NCBI RefSeq assembly: GCF_023347255.1
Contig: NZ_CP094466.1
Coordinates: 2,356,001-2,420,000 of the forward strand
Reading direction: 5' to 3'
Source of the DNA: Faecalibacterium sp. I4-3-84
GTDB taxonomy: Bacteria > Bacillota > Clostridia > Oscillospirales > Ruminococcaceae
DNA length: 64,000 nucleotides
The position numbers and the translations under genes were made by a program. Below the pieces are notes generated by a model that was not told where the DNA came from, did not search any database, and worked only from the letters and a program-made list of their open reading frames with translations. Shown here piece after piece: positions 1 to 64,000 of the stretch. Within the stretch, counting starts at the first letter, position 1. The number at the start of each line of letters is the position of its first letter.

Positions 1-92
1 ATTCTCATATCACCCCTATATTATTTTACATTTCGGGTTTGACTATGAGAACGAAACACAATTTTATGTTTTAGTAGTATTTTATTGCCCGT

Positions 93-129
93 CGGCAAGG
101 TTGCCGATGTTACACGGACAAGGTATAAT
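93..129 (+). promoter_or_regulatory. Promoter of the two-component operon with overlapping palindrome
   Basis: TTGCCG at 101-106 and TATAAT at 124-129 are 17 bases apart. A palindrome, CGGCAA-GG-TTGCCG (93-106), covers the -35 box and could be an operator. This is seen in the sequence; its use is inferred. Confidence 0.5.
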
Positions 130-149
130 AACAGAAAGAAAATTTGAAA

Positions 150-170
150 ACTACACTTTAATCACAAAAA
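150..170 (+). promoter_or_regulatory. Candidate response-regulator site upstream of its own gene
   Basis: ACTACAC-TTT-AATCACAAA at 150-168 matches 2311-2329 in 17 of 19 positions. The second copy lies in front of the lipoprotein gene. The shared motif in front of both transcription units suggests the encoded regulator binds both. A possible -10 box (TATGAT, 173-178) lies just downstream. Confidence 0.45.
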
Positions 171-201
171 TCTATGATACGCTATCTTTGGAGGTGTTAT
201 T

Positions 202-873
202 ATGCAAAGGATTTTAGTCGTTGAGGACGATTTTGATATTCAAGAACTTTTACAGAATTTTTTACAAGAAGCAGGATATGAAGTAGCTGTTGCAAATGAT
301 GGTGTCGAGGCACTATCTTTATTTGCGGGAGAACGATATGACTTGATTGTGTTGGACATTATGCTCCCCAAAATTGACGGTTACGGTGTCTGTGAATTGA
401 TACGCAAACAATCTGATGTTCCTATCATCATGCTAACCGCATTAAGCGGAGAAGAAGATCAGATTAAAGGATTGGATTTGCAGGTGGATGACTACATTAC
501 AAAACCGTTTTCTATGCCTGTCCTGCTCCGCAAAATTGCGGCTGTACTTCGGCGCAGTAACCGGGGAACAGATGAAAAGTATCAAATCATTACTTATGGC
601 AATTTGCGTTTGAACTGTGACGGCTACACCGCCACAGTGGACGGAGCTAATTTTGAACTGACACAAAAGGAATTTGAAATACTGCGGGAACTGCTGACCC
701 ATCAGGGCCGGATATTGACCCGGCAGAACTTGTTGGATAAGCTGTGGCGATATGATTTTTATGGGGACGAGCGTGTTGTTGATACCCATATCAAAAATCT
801 ACGAAAAAAACTGGGAATAGATTTCATTCAAACAATCAGAGGGGTGGGATATAAAGTTGATAAAGAGAATTAA
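202..873 (+). CDS. OmpR/PhoB-family response regulator
   Basis: This is a two-domain transcription regulator of 223 residues. The receiver domain (about 1-118) has the acidic pair D9/D10, the phosphorylation site D52 in VLDIMLP, T79 and K101 in the TKPF motif. The C-terminal winged helix (about 127-221) has the usual FELTQKEFEIL start and ends in the RGVGYKV motif. It should bind direct repeats on DNA when phosphorylated by the kinase whose gene overlaps its end by 17 bases. GGAGG lies ahead of the ATG. The family also holds VanR and drug-responsive regulators, but no resistance gene is nearby, so its signal is unknown. The lipoprotein gene downstream is the likely target. Confidence 0.9.
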   Translation: MQRILVVEDDFDIQELLQNFLQEAGYEVAVANDGVEALSLFAGERYDLIVLDIMLPKIDGYGVCELIRKQSDVPIIMLTALSGEEDQIKGLDLQVDDYITKPFSMPVLLRKIAAVLRRSNRGTDEKYQIITYGNLRLNCDGYTATVDGANFELTQKEFEILRELLTHQGRILTRQNLLDKLWRYDFYGDERVVDTHIKNLRKKLGIDFIQTIRGVGYKVDKEN

Positions 874-2269
874 AGGCAGTCTGTTTGCTAAAGTCTTTAT
901 TCTGACTGTGGCAGTTTTGCTCTGCGTGAGCTTTCTTGTCTATGGCGTTTTGGCTTGGTATATGCCTCAAACCTATTCTAACAATCTCAATGCGGCATTA
1001 GATGAACAGACCAGCGACTTTATTTATGAATTAGAACATATCCGTATGCAGGATAGCGGCGGACTTTTTGATCAGTTTCTTCAAAACACAACAATTAGCA
1101 TGGTGGAGCTTTATACTGCTGATGGTGTTCTGGTGGAAACACCGTCTAACCAAAATAGCTTTAACGATGGGATCACCGGGGAGGCTCTTGGCGGAGCATC
1201 TTATGAAAGTGCGCCGATTATATCCAACAGCTATTACTTCTCATTTGCAGATGATAATAGCCAATATATTTTAACAGTTTACGGAGAAGCCTCTCAAATC
1301 GCAGAACTGCGGCAATCATTTGTAAGCGTATTACCGATTTTGTTTTGCGTTATTCTCCTTGTATCGTTGGCAACTGCTTGGGTGTATTCTCGTATCATTA
1401 CAAACCCGGTATTAAAAATCAGTCGGATTTCTAAAGAAATGTCTGATATGAAGCTGGAATGGCAACTTGAGGAACGCCGTTCTGACGAGCTGGGTGTACT
1501 GGAGAATAGCTTGAATACGCTGTCCCGGAAACTGTCTGCTACCTTGGAGGAGTTGCAAAGTGCAAATCTCCAGCTCCAAAAGGATATTGAACATCAAAAG
1601 GTGCTGGAACGGGCACAACAGGATTTCTTTTCTTCTGCTTCCCATGAACTGAAAACCCCTATCACCATTATCAAGGGTCAATTAGAGGGGATGCTATTGG
1701 GTATAGGGGCATATAAAGACCACGAAAAGTATCTTGCCCGATCCTTGGAAGTTGCGGCTACGCTTGAAACGATGGTGCAGGAAATATTAACGATTTCAAG
1801 GCTGGAAACCAATGTTGATTTCAAAATGGAGCATTTTGATTGTGCTCCCATGATACATGTCTATTTGAGGGAGATTGATGATTTAGTGGCAACAAAAGAA
1901 CTGCAAATACATCTTGCTATACAGTCTCCCGCTTTTATAAACGGGAACAAATTGCTGATTGAAAAGGTGTTCTCCAATTTGATTTCAAATGCTGTAAAGT
2001 ATTCGCCGCATGGAGCAAGCGTTGATATTATTTTGCAAAATACCAACGGACGCTTTTTGTTCTCCGTAGAGAACACAGGTACACATATACCAGAAGATGA
2101 TATTCCCAAATTGTTTGACGCTTTTTATCGTATGGAGCAATCCCGCAGTAGAAGAACAGGCGGTAGCGGCTTAGGGCTTTATATGGTTCAAAGAATTTTA
2201 CAACAACATAACAGCTATTGTGAGGCTTGCAACACAGAAAACGGTGTTAAATTCTTCTTCACGATTTAG
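857..2269 (+). CDS. Sensor histidine kinase
   Basis: This membrane histidine kinase of 470 residues is the partner of the preceding regulator. Its start is a TTG inside the end of the regulator gene, so the two are translationally coupled. Transmembrane helices at about 13-34 and 158-180 enclose an extracellular sensor of about 120 residues with no recognised fold. A HAMP segment (about 180-232) follows. The HisKA motif has H263 in SASHELKTP, and the HATPase domain shows an N box (NLISNAVKYS) and a G box (GSGLGLYMV). It should autophosphorylate H263 and pass the phosphate to D52 of the regulator. The layout resembles VanS-like kinases, but the sensor does not let me name a ligand. Confidence 0.9.
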   Translation: MIKRIKGSLFAKVFILTVAVLLCVSFLVYGVLAWYMPQTYSNNLNAALDEQTSDFIYELEHIRMQDSGGLFDQFLQNTTISMVELYTADGVLVETPSNQNSFNDGITGEALGGASYESAPIISNSYYFSFADDNSQYILTVYGEASQIAELRQSFVSVLPILFCVILLVSLATAWVYSRIITNPVLKISRISKEMSDMKLEWQLEERRSDELGVLENSLNTLSRKLSATLEELQSANLQLQKDIEHQKVLERAQQDFFSSASHELKTPITIIKGQLEGMLLGIGAYKDHEKYLARSLEVAATLETMVQEILTISRLETNVDFKMEHFDCAPMIHVYLREIDDLVATKELQIHLAIQSPAFINGNKLLIEKVFSNLISNAVKYSPHGASVDIILQNTNGRFLFSVENTGTHIPEDDIPKLFDAFYRMEQSRSRRTGGSGLGLYMVQRILQQHNSYCEACNTENGVKFFFTI

Positions 2270-2280
2270 CGGACAATCAA

Positions 2281-2309
2281 CGGCAGGTGAACAACCTGCC
2301 GCTTTTTTT
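2281..2309 (+). terminator. Rho-independent terminator after the kinase gene
   Basis: An 8-bp perfect stem (CGGCAGGT/ACCTGCCG) with a 5-base loop is followed by seven T. It separates the two-component operon from the lipoprotein unit. Confidence 0.85.
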
Positions 2310-2310
2310 A

Positions 2311-2366
2311 ACTACACATAAATCACAAACTAATCCCAAAGGTATCCCAAAATGCTTTGCTATACT
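2311..2366 (+). promoter_or_regulatory. Lipoprotein promoter with three 11-bp direct repeats
   Basis: AATCACAAACT (2321-2331), AATCCCAAAGG (2332-2342) and TATCCCAAAAT (2343-2353) lie at an exact 11-base period. They are followed by a -10 box TATACT at 2361-2366, and there is no good -35 box. OmpR-family regulators commonly bind direct repeats with a period of 10-11 bp over the -35 region, so this reads as an activated promoter. The stretch 2311-2329 repeats the motif at 150-168. Confidence 0.55.
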
Positions 2367-2400
2367 TGGGGTACATTCAAAGAAAGGATTGGTAAACACT

Positions 2401-3273
2401 ATGAGAAGAATGGCATTATGCGCTGCGTCTATGCTCTTATTAGGCTGTTTGGCTGGATGCAGCACGACACCACAGAACAGCCAGGAACAAGGTAATCCCG
2501 TTATCAAGGAAGAAATCAGTCAACCTCTTGGCAGCTCTGAGGCGCTTGGAAACAGCGAGGATAGCTCGGCACTTTCCGCCGCAGACAAAGAAAAAATGTT
2601 TGCACCTTATGAACAATATGGGATGACCTATGATGCGGTCAAAGATGAACTTACCTATAACGGGAATTTGGTTCGATGGTTTGAGGACTATTATCCCATC
2701 GGTAACAATGAAACCGCCGGTATTGATTTTCTAAATGAAAACGGCACAGTGGATGTGTATGCTGTACGGGATTTAGAGAGCTTTTCAAAAGCGGCTGACG
2801 GCTCCGTTGATCCGGCGGGTAAGCTGATTGGCTTAAAAGAGTTTACCCAGCAGGAATTTGACGCACGGGATATTGAGGCGTTGAAAAACAGCACATCCGT
2901 TGCTATGGCAGGAACGCCGCTTGAAGATAGCGAAACTGCAAAGCTCGTTGCAGAGTATGAGGCATTTGGAGTAACCTATGATGCCGAAAAAGATCAGTGG
3001 TATTTCAATGGTGAGGAAGTCCGCTATTTCCGGGATGTTCTCACTTCTAATGGTGAAAGTCTCACCAGCGGAAAATTCCGAGGCGAAATGAGAACGCTTG
3101 GAAGTGGTGTTGGTACAATAGACATTTATACCGTTCGTGATTACGGCCACTTGAACAGCGAACATCACGGAACATTAACTGGCATCGAGAAATACAGTCA
3201 AGAGGAGTTTGACGAGCATACACAGGCCGGAATATCTGGAAACCAATCCATAGGTAATGCAAGCCATAACTAA
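2401..3273 (+). CDS. Lipoprotein with two tandem copies of an unknown domain
   Basis: The ATG at 2401 is chosen because GAAAGG precedes it and a lipoprotein signal peptide starts there: two arginines, a hydrophobic core and a lipobox LAGC with Cys20. The mature protein holds two copies of one domain, about residues 76-165 and 181-275. Each begins YE.(Y/F)G(M/V)TYDA, has a Y(N/F).NG..VR(W/Y)F strand, then T(V/I)D(V/I)Y(A/T)VRD, then G..KLIG or GTLTG, and ends with F(T/S)Q(Q/E)EFD. It should be anchored on the outer face of the membrane. I do not recognise the domain. Its position behind the kinase, under a promoter with regulator-type repeats, suggests it is the system's output or a sensor accessory. 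Confidence 0.75.
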   Translation: MRRMALCAASMLLLGCLAGCSTTPQNSQEQGNPVIKEEISQPLGSSEALGNSEDSSALSAADKEKMFAPYEQYGMTYDAVKDELTYNGNLVRWFEDYYPIGNNETAGIDFLNENGTVDVYAVRDLESFSKAADGSVDPAGKLIGLKEFTQQEFDARDIEALKNSTSVAMAGTPLEDSETAKLVAEYEAFGVTYDAEKDQWYFNGEEVRYFRDVLTSNGESLTSGKFRGEMRTLGSGVGTIDIYTVRDYGHLNSEHHGTLTGIEKYSQEEFDEHTQAGISGNQSIGNASHN

Positions 3274-3293
3274 ACAAAGCATTTAACTGCCGC

Positions 3294-3386
3294 ACGACGG
3301 CAAAAGAAAAAAAGCCGTCGTACAGCAGCCTATCAATACGCCTATTTGAAACGGCGGCTCAATTTTCAGAGCCGCCGTTTCTCTTT
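3294..3386 (+). terminator. Two hairpins ending the lipoprotein unit
   Basis: ACGACGGC/GCCGTCGT (3294-3301/3314-3321) is followed by a stronger 12-bp perfect stem, 3349-3360 with 3369-3380, then CTCTTT. The second has the form of a rho-independent terminator. Confidence 0.6.
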
Positions 3387-3402
3387 GGATATTCAGTAAC
3401 CC

Positions 3403-3486
3403 CACGGCGGCCCATAGGAGGGTGTCGCCGTGTCCATCTTACTTTCTCACAATTCCCATGACCTTCACCAGCTAAAAAAAGCGTAG
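3403..3486 (+). CDS. Possible 18-codon leader ORF with start codon in a hairpin
   Basis: A GTG at 3430 opens an 18-codon frame ending at TAG 3484-3486, with AGGAGG at 3417-3422. CACGGCG (3403-3409) pairs with CGCCGTG (3426-3432), so the start codon lies in a stem and the ribosome site in its loop. The coding frame itself is 3430-3486. The arrangement suggests a translated leader upstream of the sigma-like gene. Coding is unproven. Confidence 0.3.
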
Positions 3487-3599
3487 CTCCCCCTCCGGGA
3501 CAGTCTGACTATGAAGGTACAATATATCAGTACAATTATGATAATGTAATTTCATGCGTCTGCATAGCGTCTTGCTGTGCGGGCGCTTTTTTGTACTTC

Positions 3600-3618
3600 G
3601 AGACAAATTGTCCCGAGG
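3600..3618. repeat. Copy 1 of a 19-bp operator-like repeat
   Basis: GAGACAAATTGTCCCGAGG recurs at 4841-4859 with one change (GAGACAAAGTGTCCCGAGG). The core GAGACA..TGTCCC is a near palindrome. Here it lies about 85 bases ahead of the sigma-like gene; the second copy lies just ahead of the recombinase promoter. Confidence 0.5.
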
Positions 3619-3703
3619 TGCGGGGCGGCTCCCCGGGATGCCGCTCCCCACCGAGCCCCGTTTCGGTCACTCATCCACCCAACACCGAAACGGAGGTTTA
3701 TTT

Positions 3704-4114
3704 ATGACTACAATCAATCTGAAGGATTTTTATTATTGGTACACACAGGATCAGTTTATTGAGGTTTCTGACGAGGTAGCCGAAGTGTTTGTGTCCGATG
3801 CCCGGCACGAAATGGCCTACCAGCGGCGGCTCTCCCGGCATAAGGCGCAGTATTCTCTGGACTGCGATGACGGGATCGAATATTCCGCCTGCCTGCATGA
3901 GCCAACGCCCCAGGAGCTTCTGGAGCGCATGGAGCTGTTCATCCGTCTGTGGAACGCACTCAACTCTTTGCCGGAGATCCAGGGCCGCAGGATTGATGCC
4001 CACATCATTCTTGGAAAGAGCATCAAGGAAATTGCCGAGGCCGAGGGCGTACATGAGGAGTCTGTTCGCCAGTCGATCAAGCGTGGCCTTGAGCGTATGA
4101 AAAAAACTTTTTGA
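3704..4114 (+). CDS. Sigma-70 region 4-like factor of a mobile element
   Basis: The ATG at 3704 has CGGAGG seven bases ahead. The 136-residue protein has an N-terminal part rich in aromatic and acidic residues and a C-terminal helix-turn-helix (about 88-135) with the pattern ALNSLPEIQ..RI.AHIILGKSIKEIAEAEGVHEESVRQSI. That pattern is typical of sigma region 4 DNA-binding domains in short factors on Tn916- and Tn1549-like elements. It lacks region 2, so it is probably a regulator of element genes and not a full sigma factor. It stands alone between two non-coding stretches, with an operator-like repeat upstream. Confidence 0.75.
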   Translation: MTTINLKDFYYWYTQDQFIEVSDEVAEVFVSDARHEMAYQRRLSRHKAQYSLDCDDGIEYSACLHEPTPQELLERMELFIRLWNALNSLPEIQGRRIDAHIILGKSIKEIAEAEGVHEESVRQSIKRGLERMKKTF

Positions 4115-4547
4115 TTTTTTCATTTTCCCCACTTGGAAATGATGAAAAAATGTCTCGGTTTATGAAAGAAGATATTCTTCTTTTCGCAGATAAACAGCGG
4201 CGGCCCCGGGCATAGTCCGGGGAGCCGGGTGGCGGGTGCGCTGTGACTTTTTCTTCGGAAGAACGAGCGAACAACACCAACGCCGCAACTGGGCCGGGCC
4301 GCCCCACGGCCACGATCCGGCATAGGACAGGCTGGCCGCTTGTCCCTCCGGGCTGTCCCCTTATCTGCGAGGGAACGCCGCTTTGAGCATGGTTGTCTTT
4401 GGACAGGGCAAGAAAATGGGAGCGGCGTTCTCTATTTTATACTTACATGGAGTGAGGCAAGAGGGCAGCATCGTTTGGGTGCTGCCCTCTTGCGTTTTCC
4501 CATGATATGCGGGAGGCGTATCCTATTTTTGATAAGGAGGTTTTACC
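4115..4547. other. Non-coding stretch with hairpins inside the element
   Basis: No convincing gene is visible. A T-rich hairpin follows the sigma-like gene (about 4115-4150). GAACGCCGCT (about 4373-4382) pairs with AGCGGCGTTC (about 4421-4430). CAAGAGGGCAGCA (4460-4472) pairs with TGCTGCCCTCTTG (4482-4494), followed by CGTTTT, which is terminator-like. The GC-rich block 4199-4360 could hold a transfer or replication site, but nothing proves it. Confidence 0.4.
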
Positions 4548-4814
4548 GTGAGATTAACGGCAAAGGAACTGGAACAAATGAAAAGCGTTGACATCGGCGC
4601 AGTGGCTCCCGAGTCCCTGCCGGATGTGAGCGGTATGATCTTTGACACCTCTCTCCCCCGGGAGGAGCGGATCGCTCTGTTTTTGCAGGCGGTAGAAAAT
4701 CCATACTGCTTTTGCATCGGCGGGATCGGTGTAAAAATTGAATTTGCGGAAAGCGGGCCGTCCTTGCAGGACACGCTGACGGACTTCCTTCTCCGGCAAA
4801 AAAGCGGGCTGTAA
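4548..4814 (+). CDS. DUF6870-like small protein of the element
   Basis: This 88-residue protein starts at an ATG/GTG cluster after AAGGAGG. It has the pattern E.MKSVDIGAV.PE.LPD, then DTSLPREERI..FL, then NPYCF..GG..VKI.F.., then LQDTL.DFL. I recognise this as close to the DUF6870 family of small proteins found beside recombinases on Firmicutes mobile elements. The family's function is not known to me. It has no signal peptide or membrane segment. It lies between the sigma-like gene and the recombinase. Confidence 0.65.
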   Translation: MRLTAKELEQMKSVDIGAVAPESLPDVSGMIFDTSLPREERIALFLQAVENPYCFCIGGIGVKIEFAESGPSLQDTLTDFLLRQKSGL

Positions 4815-4840
4815 CTTCGGTTATGGCCCGTTTCTACTTT

Positions 4841-4899
4841 GAGACAAAGTGTCCCGAGGCGGAGGCATCCTTGTTGTCCCGCCCGAGCAGAGGTATAAT
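4841..4899 (+). promoter_or_regulatory. Recombinase promoter with operator-like repeat copy 2
   Basis: TTGTTG (4871-4876) and TATAAT (4894-4899) are 17 bases apart. The 19-bp repeat GAGACAAAGTGTCCCGAGG sits at 4841-4859, twelve bases ahead of the -35 box. This is a likely place for excision control by an element regulator. Confidence 0.55.
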
Positions 4900-4930
4900 A
4901 TAGATGTAATGTGATAGGGAAGGAGGAACA

Positions 4931-6613
4931 ATGGCACGAACAAAAAACAGAGGATTGCAACAGAGTTTCTCTCCCTCTTATACCGTCCGCCGCTGGCGGC
5001 TGGGCGCATACATCCGGCTCTCCAAGGAGGACTTGAAAAAGGGAAAGGACGACAGCAACAGCGTCATCAACCAGCGTGATCTGCTCAATGACTTTTACCA
5101 GAAGCATATCGGAGAATTTGAAAGTGTTTCCGAATATGTAGACGATGGACACACAGGAACGGACGCCAACCGGGAGAACTTCCAGCGGCTCCTTTCCGAT
5201 GTAATGAGCGGAAAAATTAACTGCGTGGTAGTAAAAGACCTGTCCCGCTTCGCACGAAATTATAGCGATGCCGGAAGTTTGATCGATAACCTGTTTGTTC
5301 AAATGGGTGTTCGCTTTATCAGCCTTGCTGAGAATGTGGACAGCTACAAGAACCCCGACAGCGTTTCAAATATCATCGTTCCCATTACAAACGTGATGAA
5401 CGATAATTACTGCTATCAGACTTCCAAAAAGATCCGGCAGGTATTTGATTACAAACGGCGCAACGGCCAGTATATCGGAGCATTTGCTCCTTACGGCTAT
5501 GTAAAGCACCCAAAGGACAAGCACAGGCTGATTGTTGATCCCGATGCTGCTGAAAATGTCAAACTCATTTTCACAATGCTTATTCAAGGGTCATCAAAAC
5601 GTGCTATCGCGCTGTACCTGAACGAACACGGCGTACCGAGCCCCTCGGCTTACAAGGTACAAAAGGGCTTGCCTGTTTCGACAAGAGGGTATGACGATCC
5701 TATGTGGGGAGTCCGCATGATCCACTCCATTCTTACCAATCCGACCTACACCGGGGATTTAGCCCAAGGCCGAAGCCGGGTGAAAAGCTACAAGGTACAC
5801 CAGATTGAAGCTGTTCCACGCGAGGAATGGGTGGAAGTGGCTGGAACGCATGAGGCCATTATCGACTATGAAACTTTCGACAAGGTACAGGCTCTCTTAC
5901 AGCGTGATACCCGTACTTCCCCGAAAGGCCGTGAGGTACATTTATTCAGCGGCTTTCTGAAATGTGCCGATTGCGGGCGGGCCATTACCCGATGCGTTGG
6001 CAAGAACAACAATGTATATTATTCTTGCTCAACCTACAAGAACCGTTCCCGGACAGCCTGCACCATGCACTCAATCAAGCATGAACGGCTGGAGGCCGCT
6101 GTTTTGTTCGCTGTACAGCATCAGGTACATTTGGCTGTTTCCTACTCGGAAATCGTCACGCAGATCAATTCCGCTCCAATCAAAAAAAGCCAGTCTTACC
6201 GACTGGACGATCTGATAGCTGCAAAAGAGCGGGAACTGACAAAGATAACACGCTACAAGCAATCTCTTTATCAGGACTGGAAAGACGGTGAAATCACCCA
6301 GCAGGAATACCGGGATATGAAGGCTGACTACGAACGGCAGACTTCTGATATTTCCGCGGTGCTTACCCGGCTGAACGCTGAACGCGCAGAACTGGCAAAC
6401 GGTGTGGACAACGAGCATCCTGCACTGGTAGCCTTTATGAAGTATCAGAACATTGAAGCCCTCAACCGTGAAATCTTGGTTGAACTTGTGGACTATATCA
6501 AGGTCTATGAAAACGGCAATATCAGCGTGAAATTCAAATTTGCTGACGAGCTCCGCAAGATTGCCGAGTACATTGAAATCAACACTACGGAAGATACCAC
6601 AGTAGCGGGCTAA
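4931..6613 (+). CDS. Large serine recombinase (TndX/TnpX type)
   Basis: This 560-residue site-specific recombinase should excise and insert the element. The ATG follows GGAAGGAGG. The resolvase domain (about 22-175) has catalytic Ser31 in YIRLSKED, the DDG.TGT motif and VVKDLSRFARN. The recombinase domain (about 190-300) follows, then a zinc ribbon with paired cysteines C..CGR and YSC (about 345-375), and a coiled-coil DUF4368-type C-terminus (about 425-560). Length and order match TndX/TnpX-like integrases. It is the last gene before the element junction. The frame is intact and all motifs are present, so it is probably active. Confidence 0.93.
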   Translation: MARTKNRGLQQSFSPSYTVRRWRLGAYIRLSKEDLKKGKDDSNSVINQRDLLNDFYQKHIGEFESVSEYVDDGHTGTDANRENFQRLLSDVMSGKINCVVVKDLSRFARNYSDAGSLIDNLFVQMGVRFISLAENVDSYKNPDSVSNIIVPITNVMNDNYCYQTSKKIRQVFDYKRRNGQYIGAFAPYGYVKHPKDKHRLIVDPDAAENVKLIFTMLIQGSSKRAIALYLNEHGVPSPSAYKVQKGLPVSTRGYDDPMWGVRMIHSILTNPTYTGDLAQGRSRVKSYKVHQIEAVPREEWVEVAGTHEAIIDYETFDKVQALLQRDTRTSPKGREVHLFSGFLKCADCGRAITRCVGKNNNVYYSCSTYKNRSRTACTMHSIKHERLEAAVLFAVQHQVHLAVSYSEIVTQINSAPIKKSQSYRLDDLIAAKERELTKITRYKQSLYQDWKDGEITQQEYRDMKADYERQTSDISAVLTRLNAERAELANGVDNEHPALVAFMKYQNIEALNREILVELVDYIKVYENGNISVKFKFADELRKIAEYIEINTTEDTTVAG

Positions 6614-6663
6614 CCCCCGCTACGAACCCCTTTGACAGTGTGTTTTCCTAATAGGCGCTAATC
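6614..6663. other. Right junction (attR-like) of the element
   Basis: The recombinase ends at 6613, and homology to an IS200-type tnpA begins at the CAT codon 6663. The crossover lies in these 50 bases, probably close to 6655-6663. TndX-like enzymes use a short GA core in known cases, but I cannot fix the core without the left end or the empty site. Confidence 0.5.
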
Positions 6664-6986
6664 ATATGCTTGTGTCGATACCGCCCAAACTTGCCGTAGC
6701 AGATTTCATGGGGTATCTCAAAGGGAAGAGTACACTCATGATATTCGAGCGACATGCAAACCTAAAATACAAATACGGAAGGAGAGTGTTCTGGGCGAAA
6801 GGATATTACGTAAATACAGTAGGTGGAAATGAAGCCAAGATCCGCAAATACATTCAGGAACAAGAGTTCAACGATCAGATGTGCGACCAGTTGAGCTTCA
6901 AGGAATACGAAGATCCATTCAAGAATGTAGCTGACTTCGATGATGACGATTCGCCAGAAGTGCCTACAGATAGTATAAGAAAGTAA
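6663..6986 (+). pseudogene. tnpA: IS200/IS605 tnpA, 5'-truncated by the element
   Basis: The frame reads H-MLVSIPP, then GYLKGKS..MIFERH, FWAKGYYV, TVGGNEA and IRKYIQEQ, the hallmark of Y1 (HUH) transposases of the IS200 group. The catalytic tyrosine in KYIQEQ is kept. The N-terminal third, about 65 residues, is missing. The break falls inside the HUH motif: the second histidine (CAT at 6663-6665) remains, and the codon two before it no longer encodes histidine. So the gene is inactive here. Its 5' half is predicted at the far left end of the integrated element. Confidence 0.85.
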
Positions 6987-6988
6987 AA

Positions 6989-7095
6989 GCGACGTCAGTG
7001 TGCGGTTGATGTCGCTCATTGTGCGCCTTTAGGCGCGGCTGGTATTATGGCCCCTATGGGGCCGTTCTGCAAACCCCGCGTTTTCACGCGGGGTT
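6989..7095. repeat. Right-end hairpins of the IS200-type element
   Basis: There is a run of four hairpins: GCGAC/GTCGC (6989-7015), GCGCC-TTTA-GGCGC (7023-7036), GGCCCC-TAT-GGGGCC (7049-7063) and AACCCCGCG/CGCGGGGTT (7072-7095). IS200/IS605 elements have subterminal hairpins that their single-strand transposase recognises. The series ends where the next repeat family begins. Confidence 0.65.
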
Positions 7096-7278
7096 ATGAT
7101 TTTCACGGGAGGGGGTGCAGCGGAAAACGGCATTCAGTTTGTTTGAAGCATCTGCCGGTTGGGACCCTTCCGGTGAAAAAGGGATTCCTGAAAATCCGCA
7201 GATTTTCAGGAATCCCCAATAAAAATAATTATTCCGCTAAAAATGCTCAGAGCAAAGCGGAGAGCATTCAAATGGTAA
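7096..7278. repeat. Covarying-hairpin element, locus 1 (inverted half)
   Basis: A 16-bp perfect stem, 7181-7196 with 7201-7216, closes a CGCA loop. To its left GTGAAAAA is the reverse of the family's TTTTCAC flank. To its right TTCCGCT (7232-7238) is followed by a hairpin, ATGCTC/GAGCAT (7243-7248/7262-7267), around AGAGCAAAGCGGA. The element abuts the end of the pfk gene. The left half of the pair seems replaced by the IS200 end. Confidence 0.7.
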
Positions 7279-8358
7279 TCAACCCAGACTGATGCCCATG
7301 CGGCGGGCGACGGTGAGCAGGTCGCAGTTCTCCGGCACGTTGCGGGTCTTGCCTGCAATGTCGGCCAGACGGTTCTCGGTGACATGACGGTTCACCATGG
7401 CAACGGTCACGCCGTAGCGCTCGATCTCCACCAGCTTTGCCGCATAGCTGCCGAACTGGGTGGCCAGCACACGGTCGTAGGCGCTGGGGCTGCCGCCGCG
7501 CTGCATGTGGCCCGGGATGCACACACGGGTCTCCATGCCGGTTTTTTTCTGCACGGCCTGTGCAATGCGGTTGGTGGCGGTGGTACCAAAGCCTGCCTCG
7601 GCGCGCTTTGCCATCCATTCCTTGCGCTTCATGCCGGCTTCCTCGCAGTTGATGGCACCCTCGGCCACAGCGATGATGGAGAAGTTGGAACCCTTCTTTG
7701 CGCGGCGTTCCACGGCAGAACACACACGGTCGATATCATAGGGCTGTTCCGGCAGCAGGATAATATCTGCACCGCCGGCAATGCCGGAGTACAGCGTCAG
7801 CCAGCCTGCCTTGTTGCCCATGATCTCAATGCACATCACGCGGCTGTGGCTGCCTGCGGTGGTGTGGATGCGGTCGATCACATCGGTGGCAATGTCCACG
7901 GCGGTGTGGAAGCCGAAGGTTACGTCGGTACCATAGATATCGTTATCAATGGTCTTGGGCAGGCCGATGATGTTCAGACCCTCCTGCGAGAGCAGGTTTG
8001 CGGTTTTGTGGGTGCCATTGCCGCCCAGGCACAGCAGGCAGTCCAGCTTGGCTTCCTTGTAGGTCTTTTTCATGGCGGCAACCTTATCAATGTTGTCGTC
8101 CTCCACCACACGCATCATTTTAAAGGGGGTGCGCTTGGTGCCCAGAATGGTGCCGCCCAGCGTCAGGATGCCGCGGAAATCGTCCTCGCACATCTCCTTG
8201 TAGTCGCCGTTGATCAGGCCGCTGTATCCGTTCAGGATGCCAATGATCTCCACGTTATCGCCCATGCGGGCATACAGTGCTTTTGCTACGCCGCGGATGG
8301 TGGCGTTCAGACCCGGACAGTCGCCGCCGGAGGTCAGGATTCCAACACGTTTTTTCAT
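7279..8358 (-). CDS. pfkA: 6-phosphofructokinase
   Basis: This enzyme converts fructose 6-phosphate to fructose 1,6-bisphosphate in glycolysis. The 359 residues show LTSGGDCPGLNA near the N-terminus, PKTIDND (134-140, catalytic D138), the MGN.AGW region and GHMQRGGSPSAYDR. Lys135 in PKTIDND is typical of the PPi-using and mixed clades, while G115 in the next motif is typical of ATP users. Oddly, the nucleotide motif reads GGNGT (112-116), where almost all relatives have GGDGT/S or GGDD. The missing Asp normally helps bind Mg. The gene stands alone with an AGAGGG ribosome site. The phosphoryl donor cannot be settled by eye. Confidence 0.92.
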   Translation of the reverse strand: MKKRVGILTSGGDCPGLNATIRGVAKALYARMGDNVEIIGILNGYSGLINGDYKEMCEDDFRGILTLGGTILGTKRTPFKMMRVVEDDNIDKVAAMKKTYKEAKLDCLLCLGGNGTHKTANLLSQEGLNIIGLPKTIDNDIYGTDVTFGFHTAVDIATDVIDRIHTTAGSHSRVMCIEIMGNKAGWLTLYSGIAGGADIILLPEQPYDIDRVCSAVERRAKKGSNFSIIAVAEGAINCEEAGMKRKEWMAKRAEAGFGTTATNRIAQAVQKKTGMETRVCIPGHMQRGGSPSAYDRVLATQFGSYAAKLVEIERYGVTVAMVNRHVTENRLADIAGKTRNVPENCDLLTVARRMGISLG

Positions 8359-8446
8359 TCAAAAGCCCTCTTTCATTTGGTATTCAGCGCCGCGCGTTCT
8401 GCCTTTCAAAGTCAGTCTGCCCGGAGACCTACCTGTTTATAGTATA

Positions 8447-8475
8447 AGATTATTCCGGATGGGGGCCGCTGTCAA
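8447..8475 (-). promoter_or_regulatory. Promoter of pfkA
   Basis: On the minus strand TTGACA (8475-8470) and TAATCT (8452-8447) are 17 bases apart, about 90 bases ahead of the start codon. Confidence 0.5.
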
Positions 8476-8566
8476 GAGAAGCGCAGAAAATTTACACGCT
8501 TCCACGGTGCATTTCTGCGGGCAGGAGAACAGCGGGAAAACTTTTGCAGAAAAAATAAAAAAATGG

Positions 8567-8595
8567 TTGACAAGCGCGGGCCTTTTGAGTATAAT
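8567..8595 (+). promoter_or_regulatory. Consensus promoter of the tRNA-Gln/tRNA-Pro unit
   Basis: TTGACA (8567-8572) and TATAAT (8590-8595) are 17 bases apart, a perfect sigma-A match 44 bases ahead of tRNA-Gln. Confidence 0.85.
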
Positions 8596-8638
8596 ATCCC
8601 TTGTCAGCAGCGCACGGCGCGGCAGACAAACAGAATAA

Positions 8639-8712
8639 TGGGGATTTGCATAGTGGTAGTGCGGTAGACTCTGACTCTACTTGTGGGAGTTCGATTCTCT
8701 CATCCCCAACCA
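8639..8712 (+). tRNA. tRNA-Gln(CTG)
   Basis: The cloverleaf has acceptor TGGGGAT/ATCCCCA, an anticodon stem GTAGA/TCTAC with loop CTCTGAC (anticodon CTG), a T arm with GTTCGATTC and an encoded CCA. The 5' U is typical of tRNA-Gln. Confidence 0.92.
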
Positions 8713-8746
8713 AGAAAACCGCAGTCTCAACTGGCTGCGGTATTTT

Positions 8747-8822
8747 CGGGGCATAGCGCAGTTGGTAGCGCGCCTCGTTCGGGACGAGGAGGCCGTGGGT
8801 TCAAATCCCGCTGCTCCGACCA
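8747..8822 (+). tRNA. tRNA-Pro(CGG)
   Basis: The acceptor CGGGGCA pairs with TGCTCCG. The anticodon loop TTCGGGA gives anticodon CGG. The T arm is GTGGGTTCAAATCCCGC and CCA is encoded. A hairpin, ACCGCAG/CTGCGGT, separates it from tRNA-Gln. Confidence 0.92.
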
Positions 8823-8859
8823 AAAAGAACCAGTACACATTCGTGTACTGGTTCTTTTT
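8823..8859 (+). terminator. Terminator of the tRNA unit
   Basis: AAAAAGAACCAGTACAC pairs with GTGTACTGGTTCTTTTT around a 4-base loop and runs into a T tract. Confidence 0.9.
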
Positions 8860-9230
8860 TGTCTCTGTGCGGGATTTGAACAGGGCGGCGGTGCGAAGCA
8901 CCGCAAACAAAGCCATAGTATGGCTTTGTTTAGCCCGCGGGTCCCAACCCGTAGGAATGTCTAACAGGGTGCATGCTGCTAACACATTCGTGTACTGGTT
9001 CTTTTTTGTCTCCGCGCGGGATTTGCAACAGCGACGACCGCTGCCTGCGGCAGAGACAGGGAGGAGTTGTTGGGGCCGCGTTCTGATTTTTCAAAGCCCT
9101 GTCAAGGGGCTGCGGAAAAATCAGCAAACGCAACCCGTTGGGCGGCGGAGATCAGATGATGTTACGGGTCCCAACTCGTAGGAATGTCTAACAAGGTGCA
9201 TGCTGCTAGGAGCAGCGGGATCTGCAACCC
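8835..9230. repeat. tRNA-derived duplicated cassettes with variable hairpins
   Basis: This 500-base stretch without a gene holds two units. Block T (8835-8883 and 8982-9031) contains half the tRNA terminator and then GCGGGATTTG, the reverse complement of the T arm of tRNA-Pro. Block P (8938-8981 and 9165-9208, 42 of 44 identical) starts CGGGTCCCAAC. Between them are unrelated hairpins: a 13-bp stem AAACAAAGCCATA/TATGGCTTTGTTT in unit 1 and CTGATTTTTC/GAAAAATCAG in unit 2. At 9209-9230 lies a second, better inverted copy of the tRNA-Pro 3' end. Open reading frames here are not credible. Confidence 0.7.
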
Positions 9231-9238
9231 GAAAAGTT

Positions 9239-9266
9239 TTGACTTGTGTTCTAAATATGATATACT
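9239..9266 (+). promoter_or_regulatory. Promoter of the GT-C glycosyltransferase gene
   Basis: TTGACT (9239-9244) and TATACT (9261-9266) are 16 bases apart, 60 bases ahead of the chosen ATG. Confidence 0.6.
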
Positions 9267-9326
9267 GGAAAAGCAAAGCCATATTTGGCTGCAGAACGGA
9301 CAAAAAAACGAGGAAAAACAGAAACT

Positions 9327-10937
9327 ATGCAGGAAATAAAAAAGAAAAAACGGGCGGTCGCGCTTTTTGTGATCGTTCTGATCTGCCTTTGCGGCTGGTG
9401 GGCTGTGCGGAAAGAGGGTTTCTTTCTGGATGAGATCTACTCCTACGGCCTTGCAAACAGCAGTTATGTTCCGTTTTTAAGCTGGCTCCATGGTGGAGAA
9501 CAGGTGGCAAACGGCAAGCTGCCGGAAGCAGTGTTCACGCAGAGCGAGTTTCTGAATTATGTTGCCCCGCAGGGAAGCACACGGTTCAACTATGCGTCGG
9601 TCTACTATAATCAGACGCAGGACATTCATCCGCCGCTGTTTTATTTTCTGTTGAATACAGTATGCTCGCTGTTCCCGGGCAGCTTTACAAAATGGACGGG
9701 TCTGGGGATGAATTTTGTGCTGCTGGGCGGCACGCTGGCAGCGCTGTATGCGCTGGGCATGGAGCTGTTTGCAGACTGGAAAAAAGCATTGTTCGTCTGT
9801 GCATTGTATGCGTTCAACCGTGAAATGATCTCGAATGTGACGATGGTGCGCATGTATATGCTCATGACCTTGCTGACAATCCTGCTTGCGCTGCTGGTGG
9901 CAAAGTCTCTTCGCAGGCCGTCTGTGCCCAAATATCTTCTGATCGGTGTAACCATCTATCTTGGCATGATGACCCAGTATTTCTTTGTGGTCTATGCCTT
10001 CCTGCTGTGCGCAGCATATGACCTTTACCTGATGTTCCGGCGCGAATGGAAAAATGCTGCTGCATTTTCGCTTCCGGCACTTGCGGGCGTTGGCGGAATG
10101 CTGCTCACCTTTCCGTGCTGGTATGCACAGCTGCACTCGCAGAATACGAACTCACTGGATGCTACAACGCGCAATCTTTTTGATCTGGCGCAGTACCCCA
10201 AAGGTCCGCTGGAGCTGATCGGCTGGAGCATCGTCGGTTTTGCCGTAGGCGCAGGCATTATGGCCGTGCTGATCCTGACGAAGCTGGGGCAGCGCTGGCT
10301 GCCGGGCAAGTTGCGCGGCACTACGCTGATCCCCGGGGATGTCAAGCTGATCACGGTCCCGGCGCTTGCTGCATTTCTGGTTATCGCGGTGATCTCGCCG
10401 TATAAGTCGCTGCGGTATGTGTACCATCTGCAACCGCTGGAAGCGCTGTTTTGTGGCTGCGGCCTTTTCTCCATTCTGGATACGCTGCGTGCAGGCACCA
10501 GAAAGCGCATTCTGCAGATCGTGTGCCTTGCAATGCTCGTGCTTGCATTTGTGATCGAGCCGGAGCGCATGTACAGCGGTACTTATAAGATAGACAAAGA
10601 ACTGGAACAATACAGTCAGGCCGCCTGCGTGGATATTACCGGGGACCTTGGCAGTTTCACTTCCGGCGTGCAGGAGCTTCTCAAATTTCAGGAGGTCTGT
10701 GTGGTGCCGGACGATTCCAGTGAGCTGCTGGTGCAGTATAACACCGGCGAAAATGATACGCTGGTGCTGTTCATTGGAGGCCGGGGGCTGTGGCAGTTCG
10801 TGACGGCAGAACAGGTGGAGCAGATCACGGCCCAGAACATGGAAACTGCGTGGAACGTTGCCCGACAGGGCGGCTATGAGGATGTTTCGCTGCTGGCAAC
10901 GCAGGAGTTTGAACAGATCTTTGTTTTGAAAAAGTGA
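9327..10937 (+). CDS. GT-C family membrane glycosyltransferase
   Basis: The ATG at 9327 after GAGGA is preferred over an in-frame TTG at 9285. The 536-residue protein has about ten hydrophobic segments. The first periplasmic-side loop carries the acidic motif FLDEIYSYGLA, and the QDIHPPLFY motif follows, both typical of ArnT/PMT-like (GT39/GT83) enzymes that use polyprenyl-phosphate sugars. A soluble C-terminal part (about 440-536) follows the last helix. It probably transfers a sugar to a cell-surface polymer or protein. No neighbouring gene tells the acceptor. It is transcribed alone. Confidence 0.8.
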   Translation: MQEIKKKKRAVALFVIVLICLCGWWAVRKEGFFLDEIYSYGLANSSYVPFLSWLHGGEQVANGKLPEAVFTQSEFLNYVAPQGSTRFNYASVYYNQTQDIHPPLFYFLLNTVCSLFPGSFTKWTGLGMNFVLLGGTLAALYALGMELFADWKKALFVCALYAFNREMISNVTMVRMYMLMTLLTILLALLVAKSLRRPSVPKYLLIGVTIYLGMMTQYFFVVYAFLLCAAYDLYLMFRREWKNAAAFSLPALAGVGGMLLTFPCWYAQLHSQNTNSLDATTRNLFDLAQYPKGPLELIGWSIVGFAVGAGIMAVLILTKLGQRWLPGKLRGTTLIPGDVKLITVPALAAFLVIAVISPYKSLRYVYHLQPLEALFCGCGLFSILDTLRAGTRKRILQIVCLAMLVLAFVIEPERMYSGTYKIDKELEQYSQAACVDITGDLGSFTSGVQELLKFQEVCVVPDDSSELLVQYNTGENDTLVLFIGGRGLWQFVTAEQVEQITAQNMETAWNVARQGGYEDVSLLATQEFEQIFVLKK

Positions 10938-11045
10938 ACGCTTTGCGGCACAGCAGAAGGGAAAACTGCCTTTTTTGCGCGTGCTATATCGTTTTAAGGT
11001 AAAGTGTGCTAGAATAGTACCATCAACGATTCAGGAGGGTATCCC

Positions 11046-11885
11046 ATGCTCAAACGACTGCGCAAAGCGCACCCAATGTTATTCTGCGTTCTGGCAGAAG
11101 TGGTCTTTTTGGCAAGCCTGTTCGTAACAGATCTTGTCTTTACCATTGCATTGGTTCTTTTTCGGACGGATTTTGCGTCCATTGATACATACCTCTACAG
11201 CACTCTGCAGGAGCTGGTGGGGGCCATGGTGGCAGTGCTGTTTCTGGTACGGACAGACCGTGCTGGGCTGCTGCACCGCCGCGGCAGCGGCTTTTTCAAT
11301 GGCCTGCTGGTGGGCATGTACCCGCTGGTGTTCATTGGCTACAATGCCTTTGGGTCGCTGGTGCTGGGCCGGCCGGAGAACGGCGTGCTGCAGCCTGCGG
11401 CACGCATCTGCACCTTCCTTGTCAGCATGGCCATGGTGGGTGTGGCCGAGGAATTCATCTTCCGCGGTGTCATTGCCCAGACCCTGCTGGAGCACTTTGG
11501 CACCAGCCGCGCCGGTGTGTGGAAGGCCTGCCTTTTGTCCGGTGTGCTGTTTGGTGCGGCGCACCTGACCAATATCCTCAGTTCGGCACCCTTCGGTGTG
11601 CTGATGCAGTGCGTGTTTGCAGCATCGCTTGGCACTCTTTTTGCGGCGATCTACTTCCGCACCGGCAATTTGTGGGTGACGGTATTCCTGCATGGTGCCA
11701 TGGATATTTCGTCCATGCTCATCGGTGGGCTGTACGGCACCACTACCGTGGCCGATGCGGTGAGCGGCTACGATGCATCCATGCTGCTTTCGGTGCTGCT
11801 GTATCTGATCCCCACCGCAGTTCTGCTGCGCAAAAAGAAGCTGCCGGAGGTACAGCTGTACTGGCACCAGTACGTAAAAAAATAA
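11046..11885 (+). CDS. CPBP family intramembrane metalloprotease
   Basis: This 279-residue membrane protein has about eight hydrophobic segments. The Abi/CPBP motifs are E135-E136...R140 (EEFIFR), H173 in GAAHL and H216 in FLHGAMD. These residues form the glutamate-histidine site of Rce1-like proteases. Family members cleave membrane-linked peptides or serve in bacteriocin self-immunity; the substrate here is unknown. The ribosome site AGGAGGG is strong. It is an independent gene between the glycosyltransferase and rpsO. Confidence 0.88.
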   Translation: MLKRLRKAHPMLFCVLAEVVFLASLFVTDLVFTIALVLFRTDFASIDTYLYSTLQELVGAMVAVLFLVRTDRAGLLHRRGSGFFNGLLVGMYPLVFIGYNAFGSLVLGRPENGVLQPAARICTFLVSMAMVGVAEEFIFRGVIAQTLLEHFGTSRAGVWKACLLSGVLFGAAHLTNILSSAPFGVLMQCVFAASLGTLFAAIYFRTGNLWVTVFLHGAMDISSMLIGGLYGTTTVADAVSGYDASMLLSVLLYLIPTAVLLRKKKLPEVQLYWHQYVKK

Positions 11886-11907
11886 AGGCAGGATGCAAAA
11901 AATATCC

Positions 11908-11936
11908 TTGCATTTTGCACAGGGTTCTGGTATACT
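11908..11936 (+). promoter_or_regulatory. Promoter of rpsO
   Basis: TTGCAT (11908-11913) and TATACT (11931-11936) are 17 bases apart. The untranslated leader of about 100 bases has a GGGAATGCCGTTTCCC hairpin, where S15 autoregulation could act. Confidence 0.65.
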
Positions 11937-12043
11937 GTATCTGTTACCGTGGTACGGGGTTGGGAGTATGCCCGCTTTTTGGGAATGCCGTTTCCCGCCG
12001 CTGTTCCATTGGCACATAAAATTTTATAAAGAGGTATGTAACT

Positions 12044-12298
12044 ATGAACAAGCAGGAAGTTATGGCCAAAGTCGCTCTGACCGAGAAGGACACTGGCTCT
12101 CCCGAAGTGCAGGTCGCTCTGCTGACCGCTCACATCAACGAGCTGAACGAGCACCTGAAGAAGAACCCGAACGATCACCACAGCCGCCGCGGCCTGATGA
12201 AGATGGTTGGCCGCCGCCGCAATCTGCTGGCTTATCTCCAGAAGAAGGACATCGAGCGTTACCGTGCTCTGATCGCAACTCTGGGTCTGCGTAAGTAA
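12044..12298 (+). CDS. rpsO: 30S ribosomal protein S15
   Basis: The protein has 84 residues, slightly shorter than the usual 88-89. It has the S15 signature: [12 protein letters not shown], then [10 protein letters not shown], then [18 protein letters not shown]15 binds 16S rRNA helices 20-22 early in small-subunit assembly. AGAGG precedes the ATG. The pairing rpsO-pnp is conserved in many bacteria. A terminator separates the two here, so pnp may depend on read-through or its own promoter. Confidence 0.97.
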
Positions 12299-12305
12299 TT
12301 TAAAC

Positions 12306-12336
12306 AGAGGGCAGGTACCGCAAAGGTGCCTGCCTT
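12306..12336 (+). terminator. Terminator or attenuator between rpsO and pnp
   Basis: GGCAGGTACC pairs with GGTGCCTGCC (one G-U) around a 5-base loop, followed by TTTTGCTTTT. Confidence 0.8.
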
Positions 12337-12487
12337 TTGCTTTTATGTACAAAATGGCGGCGGCAGCGTATTGCAGCAGTAAATCGAACGCCTGTGCCCC
12401 GGGTACGGACGCTGGATTTATTGCTATGATGCGCGCGCCACGGCCTTTTTGGATAGAAAAATCCGGAAAAACAAGGAGGCAAAAACA

Positions 12488-14635
12488 ATGGCAATTGAAT
12501 TTGGTTCCCGCAGAGAGACCTTTGAGAATTTCAAGGTCTACGAAACCATGCTGGCAGGCCGCCCGTTCAAGGTCGAGATGGGCAAGATGTGCGGCCTGTC
12601 CAACGCCAGCGCCATGATCCGCTACGGCGAGACCTGCGTTCTGTGCAACGTGGTCATGAGCCCCAAGCCCCGCGAGGGCGTGGATTTCTTCCCGCTGAAC
12701 GTGGAGTATGAGGAAAAGCTCTACGCGGCAGGCCGCATCCCCGGCAGCTTTATGCGCCGTGAGGGCCGCCCCGGTGAGCGCGCCATCCTGACCAGCCGCG
12801 TGGTGGACCGCCCCATGCGCCCGCTGTTCCCCAAGGAGATGCGCAACGACGTGTGCATCACCATGACCGTCATGAGTCTGGACCCCGACTGCAGCCCTGA
12901 GATCGCCGGTATGATCGGTGCTTCTCTGGTCACTGCCGTGTCCGACATCCCGTGGAACGGCCCCATCGGCGGCGTGCAGGTGGGTCTGGTAGACGGCGAG
13001 ATCGTGCTGAACCCCACGCAGGAGCAGCGCAAGGTGAGCGACCTTGCCCTGACCGTTGCCGCCACCATGGATAAGATCGTGATGATCGAGGCCGGTGCCA
13101 ACGAGGTGGACGAGGACACCATGCTGAACGCCATCAAGGCCGCTCACGTGGAGATCAAAAAGACCATTGAGTTCATCAACCGCATCGTGGCCGAGCGCGG
13201 TAAGAAGAAGATCGATTTTCAGGTGGTGGGTCTGGATATGGACGTGTTCCACGCCATCCAGAACAAGTATCTGGACGACTTCAAGGCCGCTATGGACACC
13301 GACGACAAGAATGTGCGCGATGCCGCTCTGCTGCCCATCATGGACAAGATCGCCGAGGAGTACCCCGACCTGACCGCTGCAGACCTTGATCTGGTCAGCT
13401 ACAAGATGCAGAAGTTCGTGGTGCGCCGCTGGCTGCTGGACGAGGGCAAGCGCGTGGACGGCCGCGGCATCAACGAGATCCGCCCGCTGGCTGCCGAAGT
13501 GGGCATCCTGCCCCGCGTGCACGGCTCCGGCATGTTCACCCGCGGCCAGACGCAGGTGCTGACCACCTGCACTCTGGGCGGCACCAAGGACAACCAGCTC
13601 ATGGACGACCTGACCGACGAGCAGACCAAGCGCTATATTCATCACTACAACTTCCCGCCGTACTCTGTGGGCGAGGCCCGCGCACCGCGCAGCCCCGGCC
13701 GCCGCGAGATCGGCCATGGCGCACTGGCAGAGCGTGCTCTGGTACCCGTGCTGCCCTCTCTGGAAGAGTTCCCCTACACCATCCGCTGCGTGTCTGAGGT
13801 GCTCTCCTCCAACGGTTCCACCTCTCAGGCATCCATCTGCGGCTCTACGCTGGCCCTGATGGATGCAGGCGTGCCCATCAAGGCACCCGTTGCTGGCATT
13901 TCCTGTGGTCTGATCACCGAGGGCGACCGCTGGATGACCATGCTGGACATTCAGGGCGTGGAGGACTTCCACGGCGACATGGACTTCAAGGTGGGCGGCA
14001 CCCGCAAGGGCATCACTGCCATCCAGATGGACATCAAGATCGATGGCCTGACCTACGACATCATTGCTGAGGCCTTTGAGAAGTGCCGCAAGGGCCGCCT
14101 GTATATTCTGGACGAGATCATCAAGCCGGTGATCGCAGAGCCTCGCCATGAGCTGAGCCGCTACGCACCCAAGATGTTCAGCATGATGATCCCCACCGAT
14201 AAGATCAAGGACGTGATCGGTAAGGGCGGCAAGGTCATTCAGGACATTTGCGCTACCTGCAACTGCAAGATCGACGTGCAGGAGGACGGCCATGTGTTCG
14301 TCTCTGCTGTGGATCAGGAGGACGCAAAGCGCGCCATCTTTACCATCAAGACCATTGTGGAGGACCCCGAGATCGGTGCCATCTACAAGGGCAAAGTGAC
14401 CCGCCTGATGAACTTTGGTGCCTTCGTTGAGATCGCACCGGGCAAGGAAGGTCTGGTGCACATCTCCAAGCTGGACACCAAGCGTGTGGAGCGCGTGGAG
14501 GATGTGGTGGCCGTGGGTGACGCCATCGTGGTCAAGGTGACCGACATCGACCAGCAGGGCCGCATCAACCTGAGCCGCCGCGATGCCATTCTGGCGCTGG
14601 AAGCCAAGCGCGCCGAGCAGGCACAGCAGCAGTAA
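12488..14635 (+). CDS. pnp: Polyribonucleotide nucleotidyltransferase (PNPase)
   Basis: The ATG at 12488 follows AAGGAGG; an upstream in-frame ATG at 12449 lacks such a site. The 715 residues hold two RNase PH domains (about 12-225 and 310-520), the RAPRSPGRREIGHG active-site segment, a KH domain (about 550-610; IGKGGKVIQ) and an S1 domain (about 618-690; GAFVEI.PGKEGLVHIS). It degrades RNA from the 3' end with phosphate and joins the RNA decay machinery. Length and domains are normal. Confidence 0.97.
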   Translation: MAIEFGSRRETFENFKVYETMLAGRPFKVEMGKMCGLSNASAMIRYGETCVLCNVVMSPKPREGVDFFPLNVEYEEKLYAAGRIPGSFMRREGRPGERAILTSRVVDRPMRPLFPKEMRNDVCITMTVMSLDPDCSPEIAGMIGASLVTAVSDIPWNGPIGGVQVGLVDGEIVLNPTQEQRKVSDLALTVAATMDKIVMIEAGANEVDEDTMLNAIKAAHVEIKKTIEFINRIVAERGKKKIDFQVVGLDMDVFHAIQNKYLDDFKAAMDTDDKNVRDAALLPIMDKIAEEYPDLTAADLDLVSYKMQKFVVRRWLLDEGKRVDGRGINEIRPLAAEVGILPRVHGSGMFTRGQTQVLTTCTLGGTKDNQLMDDLTDEQTKRYIHHYNFPPYSVGEARAPRSPGRREIGHGALAERALVPVLPSLEEFPYTIRCVSEVLSSNGSTSQASICGSTLALMDAGVPIKAPVAGISCGLITEGDRWMTMLDIQGVEDFHGDMDFKVGGTRKGITAIQMDIKIDGLTYDIIAEAFEKCRKGRLYILDEIIKPVIAEPRHELSRYAPKMFSMMIPTDKIKDVIGKGGKVIQDICATCNCKIDVQEDGHVFVSAVDQEDAKRAIFTIKTIVEDPEIGAIYKGKVTRLMNFGAFVEIAPGKEGLVHISKLDTKRVERVEDVVAVGDAIVVKVTDIDQQGRINLSRRDAILALEAKRAEQAQQQ

Positions 14636-14661
14636 ACCCTGACTGCATAAAAGAAACCGAA

Positions 14662-14698
14662 AAAGAGGACCCGATGCATCTGCATCGGGTCCTCTTTG
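14662..14698. terminator. Bidirectional terminator between pnp and the pilus operon
   Basis: A 17-bp perfect stem starts AAAGAGGACCCGATGCA and ends in CCTCTTT. It serves pnp on the plus strand and the basal pilin gene on the minus strand. Confidence 0.85.
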
Positions 14699-14714
14699 TT
14701 GTATCAGAAGGGAA

Positions 14715-15557
14715 TTATACTGTGCGGTATTTGCGATCCAACGCCCAGCCGAATGCAAACAGCACCACACCGCTGACAGCCAGCACCGGCACGGGCCAGT
14801 TCAGCTGACCGGTCTGCGGCAGACCGCTCATTACCGGGCTATCCGGGTGGCCCGGCAGAACGGGGCTGTCTGGATTACCGGGTGCTACCGGATGATCCGG
14901 ATTACCGGGAGAGACCGGGGTATCCGGGCTGTCCGGCGGGGTAGGCGTATCAGGATGATCGGGCGTATCCGGCGGCGTAGGGGGAGTGGGCGGCGTGTCC
15001 GGCTTGGTGGGGGTGTAAGCACCCACCTTGGGGCTGGCATCCACCACATAATTCCACTTGCCATCCTCCGCCATGGGCAGAGAGACAAGGAACGGATTGA
15101 TCGGCTCATAGCCCTTGGAAGCCTCGGTCTGCACGATCAGATACAGGCCCAGCTCCAGATCACGGAAGGTCACGTTGCCGTCCGCATCAATGGTCTTCGT
15201 AGTGCCCTCGGCGCTTTGGGGCAGATACTCCTGCAGCTGGGCCGCAAGGGTGCTGTCGGTCAAATCACCCAGCGCAATGCCGCAGCCGTAGAAATCGCCG
15301 CAGTATTCGTAGCTCAGGTTGCCGTTTTGGCGCTTTACCTCGGCCACACGGTACAAAGTGAGCTTGCCGCCGCTCAGCGCCTTATCGTTGGCGCTGTCGT
15401 ACAGCGTAACGCGGATGGTGCCGGTAGTGGGATTGCCGCTGCTGTCCACCAGCTTGATGTTTGCGCTGGTGGCAAGGGCAGGCAGCGCACTTGTTACCAG
15501 AAGGCACAGCACCAAAAGCAGGGCCGCAGCGTGCTTTTTGAGATCAGTGCGTTTCAT
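14715..15557 (-). CDS. Proline-rich LPQTG surface protein, likely basal pilin
   Basis: The chosen ATG at 15557 starts a clear signal peptide (KRTDLKKH, hydrophobic core, ALAT). It lies 14 bases inside the end of the sortase gene, so translation is coupled. The 280 residues hold one Cna-B-like fold (about 28-165) with an E-box-like YLIVQTE. A spacer of PDxP repeats follows (about 170-240). Then come LPQTG, a hydrophobic helix and the tail RKYRTV. A proline-rich spacer next to the sorting signal is typical of basal pilins that anchor a finished pilus to the wall. It lies at the end of the pilus operon. Which housekeeping sortase anchors it is not visible here. Confidence 0.85.
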   Translation of the reverse strand: MKRTDLKKHAAALLLVLCLLVTSALPALATSANIKLVDSSGNPTTGTIRVTLYDSANDKALSGGKLTLYRVAEVKRQNGNLSYEYCGDFYGCGIALGDLTDSTLAAQLQEYLPQSAEGTTKTIDADGNVTFRDLELGLYLIVQTEASKGYEPINPFLVSLPMAEDGKWNYVVDASPKVGAYTPTKPDTPPTPPTPPDTPDHPDTPTPPDSPDTPVSPGNPDHPVAPGNPDSPVLPGHPDSPVMSGLPQTGQLNWPVPVLAVSGVVLFAFGWALDRKYRTV

Positions 15558-16389
15558 GTTTTTCACCTCTTGTAGATTTGCGTTTGCGGTTGGAGAACAG
15601 CAGCCAGAGCAGCAGCACCAGCAGCAGGGGCAGTGCCATGATGGGAGCTGTGATGATCGGTTCGATCTTGATGGCATCAGCTGTTACACGGATGTGCTTG
15701 AGCTTGTCCGGCGTGGTGATGCGGCGTCCGCGCACCAGCAGGCGGTGCGTGTTGATGCCGTAGGGGGTGCAGGTCATGAGGGTGACGTAATCCTTGCCGT
15801 CCACCACCTTGAGGTTGTCCGTCTCGGTGGGCAGAACGATGGAGATGTTGTCCACCTCGTAGGTGAGTACGCGGTCCAGGATCGTGATGGTAAAGGTATC
15901 GCCCACTTCCAGCTGGTCCAGATTGGTGAACAGCTTGGCGCTGGGCAGGCCGCGGTGGGCCGAAATGACCGCGTGGGTGCTCTGGCCGCCCACCGGCAGG
16001 CTGGTGCCCTCCAAGTGGCCTGCGGCGATCTGCAGCACGCTATCGCTGGTGCCGTGGTAAATGGGCAGCTCTACACCGATCTTTTCAATGGTGATGTAGC
16101 CCATAATGCCGGTGCCGGTCACATCCAGCGTGCTTTCGTAGGTGGGAAAGCGCTGCGGGAAATACAACGCATCCGGGTCTGCGGCGATCTGTGCATTGAA
16201 CGCATCTGCCGCCTCGAAATAGGCGCTGTAGTCGGCATCGGTCAGCTTGTCCACGTCCTCGGCATAGGTGGCCACAGCACGGGACTGATGCAGCTGGTTG
16301 ACGTAATCGCTGAGGGTGGGGTATAACATCACGGATAGACCCACGAAAAAGACGAGGATCAGGATGATGGTGCTTTTGTTCTTTTTCAT
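15544..16389 (-). CDS. srtC: Class C (pilus) sortase
   Basis: This 281-residue transpeptidase joins pilin subunits through their LPXTG signals. An N-terminal membrane helix (about 6-26) and a second one near the C-terminus (about 248-266) are the class C layout. The catalytic residues are H145 (SAHRG), C207 (TLMTCTPYG) and R216 (NTHRLLVRG). A DP pair at 71-72 may form the lid that covers the active site in pilus sortases. It lies between the major and basal pilin genes. Only one sortase is present in the locus, so it probably polymerises all three LPXTG proteins. Confidence 0.95.
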   Translation of the reverse strand: MKKNKSTIILILVFFVGLSVMLYPTLSDYVNQLHQSRAVATYAEDVDKLTDADYSAYFEAADAFNAQIAADPDALYFPQRFPTYESTLDVTGTGIMGYITIEKIGVELPIYHGTSDSVLQIAAGHLEGTSLPVGGQSTHAVISAHRGLPSAKLFTNLDQLEVGDTFTITILDRVLTYEVDNISIVLPTETDNLKVVDGKDYVTLMTCTPYGINTHRLLVRGRRITTPDKLKHIRVTADAIKIEPIITAPIMALPLLLVLLLWLLFSNRKRKSTRGEKHETH

Positions 16390-16423
16390 GGGCTACTCCC
16401 TAATGTTATAAGGATAGGAGCCG

Positions 16424-16439
16424 GGGGCCTTGCGGCCCC
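16424..16439 (-). other. GC hairpin between major pilin and sortase genes
   Basis: GGGGCC-TTGC-GGCCCC has no T tract. Such a hairpin may stabilise the pilin mRNA end or lower read-through into the sortase gene. Its function is inferred from position only. Confidence 0.35.
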
Positions 16440-16470
16440 GCAGTTCCGGGGTGTTGGGGAAAAGGAGAAA

Positions 16471-17940
16471 TTACTTGTTCTCCATGCGCTTCTTGGTGAT
16501 GAGCAGGACTGCTGCAGCCACCATCAGGCCGCCGCCCACGACGTAGAAGATCGTGGTGCCGATGCCACCGGTGGAGGGCAGGGTAGCACCGACGTTGTTG
16601 ACGATGTCGGTAGTCAAAGAACCATCACTTTCTTTGGCGGTAAAGGTGATCTCGCCAGAAGTCATGTTACCGGACAGAGCAGTCAGCTTAGGATCAGCAG
16701 AAGTTTCGTCATGTGTAGCAGTGACCTTAAAGGTCTGGGGAGCGATCGAGTTAAAGCCGGCAGGGGTGATGATCTCTTCGATCTTATACTCGCCGTCATC
16801 CAGACCGACCCAATCAAACTTGGTCTGATCGGGATCTACAATGGTATACTTACCGTCGGCTTCCGTAGCATTGTTGAGACCGACCAGTTTCCAAGTAGAA
16901 TCCTGGCCCTTCTTATACAGTGCAAAAGCAGCACCCTTCAAAGCCTTATCATTGTCGCCATTGATTTTGTTTGCAACGACCTTAAAGGTGAAAACGGTGA
17001 CCTTGTCCTTGGGAGTGGTGGTAGTATCGTTGGAGTTATGAGGGTTGTTAGAGTATCCCAGATATGCCTCGTTGGGGTTGCCCGCGGAGCCAATAACAGC
17101 ATGCTCGTTCAGCGTGGATTTGTACTCAACAGCGACCTCAGCGTTTGCAGCTGCATCGGAGATCTTTTTCAGATCGTTAATCACAACATGGAAGGTGCAG
17201 CCATCGTCCGGGTCGGTTACAACAGTGTAGTCAGAAGCCTTCAGCTCGTTGCCAGCAACAGTAACCTTGACAGTACCGGGTTTAAAGGTCAGACCTGCAG
17301 ACTGTTCATCGTGGAATACGAACTTGTAAGTGGTATAATCATCAAAGTTGCTTGCAATCTTTGCAGTCAGCTTGAAAGGAACATCATCGCCGATGTCATG
17401 GTCAGCGCTGTCCTGCCAGTTGGTGGTAGTGCCGTCAGTGTCGTTGGCATCCTTGACTTTCTTTTCCAGAGCGGGCTTATCACCCTTCGGTTCAACCGTA
17501 ACATCCTTAACAACTGCCAGAATAAAGCTGGTGTAGGTTTCATTATCGCCTACGGTATCATTCTTGATCAGATAATAACCGGCAGCCAGACCGGAGATCT
17601 TGCCGTCAGCGTAACTGCCGGAAGCCTCACCAAGATACTTGCTTACTTCCTTAGCAAAAACCTTGGCGGAAGCATCGTTAGTGAGGGTGGCAGCTCTGTC
17701 TTTAGCACTGCCGAGATCAGTTTTACCAGCCTCGGTGACACCAGTACCCCAAACAATGTTGGACAGAATCTTGCCCTCGAGATCGCCGGAGAAAATCTGG
17801 TAAGCTTTATAAGTGCCAACGGGATTGTTAATGGTAATAGTGTAAGTGTTATCATCTGCAAACGCGGGTACTGCCATGGCACACAGCATGGCAACTGCCA
17901 GCAGTGCGGCCAGCAGCTTTTTGATTACTTTCTTCATCAT
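16471..17940 (-). CDS. Major pilin (SpaA/fimbrial type, LPSTG)
   Basis: The protein has 489 residues with a signal peptide ending in VPAFADD. An N-terminal domain (about 30-150) is followed by a segment KPALEKKVKD, a candidate pilin motif whose lysine forms the inter-subunit bond. Two further Ig-like domains follow. The last contains the E-box YKIEEIITPAG, which normally promotes an internal Lys-Asn isopeptide bond. The C-terminus is LPSTGG, a hydrophobic helix and KKRMENK. Two in-frame ATG codons lie at the start (17940 and 17937). It sits directly ahead of the sortase gene and is the most probable shaft subunit. Confidence 0.9.
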   Translation of the reverse strand: MMKKVIKKLLAALLAVAMLCAMAVPAFADDNTYTITINNPVGTYKAYQIFSGDLEGKILSNIVWGTGVTEAGKTDLGSAKDRAATLTNDASAKVFAKEVSKYLGEASGSYADGKISGLAAGYYLIKNDTVGDNETYTSFILAVVKDVTVEPKGDKPALEKKVKDANDTDGTTTNWQDSADHDIGDDVPFKLTAKIASNFDDYTTYKFVFHDEQSAGLTFKPGTVKVTVAGNELKASDYTVVTDPDDGCTFHVVINDLKKISDAAANAEVAVEYKSTLNEHAVIGSAGNPNEAYLGYSNNPHNSNDTTTTPKDKVTVFTFKVVANKINGDNDKALKGAAFALYKKGQDSTWKLVGLNNATEADGKYTIVDPDQTKFDWVGLDDGEYKIEEIITPAGFNSIAPQTFKVTATHDETSADPKLTALSGNMTSGEITFTAKESDGSLTTDIVNNVGATLPSTGGIGTTIFYVVGGGLMVAAAVLLITKKRMENK

Positions 17941-18043
17941 GATTTGCGAAAATCTCCTTTCAAGTTTTTCTGATTCCTATTTTCAGGGTCTGCTTCCGGC
18001 GCAGAATCAATTTTGCCGCCGTGTCAGGAAGGATGCAGGCTTT

Positions 18044-21000
18044 TTAACGTTCCCTCCTCTCGCGTCTGCGCTTTCTGCAAACCCCGCACACCAGAGCGGC
18101 AAGCATCAGCGCGCCGCCGCCTGCTGTATACAGTTTGGTACCGGCCCCGCCGGTAGAGGGAAGTACGTAGCCGCCGGACTCTTCGGCGGTGTTGGTGATG
18201 ACGATGGTATCGCCGTTGCCGTTGCTGCCGGTGTTCTTGCCCAGCGCAAAGGATGCACCGGCCTCCAGAGCTTCGTTGTTCAGCGTGTAGGACACGGTGT
18301 AACCTTCTACGGACATCTCTTTTATAGTATAAGTGATGCCGTCGTCAATCTCAAGGTTTTCAAAATGGGCAGACCAGCCATTTCTGCTGTTCAGCGTAAC
18401 TTTGCCGACTTCGGTGTCGGTCGTGCCGGTGATGGGAGTACCGCCAGCAGTCGTATAGAAATCGCCGCCATTGTAATAAACTTTTGTGCTCTTGATTGTA
18501 ATGTCGGAGATGATATTGCTGATTTTATAAATCGGTTTTCCATCCGGAGCGCTCTCGCCAGTAGCCGTTATTGCTACTCCAGCATCCAACCAGTTTTGAT
18601 AATTTTGAGACCATACTGTGACGTAGACATCACCGCCGTCATTGATATTTTTGGCAAAAACCTTTGTACCTGAACCATCATCAAGCTGCAGAAGAATACG
18701 GTGGCCGGGGTTCGCCACATGCTTCGTCAGTGTGACCACGATCTCCGGAAGCTTCGATGTATCCGTGATATCGGTGCCATCAAAGTTCTTCCACGCCTTC
18801 TTGACCAGCAGGTCGCCTTCCTTCACATAGTCCGGGTTACGGGCATTATTGCGGTAGAAGGTGAAGTTGCGGTAGACGCCCTCTTCAACGGTGTAGACGG
18901 TGACAAGATTCTCGCCAACGCTCGCAGCCGCCGGGATGGGGTTCGCGTTCAGGTTCGTTGTGATGTAGAAGTAGTACGGCGTGTTCGGCGTCGGCAGCAG
19001 ATAACCAGCGGGGGCCTCCGTCTCAGTCAGCTCGTAGAGCCTGTTGCGGATCAGGCCGCCCAGCGTCTTGCTGCCGGTTGCATCGGTCGTAAAGCTGCTG
19101 ACTTCCTTCCAACCAGAACTGGGGTCATACATTTTCAGCGTAAATACTGCACCGGCCAGAGGATTGCCCTGGTTGCCGGAGTACTTCATCACGGTCAGGC
19201 GGTCGGCATTGTAGTCCAGACCGCTGGTGGAACCGGAAGAGAAGCTGGCACTGCTGCCCTTATCCTCCGTCTTCCATTTACCGCCGAGCCGCACCTTATT
19301 GGTAAAGGTGAACGTACCATCCACCTTCACATCATTCAGAGTATCCCTGACGAGATACGTGACTACCAACACACGCGGCGTGCGGTCCGGTACCTTGGTC
19401 CAGAATTTGATATCACCGTTGCTATCAGGCCTTGTGTAATAATGAGAGGTGTCGATTGCGCTCTGACTATCCACACGCTGCAAGCCATCACCGATCGGAT
19501 TTGTTGCCACCAGCGAGCCGTCCTCCTGCCGCTCGGCTTCAAATACGGTAATGTCTTCCAGAGAGACATAGCCTCTCCGCAGGTCATTGGGGACGGACAA
19601 TTTATCCTCAAGCTCCAGATCAGAGTCATCCGGGGAAAGCTTCGAGCCGTCCGGGTTGACCTCGATGGTATAGCTCAGCAGGTTGGTGCTGCTGTCGAAC
19701 TGGCCATGTTTGCCAACCACATTGCGGGTGACCGTCTGGGTGAAGTCCGTCTCCTGCGTTGTTCCATCATGGGAGAAGGAAACGTCATTGACAAAATCCT
19801 TCGTGGCCTGATCGTTCTTGCAGAAATCGCTATTCGGGTCAAGGGTGGTTTTGTAGGTCAGTATGATTTTTGCAGCGGGTCCCTCGGTGTTCTGATAGGC
19901 GCTTTCTTCAAAAACGATCTGCAGGACCGTCCGGCCATCTGTGCCCTCGAAGACGGAGATGGTATAATCTTTACCTTCCACAGGTGTCGGATAACGACCG
20001 TTGAAGCCCAGCGTTACGCTTGCGCGGTCCAGCAGCAGCCCTGCCGGGAGCTTGTCCTGCACAGTCCACTTGCCCTTAGAGCCCTTGATCAATCCCTCAT
20101 TGTTCAGCACAACAGTCCACGGAATCTCATCGCCGACGCCGATCGTAATGTTATCTTTGCCGGTCATATTCCAGTTGGCGCCGTACTTGATCAGCGTTTT
20201 CCACAGGTCTTCCACGTTGTGGATGTGCTGCGAGGCACTGGCATCCTGCCGGTGGCCATCCTTCACGATGTAGCACTTATTTGTGATATTGGCATACTCG
20301 CCCAGCCGGCTTGTATCGACTGTGGTTTTGTACTTGATCGTCACCGGTCCATGAATGTCCGCACTGCCGAAATCGATCTTGAACAGGCCGCATTCCGCGC
20401 CGCTAGTTATCTCGCTGTATGTGCTGATGGTCACCTGATTCGTCACATCGACCTGATTTTTATCCAGAACCTGAATATCGTTCAGATCAATGCTTTGCAG
20501 GTTGACATGCTGACTATCAAGATAGACCGTATCACTATAGTCGTAGTAAACATAACCGTTCAGGTTATCCACATTGATTGTGGACTTCCAGTTAAGGGTG
20601 GCCTTGTTTCCGGCGACCGTGGGATCGCCGTCAGCTTCCTTCTTCAGGACTTCATCCTTCAGATCCACGCTGCCGGTATCCTCGCCATGGAGATTATCAC
20701 CATCGATAATGCCTGTGTTGGACACCGTGAGGCCCTCTAGCGGGATGTCTGCAGTGACTTTGGTCTTGTAGGTGATGGTATAGCTGTTGTATCCGTCAGC
20801 CAGATCATAGCTGAGGGTCGCTCCGTTGATCGCCGGAGCTGCACCCTTTATCGTGCCGCCATTTTCTTTGACCGTGAAACTGCCATCCACATACTCCTGA
20901 CCGCCTTCGATCGTATCAGTGAACTTTGCCTTCTGCAGATAGCGCTTGGCGTCGCCGCTGTTCAGCTTGACCGTCCATGTAATAATGGTATCACCATTTT

Positions 21001-23428
21001 TGTCGGTACTGGCCTTGCCGGATTTTTCAATCAGCTTTGTCGAGGTAGACGTCTTCTCGTCGCTGGAATGGCTCTCGTCATCCTTGCGCATGCTGATCTT
21101 GTTCTGCACGTCGCCGATCTCGTCCGCAGATACGCCAAAGTTTTCCTTTTCGACGCGATAGGTGATGGTATATTTGCCAGCCTGGATCGTCTTGCCCTCT
21201 TCACCGATCGTGAGCGTCTTTCCGTTTCCGCTGGTCGAATCAGCCCAACTGATTTTGACGTTGCTGGAATCGATCTGGAGACTGCTGTCTACATAATCGA
21301 ACCCGTTGCTGGTCAACACATCCTCCATCGTGAGCGGACCAGTCATGTCCTGCTTGACATCCAGCGTGACCGTATAATCAATGGTGGCTTTCTTCTTTTC
21401 CTCGTCGTAGGTAAGCTTTCCAGCTTTCTTATTCAGCGAGAACTTGTTCTCAGAAGGCTGCGGCTCTTCGTCCTTTTTGATCGTGATCTCAATATTCTTG
21501 CCGTTGACGGTAATGATCTTCTTTTCGCCTTCCTCCGTCACGGAAGATTCGTCCCACTGGAACTCGAAGGAGACATCGCCCTTGATTTTGGTATTCTCCA
21601 GTTCGTGCTGTTCGATGTACTCCTGATCATAATTCAGGACAACGACCCAGCGGCCATCCACCTCTTTAAAGGAATACTTACCGGAGACACCGGAGACACC
21701 GCCCAGATAATCCGAATCCTTGATGTCACCACCCTTCAGCATGGAGCAGTCGATACCTTCCGGCAGCGGGATATAGGCAAAATAGCTGCCGTCCGAACCC
21801 TTTTCAAGTGCAGTGACCGGGATTTCTTTGAACTCAAACTCTGCCTGCACAGAGTCCGAAGTGGTAAAGTCCGTTGCCGGTATCCAGCTGTTGCCATCCT
21901 TCTTGCGGATTGCAAAGTCGTAAACATAGCCGGTGATATCGCCGGACTGCACTGCAGCATCCGCGCTCTCCTCGGCCTGCACAGATGCCACGGGGATCAC
22001 GCCGGTGAGCTGGGACAGCGCAAGGGACACCTCGGACACCTTGCCGTCCACGTTGCCGGAGATGACCGTCAGCGTGCCGGAAGCTTCGTCCACAGCCGAC
22101 ACGATGCCCACGGTCTCACACGAGACAGTGCGCTCTTCGGTCTGCGGCTCGGCCGCTGCCGGGGCGCTCAAAGCCTGCAGCAGCTCGGTGTCAGCATCCG
22201 GGGAAAGGTCCTCGATCTGCGGCTCGTCTGCCACAGCGACCGTCTCGGTCGTGGTGGCGTTATAGAACACGATATCACCGGGCTGCAGGCCAGTAACAGA
22301 CATGTCTGCGTCCATTTCATAGGCCGCAATGTCGCTGTCCGGGTCCAGCAGATAACCGGTGGAACGCAGCTCGCTGCGCAGGGCCAGCGTACTGGCGCGC
22401 TGCGGGATCGCGCTCTGCGGGATATTTGCATAGTTCAGGCAGTAGGACAGGAACATCACGTCCCACTCGCCGTAGGGGTTGCCGTACCACTGGCCGTAGC
22501 GGGTGTAGTAGCGCAGGGTCTCGCCGTCATCGGTGTCAAGCTTGAAATTTTTCTCGCTCTGCTCATAGCCCAGTTGACCCTGTGCCACGGTGAGCAGGTC
22601 TTCGTTCCACATGCCGGTCAGGGCCGTGCCAGTCTTGTCCAGCCAGTCATCCTCGTCCTGCGTGCCGTCCAGCGGGTCGGACAGGCAGTTCACCGTGTGG
22701 TGATGCTCCGGCAGGCCGCAGACCAGCACTTCCTCGTAGCAGGCATCGGTGTGGTGGTGCACCGGGGTCTCGGTTACAGGATCGACCACCACGGGCTTTG
22801 CGGCCACCGGCTCCTCAAACAGGGCCACCGGGTCATAATCGGGGTTCACTTCTTCTACAAGCTCGCCCTCTTCCAGACCGCACACCAGCTCATAGGTGGT
22901 GGTGTAGCAGCTGTCGTCGTGGGTGTGCTCGAACAGATCACAGATCAGGCTGCCGTCCTCAGGGTCAAAGCAGTCGTCGGTGTGGGTGTGCTCTTCTTCC
23001 AGGCAGGTCAGCTCCTGCACTTCCTGGTAGCAGTCGTCGGTGTGCTCATGGGGCACAAAGATGTACTCCGGCTCTGCGGAATAGGCTGCAATGCCGGGAT
23101 CATCCGCATCCACGCCGAACGCATCATCATCCATGCCGAACGTATCATCAAAAGACATGCCGTCGTCCGTCATGGTGGCGTTCCAGTCCTCCGGTTCGCC
23201 TTCCTCATAGCCGCACACCAGCTGCTTTTCATAGCAGGCAGCGGTGTGCTCGTGCTCCAGCTCGCCGCACAGATATTCGGCCGTTTTGGCAATGCCCACG
23301 CCGTGCAGCTGCCAGTTCACGAACAGGCTGGTGGTAAGCGCCAGTGCCAGCAGCAGCGCAGTATAGCGTCTGGCGCGCTGGTGGTTCCGACGGAACTTTT
23401 CCTGATATTCTTTCACAATATCCCGCAT
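18044..23428 (-). CDS. Giant LPSTG adhesin, likely pilus tip protein
   Basis: This 1794-residue protein has an N-terminal hydrophobic segment (about 22-40). Residues 54-250 hold six His/Cys modules of the form HxHTxxCY...CG, unusual outside this type of protein. Residues about 278-500 resemble a CHAP amidase domain of clostridial surface proteins (YTRYGQWYGNPYG.W), but the Cys after W is D323, and the His before VGIV is Thr. A long run of repeated Ig-like adhesin domains follows (about 550-1740). LPSTGG at about 1756 and an Arg-rich tail end the protein. As the first and largest LPXTG gene of the operon it fits a tip adhesin. The ligand is unknown. Confidence 0.85.
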   Translation of the reverse strand: MRDIVKEYQEKFRRNHQRARRYTALLLALALTTSLFVNWQLHGVGIAKTAEYLCGELEHEHTAACYEKQLVCGYEEGEPEDWNATMTDDGMSFDDTFGMDDDAFGVDADDPGIAAYSAEPEYIFVPHEHTDDCYQEVQELTCLEEEHTHTDDCFDPEDGSLICDLFEHTHDDSCYTTTYELVCGLEEGELVEEVNPDYDPVALFEEPVAAKPVVVDPVTETPVHHHTDACYEEVLVCGLPEHHHTVNCLSDPLDGTQDEDDWLDKTGTALTGMWNEDLLTVAQGQLGYEQSEKNFKLDTDDGETLRYYTRYGQWYGNPYGEWDVMFLSYCLNYANIPQSAIPQRASTLALRSELRSTGYLLDPDSDIAAYEMDADMSVTGLQPGDIVFYNATTTETVAVADEPQIEDLSPDADTELLQALSAPAAAEPQTEERTVSCETVGIVSAVDEASGTLTVISGNVDGKVSEVSLALSQLTGVIPVASVQAEESADAAVQSGDITGYVYDFAIRKKDGNSWIPATDFTTSDSVQAEFEFKEIPVTALEKGSDGSYFAYIPLPEGIDCSMLKGGDIKDSDYLGGVSGVSGKYSFKEVDGRWVVVLNYDQEYIEQHELENTKIKGDVSFEFQWDESSVTEEGEKKIITVNGKNIEITIKKDEEPQPSENKFSLNKKAGKLTYDEEKKKATIDYTVTLDVKQDMTGPLTMEDVLTSNGFDYVDSSLQIDSSNVKISWADSTSGNGKTLTIGEEGKTIQAGKYTITYRVEKENFGVSADEIGDVQNKISMRKDDESHSSDEKTSTSTKLIEKSGKASTDKNGDTIITWTVKLNSGDAKRYLQKAKFTDTIEGGQEYVDGSFTVKENGGTIKGAAPAINGATLSYDLADGYNSYTITYKTKVTADIPLEGLTVSNTGIIDGDNLHGEDTGSVDLKDEVLKKEADGDPTVAGNKATLNWKSTINVDNLNGYVYYDYSDTVYLDSQHVNLQSIDLNDIQVLDKNQVDVTNQVTISTYSEITSGAECGLFKIDFGSADIHGPVTIKYKTTVDTSRLGEYANITNKCYIVKDGHRQDASASQHIHNVEDLWKTLIKYGANWNMTGKDNITIGVGDEIPWTVVLNNEGLIKGSKGKWTVQDKLPAGLLLDRASVTLGFNGRYPTPVEGKDYTISVFEGTDGRTVLQIVFEESAYQNTEGPAAKIILTYKTTLDPNSDFCKNDQATKDFVNDVSFSHDGTTQETDFTQTVTRNVVGKHGQFDSSTNLLSYTIEVNPDGSKLSPDDSDLELEDKLSVPNDLRRGYVSLEDITVFEAERQEDGSLVATNPIGDGLQRVDSQSAIDTSHYYTRPDSNGDIKFWTKVPDRTPRVLVVTYLVRDTLNDVKVDGTFTFTNKVRLGGKWKTEDKGSSASFSSGSTSGLDYNADRLTVMKYSGNQGNPLAGAVFTLKMYDPSSGWKEVSSFTTDATGSKTLGGLIRNRLYELTETEAPAGYLLPTPNTPYYFYITTNLNANPIPAAASVGENLVTVYTVEEGVYRNFTFYRNNARNPDYVKEGDLLVKKAWKNFDGTDITDTSKLPEIVVTLTKHVANPGHRILLQLDDGSGTKVFAKNINDGGDVYVTVWSQNYQNWLDAGVAITATGESAPDGKPIYKISNIISDITIKSTKVYYNGGDFYTTAGGTPITGTTDTEVGKVTLNSRNGWSAHFENLEIDDGITYTIKEMSVEGYTVSYTLNNEALEAGASFALGKNTGSNGNGDTIVITNTAEESGGYVLPSTGGAGTKLYTAGGGALMLAALVCGVCRKRRRERRER

Positions 23429-23443
23429 GATTCCTAAACCTCC

Positions 23444-24034
23444 TTAGGGGATCAACCAGAAGCTGGATAAGGGCCATACCCGCAAAAAAACCTTGCCCAC
23501 GATCTGACTTTTTTCCACACAGCCGATCACACTGCTGCGGCTGTCAATGGAGGTGGCCCGATGGTCACCCAGTACGAAATACCGGTTTTCCGGCACCTGA
23601 TAGGGAAATTTGATGTCGCATTCGCCCAGAGCCAGTTCATCTACATAGGGCTCATCCAGCGTCTGGCCGTTCACAGTGACCACACCGTCCTCGTCCAGTT
23701 CGATCACATCACCGGGCAGGCCGATGATGCGTTTGAGCAGAAGTTTGTTCTGCCAGTAAAATCCGCAAAGGTCGCCGGTCTTCATGTCGCTGCCTTTGAC
23801 CAGCAGAATGATGTCCCGGTCCTGCAGAGTGGGGTTCATGCTGTCGCCGGAGACCTGCAGCACCGGCAGAAACAGGGTGGCCACCAGCACGGCAACGGCC
23901 GCGACCACCAGCAGCGTGTAGACCGTGCTGCGCAGCACCCGCATATAACGGCTGCGGTAGGCCAGACGTTCGCGCTCTGCTTCCACCTCTGCTGTGGATG
24001 GAATGGGCGTGAACCTGATCTTTTGCTCTTTCAT
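23444..24034 (-). CDS. lepB: Signal peptidase I of the pilus locus
   Basis: This 196-residue membrane peptidase has one helix (about 36-58), catalytic Ser65 in SGDSMNPTL, general base Lys101 in LLLKRIIGLPGD, and the GDHRATSIDSR box. Many pilus operons carry their own signal peptidase for pilin export. Its ATG overlaps the end of the upstream coiled-coil gene by four bases, and 15 bases separate it from the adhesin gene. The cytoplasmic N-terminal extension of about 30 residues is basic and acidic, longer than in housekeeping LepB. Confidence 0.93.
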   Translation of the reverse strand: MKEQKIRFTPIPSTAEVEAERERLAYRSRYMRVLRSTVYTLLVVAAVAVLVATLFLPVLQVSGDSMNPTLQDRDIILLVKGSDMKTGDLCGFYWQNKLLLKRIIGLPGDVIELDEDGVVTVNGQTLDEPYVDELALGECDIKFPYQVPENRYFVLGDHRATSIDSRSSVIGCVEKSQIVGKVFLRVWPLSSFWLIP

Positions 24035-24573
24035 TTGGCACGCTCCTCCGGCAGGAATTCCGTGCTGTGATAGCCGTCCAGCAGTTCGCTGGCCCGGTGG
24101 TCAAAAGCGGCCCAGCGCTGTTGGATCTCCTGCTGCGTCCGGGCAAGCATTGCCTTGCAGTCCGCTTCGGTCTGGGCGCGCTTGCGTGCGGCGGCTTCCA
24201 CTTCCGCGTCGCACTGCTGCTGGGTGCGGGCCTTCAGGTTCGCGGCCTCAGTCTGTGCCTGTGCAAGGATCTGCTGGGCTTCGGCTTCCGCCTGAGCGCG
24301 CAGAGCGCTGGCGGCGGCATTGGTGTTTTTGTTTGCTGCGTGCACCGATGCAACGTATTCATCGGCCGCAGCCTGCGCCGCTTCAAACACCTTGTTCAGC
24401 TCCAGTGCAGCCTGCGCAATGGAACCTGCGTTTTCAATATGGATCTGCCGTTCCTGCAGCTGGGCAGACAGGGCAGCGTTTTCTGCCCGGAGCTGGTCCT
24501 CGCTCTGCTTGAGCGCCAGAATGATCTCGACTAATTCGGTGCGGCGCATGTGCCGCAGTTCACGGTCCGGCAT
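24031..24573 (-). CDS. Coiled-coil protein at the head of the pilus operon
   Basis: I chose the ATG at 24573 (180 residues), with GGGAG twelve bases ahead, over a TTG at 24594. Residues about 15-165 are almost wholly Ala, Gln and Glu with charged heptads (KQSEDQLRAENAALSAQL), a long coiled coil reminiscent of DivIVA-like or ATP synthase b-like helices. There is no signal peptide or membrane helix, so it should be cytoplasmic. Similar genes occur ahead of signal peptidase genes in clostridial pilus loci; a scaffold role for the export site is my inference. It couples by overlap to lepB. Confidence 0.65.
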   Translation of the reverse strand: MPDRELRHMRRTELVEIILALKQSEDQLRAENAALSAQLQERQIHIENAGSIAQAALELNKVFEAAQAAADEYVASVHAANKNTNAAASALRAQAEAEAQQILAQAQTEAANLKARTQQQCDAEVEAAARKRAQTEADCKAMLARTQQEIQQRWAAFDHRASELLDGYHSTEFLPEERAK

Positions 24574-24615
24574 AATGATCGATTTCTCCCGCAAAAAGTG
24601 GTCGGATCAGGCGAA

Positions 24616-24645
24616 CGAAAACTTTCGACAAATACGAAAATTTCG
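24616..24645. promoter_or_regulatory. Paired CGAAA/TTTCG palindromes ahead of the pilus operon
   Basis: CGAAAACTTTCG (24616-24627) and CGAAAATTTCG (24635-24645) share half-sites, and a TTTTCG follows near 24673. Their centres lie 18-19 bases apart, about two helical turns. They fall in the leader just ahead of the first gene and look like a dimeric regulator's operators. Confidence 0.4.
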
Positions 24646-24808
24646 CACCACAAAACCACATTTGATATATCAGTTTTCGGCGTGACAACGCCAGTTTGAT
24701 GAATGAACTTCTACCCTGTATGTTAGCACAGCATGCGCAACAGAAGCGTAACAAAAATGCTTTTTCTGTGCATTTTTTTGCCAAAGAATAAAAAAATTGT
24801 TTCCTTTG

Positions 24809-24824
24809 ATGTAAACGATTACGT
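24809..24824. promoter_or_regulatory. cre-like catabolite site
   Basis: ATGTAAACGATTACGT fits the CcpA consensus WTGNAANCGNWNNCWW at all positions but one. It lies about 235 bases ahead of the coiled-coil gene, and the region has no other gene. It suggests carbon-source control of the pilus operon. The 24595-24917 gap otherwise holds only AT-rich leader sequence. Confidence 0.45.
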
Positions 24825-24850
24825 CGGATACACCGGACTGAAAATGCATT

Positions 24851-24890
24851 AAAAACAAAAAGAACTGTCCCCACAACGGAAACAGTTCTT
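24851..24890 (-). terminator. Terminator of the double-glycine peptide gene
   Basis: AAGAACTGT (24860-24868) pairs with ACAGTTCTT (24882-24890). On the minus strand it runs into TTTTTGTTTTT. Confidence 0.85.
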
Positions 24891-24917
24891 GAAAAACAGA
24901 TGAAAATAGAAGCCGGA

Positions 24918-25139
24918 TCAGAAGCTCTTCAGCAGATCGCCCAGAGTCAGGAAGGACTGGTAGATCACGTTGACATTGTTGATGATGGAGCTTGCACCGG
25001 AGAAGATACGGGCAATGGCGTTGAACACCTTACCGATATTCAGGAAGCTGTTGTAAGCGTCGCTGGCACCACCGTCCAGATAGACCATTTCCTCTTCGCT
25101 GATGGAGGCATAGTTTGCAGGCAGTTTCATAGTAGACAT
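24918..25139 (-). CDS. Small double-glycine-leader peptide (bacteriocin-like)
   Basis: The 73-residue peptide starts at an ATG with AAAGGA. Its leader ends in ISEEEMVYLDGG, the pattern of double-glycine leaders cut by C39-peptidase ABC exporters. The predicted core of about 48 residues begins ASDAYNSF and is amphipathic, with many small residues and Ile/Val. This fits class II bacteriocins or signalling peptides. No exporter, immunity or modification gene is in view, so it may use a system elsewhere. It has its own terminator, which separates it from the pilus operon. Confidence 0.6.
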   Translation of the reverse strand: MSTMKLPANYASISEEEMVYLDGGASDAYNSFLNIGKVFNAIARIFSGASSIINNVNVIYQSFLTLGDLLKSF

Positions 25140-25187
25140 GGAGATTTTCCTTTCTATTGATAAAATTGATACAGTGCATGGAAAGAC

Positions 25188-25646
25188 TTAAATAAAGGCA
25201 GCCACGGCCAGCGTGGTGATCAGAGCACCGGCTACCGCCAGAACGCTCAGAACCGGGCCGTCATCGTATTCCTGCGCGGTCTGTTCCGGCTGAGCGGGTG
25301 TGGATGTGCTGGTGGAAGTGGTGGCGTTTTTCACGGTCCAGTGTGCGTACACAGTGGTATCACCGGTAAACACCGTAGAGGTGCTGATTTTTGTGCCGCC
25401 CACCGGCTCGGTATACCAGCCGTCAAAGGTGTAGCCTTCCAGCGTAGGCTGCGCGGGCAGGGCACTGAGTTTGCCGCTCAGATTGGTGGTGACTGCCACA
25501 GCGGAGCTGCTGCCGCCCATGGCATCCAGACCAATGATGTAGACCTGCGAATCCTTGTCTTCTGCGGCAAAGGCAGAGGGCAGTGCACAGCAGAGCAGTG
25601 CAGCGCTGAGCAGACCGAGGACCAGCATTTTCAAGATCTTTTTCAT
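25188..25646 (-). CDS. Secreted or anchored protein with an InlB B-repeat
   Basis: The ATG at 25646 follows GAGGAG and starts a signal peptide (KKILKML, hydrophobic core, AFAAED). The 152-residue protein has one InlB B-repeat/Flg_new-type unit (about 70-105: LEGYTFDGWYTEPVGG.KI, then YAHW), a Thr/Ser-rich spacer and a C-terminal hydrophobic helix (about 130-150) without LPXTG or a positive tail. It is probably exposed on the surface and held by its C-terminal helix. It lies 49 bases ahead of the small peptide gene on the same strand and may be co-transcribed with it. Confidence 0.65.
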   Translation of the reverse strand: MKKILKMLVLGLLSAALLCCALPSAFAAEDKDSQVYIIGLDAMGGSSSAVAVTTNLSGKLSALPAQPTLEGYTFDGWYTEPVGGTKISTSTVFTGDTTVYAHWTVKNATTSTSTSTPAQPEQTAQEYDDGPVLSVLAVAGALITTLAVAAFI

Positions 25647-25794
25647 ATGACTCCTCGCTTTCCTGACGAATTGGGATGTGGTGCCTGCCGGGAACGGAAA
25701 CACCAGAACAGACCTCGATGTCCCCGCCATGAGGCAGTAGACGAAAAAGCCGGGAAGAGGAGGTTTATTCAATCCTATATTTACCACATATAAT

Positions 25795-25831
25795 GCAACA
25801 AAAGTGCAACAAAATGGGCGTATTTTGTTGC
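25795..25831. repeat. GCAACAAAA repeats ahead of the InlB-repeat gene
   Basis: GCAACAAAA occurs at 25795-25803 and 25806-25814, an 11-base period, and inverted at 25822-25831. The spacing suits a regulator that binds one face of the helix. The rest of the 25647-25920 gap shows no gene. Confidence 0.35.
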
Positions 25832-25920
25832 TATGATGAAAAAAATTGGTTTTTCACAAATTGCAGGCTGCAAAAGGCATCACAGAGCCGCCGCAAAAGC
25901 GGAAAAGTGGAACCTTCCCC

Positions 25921-25949
25921 TTGTGGAAAAACAAAGAATATGGTATAAT
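25921..25949 (+). promoter_or_regulatory. Promoter of tRNA-Gln(TTG)
   Basis: TTGTGG (25921-25926) and TATAAT (25944-25949) are 17 bases apart, 12 bases ahead of the tRNA. Confidence 0.75.
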
Positions 25950-25960
25950 ACCTTGCATGA

Positions 25961-26034
25961 TGCGCCATCGCCAAGCGGTAAGGCAGGGGACTTTGACTCC
26001 CCCATCGTAGGTTCGACTCCTGCTGGCGCAACCA
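25961..26034 (+). tRNA. tRNA-Gln(TTG)
   Basis: Acceptor TGCGCCA/TGGCGCA, anticodon loop CTTTGAC (anticodon TTG), T arm with GGTTCGACTCC, encoded CCA. Confidence 0.93.
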
Positions 26035-26035
26035 A

Positions 26036-26075
26036 AAGCCCCGTCATCCTGAAAAGGCTGACGGGGCTTTTTGCG
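26036..26075 (+). terminator. Terminator of tRNA-Gln(TTG)
   Basis: AAAGCCCCGTCA pairs with TGACGGGGCTTT and is followed by a T tract. Confidence 0.85.
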
Positions 26076-26112
26076 TCACTTTTCCACAAAATGCGGCTGA
26101 ACGGTACAAAGC

Positions 26113-27453
26113 TCAGCGGCGGCGGATCTTTCTGGTGGGCTTGCGGCGGTTCCAGTTGTTCAAAAGGACCCACGCAAAGTAGATGATGATGGAAATAATA
26201 CTCAATGTTATTACAACTTTGAGGTACAGACTGCCTAAGAATTCCTGAAAACGCGCCACAGTGAACAGCAGCGGGTTGCGGCTGACATCCTGCCCGGCGA
26301 TCAGGTCCACCACGCCAATGGTCTCACCGGCAAGCTTCAGCTCCACGGTGCCCACCACATCGCCCTGCTGGACGGGGGCACACACGTGATCCGGCAGATG
26401 GAAATATTTCTGGGTCACGCTGCCGTCGCCGGTGGAGGGCAGCAGGGTCATCATGCTGTCGGCGGGATACAGCTGCAGGGAGCTGGTATCGGAGGAATAC
26501 TTCACCGGGATCTCAGCCAGCGTAAGGTCGGTATCCAGCGCGGCCTGAATGGAAAAGCTGTCGAACACCCAGTCCATCAGCTTCACGGTCTCGCACAGGG
26601 CCGGGCGGCGATTGGCGTAGCCGAAATCGTCGCAGGTGTCCGGGCTTTGCATCACGCAGAAAATATAGGTGGCACCATCCTTATTGGCCCATGAAACATA
26701 GCTCTGATTGCCACTGTCGTTTTTGAATGCGGTCACATCGCACATGCCGCCCTGCATGGCACTGCGGTAGTATTTGCCGCCGCCGGATTTGCTCAGCGCG
26801 GCGTTCTGGCTGACCAGAACAGACGAAGAACGGTGTTTTTCTTTGGCGGGCATGGTAAAGCTGGGCGCACCGGAAACCTCCACAAAGGCATCAAAGCTCA
26901 TCAGATAGCGCAGGATCAGGTACATATCCACGGCACAGGTCACGTTGCCGCTGTTGATGCCGCAGGCATCCGTCCATGTGCTGCCGGTGGTGCCGATGCG
27001 CTGGGACAGGGTGTTCATCTGGCTCACCCAGCCCGCGAGGTCGCCGCCGGAAAGGGCATAAGCAAGGCCCATGGCGGCTTCGTTGGCGTTGCGGGTCAGC
27101 ATGGCGTACATGGCTTCGCGGTAGGTAAAGGTCTCGTTGGAGCGCATATCGGCGTTGTTGGTGTTATAAACGTAATCCGAGATGGCAAAGGGCATCTGGA
27201 AGGTGTCGTCCAGATGGTCGGCATAGTTGGTCAGCAGCAGGGCGATGGTCATGTACTTTGTCAGACCACCGGCGGATACCTGCTTTGTGCTGTCCTTATC
27301 ATAGACGATGATATTGGTATCGGTGTTGACGATATAGGCACTCTGTGCCTGCACCTGATAGACCGGGGTGGGGTCGAACATAGCCCCGGCGGGCAGCACA
27401 AGGCAGCTGAACAGGACAGCGAACGACAAAACCAGCGCAAAAATACGTTTCAT
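26113..27453 (-). CDS. PBP5-like D-Ala-D-Ala carboxypeptidase homologue without active-site residues
   Basis: The ATG at 27453 follows AAGGAAT and starts a signal peptide (KRIFALVLS...PAGA). The 446-residue protein follows the S11 (DacA/DacF) layout with a C-terminal membrane helix (about 415-437) and a basic tail. The SxxK motif reads G63-L-T-K66, so the nucleophile Ser is Gly. The SxN motif reads N122-A-N124. The KTG box appears as QGG (234-236). All three catalytic motifs are therefore changed while the fold-level sequence (MTIALLL, NEAAMGLAYALSG, WTDACGIN) persists. It probably binds or scaffolds peptidoglycan and does not cleave it. Confidence 0.75.
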   Translation of the reverse strand: MKRIFALVLSFAVLFSCLVLPAGAMFDPTPVYQVQAQSAYIVNTDTNIIVYDKDSTKQVSAGGLTKYMTIALLLTNYADHLDDTFQMPFAISDYVYNTNNADMRSNETFTYREAMYAMLTRNANEAAMGLAYALSGGDLAGWVSQMNTLSQRIGTTGSTWTDACGINSGNVTCAVDMYLILRYLMSFDAFVEVSGAPSFTMPAKEKHRSSSVLVSQNAALSKSGGGKYYRSAMQGGMCDVTAFKNDSGNQSYVSWANKDGATYIFCVMQSPDTCDDFGYANRRPALCETVKLMDWVFDSFSIQAALDTDLTLAEIPVKYSSDTSSLQLYPADSMMTLLPSTGDGSVTQKYFHLPDHVCAPVQQGDVVGTVELKLAGETIGVVDLIAGQDVSRNPLLFTVARFQEFLGSLYLKVVITLSIISIIIYFAWVLLNNWNRRKPTRKIRRR

Positions 27454-27628
27454 GTGGACAATTCCTTTAAAAAGCGATAATATAAAACAACAGGCAGCAC
27501 GGCACAAGCGCTGTGCGCCGGGTAAGAACGAGATCACAGCGGAAGGCTGTATTCTTTATAATAACAGGTTTGGCGGGGTGTGACAAGGCTTATTGTGCCG
27601 ATTTCACATCCGGTCAGGGAGGACAGGA

Positions 27629-28321
27629 ATGGTATATCTGACAGGGGACACCCACGGCGACATCGACCGCTTCAAGCACGGCAAGCTGCGCTGGCTGGGC
27701 AAACGGGATACCGTGGTGGTACTGGGCGACTTTGGCTTTGTGTGGGACGGCAGCAAGGAGGAACAGAAAAAGCTGGATTGGCTGCGCAAGCGCCCGTATA
27801 TCCTGCTGTTTCTGGACGGCAGCCACGAAAACTACGACCTTTTAAAGCAGTATCCCACCGAGGAACGCTTTGGCGGGAAGGTGCAGGCACTGGGTGGCAA
27901 TGTGTACCATGTGTGCCGCGGCAGCGTGCTGGAATTGGAGAATAAAAAATACCTGTGCTTTGGTGGTGCGGAAAGCCAGGATGTGGAGGATCGGGAACCC
28001 GGCGTGAACTGGTGGAGGGAAGAAATGCCTTCGGAGGAGGAATACGCCTTTTGTGAGGAGAACCTTGCAGCGTGCGATTACAAAGTGGATTATGTGCTGA
28101 CCCACGATGCGCCAAGCAGATTTTTGGATTTTACCGCCCTTGCCAGCGGCGAGACCAACCAGCTGCACAGTTTTCTGGATAAAATTTTGTTGAAGCTGAC
28201 CTACGACAAGTGGCTTTTTGGCTGCTACCATAAGGATACCCAGCTTTCCACCAAAAGCCGCTGCGTGTTCTGCGATGTGATAAGCATGGGCGAACGGCAC
28301 GCAAAGCGTTCTGTTCGATAA
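27629..28321 (+). CDS. Metallophosphoesterase with altered metal motifs
   Basis: The ATG at 27629 follows GGGAGG. The 230-residue protein shows the calcineurin-like signature GDTHGD (6-11), GDFGF and THDAP, so the fold is clear. Two ligand motifs deviate: GNHE reads GSHE (position about 66) and GHxH reads GCYH near the C-terminus. Relatives on chromosomes and phages normally keep Asn and His there. It may have weak or changed activity. Substrate and role are unknown. It is a single gene followed by a terminator. Confidence 0.8.
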   Translation: MVYLTGDTHGDIDRFKHGKLRWLGKRDTVVVLGDFGFVWDGSKEEQKKLDWLRKRPYILLFLDGSHENYDLLKQYPTEERFGGKVQALGGNVYHVCRGSVLELENKKYLCFGGAESQDVEDREPGVNWWREEMPSEEEYAFCEENLAACDYKVDYVLTHDAPSRFLDFTALASGETNQLHSFLDKILLKLTYDKWLFGCYHKDTQLSTKSRCVFCDVISMGERHAKRSVR

Positions 28322-28328
28322 CAGGGGC

Positions 28329-28358
28329 CGCTGCACCAGCCGTGCAGCGGCTTTTGCA
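28329..28358 (+). terminator. Terminator of the metallophosphoesterase gene
   Basis: GCCGCTGCA pairs with TGCAGCGGC and is followed by TTTTGCATTT. It also faces the end of recG. Confidence 0.75.
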
Positions 28359-28388
28359 TTTGCTGCTTGTGCGCAAAAAACCTCCGGA

Positions 28389-30449
28389 TCAGTTCATGGC
28401 TCCGGCTTTCTCGAACATCTGCTGCACCTGCTGTTCCAGCAGTGCGTGCTCCGGCGCTTCCAGCAGAGGGTCGTCGGCCAGCATGGCAACGGCTTCCGCC
28501 TGCGCAGCGTGCAGGGTGCGGGTGTCGTTCATCAGGTCGGCGATCTGCAGGGTGGGCAGGCCGTGCTGGCGGCTGCCGAAAAAGTCGCCGGGGCCGCGGG
28601 TCTCCAGATCGTACTGCGCCACCACAAAGCCGTCCGTAGTGCTGCACAAAAATTTCAGCCGTTTTTGTACGTTTTCGCTTTGGTTGTCGCTGACAAGAAA
28701 GCACCAGCTCTCCGCTGCACCGCGTCCCACGCGGCCGCGCAGCTGGTGCAGGGCGCTCAGACCGTAGCGCTCTGCGTTTTCGATCACCATTACGCTGGCA
28801 TTGGGCACATCCACACCCACCTCAATGACGGTGGTGGACACCAGTGCGTCCAGCCGTCCGGCTTTGAAGTCCTCCATCACGGCAGCTTTCTCCTTGGGCT
28901 TGAGCTTGCCGTGCATCAGGCCTACCCGGCGCTCCGGCAGCAGGGCTTTGGCAATGTCCTCGTAGTAGCTCTTGACGGCGTTCAGCCCGCCGTCCGGTGT
29001 GTTCTCGATGGCGGGGCAGACCAGATACACCTGCCGTCCGCGCCCGATCTCCTGATCGAGAAAATGGTAGAGGTCGCGCCGCTTTTGGCCGGTGATGCAG
29101 CGGGTCTTGACCGGTGTGCGGCCCGGCGGCAGCTCGTCCAGAATGGAGATGTCCAAATCGCCGTAGATGAGCAGGCCCAGCGTGCGGGGAATGGGCGTTG
29201 CGCTCATCACCAGCAGGTGCGGATTCGCGGCCTTTTCGGCCAGCATTCCGCGCTGCCGTACCCCAAAGCGGTGCTGCTCGTCGATCACGGCAAGACCAAG
29301 CCGGGCAAATTCTACGCCTTCGCTGAGGATGGCGTGGGTGCCCACCACAAGGTCGGCTTCGTCGTTCCGGATGGCGGCAAGGGTGGTGCGGCGTGCAGCG
29401 GCCTTCATGCCGCCAGTCAGCAGGGCCACCCGTATCCCGAAGGTGGCAAGCATCCGGTTCAGGCCTTCGGCGTGCTGGGCGGCCAGAATTTCTGTCGGGG
29501 CCAGCAGCGCGGCCTGATACCCCGCCCGGATGCAGGCCCAGATGGCGGCAGCCGCCACCAGCGTTTTGCCGCTGCCCACATCGCCCTGCAAAAGGCGGTT
29601 CATGGAAGTCTCGCCCGCCATGTCGGACAGAATCTCGCTCACGGCTCGGCGCTGGGCACCGGTGGGGGAGAAGGGCAGGCTGGCCCAGAACGGGGACGGG
29701 TCGGCAAGCTGCATGGGCGCACCGGTGGCAGCGGCACCCCGGTTTTTCATCCGGCCAATGCCCAGCTGCAAAACCAGAAGTTCTTCATAGATCAGCCGCC
29801 GCCGGGCTGCATAGGCCTGCTCTTCCGTGGCAGGGCAGTGGATGGCCCGCACGGCATCTGCCTTGGAGAGCAGACGGTATTTTGCCAGCATTTCCGGCGG
29901 AAGAGGGTCGGGCAGAAGTTCTGCATGGGGCAGCAGCTGCCGCACGCACTTGGCGATGGCATTGCTGGAAAGCCCCTCGGTCTGGGGGTAGACCGCTTCA
30001 AAGGGAGAAGCCTTGATCTGCTCGGCGGTGCGCACCTGCGGGTTGACCATCTGGCGGCGCAGCATCCCGCCGGTAACGATGCCCTGAAAATAATATTCCT
30101 GCCCCAGCTGCAGCTTCTGGGCGGCATACGGATTATTGAACCATGTGATCTCCAGACTGGACACATCGTCCCCGGCAGTGATGCGCTCCATCCGCCGCCC
30201 GCCCGGCAGGATACGCCCGCCGGGCTTTGCGAACACCTCTGCCTTCACCACACATTCGGTGTCGGCGGGGGCCTGTGCGATGGAGTAGGGCTTGGAAAAG
30301 TCGATGTACCGCCGGGGGTAGTGGCACAGCAGGTCTGCCAGCGTCACGATGCCCAGCTTCTCGAACCGCTCAGCGGTCTTGGGGCCAACGCCCTTCAGGT
30401 AGCGCACCGGCGTATCCGGGGTGAGGGTGGTGTGGTTTTCGGCGGGCAT
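28389..30449 (-). CDS. recG: ATP-dependent DNA helicase RecG
   Basis: This 686-residue enzyme rewinds and reverses stalled replication forks. The N-terminal wedge domain (about 60-160, OB fold) is followed by helicase motifs: Walker A GDVGSGKT, the box DEQHRFG, SATPIPR and QLRGRVGRG. AAAGGAG precedes the ATG. Length and domain order are normal. It is a lone gene running toward the metallophosphoesterase gene. Confidence 0.96.
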   Translation of the reverse strand: MPAENHTTLTPDTPVRYLKGVGPKTAERFEKLGIVTLADLLCHYPRRYIDFSKPYSIAQAPADTECVVKAEVFAKPGGRILPGGRRMERITAGDDVSSLEITWFNNPYAAQKLQLGQEYYFQGIVTGGMLRRQMVNPQVRTAEQIKASPFEAVYPQTEGLSSNAIAKCVRQLLPHAELLPDPLPPEMLAKYRLLSKADAVRAIHCPATEEQAYAARRRLIYEELLVLQLGIGRMKNRGAAATGAPMQLADPSPFWASLPFSPTGAQRRAVSEILSDMAGETSMNRLLQGDVGSGKTLVAAAAIWACIRAGYQAALLAPTEILAAQHAEGLNRMLATFGIRVALLTGGMKAAARRTTLAAIRNDEADLVVGTHAILSEGVEFARLGLAVIDEQHRFGVRQRGMLAEKAANPHLLVMSATPIPRTLGLLIYGDLDISILDELPPGRTPVKTRCITGQKRRDLYHFLDQEIGRGRQVYLVCPAIENTPDGGLNAVKSYYEDIAKALLPERRVGLMHGKLKPKEKAAVMEDFKAGRLDALVSTTVIEVGVDVPNASVMVIENAERYGLSALHQLRGRVGRGAAESWCFLVSDNQSENVQKRLKFLCSTTDGFVVAQYDLETRGPGDFFGSRQHGLPTLQIADLMNDTRTLHAAQAEAVAMLADDPLLEAPEHALLEQQVQQMFEKAGAMN

Positions 30450-30574
30450 GGCGGTTCAGCTCCTTTCCAAGCGTAGTATAGCCATTGTAACACGGACCGG
30501 GAACAGATGCAAACACTTTGCCTTTGCGCGGCGGCTGTGGTACACTGAACAAAACGGAAAGGGGATAGGATAGA

Positions 30575-31072
30575 ATGGAGATCCGCAACGCGACCATGGA
30601 CGACCTGCCCGCCATTGCCGCCGTGGAGGCAGCCTGCTTCCCGGCAGCGGAGGCTGCCACGGCAGAGGAATTTGCCGGGCGGCTGGCACACTATGCAGAC
30701 CACTTCTGGCTGCTGTTTGAGGATGGGCAGCTGGCGGCCTTTGTGGACGGCTTTTGCACCGACACGCCCGACCTGACCGATGCGATGTACGCGGACGCGT
30801 CCCTGCATGATGAAAATGGCGCATGGCAGATGATCTTTGGGGTGAACACCCTCCCGCGCTGCCGCTGCCAAGGCTACGCCGGGCTGCTGCTGCAGCGGGC
30901 CATTGCAGATGCCCGCGCACAGGGGCGCAGGGGGCTGGTGCTGACCTGCAAGGAAAAGCTGCTGCACTACTATGCAAAGTTCGGCTTTGTGAACGAGGGG
31001 GTTTCCGGCTCTACCCACGGCGGGGTGGTGTGGTATCAGATGCGGCTGCGGTTCTGCTCCGGCAGAGGCTGA
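30575..31072 (+). CDS. GNAT family N-acetyltransferase (AANAT-like)
   Basis: This 165-residue acetyltransferase has the acetyl-CoA loop in a variant form: GVNTLPRCRCQGYAG, followed by LL.RAIADARAQGRRGLVLTCKEKLLHYYAKFGFVNEG. The pattern with CKEKLL.YY resembles arylalkylamine-type N-acetyltransferases, which act on small amines. The true substrate is unknown. A GGAAAGGGG site precedes the ATG. Its stop codon lies inside the left arm of a 166-bp palindromic element. Confidence 0.8.
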   Translation: MEIRNATMDDLPAIAAVEAACFPAAEAATAEEFAGRLAHYADHFWLLFEDGQLAAFVDGFCTDTPDLTDAMYADASLHDENGAWQMIFGVNTLPRCRCQGYAGLLLQRAIADARAQGRRGLVLTCKEKLLHYYAKFGFVNEGVSGSTHGGVVWYQMRLRFCSGRG

Positions 31073-31234
31073 CTGTTCAAAAGTTCCCTATGATACATTG
31101 AGGTTTTGAACAATGAAGAAATAGTGCGCAAAAAAGCGCAGCTTTCCGTGGCTTTTGAGCCTTGAGAGAAAATAAACAACGAACACACGTTGTATCTCAC
31201 ATTGTTCAAAAGGCAGAGGGGGGTGAACAGTCAG
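31069..31234. repeat. 166-bp element with nested inverted repeats
   Basis: The outer arms CTGACTGTTCA (31069-31079) and TGAACAGTCAG (31224-31234) are perfect. The inner arms TTTTGAACAATG (about 31103-31114) and CATTGTTCAAAA (about 31200-31211) are also perfect. Inside is GCGCAAAAAAGCGC and an ACAACG...CGTTGT pair. No reading frame. It could be a MITE or a folded RNA. Confidence 0.55.
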
Positions 31235-31262
31235 GAGCCTTGCGGCTGGCAGGGGACGGCGC

Positions 31263-31297
31263 AAAAAAATCCCGGAAGCCGAAGCTTCCGGGAATCT
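31263..31297 (-). terminator. Terminator of the tRNA cluster
   Basis: CCCGGAAGC pairs with GCTTCCGGG (31271-31292). On the minus strand a run of seven T follows. Confidence 0.85.
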
Positions 31298-31299
31298 TT

Positions 31300-31374
31300 T
31301 GGAGGTGACGACCAGATTTGAACTGGTGGATGAGGGTTTTGCAGACCCTTGCCTTACCACTTGGCCACGTCACC
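31300..31374 (-). tRNA. tRNA-Cys(GCA)
   Basis: On the minus strand the acceptor GGTGACG pairs with CGTCACC. The loop CTGCAAA gives anticodon GCA, the discriminator base is U as in tRNA-Cys, and CCA is encoded. It is the last gene of the cluster. Confidence 0.93.
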
Positions 31375-31402
31375 ACATTTAGGAGTGAATTTCCACTCCT
31401 GT

Positions 31403-31478
31403 TGGAGCGGCCGACGAGGCTCGAACTCGCTACCTCCACCTTGGCAAGGTGGCGCTCTACCAGATGAGCTACGGCCGC
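31403..31478 (-). tRNA. tRNA-Gly(GCC), copy 1
   Basis: Acceptor GCGGCCG/CGGCCGC, loop TTGCCAA with anticodon GCC, CCA encoded. Its 76 bases are identical to those of the second copy at 31671-31746. Confidence 0.93.
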
Positions 31479-31564
31479 ATATTCGGTGCATTTTACCTTG
31501 CACCCATCATTTCTGATGCCCTGAAAACAAGTTTCAAAGTAGGTGAAAGCTTGCGCTTTCTTGG

Positions 31565-31641
31565 TGGCGACCCGGATCGGGCTCGAACCGACGACCCCCA
31601 GCGTGACAGGCTGGTGCTCTAACCAACTGAGCTACCGGGCC
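31565..31641 (-). tRNA. tRNA-Asp(GTC)
   Basis: Acceptor GGCCCGG with CCGGGTC (one G-U), loop CTGTCAC with anticodon GTC, discriminator G, CCA encoded. Confidence 0.93.
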
Positions 31642-31670
31642 ATATTGGAGCAACTGTTGCTGCTCCGTTA

Positions 31671-31746
31671 TGGAGCGGCCGACGAGGCTCGAACTCGCTA
31701 CCTCCACCTTGGCAAGGTGGCGCTCTACCAGATGAGCTACGGCCGC
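31671..31746 (-). tRNA. tRNA-Gly(GCC), copy 2
   Basis: Identical to the copy at 31403-31478, with different flanks, so it is a genuine duplicate in the cluster. Confidence 0.93.
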
Positions 31747-31776
31747 ATATTGGAAACCCTGCTGGGTTTCCTTGAC

Positions 31777-31852
31777 TGGTGCCTCCGATCGGAATCGAAC
31801 CAATGACACGGGGATTTTCAGTCCCCTGCTCTACCGACTGAGCTACAGAGGC
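31777..31852 (-). tRNA. tRNA-Phe(GAA)
   Basis: Acceptor GCCTCTG/CGGAGGC, loop CTGAAAA with anticodon GAA, discriminator A, CCA encoded. It is the first gene of the minus-strand tRNA cluster. Confidence 0.93.
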
Positions 31853-31868
31853 GCACCGGACGATGATT

Positions 31869-31896
31869 ATTATACCTGAAATTTCGATTTTGTAAA
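31869..31896 (-). promoter_or_regulatory. Promoter of the tRNA cluster
   Basis: On the minus strand TTTACA (31896-31891) and TATAAT (31874-31869) are 16 bases apart, 17 bases ahead of tRNA-Phe. Confidence 0.75.
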
Positions 31897-32038
31897 GGGG
31901 TAAATCCAAATTTTTTTCAGAAAATTGAAACTTTCTTGATTTTGGTCGCTCCAGCGCGTAAAATAAGAATGACTTTTTTAACCTGCTTTCGGCACATCCG
32001 GCACAGGACGTGCTGTGTGCGGGCGTGCCAAACAGAAA

Positions 32039-32067
32039 TTGACAAATTCAACAACCTATGGTTTAAT
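32039..32067 (+). promoter_or_regulatory. Promoter of parE
   Basis: TTGACA (32039-32044) and TTTAAT (32062-32067) are 17 bases apart. A second AT-rich stretch near 32115 could hold another start. The 31897-32206 gap holds nothing else I can name. Confidence 0.6.
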
Positions 32068-32206
32068 GAAAATGAAATGATTCAGGCGCTTTTGCCCTTT
32101 TTCTCTGTGCATACCTATATTATAGTAAGAAAAGGGCAGAGGCGTTTTATGATTTGACTACAGACGGCCCGCTTTTTGCAAGAAAGGCCGGGCCGGGAGG
32201 AGCAGC

Positions 32207-34198
32207 ATGGCAAAAAAACAGGAATATGGCAACGAGAGCATTACTTCTTTGAAGGGTGCCGACCGTGTGCGCAAGCGCCCGGCCGTTATCTTTGGCTCAG
32301 ACGGCGTGGAGGGCTGCGCCCACTCCATCTTTGAGATCGTCTCCAACTCCATCGACGAAGCCCGCGACGGCCACGGCGATACCATCAACGTGACCCGCTG
32401 TAAGGATGGCAGCGTTATCGTTGAGGACTTTGGCCGCGGTATGCCCGTGGACTGGAACAACGGCGAGGGGCGCTACAACTGGGAGCTGCTGTTCTGCGAG
32501 ATGTATGCAGGCGGCAAGTATGGCGAGGGTGAGGACAACTACGAGTTCAGCCTTGGCTTGAACGGTCTGGGCCTGTGCGCTACCCAGTATGCTTCTGCAT
32601 GGATGACCGCCGATATCTACCGTGACGGATACCACTATCACCTTGATTTTAAAAAGGGCGAGAATGTGGGCGGCCTGCAGAAGGAAGCCTACAAGGGCCG
32701 CCGCACTGGCAGCATCATTCACTGGAAGCCGGACGACGAGGTGTTCACCGACATCGATGTGCCCGGCAGCTACTATAAGGATACCCTGCGCCGTCAAGCG
32801 GTGGTCAACGCAGGCCTGACCCTGAACTTTACCGATGAAAAAGAGAAAGACCCTGCCACTGGAAAGGCGTGGTACGAGAGCTGGTGCTATGAGCACGGCA
32901 TCGCGGACTATGTGGCCGAGGTGGCAGGGGAGGATACCCTGACCCCGGTATTCAGCTGCGAGAGTGAGGCCGTGGGCCGAGACCGCGAGGATCAGCCGGA
33001 TTACAAGGTGCGCATGAGCGCGGCGTTCTGCTTCTCCAATAAGGTGCAGATGCTGGAATACTACCACAACTCTTCCTGGCTGGAGCACGGCGGCAGCCCG
33101 GAGCATGCGGTGCGCACCGCCTTTGTCTACCAGATCAACAAGTACCTGAAGGAAAAGAACCTCTATAAAAAAGGCGAGAGCGCCATCAGTTTTCAGGATG
33201 TGCAGGACTGTCTGGTGTATGTCTCGTCCAGTTTTTCCACCCGCACCAGCTACGAGAACCAGACCAAAAAGGCCATTACCAATAAGTTCGTCTCGCAGGC
33301 TATGACCGACTTCCTCAAGCATTATCTGGAAGTGTATTTTCTGGAAAAGCCGGACGAGGCCCAGAAGATCTGCCAGCAGGTGCTGGTGAACAAGCAGAGC
33401 CGTGAGCATGCGGAAAAAACGCGCCAGAGCATCAAAAAAACGCTGTCCACCCAGATCGACCTTGCCAACCGTGTGCAGAAATTCGTGGACTGCCGCACCA
33501 AGGATGCATCCCGCCGCGAGCTGTATATCGTGGAGGGCGATTCCGCTATGGGTGCGGTCAAGTCCAGCCGCGACAGTGAATATCAGGCCATCATGCCCAT
33601 CCGCGGCAAGATCCTGAACTGCCTGAAGGCAGACTATGCCCGCATCTTTAAATCGGATGTCATCGTGGACCTCATCAAGGTGATGGGCTGCGGCGTGGAG
33701 CTGGGCGGCAAACACAACAAGGAGCTGGCCACCTTCAATCTCGATAATCTGCGGTTCAATAAGATCGTCATTTGTACCGATGCCGACGTGGACGGCTACC
33801 AGATCCGCACGCTGGTGCTCACCATGCTCTACCGCCTGACCCCGACCCTGATCGAGAAGGGCTATGTGTATATCGCAGAGTCGCCGTTGTATGAAATTAC
33901 AACGAAAGACCGCACTTATTTTGCCTACACCGAGCCGGAAAAGACAGCGTTTCTGGAAGAGATCGGCGAGAAAAAATACACCATCCAGCGCTCCAAAGGT
34001 CTGGGTGAGAACGACCCTGAGATGATGTGGCTGACCACCATGAACCCGGAGAGCCGCCGCCTTATTAAAGTGATGCCCACCGATGTGGTGCAGACCGCGC
34101 AGGTGTTCGATATCCTGCTGGGTGATAACCTTGCAGGCCGCAAGGAACACATTGCGCAGCACGGCGCAGAATATCTGGACGATCTGGATGTGAGCTGA
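32207..34198 (+). CDS. parE: Topoisomerase IV subunit B-like protein (divergent)
   Basis: This 663-residue type IIA topoisomerase ATPase subunit follows GGAGGAG. The GHKL site is present in a changed form: FEIVSNSIDEA (family: EVVDNSIDEA), EDFGRGMPVD (family: DNGRGIPVD) and GLNGLGLCATQY. The Toprim parts are YIVEGDSAMGAVKSSRD, MPIRGKILN, TDADVDGYQIRTL and QRSKGLGE. The catalytic Glu and metal-binding Asp residues remain. It pairs with the parC-like gene downstream and should decatenate or relax DNA. The many departures from ParE/GyrB consensus show a distinct clade and not a defect. A housekeeping gyrAB is expected elsewhere. Confidence 0.85.
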   Translation: MAKKQEYGNESITSLKGADRVRKRPAVIFGSDGVEGCAHSIFEIVSNSIDEARDGHGDTINVTRCKDGSVIVEDFGRGMPVDWNNGEGRYNWELLFCEMYAGGKYGEGEDNYEFSLGLNGLGLCATQYASAWMTADIYRDGYHYHLDFKKGENVGGLQKEAYKGRRTGSIIHWKPDDEVFTDIDVPGSYYKDTLRRQAVVNAGLTLNFTDEKEKDPATGKAWYESWCYEHGIADYVAEVAGEDTLTPVFSCESEAVGRDREDQPDYKVRMSAAFCFSNKVQMLEYYHNSSWLEHGGSPEHAVRTAFVYQINKYLKEKNLYKKGESAISFQDVQDCLVYVSSSFSTRTSYENQTKKAITNKFVSQAMTDFLKHYLEVYFLEKPDEAQKICQQVLVNKQSREHAEKTRQSIKKTLSTQIDLANRVQKFVDCRTKDASRRELYIVEGDSAMGAVKSSRDSEYQAIMPIRGKILNCLKADYARIFKSDVIVDLIKVMGCGVELGGKHNKELATFNLDNLRFNKIVICTDADVDGYQIRTLVLTMLYRLTPTLIEKGYVYIAESPLYEITTKDRTYFAYTEPEKTAFLEEIGEKKYTIQRSKGLGENDPEMMWLTTMNPESRRLIKVMPTDVVQTAQVFDILLGDNLAGRKEHIAQHGAEYLDDLDVS

Positions 34199-34204
34199 TG
34201 ATTT

Positions 34205-34485
34205 TAAATTGCCTCCGCTTGCGCTCTGGCAATGACAGAGGTAACGTTATTTTAATATGGTGATTTGTCGCAGCCTGCGGGCTGCTCCAAATCACGTTTT
34301 CACGAAGAAGGCCCCAACGGGTCACGGCATTTTAAGGGAAAAATGCAGAAAACCGGAACGGCTTCATCTGTGAAAGAGCAGCTCAGGATGGCCTGCAGGC
34401 CATCCTGAGCTGCAAAAATAAAAAATATTTTCCGCTGAATATGGGCAGAGCGAGAGCGGCGCCCATTTAAAATCGTCAAGAGGTT
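34205..34485. repeat. Covarying-hairpin element, locus 2 (complete pair)
   Basis: The element fills the parE-parC gap. Left half: hairpin TTGCC..GGCAA with loop CCGCTTGCGCTCT, then stem GTGATTTG-TCG-CAGCC/TGCG/GGCTG-CTC-CAAATCAC (34260-34295), then TTTTCACG. Right half in inverted order: GTGAAA, a 16-bp stem around TGCA (34378-34413), TTCCGCTGA, and hairpin GGGC/GCCC around AGAGCGAGAGCGGC. Both ends carry ATTTTAAAT. The pair faces inward. Confidence 0.75.
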
Positions 34486-34490
34486 AGAAG

Positions 34491-36740
34491 ATGCCTAGAA
34501 AATCGACCAAGAAAACACTCAAGCCGGTGCGCCCGCAGCTGGGCGACGGCGTTGAAATTTTAAATGCCGGCAGTGTGCTGGAGGACCCCATCACCCGCAC
34601 GCTGGAAACCAACTATATGCCCTACGCCATGAGCGTCATCGTCAGCCGCGCGCTGCCAGAGATCGACGGCTTCAAACCGGCGCACCGCAAGCTGCTGTAC
34701 ACCATGTACGAGATGGGCCTGCTCAAGGGCGCACGCACCAAGTCTGCCAACATCGTGGGCAGCACCATGCACCTGAACCCCCACGGCGATGCCGCCATCT
34801 ACGACACCATGGTGCGCATGGGCCGCGGCAACGAGAGCCTGCTGGTGCCCTTTGTGGACAGCAAGGGCAACTTCGGCAAGGCCTACAGCCGGGATATGTC
34901 CTGCGCTGCTGCCCGTTACACGGAGGCAAAGCTCGAGGGTGTGTGCGAGGAGCTGTTCCGGGATATCGACAAGGAGACCGTGGACTTTGTGCCCAACTAC
35001 GACAGCACCACCACCGAGCCTACCCTGCTGCCGGTCACATTCCCCACCATTCTGGCCAACAACACGCTGGGTATCGCCGTCGGCATGGCCTGCAACATCT
35101 GCTCCTTCAATCTGGCAGAGCTGTGCGCCACCACCGTGGCCCTGATGAAGGACGAGCACCACGACATCTCCACCACCATGCCCGCCCCGGACTTCGTGGG
35201 CGGCGGTCAGATTTTGTACGATGAAGCGCAGATGCGTGAAATTTACGAGAACGGCCGCGGCAGCGTGAAGGTACGCGCCCGCTACAACGTGGTGCCGGGC
35301 GAAAACATGATCGAGGTCACCCAGATCCCGCCCACCACCACGGTGGAGGCCATCATGGATAAGATCGCGGAGCTGGTCAAGGCCGGTAAGGTCAAGGAGA
35401 TCAGCGACATGCGTGACGAGACCGACCTGAACGGCCTGAAGCTGACACTGGACCTCAAGCGCGGCGTGGATGCCGACAAGCTGATGGCAAAGCTGTTTAA
35501 GGCTACCCCTCTGGAAGACAGCTTCAGCGCTAACTTCAATATTCTGGTGTCCGGCCAGCCCCGCGTGATGGGTGTGCGCGAAATTCTCAAGGAGTGGACG
35601 GCCTTCCGTGTGGAGTGCGTGCGCCGCCGCACCTACTACGACCTGCACGGCAAGGAAAAGCGCCTGCACCTGCTCAAGGGTCTTGCTGCTATCCTGCTGG
35701 ACATTGACAAGGCAATCAAAATTATCCGCACCACCGAGGAAGAGACCGAAGTGGTGCCCAACCTGATGATCGGTTTTGGCATCGATGAAGTGCAGGCCGA
35801 CTATGTGGCCGAGATCAAGCTGCGTCATTTGAACCGGGAATATATCCTCAAGCGCACCAGCGAGATCGAACAGCTGGAGAAGGACATTGCCGACCTGAAC
35901 GATATCCTTGCAAAGCCCGCCCGCATCCGCCGCATCATCATCAATGAGCTGAACGATGTTGCCAAGAAGTACGGCCAGCCCCGCCGCAGCGAGATCCTGT
36001 ACGATCTGCCTGAGGAAGAGAACGGCTCCGAGGAGGAAGAAGCTCCGGATTACCCCGTGACGGTGTTCTTTACCCGCGAGGGCTACTTCAAAAAGATCCC
36101 ACCGCAGGGTCTGCGCACCGCCGGTGCCCACAAGCTGAAAGAAGGCGACGAGATCGTGCAGCAGATCGAGACCCGCAACAACGTAGAAGCGCTGTTCTTT
36201 ACCGACCGCCAGCAGGTGTACAAGGTGCGTCTGGCAGAGCTGGAGGACGGCAAGGTGGCCCAGATGGGCATTTTCATCCCGGGCCGTCTGGGCATGGACG
36301 AGGGCGAGAACGTGCTCTCCATGGTGATCACCAGCGACTACAGCGGCTATATGCTGTTCTTCTTTGCCAGCGGCAGGTGCGCAAAGATCCCGCTCAGCTC
36401 CTATGCCACCAAGCAGAACCGCCGTAAGCTGCTCAAGGCCTACTGCGACAAGGAACCGCTGGCGAAGCTCTTCTTCCTGCCGGAGGAGACCGAGCTTGCC
36501 ATCCGCACCAGTGCCAGCCGGATGCTGCTGGTTGGCACGGCGCAGATCGCCGCAAAGACCACCCGCGACAGTCAGGGCGTGGCGGTGGTCACCCTGAAAA
36601 AGAACCAGACCATCGCTTCGGTGGTGCCTGCGGACACGCTGGAGCTGGCGAACCCCCACCGCTACCGGGTGCGCAGCCTGCCCGCTACCGGTGCGCTGCT
36701 CCGCGCCGAGGACGAGGGCGAGCAGATGAGCCTGCTGTAA
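34491..36740 (+). CDS. parC: Topoisomerase IV subunit A-like protein
   Basis: This 749-residue DNA-cleaving subunit has catalytic Tyr143 in AARYTEAKL, the winged-helix segment with NPHGDAAIYD (97-105) and a coiled tower domain. The C-terminal domain (about 510-749) forms beta-pinwheel-like repeats. In the quinolone-resistance region the residue equal to E. coli GyrA Ser83 is Ala101, while the acidic residue (D105) is kept. It follows parE after the repeat element, and AGAGG precedes the ATG. Together they should form a heterotetramer. Confidence 0.9.
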   Translation: MPRKSTKKTLKPVRPQLGDGVEILNAGSVLEDPITRTLETNYMPYAMSVIVSRALPEIDGFKPAHRKLLYTMYEMGLLKGARTKSANIVGSTMHLNPHGDAAIYDTMVRMGRGNESLLVPFVDSKGNFGKAYSRDMSCAAARYTEAKLEGVCEELFRDIDKETVDFVPNYDSTTTEPTLLPVTFPTILANNTLGIAVGMACNICSFNLAELCATTVALMKDEHHDISTTMPAPDFVGGGQILYDEAQMREIYENGRGSVKVRARYNVVPGENMIEVTQIPPTTTVEAIMDKIAELVKAGKVKEISDMRDETDLNGLKLTLDLKRGVDADKLMAKLFKATPLEDSFSANFNILVSGQPRVMGVREILKEWTAFRVECVRRRTYYDLHGKEKRLHLLKGLAAILLDIDKAIKIIRTTEEETEVVPNLMIGFGIDEVQADYVAEIKLRHLNREYILKRTSEIEQLEKDIADLNDILAKPARIRRIIINELNDVAKKYGQPRRSEILYDLPEEENGSEEEEAPDYPVTVFFTREGYFKKIPPQGLRTAGAHKLKEGDEIVQQIETRNNVEALFFTDRQQVYKVRLAELEDGKVAQMGIFIPGRLGMDEGENVLSMVITSDYSGYMLFFFASGRCAKIPLSSYATKQNRRKLLKAYCDKEPLAKLFFLPEETELAIRTSASRMLLVGTAQIAAKTTRDSQGVAVVTLKKNQTIASVVPADTLELANPHRYRVRSLPATGALLRAEDEGEQMSLL

Positions 36741-36754
36741 AACGCTTTTTATTG

Positions 36755-37050
36755 AGAAATGGCTCCGCTTCGCTCTGCCATTCTTAGCGGAAGTTGATTT
36801 TAAGGATTGCAAATTGGAAAAATCTGCGGATTTTTCCAATTTGCCTTTTCACAAGAAAGGCCGCAACGGCAAACGGCATCTTGCTGCTGTCGGCTTGCAG
36901 CCGTCGCGCAGCGGAAAAATGCATTTTCCGGCAGCGACCCCACCCGTGAAAATGTGTTTGGAGCGGCCCGCAGGCCGCGACAAACACGAAAATAAAAATG
37001 GAATTTCCGCTATTATTGTCAGAGCGAAGCGGAGACAATTTTAAATCGTT
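36755..37050. repeat. Covarying-hairpin element, locus 3 (complete pair)
   Basis: Left half: hairpin ATGGC/GCCAT around TCCGCTTCGCTCT, then AGCGGAA (about 36785-36792), then a 16-bp stem with TGCG loop (36809-36844), then TTTTCAC. Right half inverted: GTGAAAAT, stem GTGTTTG-GAG-CGGCC/CGCA/GGCCG-CGA-CAAACAC (36954-36987), TTCCGCT, hairpin GTC/GAC around AGAGCGAAGCGGA, then ATTTTAAAT. It lies between parC and rlmH. Confidence 0.75.
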
Positions 37051-37055
37051 TCTAT

Positions 37056-37106
37056 ATAAAAGAGGAAACTGCATAAAAGAGGAAACTGCATAAAAGAGGA
37101 AACTGC
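37056..37106 (+). repeat. Three perfect 17-bp tandem repeats carrying the rlmH ribosome site
   Basis: ATAAAAGAGGAAACTGC occurs three times in a row (37056, 37073, 37090) and ends one base ahead of the ATG. Each unit has AGAGGA. Only the last is correctly spaced to the start. Confidence 0.8.
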
Positions 37107-37107
37107 A

Positions 37108-37593
37108 ATGCAAAACATCGACCTGATCTGTGTGGGCAAGCTGAATGCAAAATATTTCGCCGAGGGCGTAGCGGAGTACCAGAAGCGCCTTGCCGCCTTC
37201 GCGTCCTTCCGCATCATCGAGCTGCCGGAGGAAAAGATCGAGGAGAAGAACGCCTCGGATGCCGTGGTAAAAAAGGCACTGGACAAGGAGGGCAAGGCCA
37301 TCCTGTCCAACGTGCGCAAGGGTGCTGCCATCGTGGCCATGTGCATTGAAGGCAGGCAGATCTCCTCCGACGAGCTGGCGCAGTTCCTTGCCGACCGCGC
37401 AAACAGCGGGGCAGGGGATGTGGCCTTTGTGATCGGCTCGTCTCACGGCCTGTCCGATGAGGTGAAAAAGGCCGCCGCCCTCAAGTTCAGCATGGGACGC
37501 ATCACCATGCCCCACCAGCTGGCCCGCCTTGTGCTCACGGAACAGATCTACCGCGCCTGCACCATCAATGCAGGAATGAAATACCATAAATAA
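37108..37593 (+). CDS. rlmH: 23S rRNA pseudouridine-1915 N3-methyltransferase
   Basis: This 161-residue SPOUT methyltransferase modifies helix 69 of 23S rRNA in the 70S ribosome. It has the SPOUT knot signature GSSHGLSDEV and the C-terminal MPHQLARLVLTEQIYRA...YHK. Length is normal. It lies behind the triplicated ribosome-site repeat, which makes its translation start region unusual. Confidence 0.95.
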   Translation: MQNIDLICVGKLNAKYFAEGVAEYQKRLAAFASFRIIELPEEKIEEKNASDAVVKKALDKEGKAILSNVRKGAAIVAMCIEGRQISSDELAQFLADRANSGAGDVAFVIGSSHGLSDEVKKAAALKFSMGRITMPHQLARLVLTEQIYRACTINAGMKYHK

Positions 37594-37598
37594 GTGCA

Positions 37599-37665
37599 AA
37601 AACCGGTCTGTTCTCCAAAGCAGGCCGGTTTTCGGCTTTACAAGCGGCGCAAAACATGGTACAGT
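37599..37665 (+). terminator. Terminator of rlmH followed by the glyQS promoter
   Basis: AAAACCGGTCTG pairs with CAGGCCGGTTTT (37599-37632). Right after it TTTACA (37637-37642) and TACAGT (37660-37665), 17 bases apart, form the promoter for glyQS. Confidence 0.75.
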
Positions 37666-37775
37666 AAAGATACTGTGCTTTCCCTTTGAAAAGCACGCCC
37701 GGCAGTGGGGAAAGCTGCCGGAACGATACAACAACGACACGGCAAACCAGCCGCGGACGGAAAGGATGTACTACA

Positions 37776-39197
37776 ATGGAACAGAGCGAAAAGACCCTTG
37801 ATATGATCGTCAATCTCTGCAAGAACCGTGGTTATGTGTTCCCCGGTTCCGAGATCTACGGCGGTCTGGCCAACAGCTGGGACTACGGCCCGCTGGGCGT
37901 CGAGTTCAAGAACAATGTCAAAAAGGCATGGCTGAAGAAATTCGTGCAGGAGAGCCCCTACAATGTGGGTCTGGATGCAGCCATCATCATGAACCCTCAG
38001 ACCTGGGTGACCACCGGCCACGTCTCCAGCTTCTCGGACCCCCTGCTGGACTGCCGCGCCTGCAAGGCACGCCACCGCGCCGACAAGCTGATCGGTGAGG
38101 AGCACCCCGAGGTGAACGTGGATGCCATGAGCTTTGACGAGATGGATGCTTTCATCGCAGAGCATGAGGACATCGTCTGCCCGGTGTGCGGCAAGCACGA
38201 TTTTACCCCCATCCGCAAGTTCAACCTGATGTTCAAGACTGCCATCGGCGTTACTGAGGACAGCTCTTCCACCTGCTATCTGCGTCCTGAGACCGCACAG
38301 GGCATCTTTGTCAACTTTGCCAACATCCAGCGCACCACCCGCCGCAAGCTGCCCTTCGGCGTGTGCCAGGTGGGCAAGGCTTTCCGCAACGAGATCACCC
38401 CGGGCAACTTCACCTTCCGCACCCGTGAGTTCGAGCAGATGGAGTGCGAGTTCTTCTGCAAGCCCGGCACCGATCTGGAATGGTTCGCTTACTGGAAGGA
38501 CTATTGCGAGAACTGGCTGCTGAGCCTTGGCATCAAGAAGGAACACCTGCGCCTGCGTGACCACGAGCCTGCAGAGCTGGCCTTCTACAGCCGCGCTACC
38601 ACCGATATCGAGTACGCCTTCCCGTTCACCGACTGGGGTGAGCTGTGGGGCATTGCAGACCGTACCAACTACGACCTGACCCGCCATCAGGAAGCTTCCG
38701 GCAAGAGCCTGGAGTACTTCGACAGCGAGACCAACGAGCACTACATCCCCTACGTCATTGAGCCGTCTCTGGGCTGTGACCGTGTGGCTCTGGCTTTCCT
38801 GTGCGAAGCATACGACGAGGAGCACCTGACCGACAGCAAGGGCAAGGAGGATATCCGCACCGTGCTGCATCTGCATCCGGCTCTGGCTCCCTACAAGTGC
38901 GCCGTGCTGCCCTTGAGCAAGAAGCTGGGCGAGAAGGCCATGGAGATCCGCAACGAGCTGAGCAAGTACTTCATGGTGGATTACGATGATACCGGTTCCA
39001 TCGGCAAGCGTTACCGCCGCGAGGACGAGATCGGCACCCCGTACTGCATCACTGTGGACTTTGATACCGTGGGTGACGAGGCTAAGGGCATTGCCGCCGA
39101 CAACTGCGTCACTGTCCGTGACCGCGACACCATGGAGCAGGTGCGTATGCCCATCTCCGAGCTGAAAGCTTATATCGAGAGCAAGATCGAGTTCTAA
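37776..39197 (+). CDS. glyQS: Glycyl-tRNA synthetase (dimeric type)
   Basis: The ATG at 37776 follows AAAGGA. The 473-residue class II synthetase has [19 protein letters not shown], motif 2 region [20 protein letters not shown] and motif 3 region [15 protein letters not shown]-terminal anticodon-binding domain (about 355-473) follows. The dimeric form differs from the two-chain GlyQ/GlyS type. I see no T-box in the 180-base leader. Confidence 0.97.
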
Positions 39198-39208
39198 ACT
39201 GCTTTTTC

Positions 39209-39277
39209 AAGGAGCCGTTCCCGGTAAAAGGGGAACGGCTCCTTTTGCTTGTTTTGGGCACCGGTTTGCGGTATACT
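39209..39277 (+). terminator. Terminator of glyQS followed by the aminopeptidase promoter
   Basis: AAGGAGCCGTTCCC pairs with GGGAACGGCTCCTT (39209-39244). TTGTTT (39249-39254) and TATACT (39272-39277), 17 bases apart, follow. Confidence 0.8.
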
Positions 39278-39316
39278 GAAAACAAAAATGCATTTTACAC
39301 CGCAGGAGGTTCTACC

Positions 39317-40558
39317 GTGGAAAACTTTGACGAACTGCTGAAAAAATATGCCGATTTCATCGTCCGGGTGGGGGTGAACCCGCAGCCGGGCCAGACCCTC
39401 ATCATCAACTGCCCGCTGGAGGGCGCGCCGCTGGCGCGGCTGTGCGTGCGCAGTGCCTACGAAGCCGGTGCCCGGGATGTGCAGGTGAACTGGAGCGATG
39501 ACGCTGTGGCCCGCGCCCGCATGGAGCTGGGCAGCGAGGAGGCTCTGACCGACCTCAAGCCATGGCAGCTGCGCCGCTATCTTGACTATGCTGAAAGCGA
39601 GGGCGGCGTGTGTGTACTGCATCTCATTGCGGACGACCCGGAGCTGTATGCGGGCATTGACGGCAATAAGATCAGCAGGGTGAATGCCGCCCGCCGCGCC
39701 TTTATGGAGGAGTGGCAGGAGTACACCATGAACGACCGGGTGCAGTGGTCCATTGCAGCTCTGCCCAGTGTGCCGTGGGCAAAGAAGATCTTCCCGGAGC
39801 TGGACGCGGATGCCGCAATGGAAGCGCTGTGGAAGCTGATCTTTGACGTGTGCCGGGTCACCGGCGGCGACCCGGTGAACGAGTGGCAGGCCCATATGGA
39901 GCGGCTCAGCACTCTGCGGGATAAAATGAACGCGCTGGACTTGGAAAGCGTGCATTTTGAGAGCAGCAATGGCACGGACCTGACCGTGGGTCTTGCGGAT
40001 CAGGCTGTGTGGGAAAGCGCCGCCAGCAAGAGCGAAAAGGGCGTGGTGTTCCTGCCCAACATCCCCACGGAGGAAGTGTTCACTGCGCCCCACAAGGACA
40101 GAGTAGAGGGCATCGTCTACGGCACAAAGCCCTATGTGTTCAACGGCCAGCTCATCAAGAACTTCCGTGTCACCTTTGAGAAGGGCCGGGTTGTGGACTA
40201 CCACGCCGAGCAGGGACAGGTGCTGCTGGGCCGTCTGCTGGACGGCGACGAAGGCTCCCGCAGCATTGGCGAAGTGGCACTGGTGCCGGCAAGCAGCCCC
40301 ATCAACCGCAGCGGCAAGCTGTTCTACAGCACGTTGTTTGACGAAAATGCCGCCTGCCACATCGCTTTTGGTGCCAGCTACCCCGGCACCACGAAGGGCG
40401 GCACGGCGCTGACGAAGGAAGAGCTGCTGGCCCGCGGCATGAACCAGTCCCGCCTGCATGAGGATGTGATGATCGGTGCAGAGGACAGCCATATCACCGG
40501 CAAATGCCGCGATGGCCGCACCGTGGAGCTGTTCCGGGACGGCGTGTGGGTGCTGTAA
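39317..40558 (+). CDS. M29 family aminopeptidase
   Basis: The start is GTG at 39317, seven bases after GCAGGAGG. The 413-residue metallopeptidase matches the AmpS/PepS/AP-T family: ESSNGTDLTVGL, then PNIPTEEVFTAPHK, then EGIVYGTKP, then GEVALVP, then NAACHIAFGASYPG, then EDSHITGKCRDG. It releases N-terminal residues from peptides in the cytoplasm. It stands alone with its own promoter. Confidence 0.92.
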   Translation: MENFDELLKKYADFIVRVGVNPQPGQTLIINCPLEGAPLARLCVRSAYEAGARDVQVNWSDDAVARARMELGSEEALTDLKPWQLRRYLDYAESEGGVCVLHLIADDPELYAGIDGNKISRVNAARRAFMEEWQEYTMNDRVQWSIAALPSVPWAKKIFPELDADAAMEALWKLIFDVCRVTGGDPVNEWQAHMERLSTLRDKMNALDLESVHFESSNGTDLTVGLADQAVWESAASKSEKGVVFLPNIPTEEVFTAPHKDRVEGIVYGTKPYVFNGQLIKNFRVTFEKGRVVDYHAEQGQVLLGRLLDGDEGSRSIGEVALVPASSPINRSGKLFYSTLFDENAACHIAFGASYPGTTKGGTALTKEELLARGMNQSRLHEDVMIGAEDSHITGKCRDGRTVELFRDGVWVL

Positions 40559-40592
40559 AAGACCCTACGGCGAAAAAAATCTGCGAAAATGC

Positions 40593-40621
40593 TTGCATAA
40601 TCGCGGGATGTATGGTATATT
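40593..40621 (+). promoter_or_regulatory. Promoter of the rimP-nusA-infB operon
   Basis: TTGCAT (40593-40598) and TATATT (40616-40621) are 17 bases apart, 75 bases ahead of rimP. Confidence 0.7.
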
Positions 40622-40695
40622 CTAGTAGTACGATATAGTTTAACCTGAAACGTGGGCCGCAAGGTCCGCGTTTCTTGTTTGTTTGGAGGTTTTTT

Positions 40696-41181
40696 ATGGC
40701 GAAGCAGTCTGGCGGCAACACCGCCCAGAGAGTCGAAGCGCTTGTCCGCCCCACCGTGGAGGGCATGGGCCTGCGCCTGTGGGATGTGGTTTTTGAAAAG
40801 GAAGGTCCAGACTGGTATCTTCGCGTGCTCATCGACAAGGACGGCACCATGGATACCGACACCTGCGCGGATGTTTCCCATGCGCTGGACCCCATCCTTG
40901 ACGAGGCAGACCCCATCGACCAGAGCTATTATCTGGAAGTGGGCAGCCCCGGCCTTGGCCGTAAGCTGACCCGCCCGGAGCACTATGAAGCCCTCAAGGG
41001 CCAGAAGATCCGGGTAAAGCTCATCCGCCCGAATGCAGACGGTGTGCGTGAGTTTTCCGGTATCCTGACAGGCCGCGAGGGCAGCACCGTTACGGTGAAC
41101 ACCGATGCGGGCGCTGTCACCTTTGAGGTGAACGCCGCATCCAGCGTGAACCTATGCGACGATGAAGACCTGTTTGACTAA
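40696..41181 (+). CDS. rimP: Ribosome maturation factor RimP
   Basis: The ATG at 40696 after TTGGAGG is chosen. The 161 residues have the RimP pattern: RVEALVRPTVEGMGLRLWDV.FEKEGPDW, then LIDKDG, then CADVSHALDPILD, then YLEVGSPGL.RKL. RimP helps 30S assembly. It is the first gene of the operon, and nusA follows after 37 bases. Confidence 0.96.
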   Translation: MAKQSGGNTAQRVEALVRPTVEGMGLRLWDVVFEKEGPDWYLRVLIDKDGTMDTDTCADVSHALDPILDEADPIDQSYYLEVGSPGLGRKLTRPEHYEALKGQKIRVKLIRPNADGVREFSGILTGREGSTVTVNTDAGAVTFEVNAASSVNLCDDEDLFD

Positions 41182-41218
41182 CATAGATAGAGAGTAAATT
41201 ACAGGAGGAACCCGAAAA

Positions 41219-42325
41219 ATGGCAGCAGCGAACAATGAATTTTTTGAAGCTCTCTCCATGCTGGAGCACGAGCGCGGCATCACCGCAGAATACCTGATCG
41301 AAAAGATCAAGGCTGCGATCATCATTGCCGTCAAGAAGAACTATGAGGTGGAAGAGGACCACGTGAAGGTGGATATCGACCCCGCCGCAGGCCGCTTTGA
41401 TGTGGCCCTGATCCAGGACGTTGTGGCCGACGAGGACTGGTACGACGAGCACTCTGAGATCGGCATTACCGAGGCACAGAAGATCCGCAAGAGCTACGAA
41501 GTGGGCGACCGCATCGTGACCCCCCTCAAGACCAAGGACTTCGGCCGCATTGCAGCCCAGACCGCAAAGCACGTGATCCGTCAGGGCATCCGCGAGGCTG
41601 AGCGCAGCCAGCAGCTGAGCGAGATCCAGTCCCGTGCACACGACATCGTGCAGGCCACCGTTACCCGCGTGGACCCGGAGAAGGGCATCGTTGCTCTGGA
41701 TCTGGGCAAGGGCGGCGAGGCTATCCTGCCCCACAACGAGCAGGTGCCCGGCGAGGTGTACACCGAGGGCCAGACCCTGCAGGTCTACGTGGTGGACGTG
41801 GTCAGCACTGAGCGCGGCCCCCGCGTTATGATCAGCCGCACCCACCCCGGCCTTGTCAAGCGCCTGTTTGAGCTGGAAGTGCCCGAAATTTTTGACGGCA
41901 CTGTGGAGGTCAAGGCCATCAGCCGCGAGGCCGGTGCCCGCACCAAGATGGCTGTTTGGAGCAAGGACCCCAACGTGAACCCTGTTTCCGCCTGCATCGG
42001 CGAGCACGGTGCCCGTGTAGCTGCTGTTGTGGAAAAGCTGGGCGGCGAAAAGATCGACATCGTGAAGTGGAGCGAGGATATCTCCGAGTTCATCTCCGCA
42101 GCACTCAGCCCGGCCAAGGTGGTCAAGGTGGAACTGCTGCCCGGCGAGACCCGTTCCTGCCGTGTGACCGTGCCCGACCAGCAGCTGAGCCTTGCCATTG
42201 GCAACAAGGGCCAGAACGCACGCCTGTGCGCACGCCTGACCGGCTACAACATTGATATCCGCCCCGAGAGCGGCTATTATGGCGAGGAAGAGCCGAAGAA
42301 GGAAGCCGAGACCGACACCGAGTAA
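41219..42325 (+). CDS. nusA: Transcription factor NusA
   Basis: This 368-residue protein has an N-terminal RNA-polymerase-binding domain (1-125), an S1 domain (about 135-200) and two KH domains (about 205-345, GNKGQNARLCARLTGY). It lacks the acidic C-terminal repeats of E. coli NusA, as in most Firmicutes. It controls pausing, termination and antitermination. AGGAGG precedes the ATG. Confidence 0.97.
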   Translation: MAAANNEFFEALSMLEHERGITAEYLIEKIKAAIIIAVKKNYEVEEDHVKVDIDPAAGRFDVALIQDVVADEDWYDEHSEIGITEAQKIRKSYEVGDRIVTPLKTKDFGRIAAQTAKHVIRQGIREAERSQQLSEIQSRAHDIVQATVTRVDPEKGIVALDLGKGGEAILPHNEQVPGEVYTEGQTLQVYVVDVVSTERGPRVMISRTHPGLVKRLFELEVPEIFDGTVEVKAISREAGARTKMAVWSKDPNVNPVSACIGEHGARVAAVVEKLGGEKIDIVKWSEDISEFISAALSPAKVVKVELLPGETRSCRVTVPDQQLSLAIGNKGQNARLCARLTGYNIDIRPESGYYGEEEPKKEAETDTE

Positions 42326-42358
42326 TTCCGGCGCAGATGGCCAAAGGAGGGAAACCGG

Positions 42359-42658
42359 ATGGCACAGAAAAAGATCCCTTCCCGCCAGTGCATCGGCTGC
42401 ATGACTAGCCGCCCCAAAAAGGAGCTGGTGCGTGTGGTGCGTGCACCCAGCGGAGAGATCAGCATTGATCTGGTCGGCAAAAAGCCGGGCCGCGGCGCGT
42501 ATCTCTGCCCGAACCCCGACTGCCTGACCAAGGCAAAAAAGAAAAAGGCGCTGGAGCGCTGCTTTGAGCAGCCGGTTCCCGCCGAAGTTTATGAGGCTCT
42601 GGCCGCACAGCTGGCCGAAGCCGCAAAGGAGGCAGCAGCAAATGGCAAAGAAGAATAA
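42359..42658 (+). CDS. ylxR: YlxR/RnpM (DUF448) protein
   Basis: This 99-residue protein has the signature SRQCIGCMTSRPKKELVRVVR and GRGAYLCPNPDCL. The family binds RNA; in Firmicutes it is reported to modulate RNase P. The usual place between nusA and the L7Ae-like gene is kept. Its end overlaps the next start by 17 bases. Confidence 0.93.
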   Translation: MAQKKIPSRQCIGCMTSRPKKELVRVVRAPSGEISIDLVGKKPGRGAYLCPNPDCLTKAKKKKALERCFEQPVPAEVYEALAAQLAEAAKEAAANGKEE

Positions 42659-43019
42659 CACCCCCGCAAAGCCCAAGCTGCCGCCGGAGGAAGCGCTATA
42701 TCAGGCGCTGAGCCTGTGCCGCAAGGCGGGCGCACTGACCATGGGCTTTGATGCCGTGGAAGATGCCTGCGTCAAGAGCAAGGCATGGCTGGTGATGGTG
42801 GCAAGCGATGCCAGCGCCAAGACCGTGCAGCGTCTCGACTATTCTGTGGGCGATCTGGTGGATGTGATCACCATGCCGCTTACGCAGGATAAACTGGCCG
42901 ATATCAGCCGCAAGCCTGTGGCTGTTTACGCGGTGACTGACCGCAACCTCGCAAAGCTCTGCTTTGACCGCCTGTCGGACTGCGGAGCAATCAAAAATGA
43001 GGAGGATATGACCGAATGA
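42642..43019 (+). CDS. ylxQ: L7Ae/L30e-family ribosomal protein-like (YlxQ)
   Basis: The ATG at 42642 follows AAAGGAGG, inside the end of ylxR. The 125 residues have the L7Ae-like core ALSLCRKAGALTMGFDAVEDACVKSKAWLVMVASDAS. It probably binds kink-turn RNA. An N-terminal lysine- and proline-rich tail of about 18 residues precedes the fold. The stop overlaps the infB start (ATGA). Confidence 0.9.
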   Translation: MAKKNNTPAKPKLPPEEALYQALSLCRKAGALTMGFDAVEDACVKSKAWLVMVASDASAKTVQRLDYSVGDLVDVITMPLTQDKLADISRKPVAVYAVTDRNLAKLCFDRLSDCGAIKNEEDMTE

Positions 43020-45484
43020 TCGTAAAATATAAAGTGAGTGATTTTGCAAAGGATCTGAACCTTTCCGCCAAGAAGGTCCTGGATGAGCTGAACGCCATGG
43101 GCAGCACCGGCAAGAAGAACAGCTCCAATCTGGAAGAGAACGAGCTGAACTACCTGCTGGAAAAGTTCAGCAAGGATAACAGCGTGGCAAATCTGGACGA
43201 ATTCCTGAACAGCGCCAAGGCCGCAAAGGAAGAGCCGAAGCCCACTGAAAAGAAGGCCGAGAAGAAGGCCGAGAAAAAGCCCGAAGCTCCCAAGGCAGAA
43301 AAGAAGCCGGAGCAGCCTGCCGCCAAAAAGGCAGAGCCTGCCCAGCAGGATAAGAACGGCAATAAGCATAACGAAAAGAAGAACGAGCAGCACAAGAAGC
43401 GCGAGGAAAAGACCGTTTCTCTCAGCGAACTGGCTCGTGAGACCGGTGCCAAGGCATCCGCTGCTCCGGCACAGGCTGTGTCCGTGCGCCGCGAGGACAA
43501 TCAGGTCACCGTGGATACCCGCACTGTGGATATGAACGTGGACCGCTTCGATGCCCGTTACGATGATCTGGCTTCCACCAAGAACACCGAGAACCGCCGC
43601 AAGCCCACCCCGCAGGGCAACAAGCAAAAGTTCACCCAGCGCGGTCAGCGCCAGCGCCAGCAGTTCCAGAAGGGCAAGCGCGAGACCGAGTTCGAGCGTC
43701 TGCAGCGCATCCAGCTGGAAAAGGCCCGCAGCGCACAGCTGAAGGTGATGATTCCCGACGAGATCACCGTGGGCGAGCTGGCTGCCCGCCTGAAGCAGCA
43801 GGCCGGCAAGGTCATTGCCAAGTTCATGCAGATGGGCGAGATGCACGCCATCAACGATGTGATCGATTTCGATACCGCTTCTCTGCTGGCAGAGGAGTTC
43901 CACGCAAAGGTCGAGCACGAGGTGCATGTGACCATCGAGGAGCGCCTGTTCACGCAGGAAGAGGATTCGCAGGAGGACCTGGTGGAGCGTCCCCCGGTTG
44001 TCTGCGTCATGGGCCACGTTGACCACGGCAAGACCAGTATTCTGGATGCCATCCGCAAGACCAACGTTACCGCAGGCGAGGCCGGCGGCATCACGCAGGC
44101 CATCGGTGCATATCAGGTCAAGGTCAACGACAGCCTCATCACCTTCCTGGATACCCCGGGCCATGAGGCATTCACCTCCATGCGTGCCCGCGGTGCCAAC
44201 ATGACCGATATTGCAGTTCTGGTGGTTGCTGCCGACGACGGCATCATGCCCCAGACCATCGAGTCCATCAACCACGCCAAGGCTGCAAATGTCAAGATTA
44301 TCGTGGCAATGAACAAGATGGATAAGCCCACCGCAAACCCCGAGCGCGTGATGGAAGGCCTGACCAAGTACGGCATCATCACCGAGGACTGGGGCGGCGA
44401 TGTGGCCTGCATCCCGGTGTCTGCCCTGACCGGCATGGGCATCAACGACCTGCTGGAGCGCATTGCTCTGGAAGCTGAGGTCATGGAGCTGAAGGCAAAC
44501 CCCAACCGCCGCGCCAAGGGTGCGGTCGTCGAGGCCCGTCTGGACAAGGGCCAGGGCCCCATTGCCACCATTCTGGTGCAGAACGGCACCCTGCACTCCG
44601 GCGATGTGATCATTGCCGGTACCGCTGTGGGCCGCGTGCGCACCATGCGCAGCGACAAGGGCCAGCTGCTGAGCGATGCCGGCCCCTCTACCCCTGTGGA
44701 GATCACCGGCCTGACCGCTGTGCCGGAAGCAGGCGACCTGTTCGAGGCTGTTGAGGACGAGCGTCTGGCCCGTGAGCTGGCCGAACAGCGCGTTGCTGCC
44801 GCCAAGGAAAAGCAGTTCTCCTCCTTCCAGAAGGTCACTCTGGATAACCTGTTCAGCCAGATGGCACAGAACGACATGAAGGAACTGGCTATCGTGGTCA
44901 AGGCCGACGTGCAGGGTTCTGCCGAGGCTGTGAAGCAGAGTCTGGAGAAGATCTCCAACGAAGAGGTGCGCGTGCGTGTCATCCATGCCGGTGTCGGTGC
45001 CATCAGCAAGTCCGACGTGGATCTGGCCGATGCCTCCAACGCCATCATCATCGGCTTCAACGTCCGCCCGGACAATGTGGCCAAGGAAGAAGCTGCTGCC
45101 ACCAAGGTGGAAATGCGTATGTACCGCGTCATCTATGATGCCATCAACGATGTCACCGACGCTATGAAGGGCATGCTGGCTCCCAAGTTCCGCGAGGTGT
45201 CTCTGGGCGAGCTGCAGGTCCGTCAGGTGTACAAGATCTCCAATGTGGGCACCGTTGCAGGCTGCCGCGTGACCAGCGGCAAGATCACCCGCGACAGCAA
45301 GGTGCGCGTGGTGCGTGACGGCATCGTGATCACCGAGGACGAGATCGCATCCCTGAAGCGCTTCAAGGATGATGCCAAGGAAGTGGCCGAGGGCTACGAG
45401 TGCGGCGTTACTCTGGCAAAGTTTGCCGACGTTAAGGAAGGCGACGTGTACGAAGCCTTCAAGATGGAAGAGTACCGCGATTAA
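43016..45484 (+). CDS. infB: Translation initiation factor IF-2
   Basis: This 822-residue GTPase brings initiator tRNA to the 30S subunit. An IF2_N domain (1-55) is followed by a charged Lys/Glu/Ala/Pro linker (about 72-150) with AEKK repeats. A second IF2_N-like segment (about 240-310) comes next. The G domain has GHVDHGKTS (about 332), DTPGHEAF and NKMDK, and domains II-IV follow. GAGGAGG precedes the ATG, which overlaps the ylxQ stop. Confidence 0.97.
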   Translation: MIVKYKVSDFAKDLNLSAKKVLDELNAMGSTGKKNSSNLEENELNYLLEKFSKDNSVANLDEFLNSAKAAKEEPKPTEKKAEKKAEKKPEAPKAEKKPEQPAAKKAEPAQQDKNGNKHNEKKNEQHKKREEKTVSLSELARETGAKASAAPAQAVSVRREDNQVTVDTRTVDMNVDRFDARYDDLASTKNTENRRKPTPQGNKQKFTQRGQRQRQQFQKGKRETEFERLQRIQLEKARSAQLKVMIPDEITVGELAARLKQQAGKVIAKFMQMGEMHAINDVIDFDTASLLAEEFHAKVEHEVHVTIEERLFTQEEDSQEDLVERPPVVCVMGHVDHGKTSILDAIRKTNVTAGEAGGITQAIGAYQVKVNDSLITFLDTPGHEAFTSMRARGANMTDIAVLVVAADDGIMPQTIESINHAKAANVKIIVAMNKMDKPTANPERVMEGLTKYGIITEDWGGDVACIPVSALTGMGINDLLERIALEAEVMELKANPNRRAKGAVVEARLDKGQGPIATILVQNGTLHSGDVIIAGTAVGRVRTMRSDKGQLLSDAGPSTPVEITGLTAVPEAGDLFEAVEDERLARELAEQRVAAAKEKQFSSFQKVTLDNLFSQMAQNDMKELAIVVKADVQGSAEAVKQSLEKISNEEVRVRVIHAGVGAISKSDVDLADASNAIIIGFNVRPDNVAKEEAAATKVEMRMYRVIYDAINDVTDAMKGMLAPKFREVSLGELQVRQVYKISNVGTVAGCRVTSGKITRDSKVRVVRDGIVITEDEIASLKRFKDDAKEVAEGYECGVTLAKFADVKEGDVYEAFKMEEYRD

Positions 45485-45494
45485 GATCTGAAAT

Positions 45495-45631
45495 AACCCT
45501 CTCCGTCATTGCTGGCGCAATGCCACCTCCCCCGAGGTGGGAGGTTTGCAGAGAAACGGAACGTTTGCCGTATCCACGCAAAAAGCTCGCCTCTCGGGAG
45601 AGCTGCCGAGCGAAGCGAGGCTGAGAGGGTT
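45495..45631. repeat. 137-bp MITE-like palindromic element between infB and rbfA
   Basis: The ends AACCCTCTCCGTC and GGCTGAGAGGGTT are near-perfect inverted repeats. Inside are CACCTC/GAGGTG, CTCTC-GG-GAGAG and GCTCG/CGAGC hairpins. AACCCTCTC-ended palindromes are frequent in Faecalibacterium-type genomes as far as I recall. It has no gene. Transcribed in the operon, it would fold into a strong RNA structure just ahead of the rbfA ribosome site. Confidence 0.7.
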
Positions 45632-45653
45632 TTCTTTTATAGGGAGAAATACT

Positions 45654-46046
45654 ATGTCTCAGAAGAATATGGGCCGTCTGGCGCAGGATATGAAGCGCGA
45701 GATCATTGCCATCATCGGCAGGCTGAAGGACCCGCGTCTGGAGGGCGGTCTGCTCACCGTCACCCGTCTGGATGTGACCCCTGATCTGGATGTGGCCAAG
45801 GTGTATGTGAGCGTGATGGGCCGCGAGGACGGCCCCAAGCCCGCCATCGAGGCACTGAACCGCGCGGCAGGCCATGTGCGCACTGAAGTGAGCAAGAAAA
45901 TGCACATCCGCAAGGCTCCCCGCTTCATCTTCGTAGAGGATGACGGTGCCGCCTATGCAGCCCACATCAACGAGCTGCTCCGCACGCTGAACGTGAACGG
46001 CGACGCTGACACCGAAGCCAGCGCACCGGAGGAGACCGAAGAATAA
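45654..46046 (+). CDS. rbfA: Ribosome-binding factor A
   Basis: The ATG at 45654 follows AGGGAG, directly behind the palindromic element. The 130-residue KH-type protein has GRLAQDMKREI..II..LKDPR, then LTVTRLDVTPDLDVAKVYVS, then RKAPRFIFVEDDG. It acts in late 30S maturation. A short acidic tail follows the KH fold. Confidence 0.95.
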   Translation: MSQKNMGRLAQDMKREIIAIIGRLKDPRLEGGLLTVTRLDVTPDLDVAKVYVSVMGREDGPKPAIEALNRAAGHVRTEVSKKMHIRKAPRFIFVEDDGAAYAAHINELLRTLNVNGDADTEASAPEETEE

Positions 46047-46075
46047 TTCCGCCTGCGGAAAGGATGGATCATGGA

Positions 46076-47053
46076 ATGACAGAACAGTTGAATGTGCAGC
46101 AGATGGCCCAGCGCCTGATGACGGCGGACAACATTTTGATTCTGTGTCACAAAAACCCGGATGGCGATACCATTGGCTGCGGCAGCGCGCTGTATTGTGC
46201 ACTGAAGGCACTGGATAAAAACGTGGCAGTGCTTTGCTCCGATGCCATTCCCAACCGGTATGCGTTTACCAACGCACATATGTTCAAAGGTGAGTTTGAG
46301 CCGCAGACGGTGGTAGCGGTGGATGTTGCCAGCGTGCAGCTGTTTGGAGAAAACAACGGTATGACGCAGTTCTCGCGCCATGTGGACCTGTGCATCGACC
46401 ACCACGCAGGCAACAGCGGCTATGCCGACTTCACCCTGCTCAATGGCAGCGCCGCAGCGGCGGCAGAGCTGCTGTACGAGGTGATCAACGCCATGGGCGT
46501 TGCCATTACGCCGCACATTGCAGACTGCCTTTACACCGGCCTTGCAACCGACACCGGCTGCTTCCGGTTCTCTTCCACCACGGCAAACACCCACATCGTG
46601 GCGGCAAAGCTCATTGAGGCGGGCTGTCATGTGGAAGAGCTGAACACCCTGCTGTTCGATACCAAGCCCCGTGAGCGCATGGAGGCCGAGCGTATTGCCC
46701 GCAACCATCTGGAATACTATCTGGATGGCCGGTGCGCGCTCATCTACCTCACCCGGGACGAGATCGAGCAGAGCGGGGTGGACCCGGCCGATCTGGAAGA
46801 ACTGACCAGCCTGCCTGTGAGCATTGAGGGCGTAAAGGTGGGCCTGACCCTGCGGCAGCAGCCCGGCGGCAGCTACCGCATCAGCGTGCGCACCGCAAAG
46901 GGCGTGGATGCCTGCGCCATCGCTCGGCGTCTGGGCGGAGGCGGTCACAGCCGCGCTGCAGGCTGTGAGCTGCTGGGCAATCTGGAAAACGCAAAAAATG
47001 CAATTCTGGCAGAGGTGGAAGCCGAGCTGGACGCACCGCAGGAGGAAGCATAA
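46076..47053 (+). CDS. nrnA: DHH-family oligoribonuclease/pAp phosphatase NrnA
   Basis: I chose the ATG at 46076, 11 bases behind AAAGGA; the ATG at 46064 touches that site. The 325-residue protein has DHH motifs HKNPDGDTIG, DVAS, IDHHAGN and the DHHA1 motif RLGGGGHSRAAG. It degrades very short RNAs and removes pAp. The place between rbfA and truB is typical for Firmicutes. Confidence 0.93.
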   Translation: MTEQLNVQQMAQRLMTADNILILCHKNPDGDTIGCGSALYCALKALDKNVAVLCSDAIPNRYAFTNAHMFKGEFEPQTVVAVDVASVQLFGENNGMTQFSRHVDLCIDHHAGNSGYADFTLLNGSAAAAAELLYEVINAMGVAITPHIADCLYTGLATDTGCFRFSSTTANTHIVAAKLIEAGCHVEELNTLLFDTKPRERMEAERIARNHLEYYLDGRCALIYLTRDEIEQSGVDPADLEELTSLPVSIEGVKVGLTLRQQPGGSYRISVRTAKGVDACAIARRLGGGGHSRAAGCELLGNLENAKNAILAEVEAELDAPQEEA

Positions 47054-47938
47054 ATGCAGGGCATCCTGATCGTTGACAAGCCCATGGACTGGACCAGCTT
47101 TGATGTGGTGGCAAAGCTGCGCGGCGTGCTGGGCACCCGCAAGCTGGGCCACAGCGGCACGCTGGACCCCATGGCCACCGGCGTGCTGCCGGTGTTCTGC
47201 GGCGGTGCCAGCAAGGCAGTGGACCTGCAGCTGAACCACGATAAAAGCTACCGTGCGGTTTTAAAACTGGGCGTGCGCACCGACACCGGCGATGTGACCG
47301 GCACTGTGCTGGAAACGGCTCCGGTCACGGCGGGCGAAGGGGAACTGCTGGCCGTGCTGCCGCAGTTCATCGGCCCGCAGATGCAGGTGCCGCCCATGTA
47401 CTCAGCCATCAAGCTGAACGGTCAGCCGCTGTATAAGCTGGCCCGTGAGGGTGTGACCGTGGAGCGCAAGGCACGCCCCATTGAAATTTACAGCATCACC
47501 TACGGCGGCAGCCCGGCAGAGGATGAGTATGTGCTGGATGTAACGTGCTCCAAGGGCACCTATATCCGCACATTGCTGGAAGACATTGCCGCCGCCATGG
47601 GCCAGAAGGGCACCATGAGCGCACTGCGCCGCACCTCGGCGGGCGTGTACACCGAAGCCGATGCCCACACGCTGGAGGAAATTCTTGCCGCAAAAGAGCA
47701 GGGCATGGACGCACTGGAAGCGCTGATGCTGCCGGTGGAAAGCGTGTTTGAAAGCCTACCGCTGCTGGTGGTGGAGCCTTGGGTGGAACAGCATTTGTAC
47801 AACGGCTGCCCCACCAGCCGGTATCCGGCAGCAGATGGCCGCTACCGGGTGCGCAATGCCGCCGGACAGTTTTTGGGCCTTGCCAATATCGTACAGGGTG
47901 TGCTGCGGGTGGAAAAACTGTTCGTAGAACGTAATTGA
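47054..47938 (+). CDS. truB: tRNA pseudouridine-55 synthase
   Basis: This 294-residue enzyme has catalytic D38 in GHSGTLDPMATGVL, the motif YRAVLKLGVRTDTGD and the segment CSKGTYIRTL. Its ATG begins right after the nrnA stop (TAAATG), with AGGAGG upstream inside nrnA. It forms pseudouridine in the T loop of tRNA. Confidence 0.96.
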   Translation: MQGILIVDKPMDWTSFDVVAKLRGVLGTRKLGHSGTLDPMATGVLPVFCGGASKAVDLQLNHDKSYRAVLKLGVRTDTGDVTGTVLETAPVTAGEGELLAVLPQFIGPQMQVPPMYSAIKLNGQPLYKLAREGVTVERKARPIEIYSITYGGSPAEDEYVLDVTCSKGTYIRTLLEDIAAAMGQKGTMSALRRTSAGVYTEADAHTLEEILAAKEQGMDALEALMLPVESVFESLPLLVVEPWVEQHLYNGCPTSRYPAADGRYRVRNAAGQFLGLANIVQGVLRVEKLFVERN

Positions 47939-47955
47939 AAAAGGAAACAAAACCC

Positions 47956-48873
47956 ATGCAGATCATTTCACAATTTGCACCGCTGCCGCTGGCGCAGCCG
48001 GAAAAAGGCACCGCAGTGGCAATGGGCTTTTTTGACGGCATCCACATCGGCCACCGTGCGGTGATCGAAAGCGCCGTGCAGTGGGCCAAAGAACACGATG
48101 CCGCCCCGGCGGTGTTTACCTTCAAGCTGCCGATGGTGAATAAGATGAAGGGCAAGCGCCTGCTTTCCACAGCGGATAAGCATGCTCTGATCGCAAGCCT
48201 TGGCGTGGAGTATTACCTCACGCCGGACTTTGAGGAGATCAAGGGCCTGACCCCGGAGCAGTTCGTGCTGGGCATCGTGCGGGACTGCAATGCCCGTGCG
48301 CTGGTCTGCGGCGAAAACTTTACCTTTGGTGCCAAAGCGGCCGGCAACCCGGAGCTGCTGCGCACCCTCTGCGCTCCGTTGGGCGTGGAGGTGATCGTGG
48401 TGCCCATGGCGCAGTTTGAGGAAAAGCCGGTGTCTTCCACCCGCATCCGCACCGCGCTGGAAGGCGGCGACATCCCGGCAGCAAACGCCATGCTGGGGAT
48501 GCCCTACGCCATCCGGTTCGAGGTGCAGCACGGTGCAGGTCTGGGCCACACGCTGGGGGTGCCCACCATCAACCAGCTGTATCCCAAGGGCTTTCAGCTG
48601 CCCCGCAGCGGCATTTATATCACCCGCACCCACATTGGCGGGGTGTGGTATCCTTCGGCCACCGGCCTTGGCAGCCGCCCTACCGTCAACGATGATGCCA
48701 CCAAGGTGACCTGCGAGACCTTTATCCCGGGCTTTTCCGGCGACCTCTACGGCACCGACCCGGTGGTGGAGTTCCACGCCTACCTCAGCCCCAGCAAAAA
48801 GTTTGATACGCTGGACGAGCTGCGGGCCTGCATCAACAACGCTGCAAAGCGTGCACAGGAATATTTTGCATAA
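47956..48873 (+). CDS. ribF: Bifunctional riboflavin kinase/FAD synthetase
   Basis: The ATG at 47956 follows AAAAGGA. The 305 residues have the FAD synthetase motif GFFDGIHIGHRAV and SSTRIRTAL, then the kinase domain (about 185-305) with GLGHTLGVPTIN. The usual kinase motif is PTAN; here it is PTIN. It makes FMN and FAD from riboflavin and is the last gene of the operon. Confidence 0.95.
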   Translation: MQIISQFAPLPLAQPEKGTAVAMGFFDGIHIGHRAVIESAVQWAKEHDAAPAVFTFKLPMVNKMKGKRLLSTADKHALIASLGVEYYLTPDFEEIKGLTPEQFVLGIVRDCNARALVCGENFTFGAKAAGNPELLRTLCAPLGVEVIVVPMAQFEEKPVSSTRIRTALEGGDIPAANAMLGMPYAIRFEVQHGAGLGHTLGVPTINQLYPKGFQLPRSGIYITRTHIGGVWYPSATGLGSRPTVNDDATKVTCETFIPGFSGDLYGTDPVVEFHAYLSPSKKFDTLDELRACINNAAKRAQEYFA

Positions 48874-48876
48874 GAA

Positions 48877-48920
48877 AAAGACCTGTCCTTCCGGAGATCC
48901 CGGAAAGGCAGGTCTTTTTT
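48877..48920. terminator. Bidirectional terminator between ribF and tsaD
   Basis: AAAGACCTG..CCGG pairs with CCGG..CAGGTCTTT and both flanks carry A/T runs. Confidence 0.85.
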
Positions 48921-48926
48921 TACTGC

Positions 48927-49934
48927 TTATTCGTAGTCGATGGGTAAAGTGGGCAGACCGTTCAGTTCAAGGCCCGCTGTGTGGCCTGCAATGTACTGGT
49001 AATACCCCTGCGCCGCGATCATAGCGCCGTTGTCACCGCAGAATTTCAGCTCCGGCAGATAAACTTTTGCACCCAGCTTCTGGGCACCGTCGTTCACCAG
49101 CTGACGCAGCCGTCCGTTGGCGGCAACGCCGCCTGCCAGACACACCTGCTTTGCGCCGGTGTCCGCTGCGGCCAGCAGCAGCTTTTCGGCCAGAATGCCC
49201 GCAATGCGGTCCTGAAAGCTGGCGGCAAGGTCGGGCACATTCACTTCTTCGCCCTTCATCTGGGCCTTGTTCACCTCATTGAGCACGGCGGTTTTCAGGC
49301 CGGAAAAGCTCACGTTGTACTTGCCGTCCACATGGGGCACCGGCAGGCGATAGGCCTTGGGGTTGCCGGTCTTGGCGGCATTGGCCACGCTGGGGCCGCC
49401 GGGATAGGGCAGACCCAGCGTGCGGGCCACCTTGTCAAAGGCTTCACCGGCGGCATCGTCCACCGTGTGGCCGAGGATGTGGTAATGGGTGTAGTCCTGC
49501 ACCTCCACAATGTGGCTGTGGCCGCCGGAGGCCACAAGGCAGAGGAAGGGAGGCTTCAGCTCCGGGTGGGTGAGGTACAGTGCGGCAATGTGTCCGCGCA
49601 GGTGGTGCACCGGCACCAAAGGCTTATTGGCCGAGTAGGCCAGACCCTTGGCAAAATTCACGCCCACCAGCACTGCACCGATCAGGCCCGGCGCAAAGGT
49701 GACGGCCACGGCATCCACATCGTCGATGGTCTTGCCTGCATCCAGCAGGGCTTTTTTGACCGTAGCACTGATAAACTCGCAGTGGCGGCGGCTGGCGATC
49801 TCCGGCACAACGCCGCCGTAAAGAGCCTGTTCTTTTACGCTGGTGGAAATGACGTTGCTCAGCAGGTGCCGGCCGTCCTCCACCAGAGCTGCGGCGGTCT
49901 CGTCGCAGGTGGATTCAATTCCCAAAATAATCAT
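48927..49934 (-). CDS. tsaD: tRNA threonylcarbamoyladenosine transferase TsaD
   Basis: This 335-residue enzyme of the t6A pathway has GIESTCDETAAALV near the start and the metal site in HHLRGHIAALYLTH. SGGHSHIV and GGVAANGRLRQ also appear. It transfers threonylcarbamate to A37 of ANN-decoding tRNAs with TsaB/TsaE. It lies directly behind polA on the same strand, three bases apart, so the two form a transcription unit. Confidence 0.96.
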   Translation of the reverse strand: MIILGIESTCDETAAALVEDGRHLLSNVISTSVKEQALYGGVVPEIASRRHCEFISATVKKALLDAGKTIDDVDAVAVTFAPGLIGAVLVGVNFAKGLAYSANKPLVPVHHLRGHIAALYLTHPELKPPFLCLVASGGHSHIVEVQDYTHYHILGHTVDDAAGEAFDKVARTLGLPYPGGPSVANAAKTGNPKAYRLPVPHVDGKYNVSFSGLKTAVLNEVNKAQMKGEEVNVPDLAASFQDRIAGILAEKLLLAAADTGAKQVCLAGGVAANGRLRQLVNDGAQKLGAKVYLPELKFCGDNGAMIAAQGYYQYIAGHTAGLELNGLPTLPIDYE

Positions 49935-49937
49935 GTT

Positions 49938-52511
49938 TTAGTGGGCCTCCAGCCAGTTTTTGCCTGCGTGCACATCGGTGCTCAGGGGCACGGCATACTG
50001 CACGCAGCCTTCCATTTCCTCCCGCAGGATCTGCGCAGCCTTTTCGGCTTCAGCCTGCGGTGCTTCCACGATCAGTTCATCGTGGACGGTCAGGATCAGG
50101 CGGCTTTCCATCTTTTCGTCCCGCAGCCGCTTCCATACCCGCACCATGGCCAGCTTGATCACGTCGGCCGCAGTGCCCTGAATGGGGGTGTTGCGGGCCA
50201 TGCGTTCGCCGCTGGAACGCACATTGAAGTTGCTGCTTGCCAGCTCCGGCAGAGCACGGCGGCGGCCGAACAGGGTAGATACATAGCCGCAGGCCTTGGC
50301 GTCCGCGATGGTCTTATCCATGTAGCCGCTCACCTTGGGGAACGCGGCCAGATAGTTCTTGAGGAAGGCATCTGCCTCCTTCACACTCACGCCGATGTCC
50401 TTGGCAAGGCTGTAAGCGCCCTTGCCGTACATGATGCCAAAGTTGATGGCCTTGGCAGAAGAGCGCAGCCGGGAGGTGACTTCTTCCTGCGGGATGCCGT
50501 AAATTTTTGCGGCGGTGCTGCGGTGGATGTCCTCGCCGTTCAAAAATGCCTGCTGCATGTGCTCATCGCCGGTAATGTGGGCCAGAATGCGCAGCTCGAT
50601 CTGGCTGTAGTCGGCATCCACCAGCACACAGCCCGGCTTTGCAATAAAGTAGGCGCGCAGCTGGCTGCCCAGCTCGGTGCGGATGGGGATGTTCTGCAGG
50701 TTGGGGTTATCGGACGAGAGCCGTCCGGTGCGGGCCTCGGTCTGGTTGAAGGTGGAGTGGATGCGGCCATCCTCGCCGATCACCTTCAAAAGGCCCTCCA
50801 CGTAGGTGGAGTTCAGCTTCTGGTAGGCGCGGTACTGCAGAATGTCCTCCACCAGCGGGTAATCCCGCAGGCTTTCCAGTGTTTCGGCATCCGTGGACCA
50901 GCCGCGCTGGGTCTTTTTGCCGTGGGGCAGGCCCATGGTGTCAAACAACATTTCGCCCAACTGCTTGGGGCTGTTGGGGTTGAAGCTGGCGCTGCCGGTC
51001 TCCATGTGGATGCGGGTGAGCACCTGCTCCAGCTCAGTGCGCAGCTTTACGCCGAACTGCTCGATGCCGTCTTTGTCCACCAGCACACCGGTGCGGGTCA
51101 TATCGGCCAGCACCTGTGCCAGCGGGAACTCGATCTCGTTGTAAAGGGCGTCCTCACCGCAGGCGGTGATCTCGGCCTTCATCTTGCAGAACAGGTCTGC
51201 AAGGCGGCCTGCATCCGGGTAATCGGCACAGGTAAAGGCAGCAGCGGCGCGGTAGCTGGCGGTCAGCTCGCTGATTTGATACTTGGAAGCAGAAGCGTCC
51301 AGCAGGTAGGCGGCAAGCTTGCCATCCCACACGATGCTGCTGCCCCAGCCGCCTGCGGCCATGGCCTTGGCATAGAGGGGCGCTGCGTTGAACACTTCCA
51401 GCGTTACGTCTGCGTTGTCCAGCAGGCGCACAAGGTCGGCATCCTCCAGCGGGTAAACGGTGCAGTCCTGCACGGCGTACCAGCTCTCCGGCTGCAGCAC
51501 CACGTTGCGGGTGCCCTGCTTGCCCATCACGGCCGGGCGCGATGCCACCAGATAGGTGCCGGAAGGGGTCAGCGGCAGAGCTTCCAGCTCTGCTTCAGCC
51601 AGCTCGATGCCGTCCTCTTCTTCCGGGGCGGCAGGTGCAATGCCGTCCAGTCCAAAGCGAGGGATCAGAGAGTGGATCTCCAATTCCTGCAAAAGGCGCA
51701 CGGCCTCGGCTTTGTTGCCCTCGCCCACGGCATAGGTGCCCTCGGCCGTGTCGATGGGTGCATCGGTGCGGATGGTGCCAAGGGTGTGGCTCAGCTGGGC
51801 CATCTCGCGGCATTCCAGCAAATGTTCCCGCTGTTTGGGCTTGATGAGCTTATCGTCGATGTGCTCGTACACGCCTTCCAGCGTGCCAAAGTTCTGCACA
51901 AGGGTCAGGGCGGTCTTTTCACCAATGCCCTTCACGCCCGGAATATTATCCGAAGCATCGCCCATCAGGCTCTTCACCTCAATGAGCTGTCTGGGCTGGA
52001 TGCCGTATTTTTCCTGAATGGCGTCCACGTCCATCGTCACCGTCTTGCTGCGTCCCATGACAGTGGCGGCAAGCAGCACAGTGGTGGTGTCACTGACCAG
52101 CTGCAGGCTGTCCCGGTCTCCTGTAGCAAGGAAGCAGTCGTCCTTCCGGGCGGCGCAGGCAGCGGCCAGCGTGCCAAGGATATCATCCGCTTCCCAGCCT
52201 TCGGCGGTGACGGTGCGGTAGCCGAGGTCTGCCAGAAGTTCCTTGAGCACCGGCATCTGCTGGGCCAGCTCTTCGGGCATGCCATGGCGGGTGGCCTTGT
52301 AGCCATCGTACATTTTGTGGCGGAAGGTGGGAGCCTTCAGGTCAAAGGCAACAGCCACCTCGTCGGGTTCGCACTCCTTAAGCAGGGAGAGCAGGATATT
52401 CAGAAAGCCATAGATGGCGTTGGTGTATCGTCCGTCCTTGGTGGTCAGCAGCTTGATGCCAAAAAAAGCACGGTTGGCAATGCTGTTGCCGTCAATGACC
52501 AGTAAACGCAT
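49938..52511 (-). CDS. polA: DNA polymerase I
   Basis: The ATG at 52511 follows GGAGG; the longer frame upstream has no site. The 857 residues comprise a 5'-3' exonuclease (1-290), an exonuclease-like domain (about 300-460) and the polymerase domain (about 470-857). The polymerase has motif A (DADYSQIELRILAHI), motif B (AKAINFGIMYGKGAYSLA) and motif C (VHDELIVEAP). The middle domain lacks the acidic DxE residues, so proofreading is predicted absent, as in many Firmicutes. Confidence 0.95.
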   Translation of the reverse strand: MRLLVIDGNSIANRAFFGIKLLTTKDGRYTNAIYGFLNILLSLLKECEPDEVAVAFDLKAPTFRHKMYDGYKATRHGMPEELAQQMPVLKELLADLGYRTVTAEGWEADDILGTLAAACAARKDDCFLATGDRDSLQLVSDTTTVLLAATVMGRSKTVTMDVDAIQEKYGIQPRQLIEVKSLMGDASDNIPGVKGIGEKTALTLVQNFGTLEGVYEHIDDKLIKPKQREHLLECREMAQLSHTLGTIRTDAPIDTAEGTYAVGEGNKAEAVRLLQELEIHSLIPRFGLDGIAPAAPEEEDGIELAEAELEALPLTPSGTYLVASRPAVMGKQGTRNVVLQPESWYAVQDCTVYPLEDADLVRLLDNADVTLEVFNAAPLYAKAMAAGGWGSSIVWDGKLAAYLLDASASKYQISELTASYRAAAAFTCADYPDAGRLADLFCKMKAEITACGEDALYNEIEFPLAQVLADMTRTGVLVDKDGIEQFGVKLRTELEQVLTRIHMETGSASFNPNSPKQLGEMLFDTMGLPHGKKTQRGWSTDAETLESLRDYPLVEDILQYRAYQKLNSTYVEGLLKVIGEDGRIHSTFNQTEARTGRLSSDNPNLQNIPIRTELGSQLRAYFIAKPGCVLVDADYSQIELRILAHITGDEHMQQAFLNGEDIHRSTAAKIYGIPQEEVTSRLRSSAKAINFGIMYGKGAYSLAKDIGVSVKEADAFLKNYLAAFPKVSGYMDKTIADAKACGYVSTLFGRRRALPELASSNFNVRSSGERMARNTPIQGTAADVIKLAMVRVWKRLRDEKMESRLILTVHDELIVEAPQAEAEKAAQILREEMEGCVQYAVPLSTDVHAGKNWLEAH

Positions 52512-52587
52512 AGTCGTGTTCCTCCATTGCATTATTACACATTCTGCATTATACCACAAAACCGTGCCCAGCGGGGGATTTTTGCGT

Positions 52588-52622
52588 AAAAAAGAGAGAA
52601 AGCCGCCAACATGGTTGACGGC
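52588..52622 (-). terminator. Terminator of the ferredoxin gene
   Basis: On the minus strand GCCGTCAAC pairs with GTTGGCGGC and is followed by TTTCTCTCTTTTTT. Confidence 0.8.
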
Positions 52623-52630
52623 CTTCCCTC

Positions 52631-52819
52631 TTACTCCTCGATGCGGATCGCGCTTACCGGGCAGGCGTTGGCTGCGTCCACAGCCTGCGGCACCTCCTCC
52701 GGTGGGATCGGCCCGGGCTGGGCCACGGCCAGCGTGCCTTCCATCTGGAACACGGCGGGGCAAAGCCCGGCGCACTGGGTGCAGCCAATGCACAGATCAG
52801 GGTCAACATATGCGTTCAT
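52631..52819 (-). CDS. Small [4Fe-4S] ferredoxin
   Basis: The ATG at 52819 follows AAGGAGG. The 62-residue protein has C10, C13 and C16 in CIGCTQC, C20 in LCP and a remote Cys in ACPVSAI near the end. This is the monocluster ferredoxin pattern: three motif cysteines plus the remote one bind the cluster. The rest is acidic, as expected for an electron carrier. The partner enzyme is unknown. Confidence 0.9.
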   Translation of the reverse strand: MNAYVDPDLCIGCTQCAGLCPAVFQMEGTLAVAQPGPIPPEEVPQAVDAANACPVSAIRIEE

Positions 52820-52934
52820 AGAAAAACCTCCTTCTGATAATGCCCTGCGGGCAGTATGGCCCATCCGGCTGCGAATTATGCCTATGCAGAGGGCACAGGA
52901 TGTGGTACAATAAAAATTCAGGAGGGTACAGACC

Positions 52935-53276
52935 ATGAATATTCAGATCTTTGGCACAAGCAAGTGCTTTGATACCAAAAAGGCCCAGCGCTATTTCAAG
53001 GAGCGCGGCATCAAGTTCCAGATGATCGACCTCAAGGAAAAAGAGATGAGCCGCGGCGAGTTCGAGAACGTGGCCCGCGCTCTTGGCGGCTGGGAAAAGC
53101 TGGTGGACCCCAATGCGAAGGACAAGCAGACCCTTGCACTTCTGGACGCACTGGTGGACTGGCAGAAGGAGGACAAGCTGTTTGAGAACCAGCAGCTGTT
53201 TTTAACGCCCATTGTACGCAATGGCCGCAAGGCCACCGTGGGCTACCAGCCCGATGTGTGGAAGACATGGGAATAA
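52935..53276 (+). CDS. ArsC/Spx-family thioredoxin-fold protein
   Basis: The ATG follows AGGAGGG. The 113-residue protein has the family start IFGTSKCFDTKKAQRYFKER with Cys11 and the later LFLTPIVRNGRKATVGYQPDVWK. A single Cys in the first loop is like ArsC-type and Spx-like (YffB) proteins. Arsenate reduction is possible but there is no ars gene nearby; a redox or glutaredoxin-like role is as likely. Confidence 0.85.
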   Translation: MNIQIFGTSKCFDTKKAQRYFKERGIKFQMIDLKEKEMSRGEFENVARALGGWEKLVDPNAKDKQTLALLDALVDWQKEDKLFENQQLFLTPIVRNGRKATVGYQPDVWKTWE

Positions 53277-53313
53277 GAAATGCGCTTTTCACAAAAAAAC
53301 CACGGGCATAGTT

Positions 53314-53342
53314 TTGCACAATGGGCCGGTATGTGGTATACT
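53314..53342 (+). promoter_or_regulatory. Promoter of the anchored unknown protein gene
   Basis: TTGCAC (53314-53319) and TATACT (53337-53342) are 17 bases apart, 41 bases ahead of the ATG. Confidence 0.65.
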
Positions 53343-53383
53343 GGACACTGTAGCATTTGAGAACCCTGGGAGATAAAACAACT

Positions 53384-54298
53384 ATGAAACATTATATTAC
53401 CCCTGAAGAACATGCCCGGATGCAGCGCCGCCGCGGGCGGCAGGCACTGGGCCTTCTGGTTGCCATTCTGGTGATCGTGGGCTTTGTTACCGTGCTGCGG
53501 GCCGGTGTGGGCGCGGTGGCGAACCTGTTCGATGATACCGCCCAAAAGCAGGAATATGAAGATAAGCTGGAAGGGCTTGTGCTGTTTGACCCCATGCCAT
53601 TTGACGGCATTGAGAACATCGACGACCTGACTCTGCGCGAAGCTGCGGTGTGGGGCTGCATCTATAATATTCAGGAAACGCAGGGCGGATTTGACAACTA
53701 CAATACCGACCCCGACACCGAACAGCTGCTGCTGCCCTCGCTGGATGTGGATGCCTACCTTGCAAAGCTGCTTGGCCCCGGCTTCAAGCTGACCCACCGC
53801 AGCTTTGAGATGGAGGATATGACCATCGAGTTTGACGATGCCACCCAGTGCTATAAGATCCCGGTCACCGGCACGGTGGGCTATTACCGCGCAGTCGTCA
53901 CCAAGCTGTTCAAGCGCAGCGGCAAGCTGCATGTGACCGTGGGCTATATCCCCACCACCAGCACAGACGACAGCATCATCAATGTTTCTTCGGATACACC
54001 CACCAAGTACATGGATTATCTGTTCGAGCGCCAGAGCGGCAGTTGGTATCTCACCGGCCTGACCGAGAGCGAGACCAAGGCCGAGAGCACGGAAAGCACA
54101 CCGGCCGCGAATGTGCCGGAACCCATGGCAGAAAGCGATGTGCAGGATGCCATTCTTGCAGCAGCCGGTTCGGATTCTGCTTCGGCTGAGGCAGACAGCA
54201 CAGCTACAGACGAGGGCGTGGATACACAGGCGGAGGAACAGCCCGCCGACAGCACCGAGGCACAGGCGGACGAAAGCACAGCCAGCCCGGCGGCATAA
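53384..54298 (+). CDS. Membrane-anchored protein of unknown function
   Basis: The ATG at 53384 follows GGGAG. The 304-residue protein has a basic N-terminus, one transmembrane helix (about 22-42), an outer domain (about 60-235) with alternating strands and a disordered Ala/Glu/Ser/Thr tail (about 235-304). The domain includes LREAAVWGCIYNI and YKIPVTGTVGYYRAVV. I do not recognise it. It has no lipobox or LPXTG. A role at the cell surface is likely from topology only. Confidence 0.7.
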   Translation: MKHYITPEEHARMQRRRGRQALGLLVAILVIVGFVTVLRAGVGAVANLFDDTAQKQEYEDKLEGLVLFDPMPFDGIENIDDLTLREAAVWGCIYNIQETQGGFDNYNTDPDTEQLLLPSLDVDAYLAKLLGPGFKLTHRSFEMEDMTIEFDDATQCYKIPVTGTVGYYRAVVTKLFKRSGKLHVTVGYIPTTSTDDSIINVSSDTPTKYMDYLFERQSGSWYLTGLTESETKAESTESTPAANVPEPMAESDVQDAILAAAGSDSASAEADSTATDEGVDTQAEEQPADSTEAQADESTASPAA

Positions 54299-54307
54299 TA
54301 CAAAACA

Positions 54308-54350
54308 AAAATACCGGATACAAGGCAGATGCTTCGTATCCGGTATTTTT
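54308..54350. terminator. Bidirectional terminator
   Basis: AAAATACCGGATAC pairs with GTATCCGGTATTTT. It ends the unknown membrane protein gene and touches the stop codon of the facing glycosyltransferase gene. Confidence 0.85.
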
Positions 54351-55351
54351 TATTTGAGGTCAAATTTTACGATCACCAGCCGGTACCACAGGTACGGCAC
54401 CATGTTCCAGATCATCCACAGCTCCATCAGGATGTAGTTGGGCAGATCCTTCAGGCGGAAAGGCCGCTTGCCCAGCCTGCCGCTTTTCAGCAGGGCAAAG
54501 GCTTCGTGCATCCCCTTGTCCCATGCCTCGCCAAAGCCCTGTTTGTGGAACTTGTAGCACTTGAGCAGGTAGCCCACAGCCAGCGGGATGAAGTTTAAAA
54601 TCAGCATCAGCAGCGGTTCGTTCTTGAGGGGCAGCAGGATGCTGTTGCGGCCGCTCTGCTGGCTTTTGAAGGCGTTGTACTTCACCGCGCCGGTGCTGGC
54701 ACCGCAGATGTGGTAGCACTTGGCGGTGGGGCAGAGCAGGTTTTTATAGCCTGCATTGTTGGCGCGCCAGCTCAGGTCCACATCCTCAAAGTAGGCAAAG
54801 AAGTTCTCGTCAAAATTGCCGATCTCGTCCAGAATGCTCTTGCGGTAGAGCGCCGCACCGCCGCAGGCCGAGAAGATGCGCTTTTGCCGGGTGTAGCGGC
54901 TTGCGCGGCGGCCATCGCCGGTCTTGCAAGCAAAGCCCATCCAGGTGACGTAATCGCCGGCATCGTCGGCCAGCTCCCGGTCGAAGTGTCGGATCATCAG
55001 GCTCTGCACTGCAAAGATTTTCGGGTCGGTCTCAGCGGTGCGGATCAGCTCTTCCAGCCACTGGGGTTCGGCAAAGGCATCGTTGTTGAACAGCACCACA
55101 TATTCACTGTCCGCCAGCGCAATGCCCTGATTCACTGCATGGGAAAAGCCGGTATTGGTGCCGTTTTCGATGAGGGTGAAATTTTCGCGGCTGCAATAGC
55201 TGCGGGCCTGCTCAAGGCTTTCGTCGGTGGAACCGTTGTCCACCACAATGAGCCGGAAGTTCTGTTCGGTCTGGGCATAGACCGACTCGATAGAATCCTT
55301 CAGCCAGCCCTTGCCGTTGATATTCGGGATCACGATAGTCGCTTTATACAT
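54350..55351 (-). CDS. Family 2 glycosyltransferase
   Basis: This 333-residue GT-A enzyme has VIPNINGKGWLKDSIESV, VVDNGSTDES, FNNDAFAEPQWLEEL (DxD-like NDA) and FAYFEDVDLSWRANNAGYK. The pattern resembles rhamnosyl- or galactosyltransferases for surface polysaccharides. A hydrophobic C-terminal stretch suggests membrane contact. It stands alone, so the polymer is unknown. Confidence 0.9.
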   Translation of the reverse strand: MYKATIVIPNINGKGWLKDSIESVYAQTEQNFRLIVVDNGSTDESLEQARSYCSRENFTLIENGTNTGFSHAVNQGIALADSEYVVLFNNDAFAEPQWLEELIRTAETDPKIFAVQSLMIRHFDRELADDAGDYVTWMGFACKTGDGRRASRYTRQKRIFSACGGAALYRKSILDEIGNFDENFFAYFEDVDLSWRANNAGYKNLLCPTAKCYHICGASTGAVKYNAFKSQQSGRNSILLPLKNEPLLMLILNFIPLAVGYLLKCYKFHKQGFGEAWDKGMHEAFALLKSGRLGKRPFRLKDLPNYILMELWMIWNMVPYLWYRLVIVKFDLK

Positions 55352-55406
55352 AAATACTCCTGTATTTCAGTGCAAGTTCACGGGAACAGTATAGCATATC
55401 TGCACA

Positions 55407-55441
55407 CAAAAAGAAACCGCATCCCGGCAGGATGCGGCTTC
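55407..55441 (-). terminator. Terminator of the DUF4358 lipoprotein gene
   Basis: On the minus strand GCCGCATCC pairs with GGATGCGGT-type sequence and is followed by TTCTTTTTG. Confidence 0.8.
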
Positions 55442-55454
55442 GGCAGGGCAAAAA

Positions 55455-56012
55455 TTATGCGGCAAGGGCTTTTTCGATGTTGGAAAGAATGGTGTCGTGA
55501 TCCTCGGCGCACACCAGAACCACCTCACCGGTGGGAGCTACGGTGACGGTGGCCGCCTTGGCGACCAGATACTGATCCTCAAGATAGTGTTCCATGGACT
55601 GCTGCTCACTCTGCACATAGGCTTCCAGTGCAGCCTTCACAGCGTCGGTCTTGCCCTCGGCAGGCTTCACAATGGCTATGGCGTAGCTGCGCACCATCAT
55701 GGAGGAAACAGAGGCAGCAAAGCTCTCGTAGCTGCCGTCCTCAAGGCCCAGCAGGGGGAACACGATGTCTTTCAGCTCGTCATTCAGCTGGTCGGCCTCA
55801 TACTCGGCGCTGTAGCCGTCGATGGCGGTGAATTTGCCGTCCTCACCTTTGGTAAAGATCATATCGTATTCGTTGTCCTCGTCGGTGCGGGCATCGTGGA
55901 TGATCTGGGAGTAGTCCTTCGGGGCGGCAGAGTCGGCCTTGCTGCCGGCAGAGCAGCCCACCAGAGCAAGCAGGCACAGACCGGCAAGCAGGGAAGCAAT
56001 GATACGTTTCAT
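55455..56012 (-). CDS. DUF4358 lipoprotein
   Basis: The 185-residue protein has a signal with lipobox LVGC (Cys20) and a domain with FPLLGLEDGSYESFAASVSSMMVRSYAIAIVKP and AIVKPAEGKTDAVKAALEAYV. This pattern matches DUF4358 proteins common in clostridia. The function is unknown. It should sit on the outer membrane face. AAAGGACTT precedes the ATG. Confidence 0.82.
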   Translation of the reverse strand: MKRIIASLLAGLCLLALVGCSAGSKADSAAPKDYSQIIHDARTDEDNEYDMIFTKGEDGKFTAIDGYSAEYEADQLNDELKDIVFPLLGLEDGSYESFAASVSSMMVRSYAIAIVKPAEGKTDAVKAALEAYVQSEQQSMEHYLEDQYLVAKAATVTVAPTGEVVLVCAEDHDTILSNIEKALAA

Positions 56013-56163
56013 AAATGAAGTCCTTTCGTGTGTGAAAATCTTCGTGTGAAAGCGGGCGCAGCGGTTTTGAAGCTATTGTGTGCTGTTTTGCGCCTGCTAT
56101 CCATAATACGAAAGAACACCCCGGCAGAATTGCACCGCAAACGTAACTATTTTATGAACAGCG

Positions 56164-56604
56164 TTACAGCATAAGGGCATCCAGCTCGCCGTGGTTTACC
56201 GGCGTGGAAAGGATGATCTGGGTGCTGGTGGTGCCCAGCTTCTGGAACTGCAGGATCAGGTGTTCCAGCTGGGGCATGCTGCCGCAGCTCACCTTGACAA
56301 GGAAGGTGTATGCACCCGTGACGTGGTAGCACTGCAGCACTTCCTTGCTGCTTTGCAGCAGCTCCAGAAAGGCATCCTGCTTGGAAGGCGCTACCGAAAG
56401 GCTGATGAGGGCATCCACATACATCCGGTCAGCGGGGCGGTTCAGGGTGACGGTGTAGCCGCTGATGATGCCATCCGTTTCCAGCTTGTGAATGCGGCTG
56501 GAAACAGCAGGACTGGTCAGCGATACCTGCTCGGCGATCTCCTTGACCGGCATCCGTGCGTTCTTTGCCAGCAGGGAGAGAATCTTACGATCCAGATCAT
56601 CCAT
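56164..56604 (-). CDS. Lrp/AsnC-family regulator
   Basis: The ATG at 56604 follows AAAAGGAG. The 146-residue protein has an N-terminal helix-turn-helix (about 5-60: LDRKILSLLAKNARMPVKEIAEQV.LTSPAVSSRIHKLE) and a C-terminal RAM domain (about 70-140) that binds amino acids. It has a long AT-rich upstream region, as is usual for autoregulated Lrp genes. Neighbours do not point to one target pathway. Confidence 0.92.
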   Translation of the reverse strand: MDDLDRKILSLLAKNARMPVKEIAEQVSLTSPAVSSRIHKLETDGIISGYTVTLNRPADRMYVDALISLSVAPSKQDAFLELLQSSKEVLQCYHVTGAYTFLVKVSCGSMPQLEHLILQFQKLGTTSTQIILSTPVNHGELDALML

Positions 56605-56785
56605 GGGGAATACTCCTTTTTGAAAATATGTTGGATTGTATAAAATTTTTTGAAAGTAAAGTTTTATTGTTGGTGCAAACATACAAAAGTCAAAAAATTT
56701 TGCTTTTGCTTTGCTTTGCGTTAATTATATAAAGTTTTACCGAAAAAGTAAAGACTTAATTTAAAGCAAAACCGGAAAATTTTGT
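56605..56785. other. AT-rich control region between the Lrp-like gene and the small RNA promoter
   Basis: The stretch is rich in A/T tracts with TTTGC repeats around 56700-56725. It should hold the Lrp-family gene promoter on the minus strand and perhaps its binding sites. No gene is visible. Confidence 0.4.
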
Positions 56786-56813
56786 TTGACAAGAAAACAA
56801 AAAGGGGTATAAT
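56786..56813 (+). promoter_or_regulatory. Strong promoter of a candidate small RNA
   Basis: TTGACA (56786-56791) and TATAAT (56808-56813) are 16 bases apart. No credible reading frame follows. Confidence 0.7.
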
Positions 56814-56819
56814 ACATCA

Positions 56820-56930
56820 TGCAAGGCAGCGCAGCACAGAAAGCGCCTGCCGCTTTGAATTTGAGATTCACCACTTTATATACTTTCCCACCCCTCTATA
56901 CACAAAAGCCCGCTGCCAGGCGGGTTTTTG
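56820..56930 (+). ncRNA. Candidate small RNA with a C-rich single-stranded region
   Basis: Downstream of the consensus promoter, a hairpin forms near 56825-56852 (GGCAG.CGC with GCG.CTGCC). A stretch with TTTCCCACCCCTCT (56884-56897) appears unpaired. A terminator follows (CCCGC/GCGGG with TTTTT, 56909-56929). C-rich unpaired stretches of Firmicutes sRNAs often pair with G-rich ribosome binding sites. Promoter, length of about 110 bases and terminator fit an sRNA. Expression is not shown. Confidence 0.55.
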
Positions 56931-56989
56931 TGTTTGTTGGGGATTTTTTCTTTTTGAAAAAAGCAGTGGCAGACAATGTACTCGACCCA

Positions 56990-57128
56990 TAGAGCAGCTG
57001 CTTTCGGCTGCGACCCCGCCCGTGAAAATGCAAGCCCGGAAAGTCCGCAGACTTTCCGGGCTTGTTCTATCTCAAAATATTATTCCGCTGATGATAGCCG
57101 GAGCACAGCGGAGGCGATTTAGATCGTG
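56990..57128. repeat. Covarying-hairpin element, locus 4 (inverted half)
   Basis: GACCCCGCCCGTGAAAATG is followed by a 15-bp perfect stem around CGCA (57031-57064), then TTCCGCT, then hairpin GCC/GGC around GGAGCACAGCGGA, then GATTTAGATCG. It abuts the 3' end of hflX. Confidence 0.7.
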
Positions 57129-57136
57129 TACGCCTA

Positions 57137-58402
57137 TCAGACCAGATACCCTTCAAAGCAGTGCAGGTCTTCCGTCTTGACGATGCCCTCCAGATACAGC
57201 CCGTCCTCCCGGTATTCCTCCACCTGCACGCTGCCGCGCTCCCGCATGGGGGCGGCAAGGCCCAGTTTATCGTAGGGCAGCAGCACCTTTAAGGTGTGCA
57301 CCCGGTCGCTGAGCATCTCGTCCAGCTTTGCCAGCAGGGTGTCCAGACCGTAGCCGGTCTTGGCACTGGTGAGCAGGATGTCCGGGTCAAAGCTCATGGC
57401 ACCCGGCTTATCGCACTTGTTGTAGACGGTCAGGCGGGGGATGTCCGCACAGTCCAGCCCGTCCAGAACCTCGTCCGTGACGGCCAGCTGCTCTTCCCGC
57501 TGCTCATCGCCTGCGTCTGCCACACGGATGATCACGTCCGACCATGCCGCTTCTTCCAGCGTGGACTTGAAGGCTTCCACCAGATTGTGGGGCAGGCGGG
57601 ACACAAAGCCCACCGTGTCCACCAGCAGCACCGCCATGCCGCTGGGCAGTATCAGCTTGCGGCTGGTGGGGTCCAGTGTGGCGAACAGCATGTCCGCTTC
57701 CGCTACGCTTGGGCCGCACAGAGCATTCATCAGGCTGGATTTGCCCACGTTGGTATAGCCTACAAGGCTGACCACCGGCATCCCGGTCTTGGCACGGGCC
57801 TTGCGGCTCTCGCCCCGGCGCTTTTCCATTTCGGCCAGCTTTTCGGCCAGCGCATCGATGCGGGCATGCACATGGCGGCGGTCCAGTTCCAGCTTGGTCT
57901 CACCGGCACCGCGGCGGGCGCCACCACCGCCGCCGCCGCCGCCGCCCTGACGGCTGAGCGCTTCGCCCATGCCCTGCAGACGGGGCAGGCGGTAGCGCAG
58001 CAGGGCCAGCTCGGTCTGCAGTTTGCCTTCGTTGGTGACGGCGCGGCTGCGGAAAATTTCAAGGATCAGCATGGTGCGGTCGATCACTTCCAGTCCGCCC
58101 AGCGCATTGGAGATGTTGCGGATCTGGCTGCCGGTCAGTTCACCATCAAATACGGCGCATTCCGCGCCCAGCGTTTCGGCGGCAAGGCTGGCTTCCTCCA
58201 GCTTGCCGCTGCCCAGCACGATGCCGGTCTCCGGGGTCTGGCGCTTCTGGGTCACCTGCGCCACGGCTTCCATGTGATTCGCCTCACACAGGGCGGAAAG
58301 CTCTGCAAGGCTGCGCTCGCAGTCCCACAGGCCCTGATCCAGCGCCAGCAGAATGACCTTCGTCGGGGGTGTTTCTACCAAAATATCGTAAAGTTCGCTC
58401 AA
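57137..58402 (-). CDS. hflX: GTPase HflX
   Basis: This 421-residue ribosome-associated GTPase starts at a TTG that shares TTGA with the stop of the upstream GNAT gene. The N-terminal HflX domain (about 1-190) precedes the G domain with GYTNVGKSSLMN, DTVGFV and NKCD. A poly-Gly stretch of eight (about 160-167) encoded by GGC/GGT repeats lies in the linker ahead of ARRGAGETKLELDRR. HflX splits stalled 70S ribosomes under stress. The length is normal. Confidence 0.95.
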   Translation of the reverse strand: MSELYDILVETPPTKVILLALDQGLWDCERSLAELSALCEANHMEAVAQVTQKRQTPETGIVLGSGKLEEASLAAETLGAECAVFDGELTGSQIRNISNALGGLEVIDRTMLILEIFRSRAVTNEGKLQTELALLRYRLPRLQGMGEALSRQGGGGGGGGGARRGAGETKLELDRRHVHARIDALAEKLAEMEKRRGESRKARAKTGMPVVSLVGYTNVGKSSLMNALCGPSVAEADMLFATLDPTSRKLILPSGMAVLLVDTVGFVSRLPHNLVEAFKSTLEEAAWSDVIIRVADAGDEQREEQLAVTDEVLDGLDCADIPRLTVYNKCDKPGAMSFDPDILLTSAKTGYGLDTLLAKLDEMLSDRVHTLKVLLPYDKLGLAAPMRERGSVQVEEYREDGLYLEGIVKTEDLHCFEGYLV

Positions 58403-59004
58403 GGTAAGTCCTTTCTGTTATATCGTTCTCTTGTCAGCAGATAGCTTCTGCACTCCACCGGTGTGCCGTCAAATTTATGATCAATGGCATCGTGGTGGTA
58501 GAGAAAGCCTGCTTTTTCCATCACCCGGCCGCTGGCAGGGTTCTCTTTTGCGTGGCAGCAGGTGAGCCAGCCGCCGTCTGTATTCTCAAACCAGTAGGTT
58601 ACTGCTGCTTTTAAAGCTTCGGTTGCAAAACCATGGTTCCACCAGTGCTTCCCGATGCAGTAGCCTGCTTCCCAGATGCCGTCTGTGCAGTCCTGCTGCG
58701 GCCAGAGCGCTTTCTGTGCCGGGTCACCGAGCAGAGCATTAAAGATGCTGATGCTGCCAAACACCTGCCCGGAAGCCTTTTCCACAATGGCCCACTGGTA
58801 GTAGTCCGGGTTCGGGTAAAGGGTGGCCCATGCCGCCAGCAGACCTACGGTCTCCAGCGCGTTTTTGTGCGGCTCCCACCGCAGAAAGCGGGTCACTTCC
58901 GGGTCGGATGCCCAGTTTGCGTACATCATGCCGGCATCCTGCGGCAGAAGGCGGCGCAGGAAAAGCCGGTCGGTCTCAAGCGTTTGCGTTCCGGCATGGC
59001 GCAT
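58399..59004 (-). CDS. RimJ/RimL-type GNAT acetyltransferase
   Basis: The ATG at 59004 lies eight bases behind GGGGAGG. The 201-residue protein shows ETDRLFLRRL, then DPEVTRFLRWEPH, then EAGYCIGKHWWNHGFATEAL and KENPASGRVMEKAGF, the usual GNAT_3 layout. Relatives acetylate ribosomal protein ends or small molecules. The acetyl-CoA loop reads KHWWNHGFA, close to Q/RxxGxG/A. It is coupled to hflX. Confidence 0.88.
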   Translation of the reverse strand: MRHAGTQTLETDRLFLRRLLPQDAGMMYANWASDPEVTRFLRWEPHKNALETVGLLAAWATLYPNPDYYQWAIVEKASGQVFGSISIFNALLGDPAQKALWPQQDCTDGIWEAGYCIGKHWWNHGFATEALKAAVTYWFENTDGGWLTCCHAKENPASGRVMEKAGFLYHHDAIDHKFDGTPVECRSYLLTRERYNRKDLP

Positions 59005-59086
59005 GGCACACACCTCCCCACTTTATAAAGTATGCATAGGATAGCACAAATTTTGCGTTCCTGCAAGCGCCGCCGTGAAAAAACGC

Positions 59087-59115
59087 TTGACCGGACGGCA
59101 TTTGTGCATTAAACT
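59087..59115 (+). promoter_or_regulatory. Promoter of the methyltransferase-MTHFR gene
   Basis: TTGACC (59087-59092) and TAAACT (59110-59115) are 17 bases apart, 41 bases ahead of the ATG. The leader is too short for a SAM riboswitch. Confidence 0.55.
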
Positions 59116-59155
59116 GAAAGCCAAGCGTTTTTGTAGGAAAAAGGAGAACTCCCTC

Positions 59156-60943
59156 ATGAAGGATGTGCGTGAAATTTTAAAAAAGCGCCCGCTGCTGTTC
59201 GATGGCGGCATGGGTACATATTATAAGGCAAAGCCCGGGCAGGAATGTGAGCAGGCAAACCTGCTGGACCCGGACGGCATTTTGACCGTGCACCGCGCAT
59301 ATCTGGAAGCGGGTGCCGATGCTATCAAGACCAACACCTTCGGCCTGCCGCGTATGGCAGCAGCGCAGAACCCCATGTGGGAGGCCATGGCAGATGAAGG
59401 CTGGAAGCTGGCTGCACAGGCCGCTGCAAAGACCAGCGCTGCCGTGTTTGCCGATCTTGGCCCGGCCCCGGACACGGAATCGCTCCCGGCGGCACAGACC
59501 TATACGGCCCTTGCCGAGCGGTTTGCCGCATTGGGGGCAAAGAACTTTTTGTTTGAGACGCTGAGCAGCGATGCCGGTGTGGCCGAAGCTGCGCGGCAGA
59601 TCAAAGAAGCAGTGCCGGATGCCTTTGTGCTGGTGTCCTTTGCGGTGCTGCCGGACGGTTACACCCGTGAGGGACGGCACTGTACTCAGCTGGTGCGCAG
59701 CATGACCGCTTGCAGTGCAGTGGATGCCGTGGGCCTGAACTGCGTTTCTGCTCCCGGTGCCATGCGCACACTGGTGCGGCAACTGGGCAGAACAGAGCTG
59801 CCCCTGTCTGTCATGCCCAACGCAGGCTACCCGGTGGTCACCCGCACCCGGGTGCAGTATCAGGGCAGGCCGGAGTACTTTGCACGGGAGCTGGCCCGCC
59901 TTGCCGCCGAGGGTGTGCGCATTCTGGGCGGCTGCTGCGGCACTACGCCTGCCCACATTGCGGCCTTGCGCACGGCGCTGGATGCGCTGCCGGGGCAGCT
60001 GCCGGTGGCAGCGGCAGCGCCGGTACCCACCGCCGCAAAGCCGGAAGTGGAAACGGACGATGCCTTCCTGCGCAAGCTGAACGCAGGCAAAAAGGTGATC
60101 GCCATTGAGCTGGACAGCCCCAAGGATGCCGACCTGACCGGCTATCTGGACGGTGCACGCCGCCTGCAGGCTGCTGGTGCAGACCTTTTGACCATTGCGG
60201 ACTGTCCTATTGCCCGGGCAAGGATGGATTCCTCGCTGGTGGCCTGCCGGGTGCACCGGGAGCTGGGGCTGAACGTGCTGCCCCACATGACCTGCCGCGA
60301 CCGCAATCTGAACGCCGCCAAGGCCCTGCTGCTGGGCCTGTACGCCGAGGGCGTGCGGGAGGTGCTGGCCATCACTGGCGACCCCATCCCCACCGCAGAG
60401 CGGGACGAGGTGAAGAACGTGTACCAGTTCAACTCCCGCAAGCTGGCGCAGTACATCGTCTCGCTGGCAGGGGAGGGCCGGGAGATGCCCTCGCCCCTCA
60501 CCGTGTTCGGTGCGCTGAACCTGAACGCCCGCAACTTTGATGTGGAGCTGCGCCGCGCACAGGAAAAGCTGCAAAATGGCATGAGCGGCTTCCTTACCCA
60601 GCCGGTGCTCTCCGCACAGGCGGTGGTGAACCTGAAAAAGACCCGCGAAACGCTGGGCGAAAAGGCGAAAATTCTGGCCGGCATCATGCCGGTGGTGAGC
60701 CAGCGCAACGCCATTTTTATGGAGAACGAGGTCAACGGCATCCATGTGGACGCTGAGATCATCGAGCGTTTTGCCGGGCTGGACCGTGCGCAGGGCGAAG
60801 AGCTGGGGCTGGAAGTCTCGGTGAAGGCCGCGCAGGCTGCAGCGCCCTATGCAGACGGCTTTTACCTGATGACCCCCTTCAACCGCATCGCCCTGATGGA
60901 GCGGCTCATTGCAAGGCTGAAGGATGAAGGGATCGCGGATTGA
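59156..60943 (+). CDS. yitJ: Bifunctional homocysteine S-methyltransferase/methylenetetrahydrofolate reductase
   Basis: The ATG at 59156 follows AAAAGGAG. The 595 residues start with a zinc-type methyltransferase domain (about 1-300): DGGMGTYY, GLNCVSAPG and GGCCGTTPAHI. A MTHFR domain (about 325-595) follows: AIELDSPKDADL, HMTCRDRN, ITGDPI and FNLN-like ALNLNARN. The fusion links 5-methyl-THF formation to methionine synthesis; B. subtilis YitJ has the same layout. It is probably used together with a cobalamin-dependent MetH core elsewhere. Confidence 0.93.
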   Translation: MKDVREILKKRPLLFDGGMGTYYKAKPGQECEQANLLDPDGILTVHRAYLEAGADAIKTNTFGLPRMAAAQNPMWEAMADEGWKLAAQAAAKTSAAVFADLGPAPDTESLPAAQTYTALAERFAALGAKNFLFETLSSDAGVAEAARQIKEAVPDAFVLVSFAVLPDGYTREGRHCTQLVRSMTACSAVDAVGLNCVSAPGAMRTLVRQLGRTELPLSVMPNAGYPVVTRTRVQYQGRPEYFARELARLAAEGVRILGGCCGTTPAHIAALRTALDALPGQLPVAAAAPVPTAAKPEVETDDAFLRKLNAGKKVIAIELDSPKDADLTGYLDGARRLQAAGADLLTIADCPIARARMDSSLVACRVHRELGLNVLPHMTCRDRNLNAAKALLLGLYAEGVREVLAITGDPIPTAERDEVKNVYQFNSRKLAQYIVSLAGEGREMPSPLTVFGALNLNARNFDVELRRAQEKLQNGMSGFLTQPVLSAQAVVNLKKTRETLGEKAKILAGIMPVVSQRNAIFMENEVNGIHVDAEIIERFAGLDRAQGEELGLEVSVKAAQAAAPYADGFYLMTPFNRIALMERLIARLKDEGIAD

Positions 60944-60944
60944 A

Positions 60945-61075
60945 AATAGCCGATGCGTTTGCTCTGGCCATTGATAGCGGAAAAAATTTTTTATATTTGC
61001 GTTTGTCGTGGCCTGCGGGCCACTCCAAACGCGCTTTCACGAATAAGGCCTAAACCGTAAGATGCATCGGGATAA
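60945..61075. repeat. Covarying-hairpin element, locus 5 (forward half)
   Basis: GATGCGTTTGCTCTGGCCATT and AGCGGAAA (about 60976-60983) are a decayed first hairpin. Stem GCGTTTG-TCG-TGGCC/TGCG/GGCCA-CTC-CAAACGC (60999-61032) is followed by CTTTCACGAATAAGGCC. The internal loop TCG/CTC matches loci 2 and 3. Only the forward half is present. Confidence 0.7.
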
Positions 61076-61096
61076 ATTCTTTTGAAGAAAAAGTAA

Positions 61097-61125
61097 TTGA
61101 CAAATCGCACAAAAAACGCTATATT
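61097..61125 (+). promoter_or_regulatory. Promoter of valS
   Basis: TTGACA (61097-61102) and TATATT (61120-61125) are 17 bases apart, at the start of the T-box leader. Confidence 0.75.
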
Positions 61126-61131
61126 CTTTTT

Positions 61132-61378
61132 ATAAATGCGTTGAAGAAGAGTGTGTATCGCTTTTGCCATCCAGAGAGCCGGGGGCTGCTGAAAACCCGG
61201 TATGGCCCGGCGGTGTGCTGTCACTTTGGAGCAGGAGCGGTGAGCTGAAGAGCAAGCCGCTCTCGGAGCTGTCCCACGTTACCGGGGCATCAAGGGGCGC
61301 AGGATGCTCTGCGCAATTTGGGTGGTACCGCGGTTATTACAGCCGTCCCATGGAACGTTCCGTGGGACGGCTTTTTTC
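61132..61378 (+). promoter_or_regulatory. T-box riboswitch of valS (Val specifier)
   Basis: Stem I has AGAGAGCCGGG, and a GTC codon at 61220-61222 precedes ACTTTGGAGC, the usual place of the specifier. The T-box sequence TTTGGGTGGTACCGCGG spans 61317-61333. A terminator follows: AGCCGTCCCA with TGGGACGGCT (61341-61371) and a T run. Uncharged tRNA-Val should pair with the GTC codon and with TGG of the T-box and allow read-through. Confidence 0.93.
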
Positions 61379-61412
61379 GTCCCACTTCATCATTTTTTAC
61401 TGGGAGGACCCT

Positions 61413-64000
61413 ATGAAAGAACTTGCAAAACAGTACGACCCCAGCCAGGTGGAAGACCGCATCTACCAGTTCTGGCTGGACGGCGGCTACTTCCACACGA
61501 AGGCAGACCCCGACAAGAAACCCTACACCATCGTCATGCCGCCCCCGAACGTCACCGGTCAGCTGCACATGGGCCATGCGGTGGATAACACCATGCAGGA
61601 CATCCTCATCCGCACCAAGCGGATGCAGGGCTATGCCGCCCTGTGGGTGCCCGGTACCGACCATGCATCCATCGCTACCGAAGCCAAGGTGGTGGAGGCC
61701 ATGCGTGCCGAGGGCCTGACCAAGGAGATGGTGGGCCGCGATGGTTTTCTGGACCGTGCATGGGCATGGAAGACCAAGTACGGCAACCGCATCGTCAGCC
61801 AGCTGAAAAAGCTGGGCAGCAGCTGCGACTGGGATCGTGAGCGCTTTACTATGGACGAGGGCTGCTCCGAGGCTGTCAAGGAAGTGTTCGTGCGCCTGTA
61901 CGACAAGGGCCTGATCTACCGCGGCAACCGCATGGTCAACTGGTGCCCCCACTGCAACACCTCCATTTCGGATGCCGAGGTGGAGTACGAGGAGAAGGAC
62001 GGCAGCTTCTGGCACCTGCTGTACCCGGTCAAGGAGACCGGCGAGATGCTGGAGCTGGCTACTACCCGTCCCGAGACCATGCTGGGCGATACCGCTGTTG
62101 CCATCAACGGCGATGACCCCCGCTATGCCCATCTGCACGGCTGCCATGTGGTGCTGCCCCTGCTGAACAAGGAGATCCCCATTGTGTGCGACGAGCACGC
62201 CGACATGACCAAGGGCACCGGTGTGGTCAAGATCACCCCCGCCCACGACCCTAACGACTTTGAAGTGGGTCTGCGCCACGACCTGCCCATCGTGCGTGTG
62301 TTCACCTACGACGGCCACATGACCGGTGCTGCCGACAAGGCTGCTGCCGATGCCCTGTTCGCCGCCGGCAAGAACGCCATCAATGAGCCGGAGGTGCTGG
62401 ACTGCGGCAAGTACGCCGGCATGACCACCCTCGAGGCCCGCAAGGCCATTCTGGCCGATCTGGAAGCAGGCGGCTTCCTGAAGGAAATCGAGCCCCTCAA
62501 GCACGAGGTGGGCACCTGCTACCGCTGCCACTCCACCATCGAGCCCATGGTGTCCAAACAGTGGTTCGTCAAGATGGAGCCGCTGGCAAAGCCCGCCATC
62601 GAGAGCGTGGAAAAGGGCGAGATCAAGTTCGTGCCCGAGCGCTTCACCAAGAACTATATGAACTGGATGAAGAACACCCGCGACTGGTGCATCAGCCGTC
62701 AGCTGTGGTGGGGCCATCAGATCCCGGCATGGTACTGCGACGACTGCGGCGAGACCGTGGTGGCAAAGTCCGCTCCCTGCGCCTGCCCCAAGTGCGGCAG
62801 CGCAAAGCTCACGCAGGACCCCGATACGCTGGATACCTGGTTCTCCTCCGCTCTGTGGCCCTTCAGCACGCTGGGCTGGCCCAATGAGGAGAGCGAAGAC
62901 CTCAAGTATTTCTACCCCACCAACACCCTCGTTACCGGCTACGATATCATCGGCTTCTGGGTCAGCCGCATGATCTTCTCCGGTCTGGCCTACACCGGCA
63001 AGGCACCCTTCAGCACTGTCTGCATCCACGGTATCGTGCGCGACAGTCAGGGCCGCAAGATGTCCAAGAGTCTGGGCAACGGCATCGACCCGCTGGAAGT
63101 CATTGCCCAGTACGGCGCAGATGCCCTGCGCTTTATGCTGGTGGATGGCTCCACCCCGGGCAACGACATGCGTTATATCGAAAAGAAGGTGGAGGCTGCC
63201 CGCAACTTTGCCAATAAGCTGTGGAATGCTACCCGCTTTGTGCTGATGAACCTGCCCGAGGACTTTACCCCGGGCCTGCCCAGTGAGGACAAGCTGGACA
63301 TGAGCGACAAGTGGGTGCTCACCAAGCTGAATCAGGTGGCCGGTGCCATGACCGACAACCTCGACCACTACGAGATGGGTCTGGCCGCCGCCAAGATCAA
63401 CAGCTTTATCTGGGATGTCTACTGTGACTGGTTCATCGAGATCGCAAAGCCCCGCCTGAACTCCGGCGATGCCGAGCAGGCCGACACCGCCCGCCGTGTG
63501 CTGGTGTATGTGCTGGACAAGGCCCTCAAGCTGCTGCATCCCTTCATGCCCTTCATCACCGAGGAACTGTATCAGGCTCTGCCCGGCTCTGCCGAGACCA
63601 TCATGACCCAGAGCTGGCCCACCTTTGACGAAGCTCACAACTGGGCCGACGAAGAGGAAGCTTTTGAAAAGGTTATGGACTACATCAAGGCCGTGCGTAC
63701 CATGCGCACCGAGATGAATGTCCACCCCGCCAAAAAGACCAGCATGATCATTGAGACCGCCGACGCAGCACCCTTCCAGAAGGCACAGGTCTATCTGGCA
63801 AAGTTCGCCTTTGCCACCGACGTGACCTTTACCGAGAAGTACGAGGGCAGCACCGACGGCATGGTGCAGGTGTCCACCCACGCCGCCCGCGGTTTCATCC
63901 CCATGATGGAGCTGATCGACCGCGACAAGGAACTGGCCCGCCTGAACAAGGAAAAGGCCAAGGCCGAAAAGGAAATGGCCATGTTCGCGAACCAGCTGAA
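61413..64000 (+). CDS. valS: Valyl-tRNA synthetase (3' end beyond the window)
   Basis: The ATG at 61413 follows GGGAGG behind the T-box terminator. The frame is open to the window end for 862 codons, close to the full family length of about 880. The HIGH motif is HMGH in GQLHMGHA (about 51-54), the editing domain lies at about 150-350, and KMSKS is exact in GRKMSKSLGN (about 548-552). The C-terminal coiled coil of valyl enzymes begins at the edge (DRDKELARLNKE). It charges tRNA-Val. Confidence 0.97.
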   Translation, partial: MKELAKQYDPSQVEDRIYQFWLDGGYFHTKADPDKKPYTIVMPPPNVTGQLHMGHAVDNTMQDILIRTKRMQGYAALWVPGTDHASIATEAKVVEAMRAEGLTKEMVGRDGFLDRAWAWKTKYGNRIVSQLKKLGSSCDWDRERFTMDEGCSEAVKEVFVRLYDKGLIYRGNRMVNWCPHCNTSISDAEVEYEEKDGSFWHLLYPVKETGEMLELATTRPETMLGDTAVAINGDDPRYAHLHGCHVVLPLLNKEIPIVCDEHADMTKGTGVVKITPAHDPNDFEVGLRHDLPIVRVFTYDGHMTGAADKAAADALFAAGKNAINEPEVLDCGKYAGMTTLEARKAILADLEAGGFLKEIEPLKHEVGTCYRCHSTIEPMVSKQWFVKMEPLAKPAIESVEKGEIKFVPERFTKNYMNWMKNTRDWCISRQLWWGHQIPAWYCDDCGETVVAKSAPCACPKCGSAKLTQDPDTLDTWFSSALWPFSTLGWPNEESEDLKYFYPTNTLVTGYDIIGFWVSRMIFSGLAYTGKAPFSTVCIHGIVRDSQGRKMSKSLGNGIDPLEVIAQYGADALRFMLVDGSTPGNDMRYIEKKVEAARNFANKLWNATRFVLMNLPEDFTPGLPSEDKLDMSDKWVLTKLNQVAGAMTDNLDHYEMGLAAAKINSFIWDVYCDWFIEIAKPRLNSGDAEQADTARRVLVYVLDKALKLLHPFMPFITEELYQALPGSAETIMTQSWPTFDEAHNWADEEEAFEKVMDYIKAVRTMRTEMNVHPAKKTSMIIETADAAPFQKAQVYLAKFAFATDVTFTEKYEGSTDGMVQVSTHAARGFIPMMELIDRDKELARLNKEKAKAEKEMAMFANQL

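Follow-up and report, generated by a model that had tools for sequence, protein, structure and literature searches.

Dispersed two-hairpin intergenic elements with constant loops and exchangeable paired stems in one lineage of Faecalibacterium

The window, which is the whole stretch of 64,000 nucleotides of Faecalibacterium sp. I4-3-84 (genome G000) that was analysed, carries the genes for the B and A subunits of a type IIA topoisomerase, whose scores lie below the curated cut-offs that separate gyrase from topoisomerase IV. The B-subunit gene (called at 32207-34198) stands directly ahead of a two-armed intergenic element. Its left arm (34198-34340, + strand; 124.6 bits with the covariance model R1 described below; fold z-score -3.8) comprises a small hairpin (34208-34233), AGAGGT, a spacer, a long hairpin (34260-34295), TTTTCAC (34297-34303) and a tail. 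The right arm is its inverted repeat (34333-34476, - strand; 131.9 bits; z -6.3) and contains a long hairpin (34378-34413) that is a perfect palindrome with a TGCA tip, AGCGGAA (34430-34436, TTCCGCT on the + strand) and a small hairpin (34441-34466). Behind the A-subunit gene (called at 34491-36740) there is another left arm (36748-36889, + strand; inverted repeat; 132.1 bits; z -3.6), the long hairpin of which (36809-36844) has a perfect 16-bp stem, and a right arm (36909-37049, - strand; long hairpin 36954-36987; 130.2 bits; z -5.1) precedes rlmH (37108-37593); the orthologous site of the latter arm in genome G030 has a different stem. The terminal inverted repeats at 34196-34478 and 36751-37046 have arms of 38 and 45 nt that are 79-80% complementary. 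Three more arms were located in the window. One lies at the 3' end of the phosphofructokinase gene (arm 7136-7277, - strand; long hairpin 7181-7216; 129.1 bits; z -6.8; gene called at 7279-8358, - strand), a solo arm lies at the 3' end of hflX (arm 56985-57128, - strand; long hairpin 57031-57064; 122.1 bits; z -5.7; gene called at 57137-58402, - strand), and a second solo arm lies behind a homocysteine S-methyltransferase/MTHFR gene (arm 60936-61077, + strand; long hairpin 60999-61032; 104.5 bits; gene called at 59075-60943), upstream of a T-box leader (61132-61353). All seven arms fold 1.9-6.8 standard deviations below shuffled sequences, the weakest (z -1.9) being that at 60936.

The initial annotation had described five loci built on one plan, and this was confirmed, the loci holding seven arms of a single family. 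Read from the gene inwards, an arm consists of the outer end (G)ACGATTTAAAAT, a small hairpin with a stem of about 5-6 bp and the loop TCCGCTTCGCTCT, AGCGGAA, an AT-rich spacer of about 18-22 nt, a long hairpin with a 16-bp stem and a TGCG loop closed by a C-G pair, TTTT(T)CAC, and a semi-conserved tail (gggaagGGncgtaacggnaaacggcat). Each arm is about 140 nt long with its two hairpins, and two inward-facing arms form a unit of mostly about 260-400 bp. The 16+4+16 geometry was found in 113 of 167 long hairpins, and the loop read TGCG in 230 of 244 arms detected with the requirement C-N-G-Y-R-G at the loop. Several details of the earlier description had to be amended. AGCGGAA belongs to the plan, although the 34198 arm departs from it, and the small-hairpin loop is constant in the plan but altered in the 60936 arm. 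Perfect pairing holds for four of the seven long stems, whereas those at 34260-34295, 36954-36987 and 60999-61032 have a 2x2 internal loop; this loop, formerly written TCG/CTC, is real and consists of 5'-TC-3' opposite 5'-TC-3'. TGCG or CGCA loops are general, with the exception of the TGCA of hairpin 34378-34413. Finally, the locus at 7096-7278 contains one arm and, of a former left-hand partner, just the inner tail (7100-7135, + strand), recognized by comparison with G000 2318780-2319700 and with the IS200 copies L304 and L305.

Model R1 was built from 18 own-genome arms, and since all seven window arms were among these training sequences, their scores are high by construction; independent support for the family comes from the other own-genome matches. 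The outer motif TTCCGCT N4-12 GAGC NNN GCGG occurred four times in the window and never in 100 shuffles, and with one additional base it occurred 13 times in the own genome, where a reversed control pattern gave none. The covariance-model search beyond the window revealed many copies elsewhere, so the family is not limited to a few copies at this place. The own genome gave at least 88 matches at E up to 0.001 (best 150 of 1121 candidates scored), with at least 73 strong arms of at least 43.8 bits, the seven of the window included; the 15 matches of 27-41 bits that were dropped were in many cases partial or on the opposite strand of a known hairpin, and some were weak full-length copies. The inward-facing pairs and halves noticed in the window were likewise borne out, with 19 inward-facing pairs and 35 solos among the strong arms of G000 and no outward-facing neighbouring arms within 700 bp in this genome.

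Eight of the 31 Faecalibacterium genomes proved to be carriers. With the best 150 candidates scored per genome, so that the counts are lower bounds, at least 109 matches were obtained in G028 (the same species as G000), 140 in G030, 146 in G009, 119 in G012, 140 in G014, 150 in G018 and 145 in G029. An exact-motif scan listed F. prausnitzii ATCC 27768, CNCM I 4541 and APC923/51-1 and Faecalibacterium sp. I4-1-79 as carriers. Model tests in seven of the 23 other genomes of the genus gave three matches in G016, two each in G003 and G015 and none in G001, G002, G017 and G021. A BLAST comparison of all 31 genomes with the window element and its flanking genes (best 20 candidates scored per genome) produced at least 23-31 matches in the same eight carriers and 0-2 in the remaining 23, where those listed fell only in the flanking genes. 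Across 297 sampled family genomes, searched with stricter filters and with the best 10 candidates scored per genome, only G000 and G016 exceeded 40 bits, and nine others reached 26-33 bits. Just one of 17 exact-motif loci outside Faecalibacterium matched the model, at 15.1 bits. Carriage by phages was also considered and rejected, as the one viral contig with the exact outer motif had no model match at E up to 0.1. In the genomes searched, the element is confined to one Faecalibacterium lineage. In genome G016, where the family is nearly absent, one element with two arms (L149) shares 96% identity in its outer flank with a site of G000, which suggests that it was acquired by recombination transfer.

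The pairing of the stems, which the earlier reading had taken as covarying, was tested against controls, and paired changes were found far above them. In 70 distinct own-genome arms, whose alignment leans towards the structure because it was fitted to the model, 96.9% of 1542 cells paired. Double-change cells numbered 452, as compared with 115.9 (sd 11.0) in column shuffles, none of 500 of which reached 452, and with 53-97 when the partner was slid by 1-3 columns. In this set 22 of the 23 modelled pairs changed on both sides somewhere and eleven cells were one-sided standard changes; among the modelled long-stem pairs, 14 of 15 changed on both sides within one genome. When arms were detected without the use of pairing, the 14 pairs closest to the loop were all Watson-Crick in 185 of 244, and the others had one G-U (10), one mismatch (10), two mismatches (30) or other states (nine, of which three had 6-9 mismatches). 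The TC/TC internal loop defines a recurring subfamily: of the 30 arms in which exactly two pairs are mismatched, 28 have it. Covariation extends to the small hairpin, where among 214 arms one pair is G-C in 106 cases and C-G in 91. The loop of this hairpin, TCCGCT, is complementary to AGCGGA, a possible pseudoknot, but no covariation was found between the two. The absence of one-sided changes in the first 18 arms had raised the idea of a mechanism acting on DNA only, which was dropped because G-U pairs and mismatches occur at similar rates in the larger sets.

Mapping of the arms relative to gene ends, based on uncurated codon-usage gene calls, indicated that about two thirds follow the 3' end of a gene. 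In G000, 10 of the pairs lie between codirectional, 8 between convergent and 1 between divergent genes, and among 32 solos (three of the 35 had no flanking data and were left out of this count) 26 have the outer gene's 3' end in front of them, and the other 6 face a 5' end. A wider set, with one arm per locus group over all fetched loci and with both arms of a pair able to count, put 98 of 143 arms after the 3' end of a gene and the remaining 45 next to a 5' end, 50 of the 143 being between convergent and 7 between divergent genes. With the arm start set at 85 nt before the tetraloop, the 98 3'-end arms begin at a median position 1 nt short of the last base of the stop codon (quartiles -7, +13) and thus usually within about 15 nt of it, and the 45 5'-end arms lie at a median of 65 nt from the start codon. 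Codirectional solos had the arm at the 3' end in 18 of 24 cases in G000 and in 37 cases against 22 in the wider set (37/59; p = 0.067), where the solo calls were loose. Poorer gene calls agreed in direction (3':5' ratios of 151:93, and of 92:55 with 97 unclear), as did another count in which orthologues were retained (168:70, 6 far).

Comparison of stems between sites pointed to copying. There were 149 distinct 5' half-stems in 149 locus groups, and 23 of these occurred in more than one group, although a few represent the same site, since locus groups split when an element is flipped or a flank is exchanged. Identity with a stem at another site was found for 62 of 188 non-redundant stems (0 in column-shuffled controls), and 50 of the 188 were one step from a stem elsewhere (1.6 in the controls). 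Copying thus links the stems of different sites. Orthologous sites were then classified through their outer flanks in 121 comparisons, which are not independent because one site can appear in three genome pairs: 75 were nearly identical (at most 2 differences per side), 44 were replaced on both sides (4-15 positions each) and 2 were between. At flank identities of at least 97%, 30 were nearly identical and 7 replaced. In the unreplaced class, made up of 74 distinct pairs with flanks 95.2% identical on average, differences affected 1.3-1.4% of stem positions, a figure lowered by the definition of the class through few stem differences, 3.4% of the spacer, 4.1% of the small hairpin and 5.7% of the tail; no stem change at all was seen in 54 of the 75 nearly identical comparisons. 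The changed pairs of this class were 12 Watson-Crick/G-U, 10 Watson-Crick/mismatch and 3 double Watson-Crick changes. Age is evident at some sites: one stem is shared unaltered by G000, G028 and G012, with identity to G012 at 88%. That unreplaced stems hardly vary speaks for constraint, and to this extent the earlier claim of selection on structure was supported; stem copying and the replacement of whole hairpins, which keeps pairing by itself, qualify it.

Replaced pairs with flanks at least 90% identical numbered 28. Some kept the outer half, the small hairpin being identical in L111/L234 and L126/L111, some kept the inner tail (L266/L072, L097/L112), and further pairs were altered throughout. 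Such a mixture of retained parts would be expected of recombination or conversion whose tracts end at varying points. Between G000 and G028 two elements have switched orientation within their flanks: in L057/L244 the inversion covers 178 bp at 97.2% and 62 bp at 91.9% identity between flanks of 99.0 and 91.0%, and in L069/L246 it covers 183 bp at 96.2%, with one flank at 97.0% and the other different. L145/L281 is a further candidate.

Dispersal together with clade restriction implies that the element has spread. No clean empty site or target duplication was found at the orthologous sites, including three extra site searches in which the sites were occupied or rearranged. G012 lacks the element between the topoisomerase genes and its flanks there have diverged, and in other absences the site was filled by other repeats or hairpins. 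An autonomous version between facing arms was sought and discarded: inter-arm intervals of 350-4900 bp contained no transposase among 7 scanned ORFs; besides ORFs that matched no Pfam family, they carried a NUDIX gene and host genes for a histidine kinase, a solute-binding protein and a tRNA synthetase. The NUDIX-domain gene, between two inward-facing arms at G000 1981309-1982549 (L067), is possibly cargo. IS200 was likewise rejected as mobiliser, because the ends of the IS200-like copies L304 and L305 are unrelated to the element and two carriers lack Y1 genes: Y1 (PF01797) was present in six of the eight carriers, in some just as fragments, and in five of the 23 other genus genomes, including non-carriers such as G002, and it was absent from the one-contig carriers G028 and G018.

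Other sequences have entered copies of the element or adjoin them. Two IS200-type Y1 fragments (G000 2319064-2319255 and 2362663-2362863, the latter being the Y1_Tnp fragment at 6663-6863 of the window), about 43 kb apart, each stand beside half an arm pair; a large serine recombinase with Resolvase, Recombinase and zinc-ribbon domains is found at the inner edge, in the window region 4931-6863. IS200 seems to use TTTTCAC as insertion target, and the partner arm at 7100-7135 was presumably cut there by an IS200-type insertion. The arrangement would fit an IS200 that entered TTTTCAC and later received an integrating element of about 43 kb. An intergenic repeat of about 115 bp was found inside the small-hairpin loop of nine arms by signature, among them arms at L079, L081, L083, L085, L128, L183 and L270, and in L270 the repeat is itself interrupted by a third insert. 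Another repeat of about 95 bp occupies the tip of the long hairpin in five arms (L005, L126, L173, L234, L244), with stem on both sides. Further repeat families are present at the same intergenic sites or at element centres in other strains (CCTCTCCGTC...CTGAGAGGG; AACTCCCCCAGTC...GGAGTT; TTCTCTTTTGCGTGCCAAAAGAGAACC), at L098, L102, L103, L111, L113, L129 and L004, together with a G012 stretch in L083. At window 31056-31276, beside a tRNA cluster, G028 has about 14 kb extra relative to G000, with an arm at the edge.

Three features point to RNA, namely the way arms are oriented towards genes, a C(UGCG)G loop that lies on the transcribed strand, and the T-tract at the inner side. UNCG-type loops such as C(UGCG)G are stable in RNA. 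The T-tracts are short, since of 244 arms 237 have 4-5 T and 7 have 3 T in the 8 nt that follow the stem, and TTTCAC followed 178 of 192 hairpins found without the use of this motif. Conservation extends over the CAC and about 30 nt further, neither of which a terminator requires, and a consensus terminator scan of 33900-37300 listed none of the four long hairpins, giving 6 other sites against 4.6 expected. G-U pairs are not clearly preferred over mismatches in unreplaced stems, so selection at the RNA level is not singled out. At three orthologous positions, by our own reading, one genome has the element and another an ordinary terminator-like hairpin with a short T-tract (L136 against L113/L147, L125 against L177, L188 against L136). 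In 15 of the relatives read, the alignments of the two topoisomerase subunit genes end only 20-71 bp apart; the element sits between these genes, and strong termination at this place would need a downstream promoter. The element probably acts as a movable stop signal for transcription.

The earlier statement that no such family had been described agrees with Rfam and the open-access literature, within their limits. In the window Rfam gave nine matches, one T-box and eight tRNAs, and none to the element; in 34150-37100 at E up to 1 it gave two microRNA families far below their gathering scores, and no description was found in the open-access literature. PMC8040213 reports 3161 candidate structured RNAs from human microbiomes, of which 250 are palindromic, and the family may be one of these candidates. 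Intrinsic terminators share with the element a stable hairpin with a tetraloop, a T-tract, a place mostly at gene 3' ends in the orientation of the gene and a free stem sequence, but the element also has the conserved small hairpin and AGCGGAA upstream, a fixed stem length, a near-constant TGCG loop, the conserved CAC and tail, repeat dispersal and a short T-tract. Like MITEs it is short, non-coding and intergenic, with terminal inverted repeats and clade-specific amplification; neither target duplication nor parental transposon was found in the sites and inter-arm intervals read, and, unlike in MITEs, its stems turn over while pairing is kept. Like the element, REP-type repeats avoid divergent regions and serve as insertion targets; their stem sequence is conserved within one genome, though published families also vary. 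In the present family the stem is the variable part, within a genome (14 of 15 long-stem pairs) and between orthologous sites. In contrast to REPs, the arm measures about 140 nt with two hairpins and lacks a consistent Y1 association, and no GTAG/CGTC tag was found at the foot of the long hairpin (18 aligned arms and the consensus of 192 hairpins), where the AT-rich spacer and TTTTCAC stand; ATCGTC can be read on the opposite strand of the outer end, but at a distance of some nt from the small hairpin. REPs, BIMEs and REPINs resemble the element in being extragenic palindromes present as inverted doublets and singlets, in their high copy number and in strain-specific amplification, while stems, loops and tails are heterogeneous within CGTC families and the spacers of REPINs show compensatory changes (PMC3733652 and PMC3116915). 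The stems of CGTC REPs are apparently of 8-9 bp (PMC3733652), against 16 bp here. Of the REP features tested, the family shows inverted doublets with constrained spacing and lacks the tag, a RAYT linked to it in all carriers and a conserved stem. In the uptake-sequence terminators of Neisseria the repeated word forms the stem, whereas in the element the stem varies and the loops are constant. Both are dispersed repeats tied to recombination, inverted DNA uptake sequences being described as forming terminators (PMC2397512). We regard the family as a new one, built like a REP/MITE doublet and probably working as paired terminators, with the unusual property that stems are exchangeable while loops and geometry are fixed.

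An explanation that we judge about as likely to be right as wrong is that of a clade-specific, high-copy, REP/MITE-like non-coding repeat which supplies inward-facing terminators or 3'-end hairpins and has diversified by hairpin exchange. As a transcript leaves a gene and enters an arm, the small hairpin would fold first and the 16-bp hairpin with its C(UGCG)G cap second, and at the UUUU(U)CAC that follows the arm would end transcription or at least fix and protect the 3' end of the mRNA. The element would thereby be a ready-made bidirectional gene punctuation, able to spread behind stop codons at little cost. Ectopic conversion or recombination that breaks off near the constant blocks would let copies exchange segments and so replace whole hairpins, and the element can flip in place; such exchange would keep pairing while scrambling stem sequence, and mismatched stems would be removed by selection. 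This explanation draws on the covariation with its controls, the copy number, the restriction to eight of 31 genomes, the gene-end placement, the polarity, the turnover and the inversions; against it stand the short T-tracts, the miss in the terminator scan, the conserved CAC and tail and the 45 of 143 arms that face a 5' end. A variant that we hold to be unlikely treats the element as mobile punctuation defined by loops and geometry, with stems as cassettes swapped as paired wholes by a dedicated exchange or inversion at the constant loops. The loops acting in the exchange would be those into which other repeats insert, and terminators alike in structure and distinct in sequence would avoid long homology and yet stay one mobile family.

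There is a modest chance that the element is a selfish, REPIN-like one, in which the hairpin matters as single-stranded DNA, an HUH/Y1 transposase copies arm pairs, and gene ends are merely the sites of least harm. The fixed hairpin geometry, the conserved DNA beyond TTTTCAC and the inverted doublets with peaked spacing (centres of inward-pair hairpins 100-199 nt apart in 64 of 86, a count from overlapping loci in which orthologues recur) are in favour, and REPINs are described as inverted doublets in whose spacers compensatory changes are common (PMC3116915). The missing GTAG tag, the distribution of Y1, the one HUH family searched for, in carriers and non-carriers and the unrelated ends of the IS200-like copies argue against such an element. 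Inverted ends, intergenic dispersal and clade-limited amplification would also be expected of a classical MITE of a DDE transposon, whose terminal inverted repeats would start with GACGATTTAAAAT and whose hairpins would be passengers or shielding terminators; this appears improbable, as the loci read and the 7 inter-arm ORFs yielded no target duplication, clean empty site or full-length relative, and a MITE alone leaves near-invariant loops with different paired stems unexplained. Least probable of all, in our judgement, is a non-mobile structured 3'-UTR RNA belonging to each gene, a terminator with an upstream hairpin or pseudoknot, evolving by ordinary compensatory substitution. The abutment of arms on stop codons, some stems unchanged at flank identities of 80-88%, the complementarity of TCCGCT and AGCGGA and the three double Watson-Crick changes in unreplaced stems would suit it. 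Nevertheless, 10 of the 19 pairs place a right arm before the 5' end of a codirectional gene, sister genomes are nearly devoid of the element, identical stems recur at unrelated sites, elements are inverted, and the said complementarity shows no covariation.

Faecalibacterium is a major human gut commensal. If the arms of this repeat terminate transcription, a single repeat family would set the 3' ends of dozens of genes in one lineage of the genus, among them, in the window, the genes for the two topoisomerase subunits, hflX, pfk and the methyltransferase/MTHFR gene. Since some copies mark inversions, nested insertions and changed flanks, genome comparisons within this species group should account for them. 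The family also offers a natural experiment in which paired structure is kept while sequence turns over, and because close genomes contain both near-frozen and wholly replaced stems, the tempo and route of structure-preserving change are measurable.
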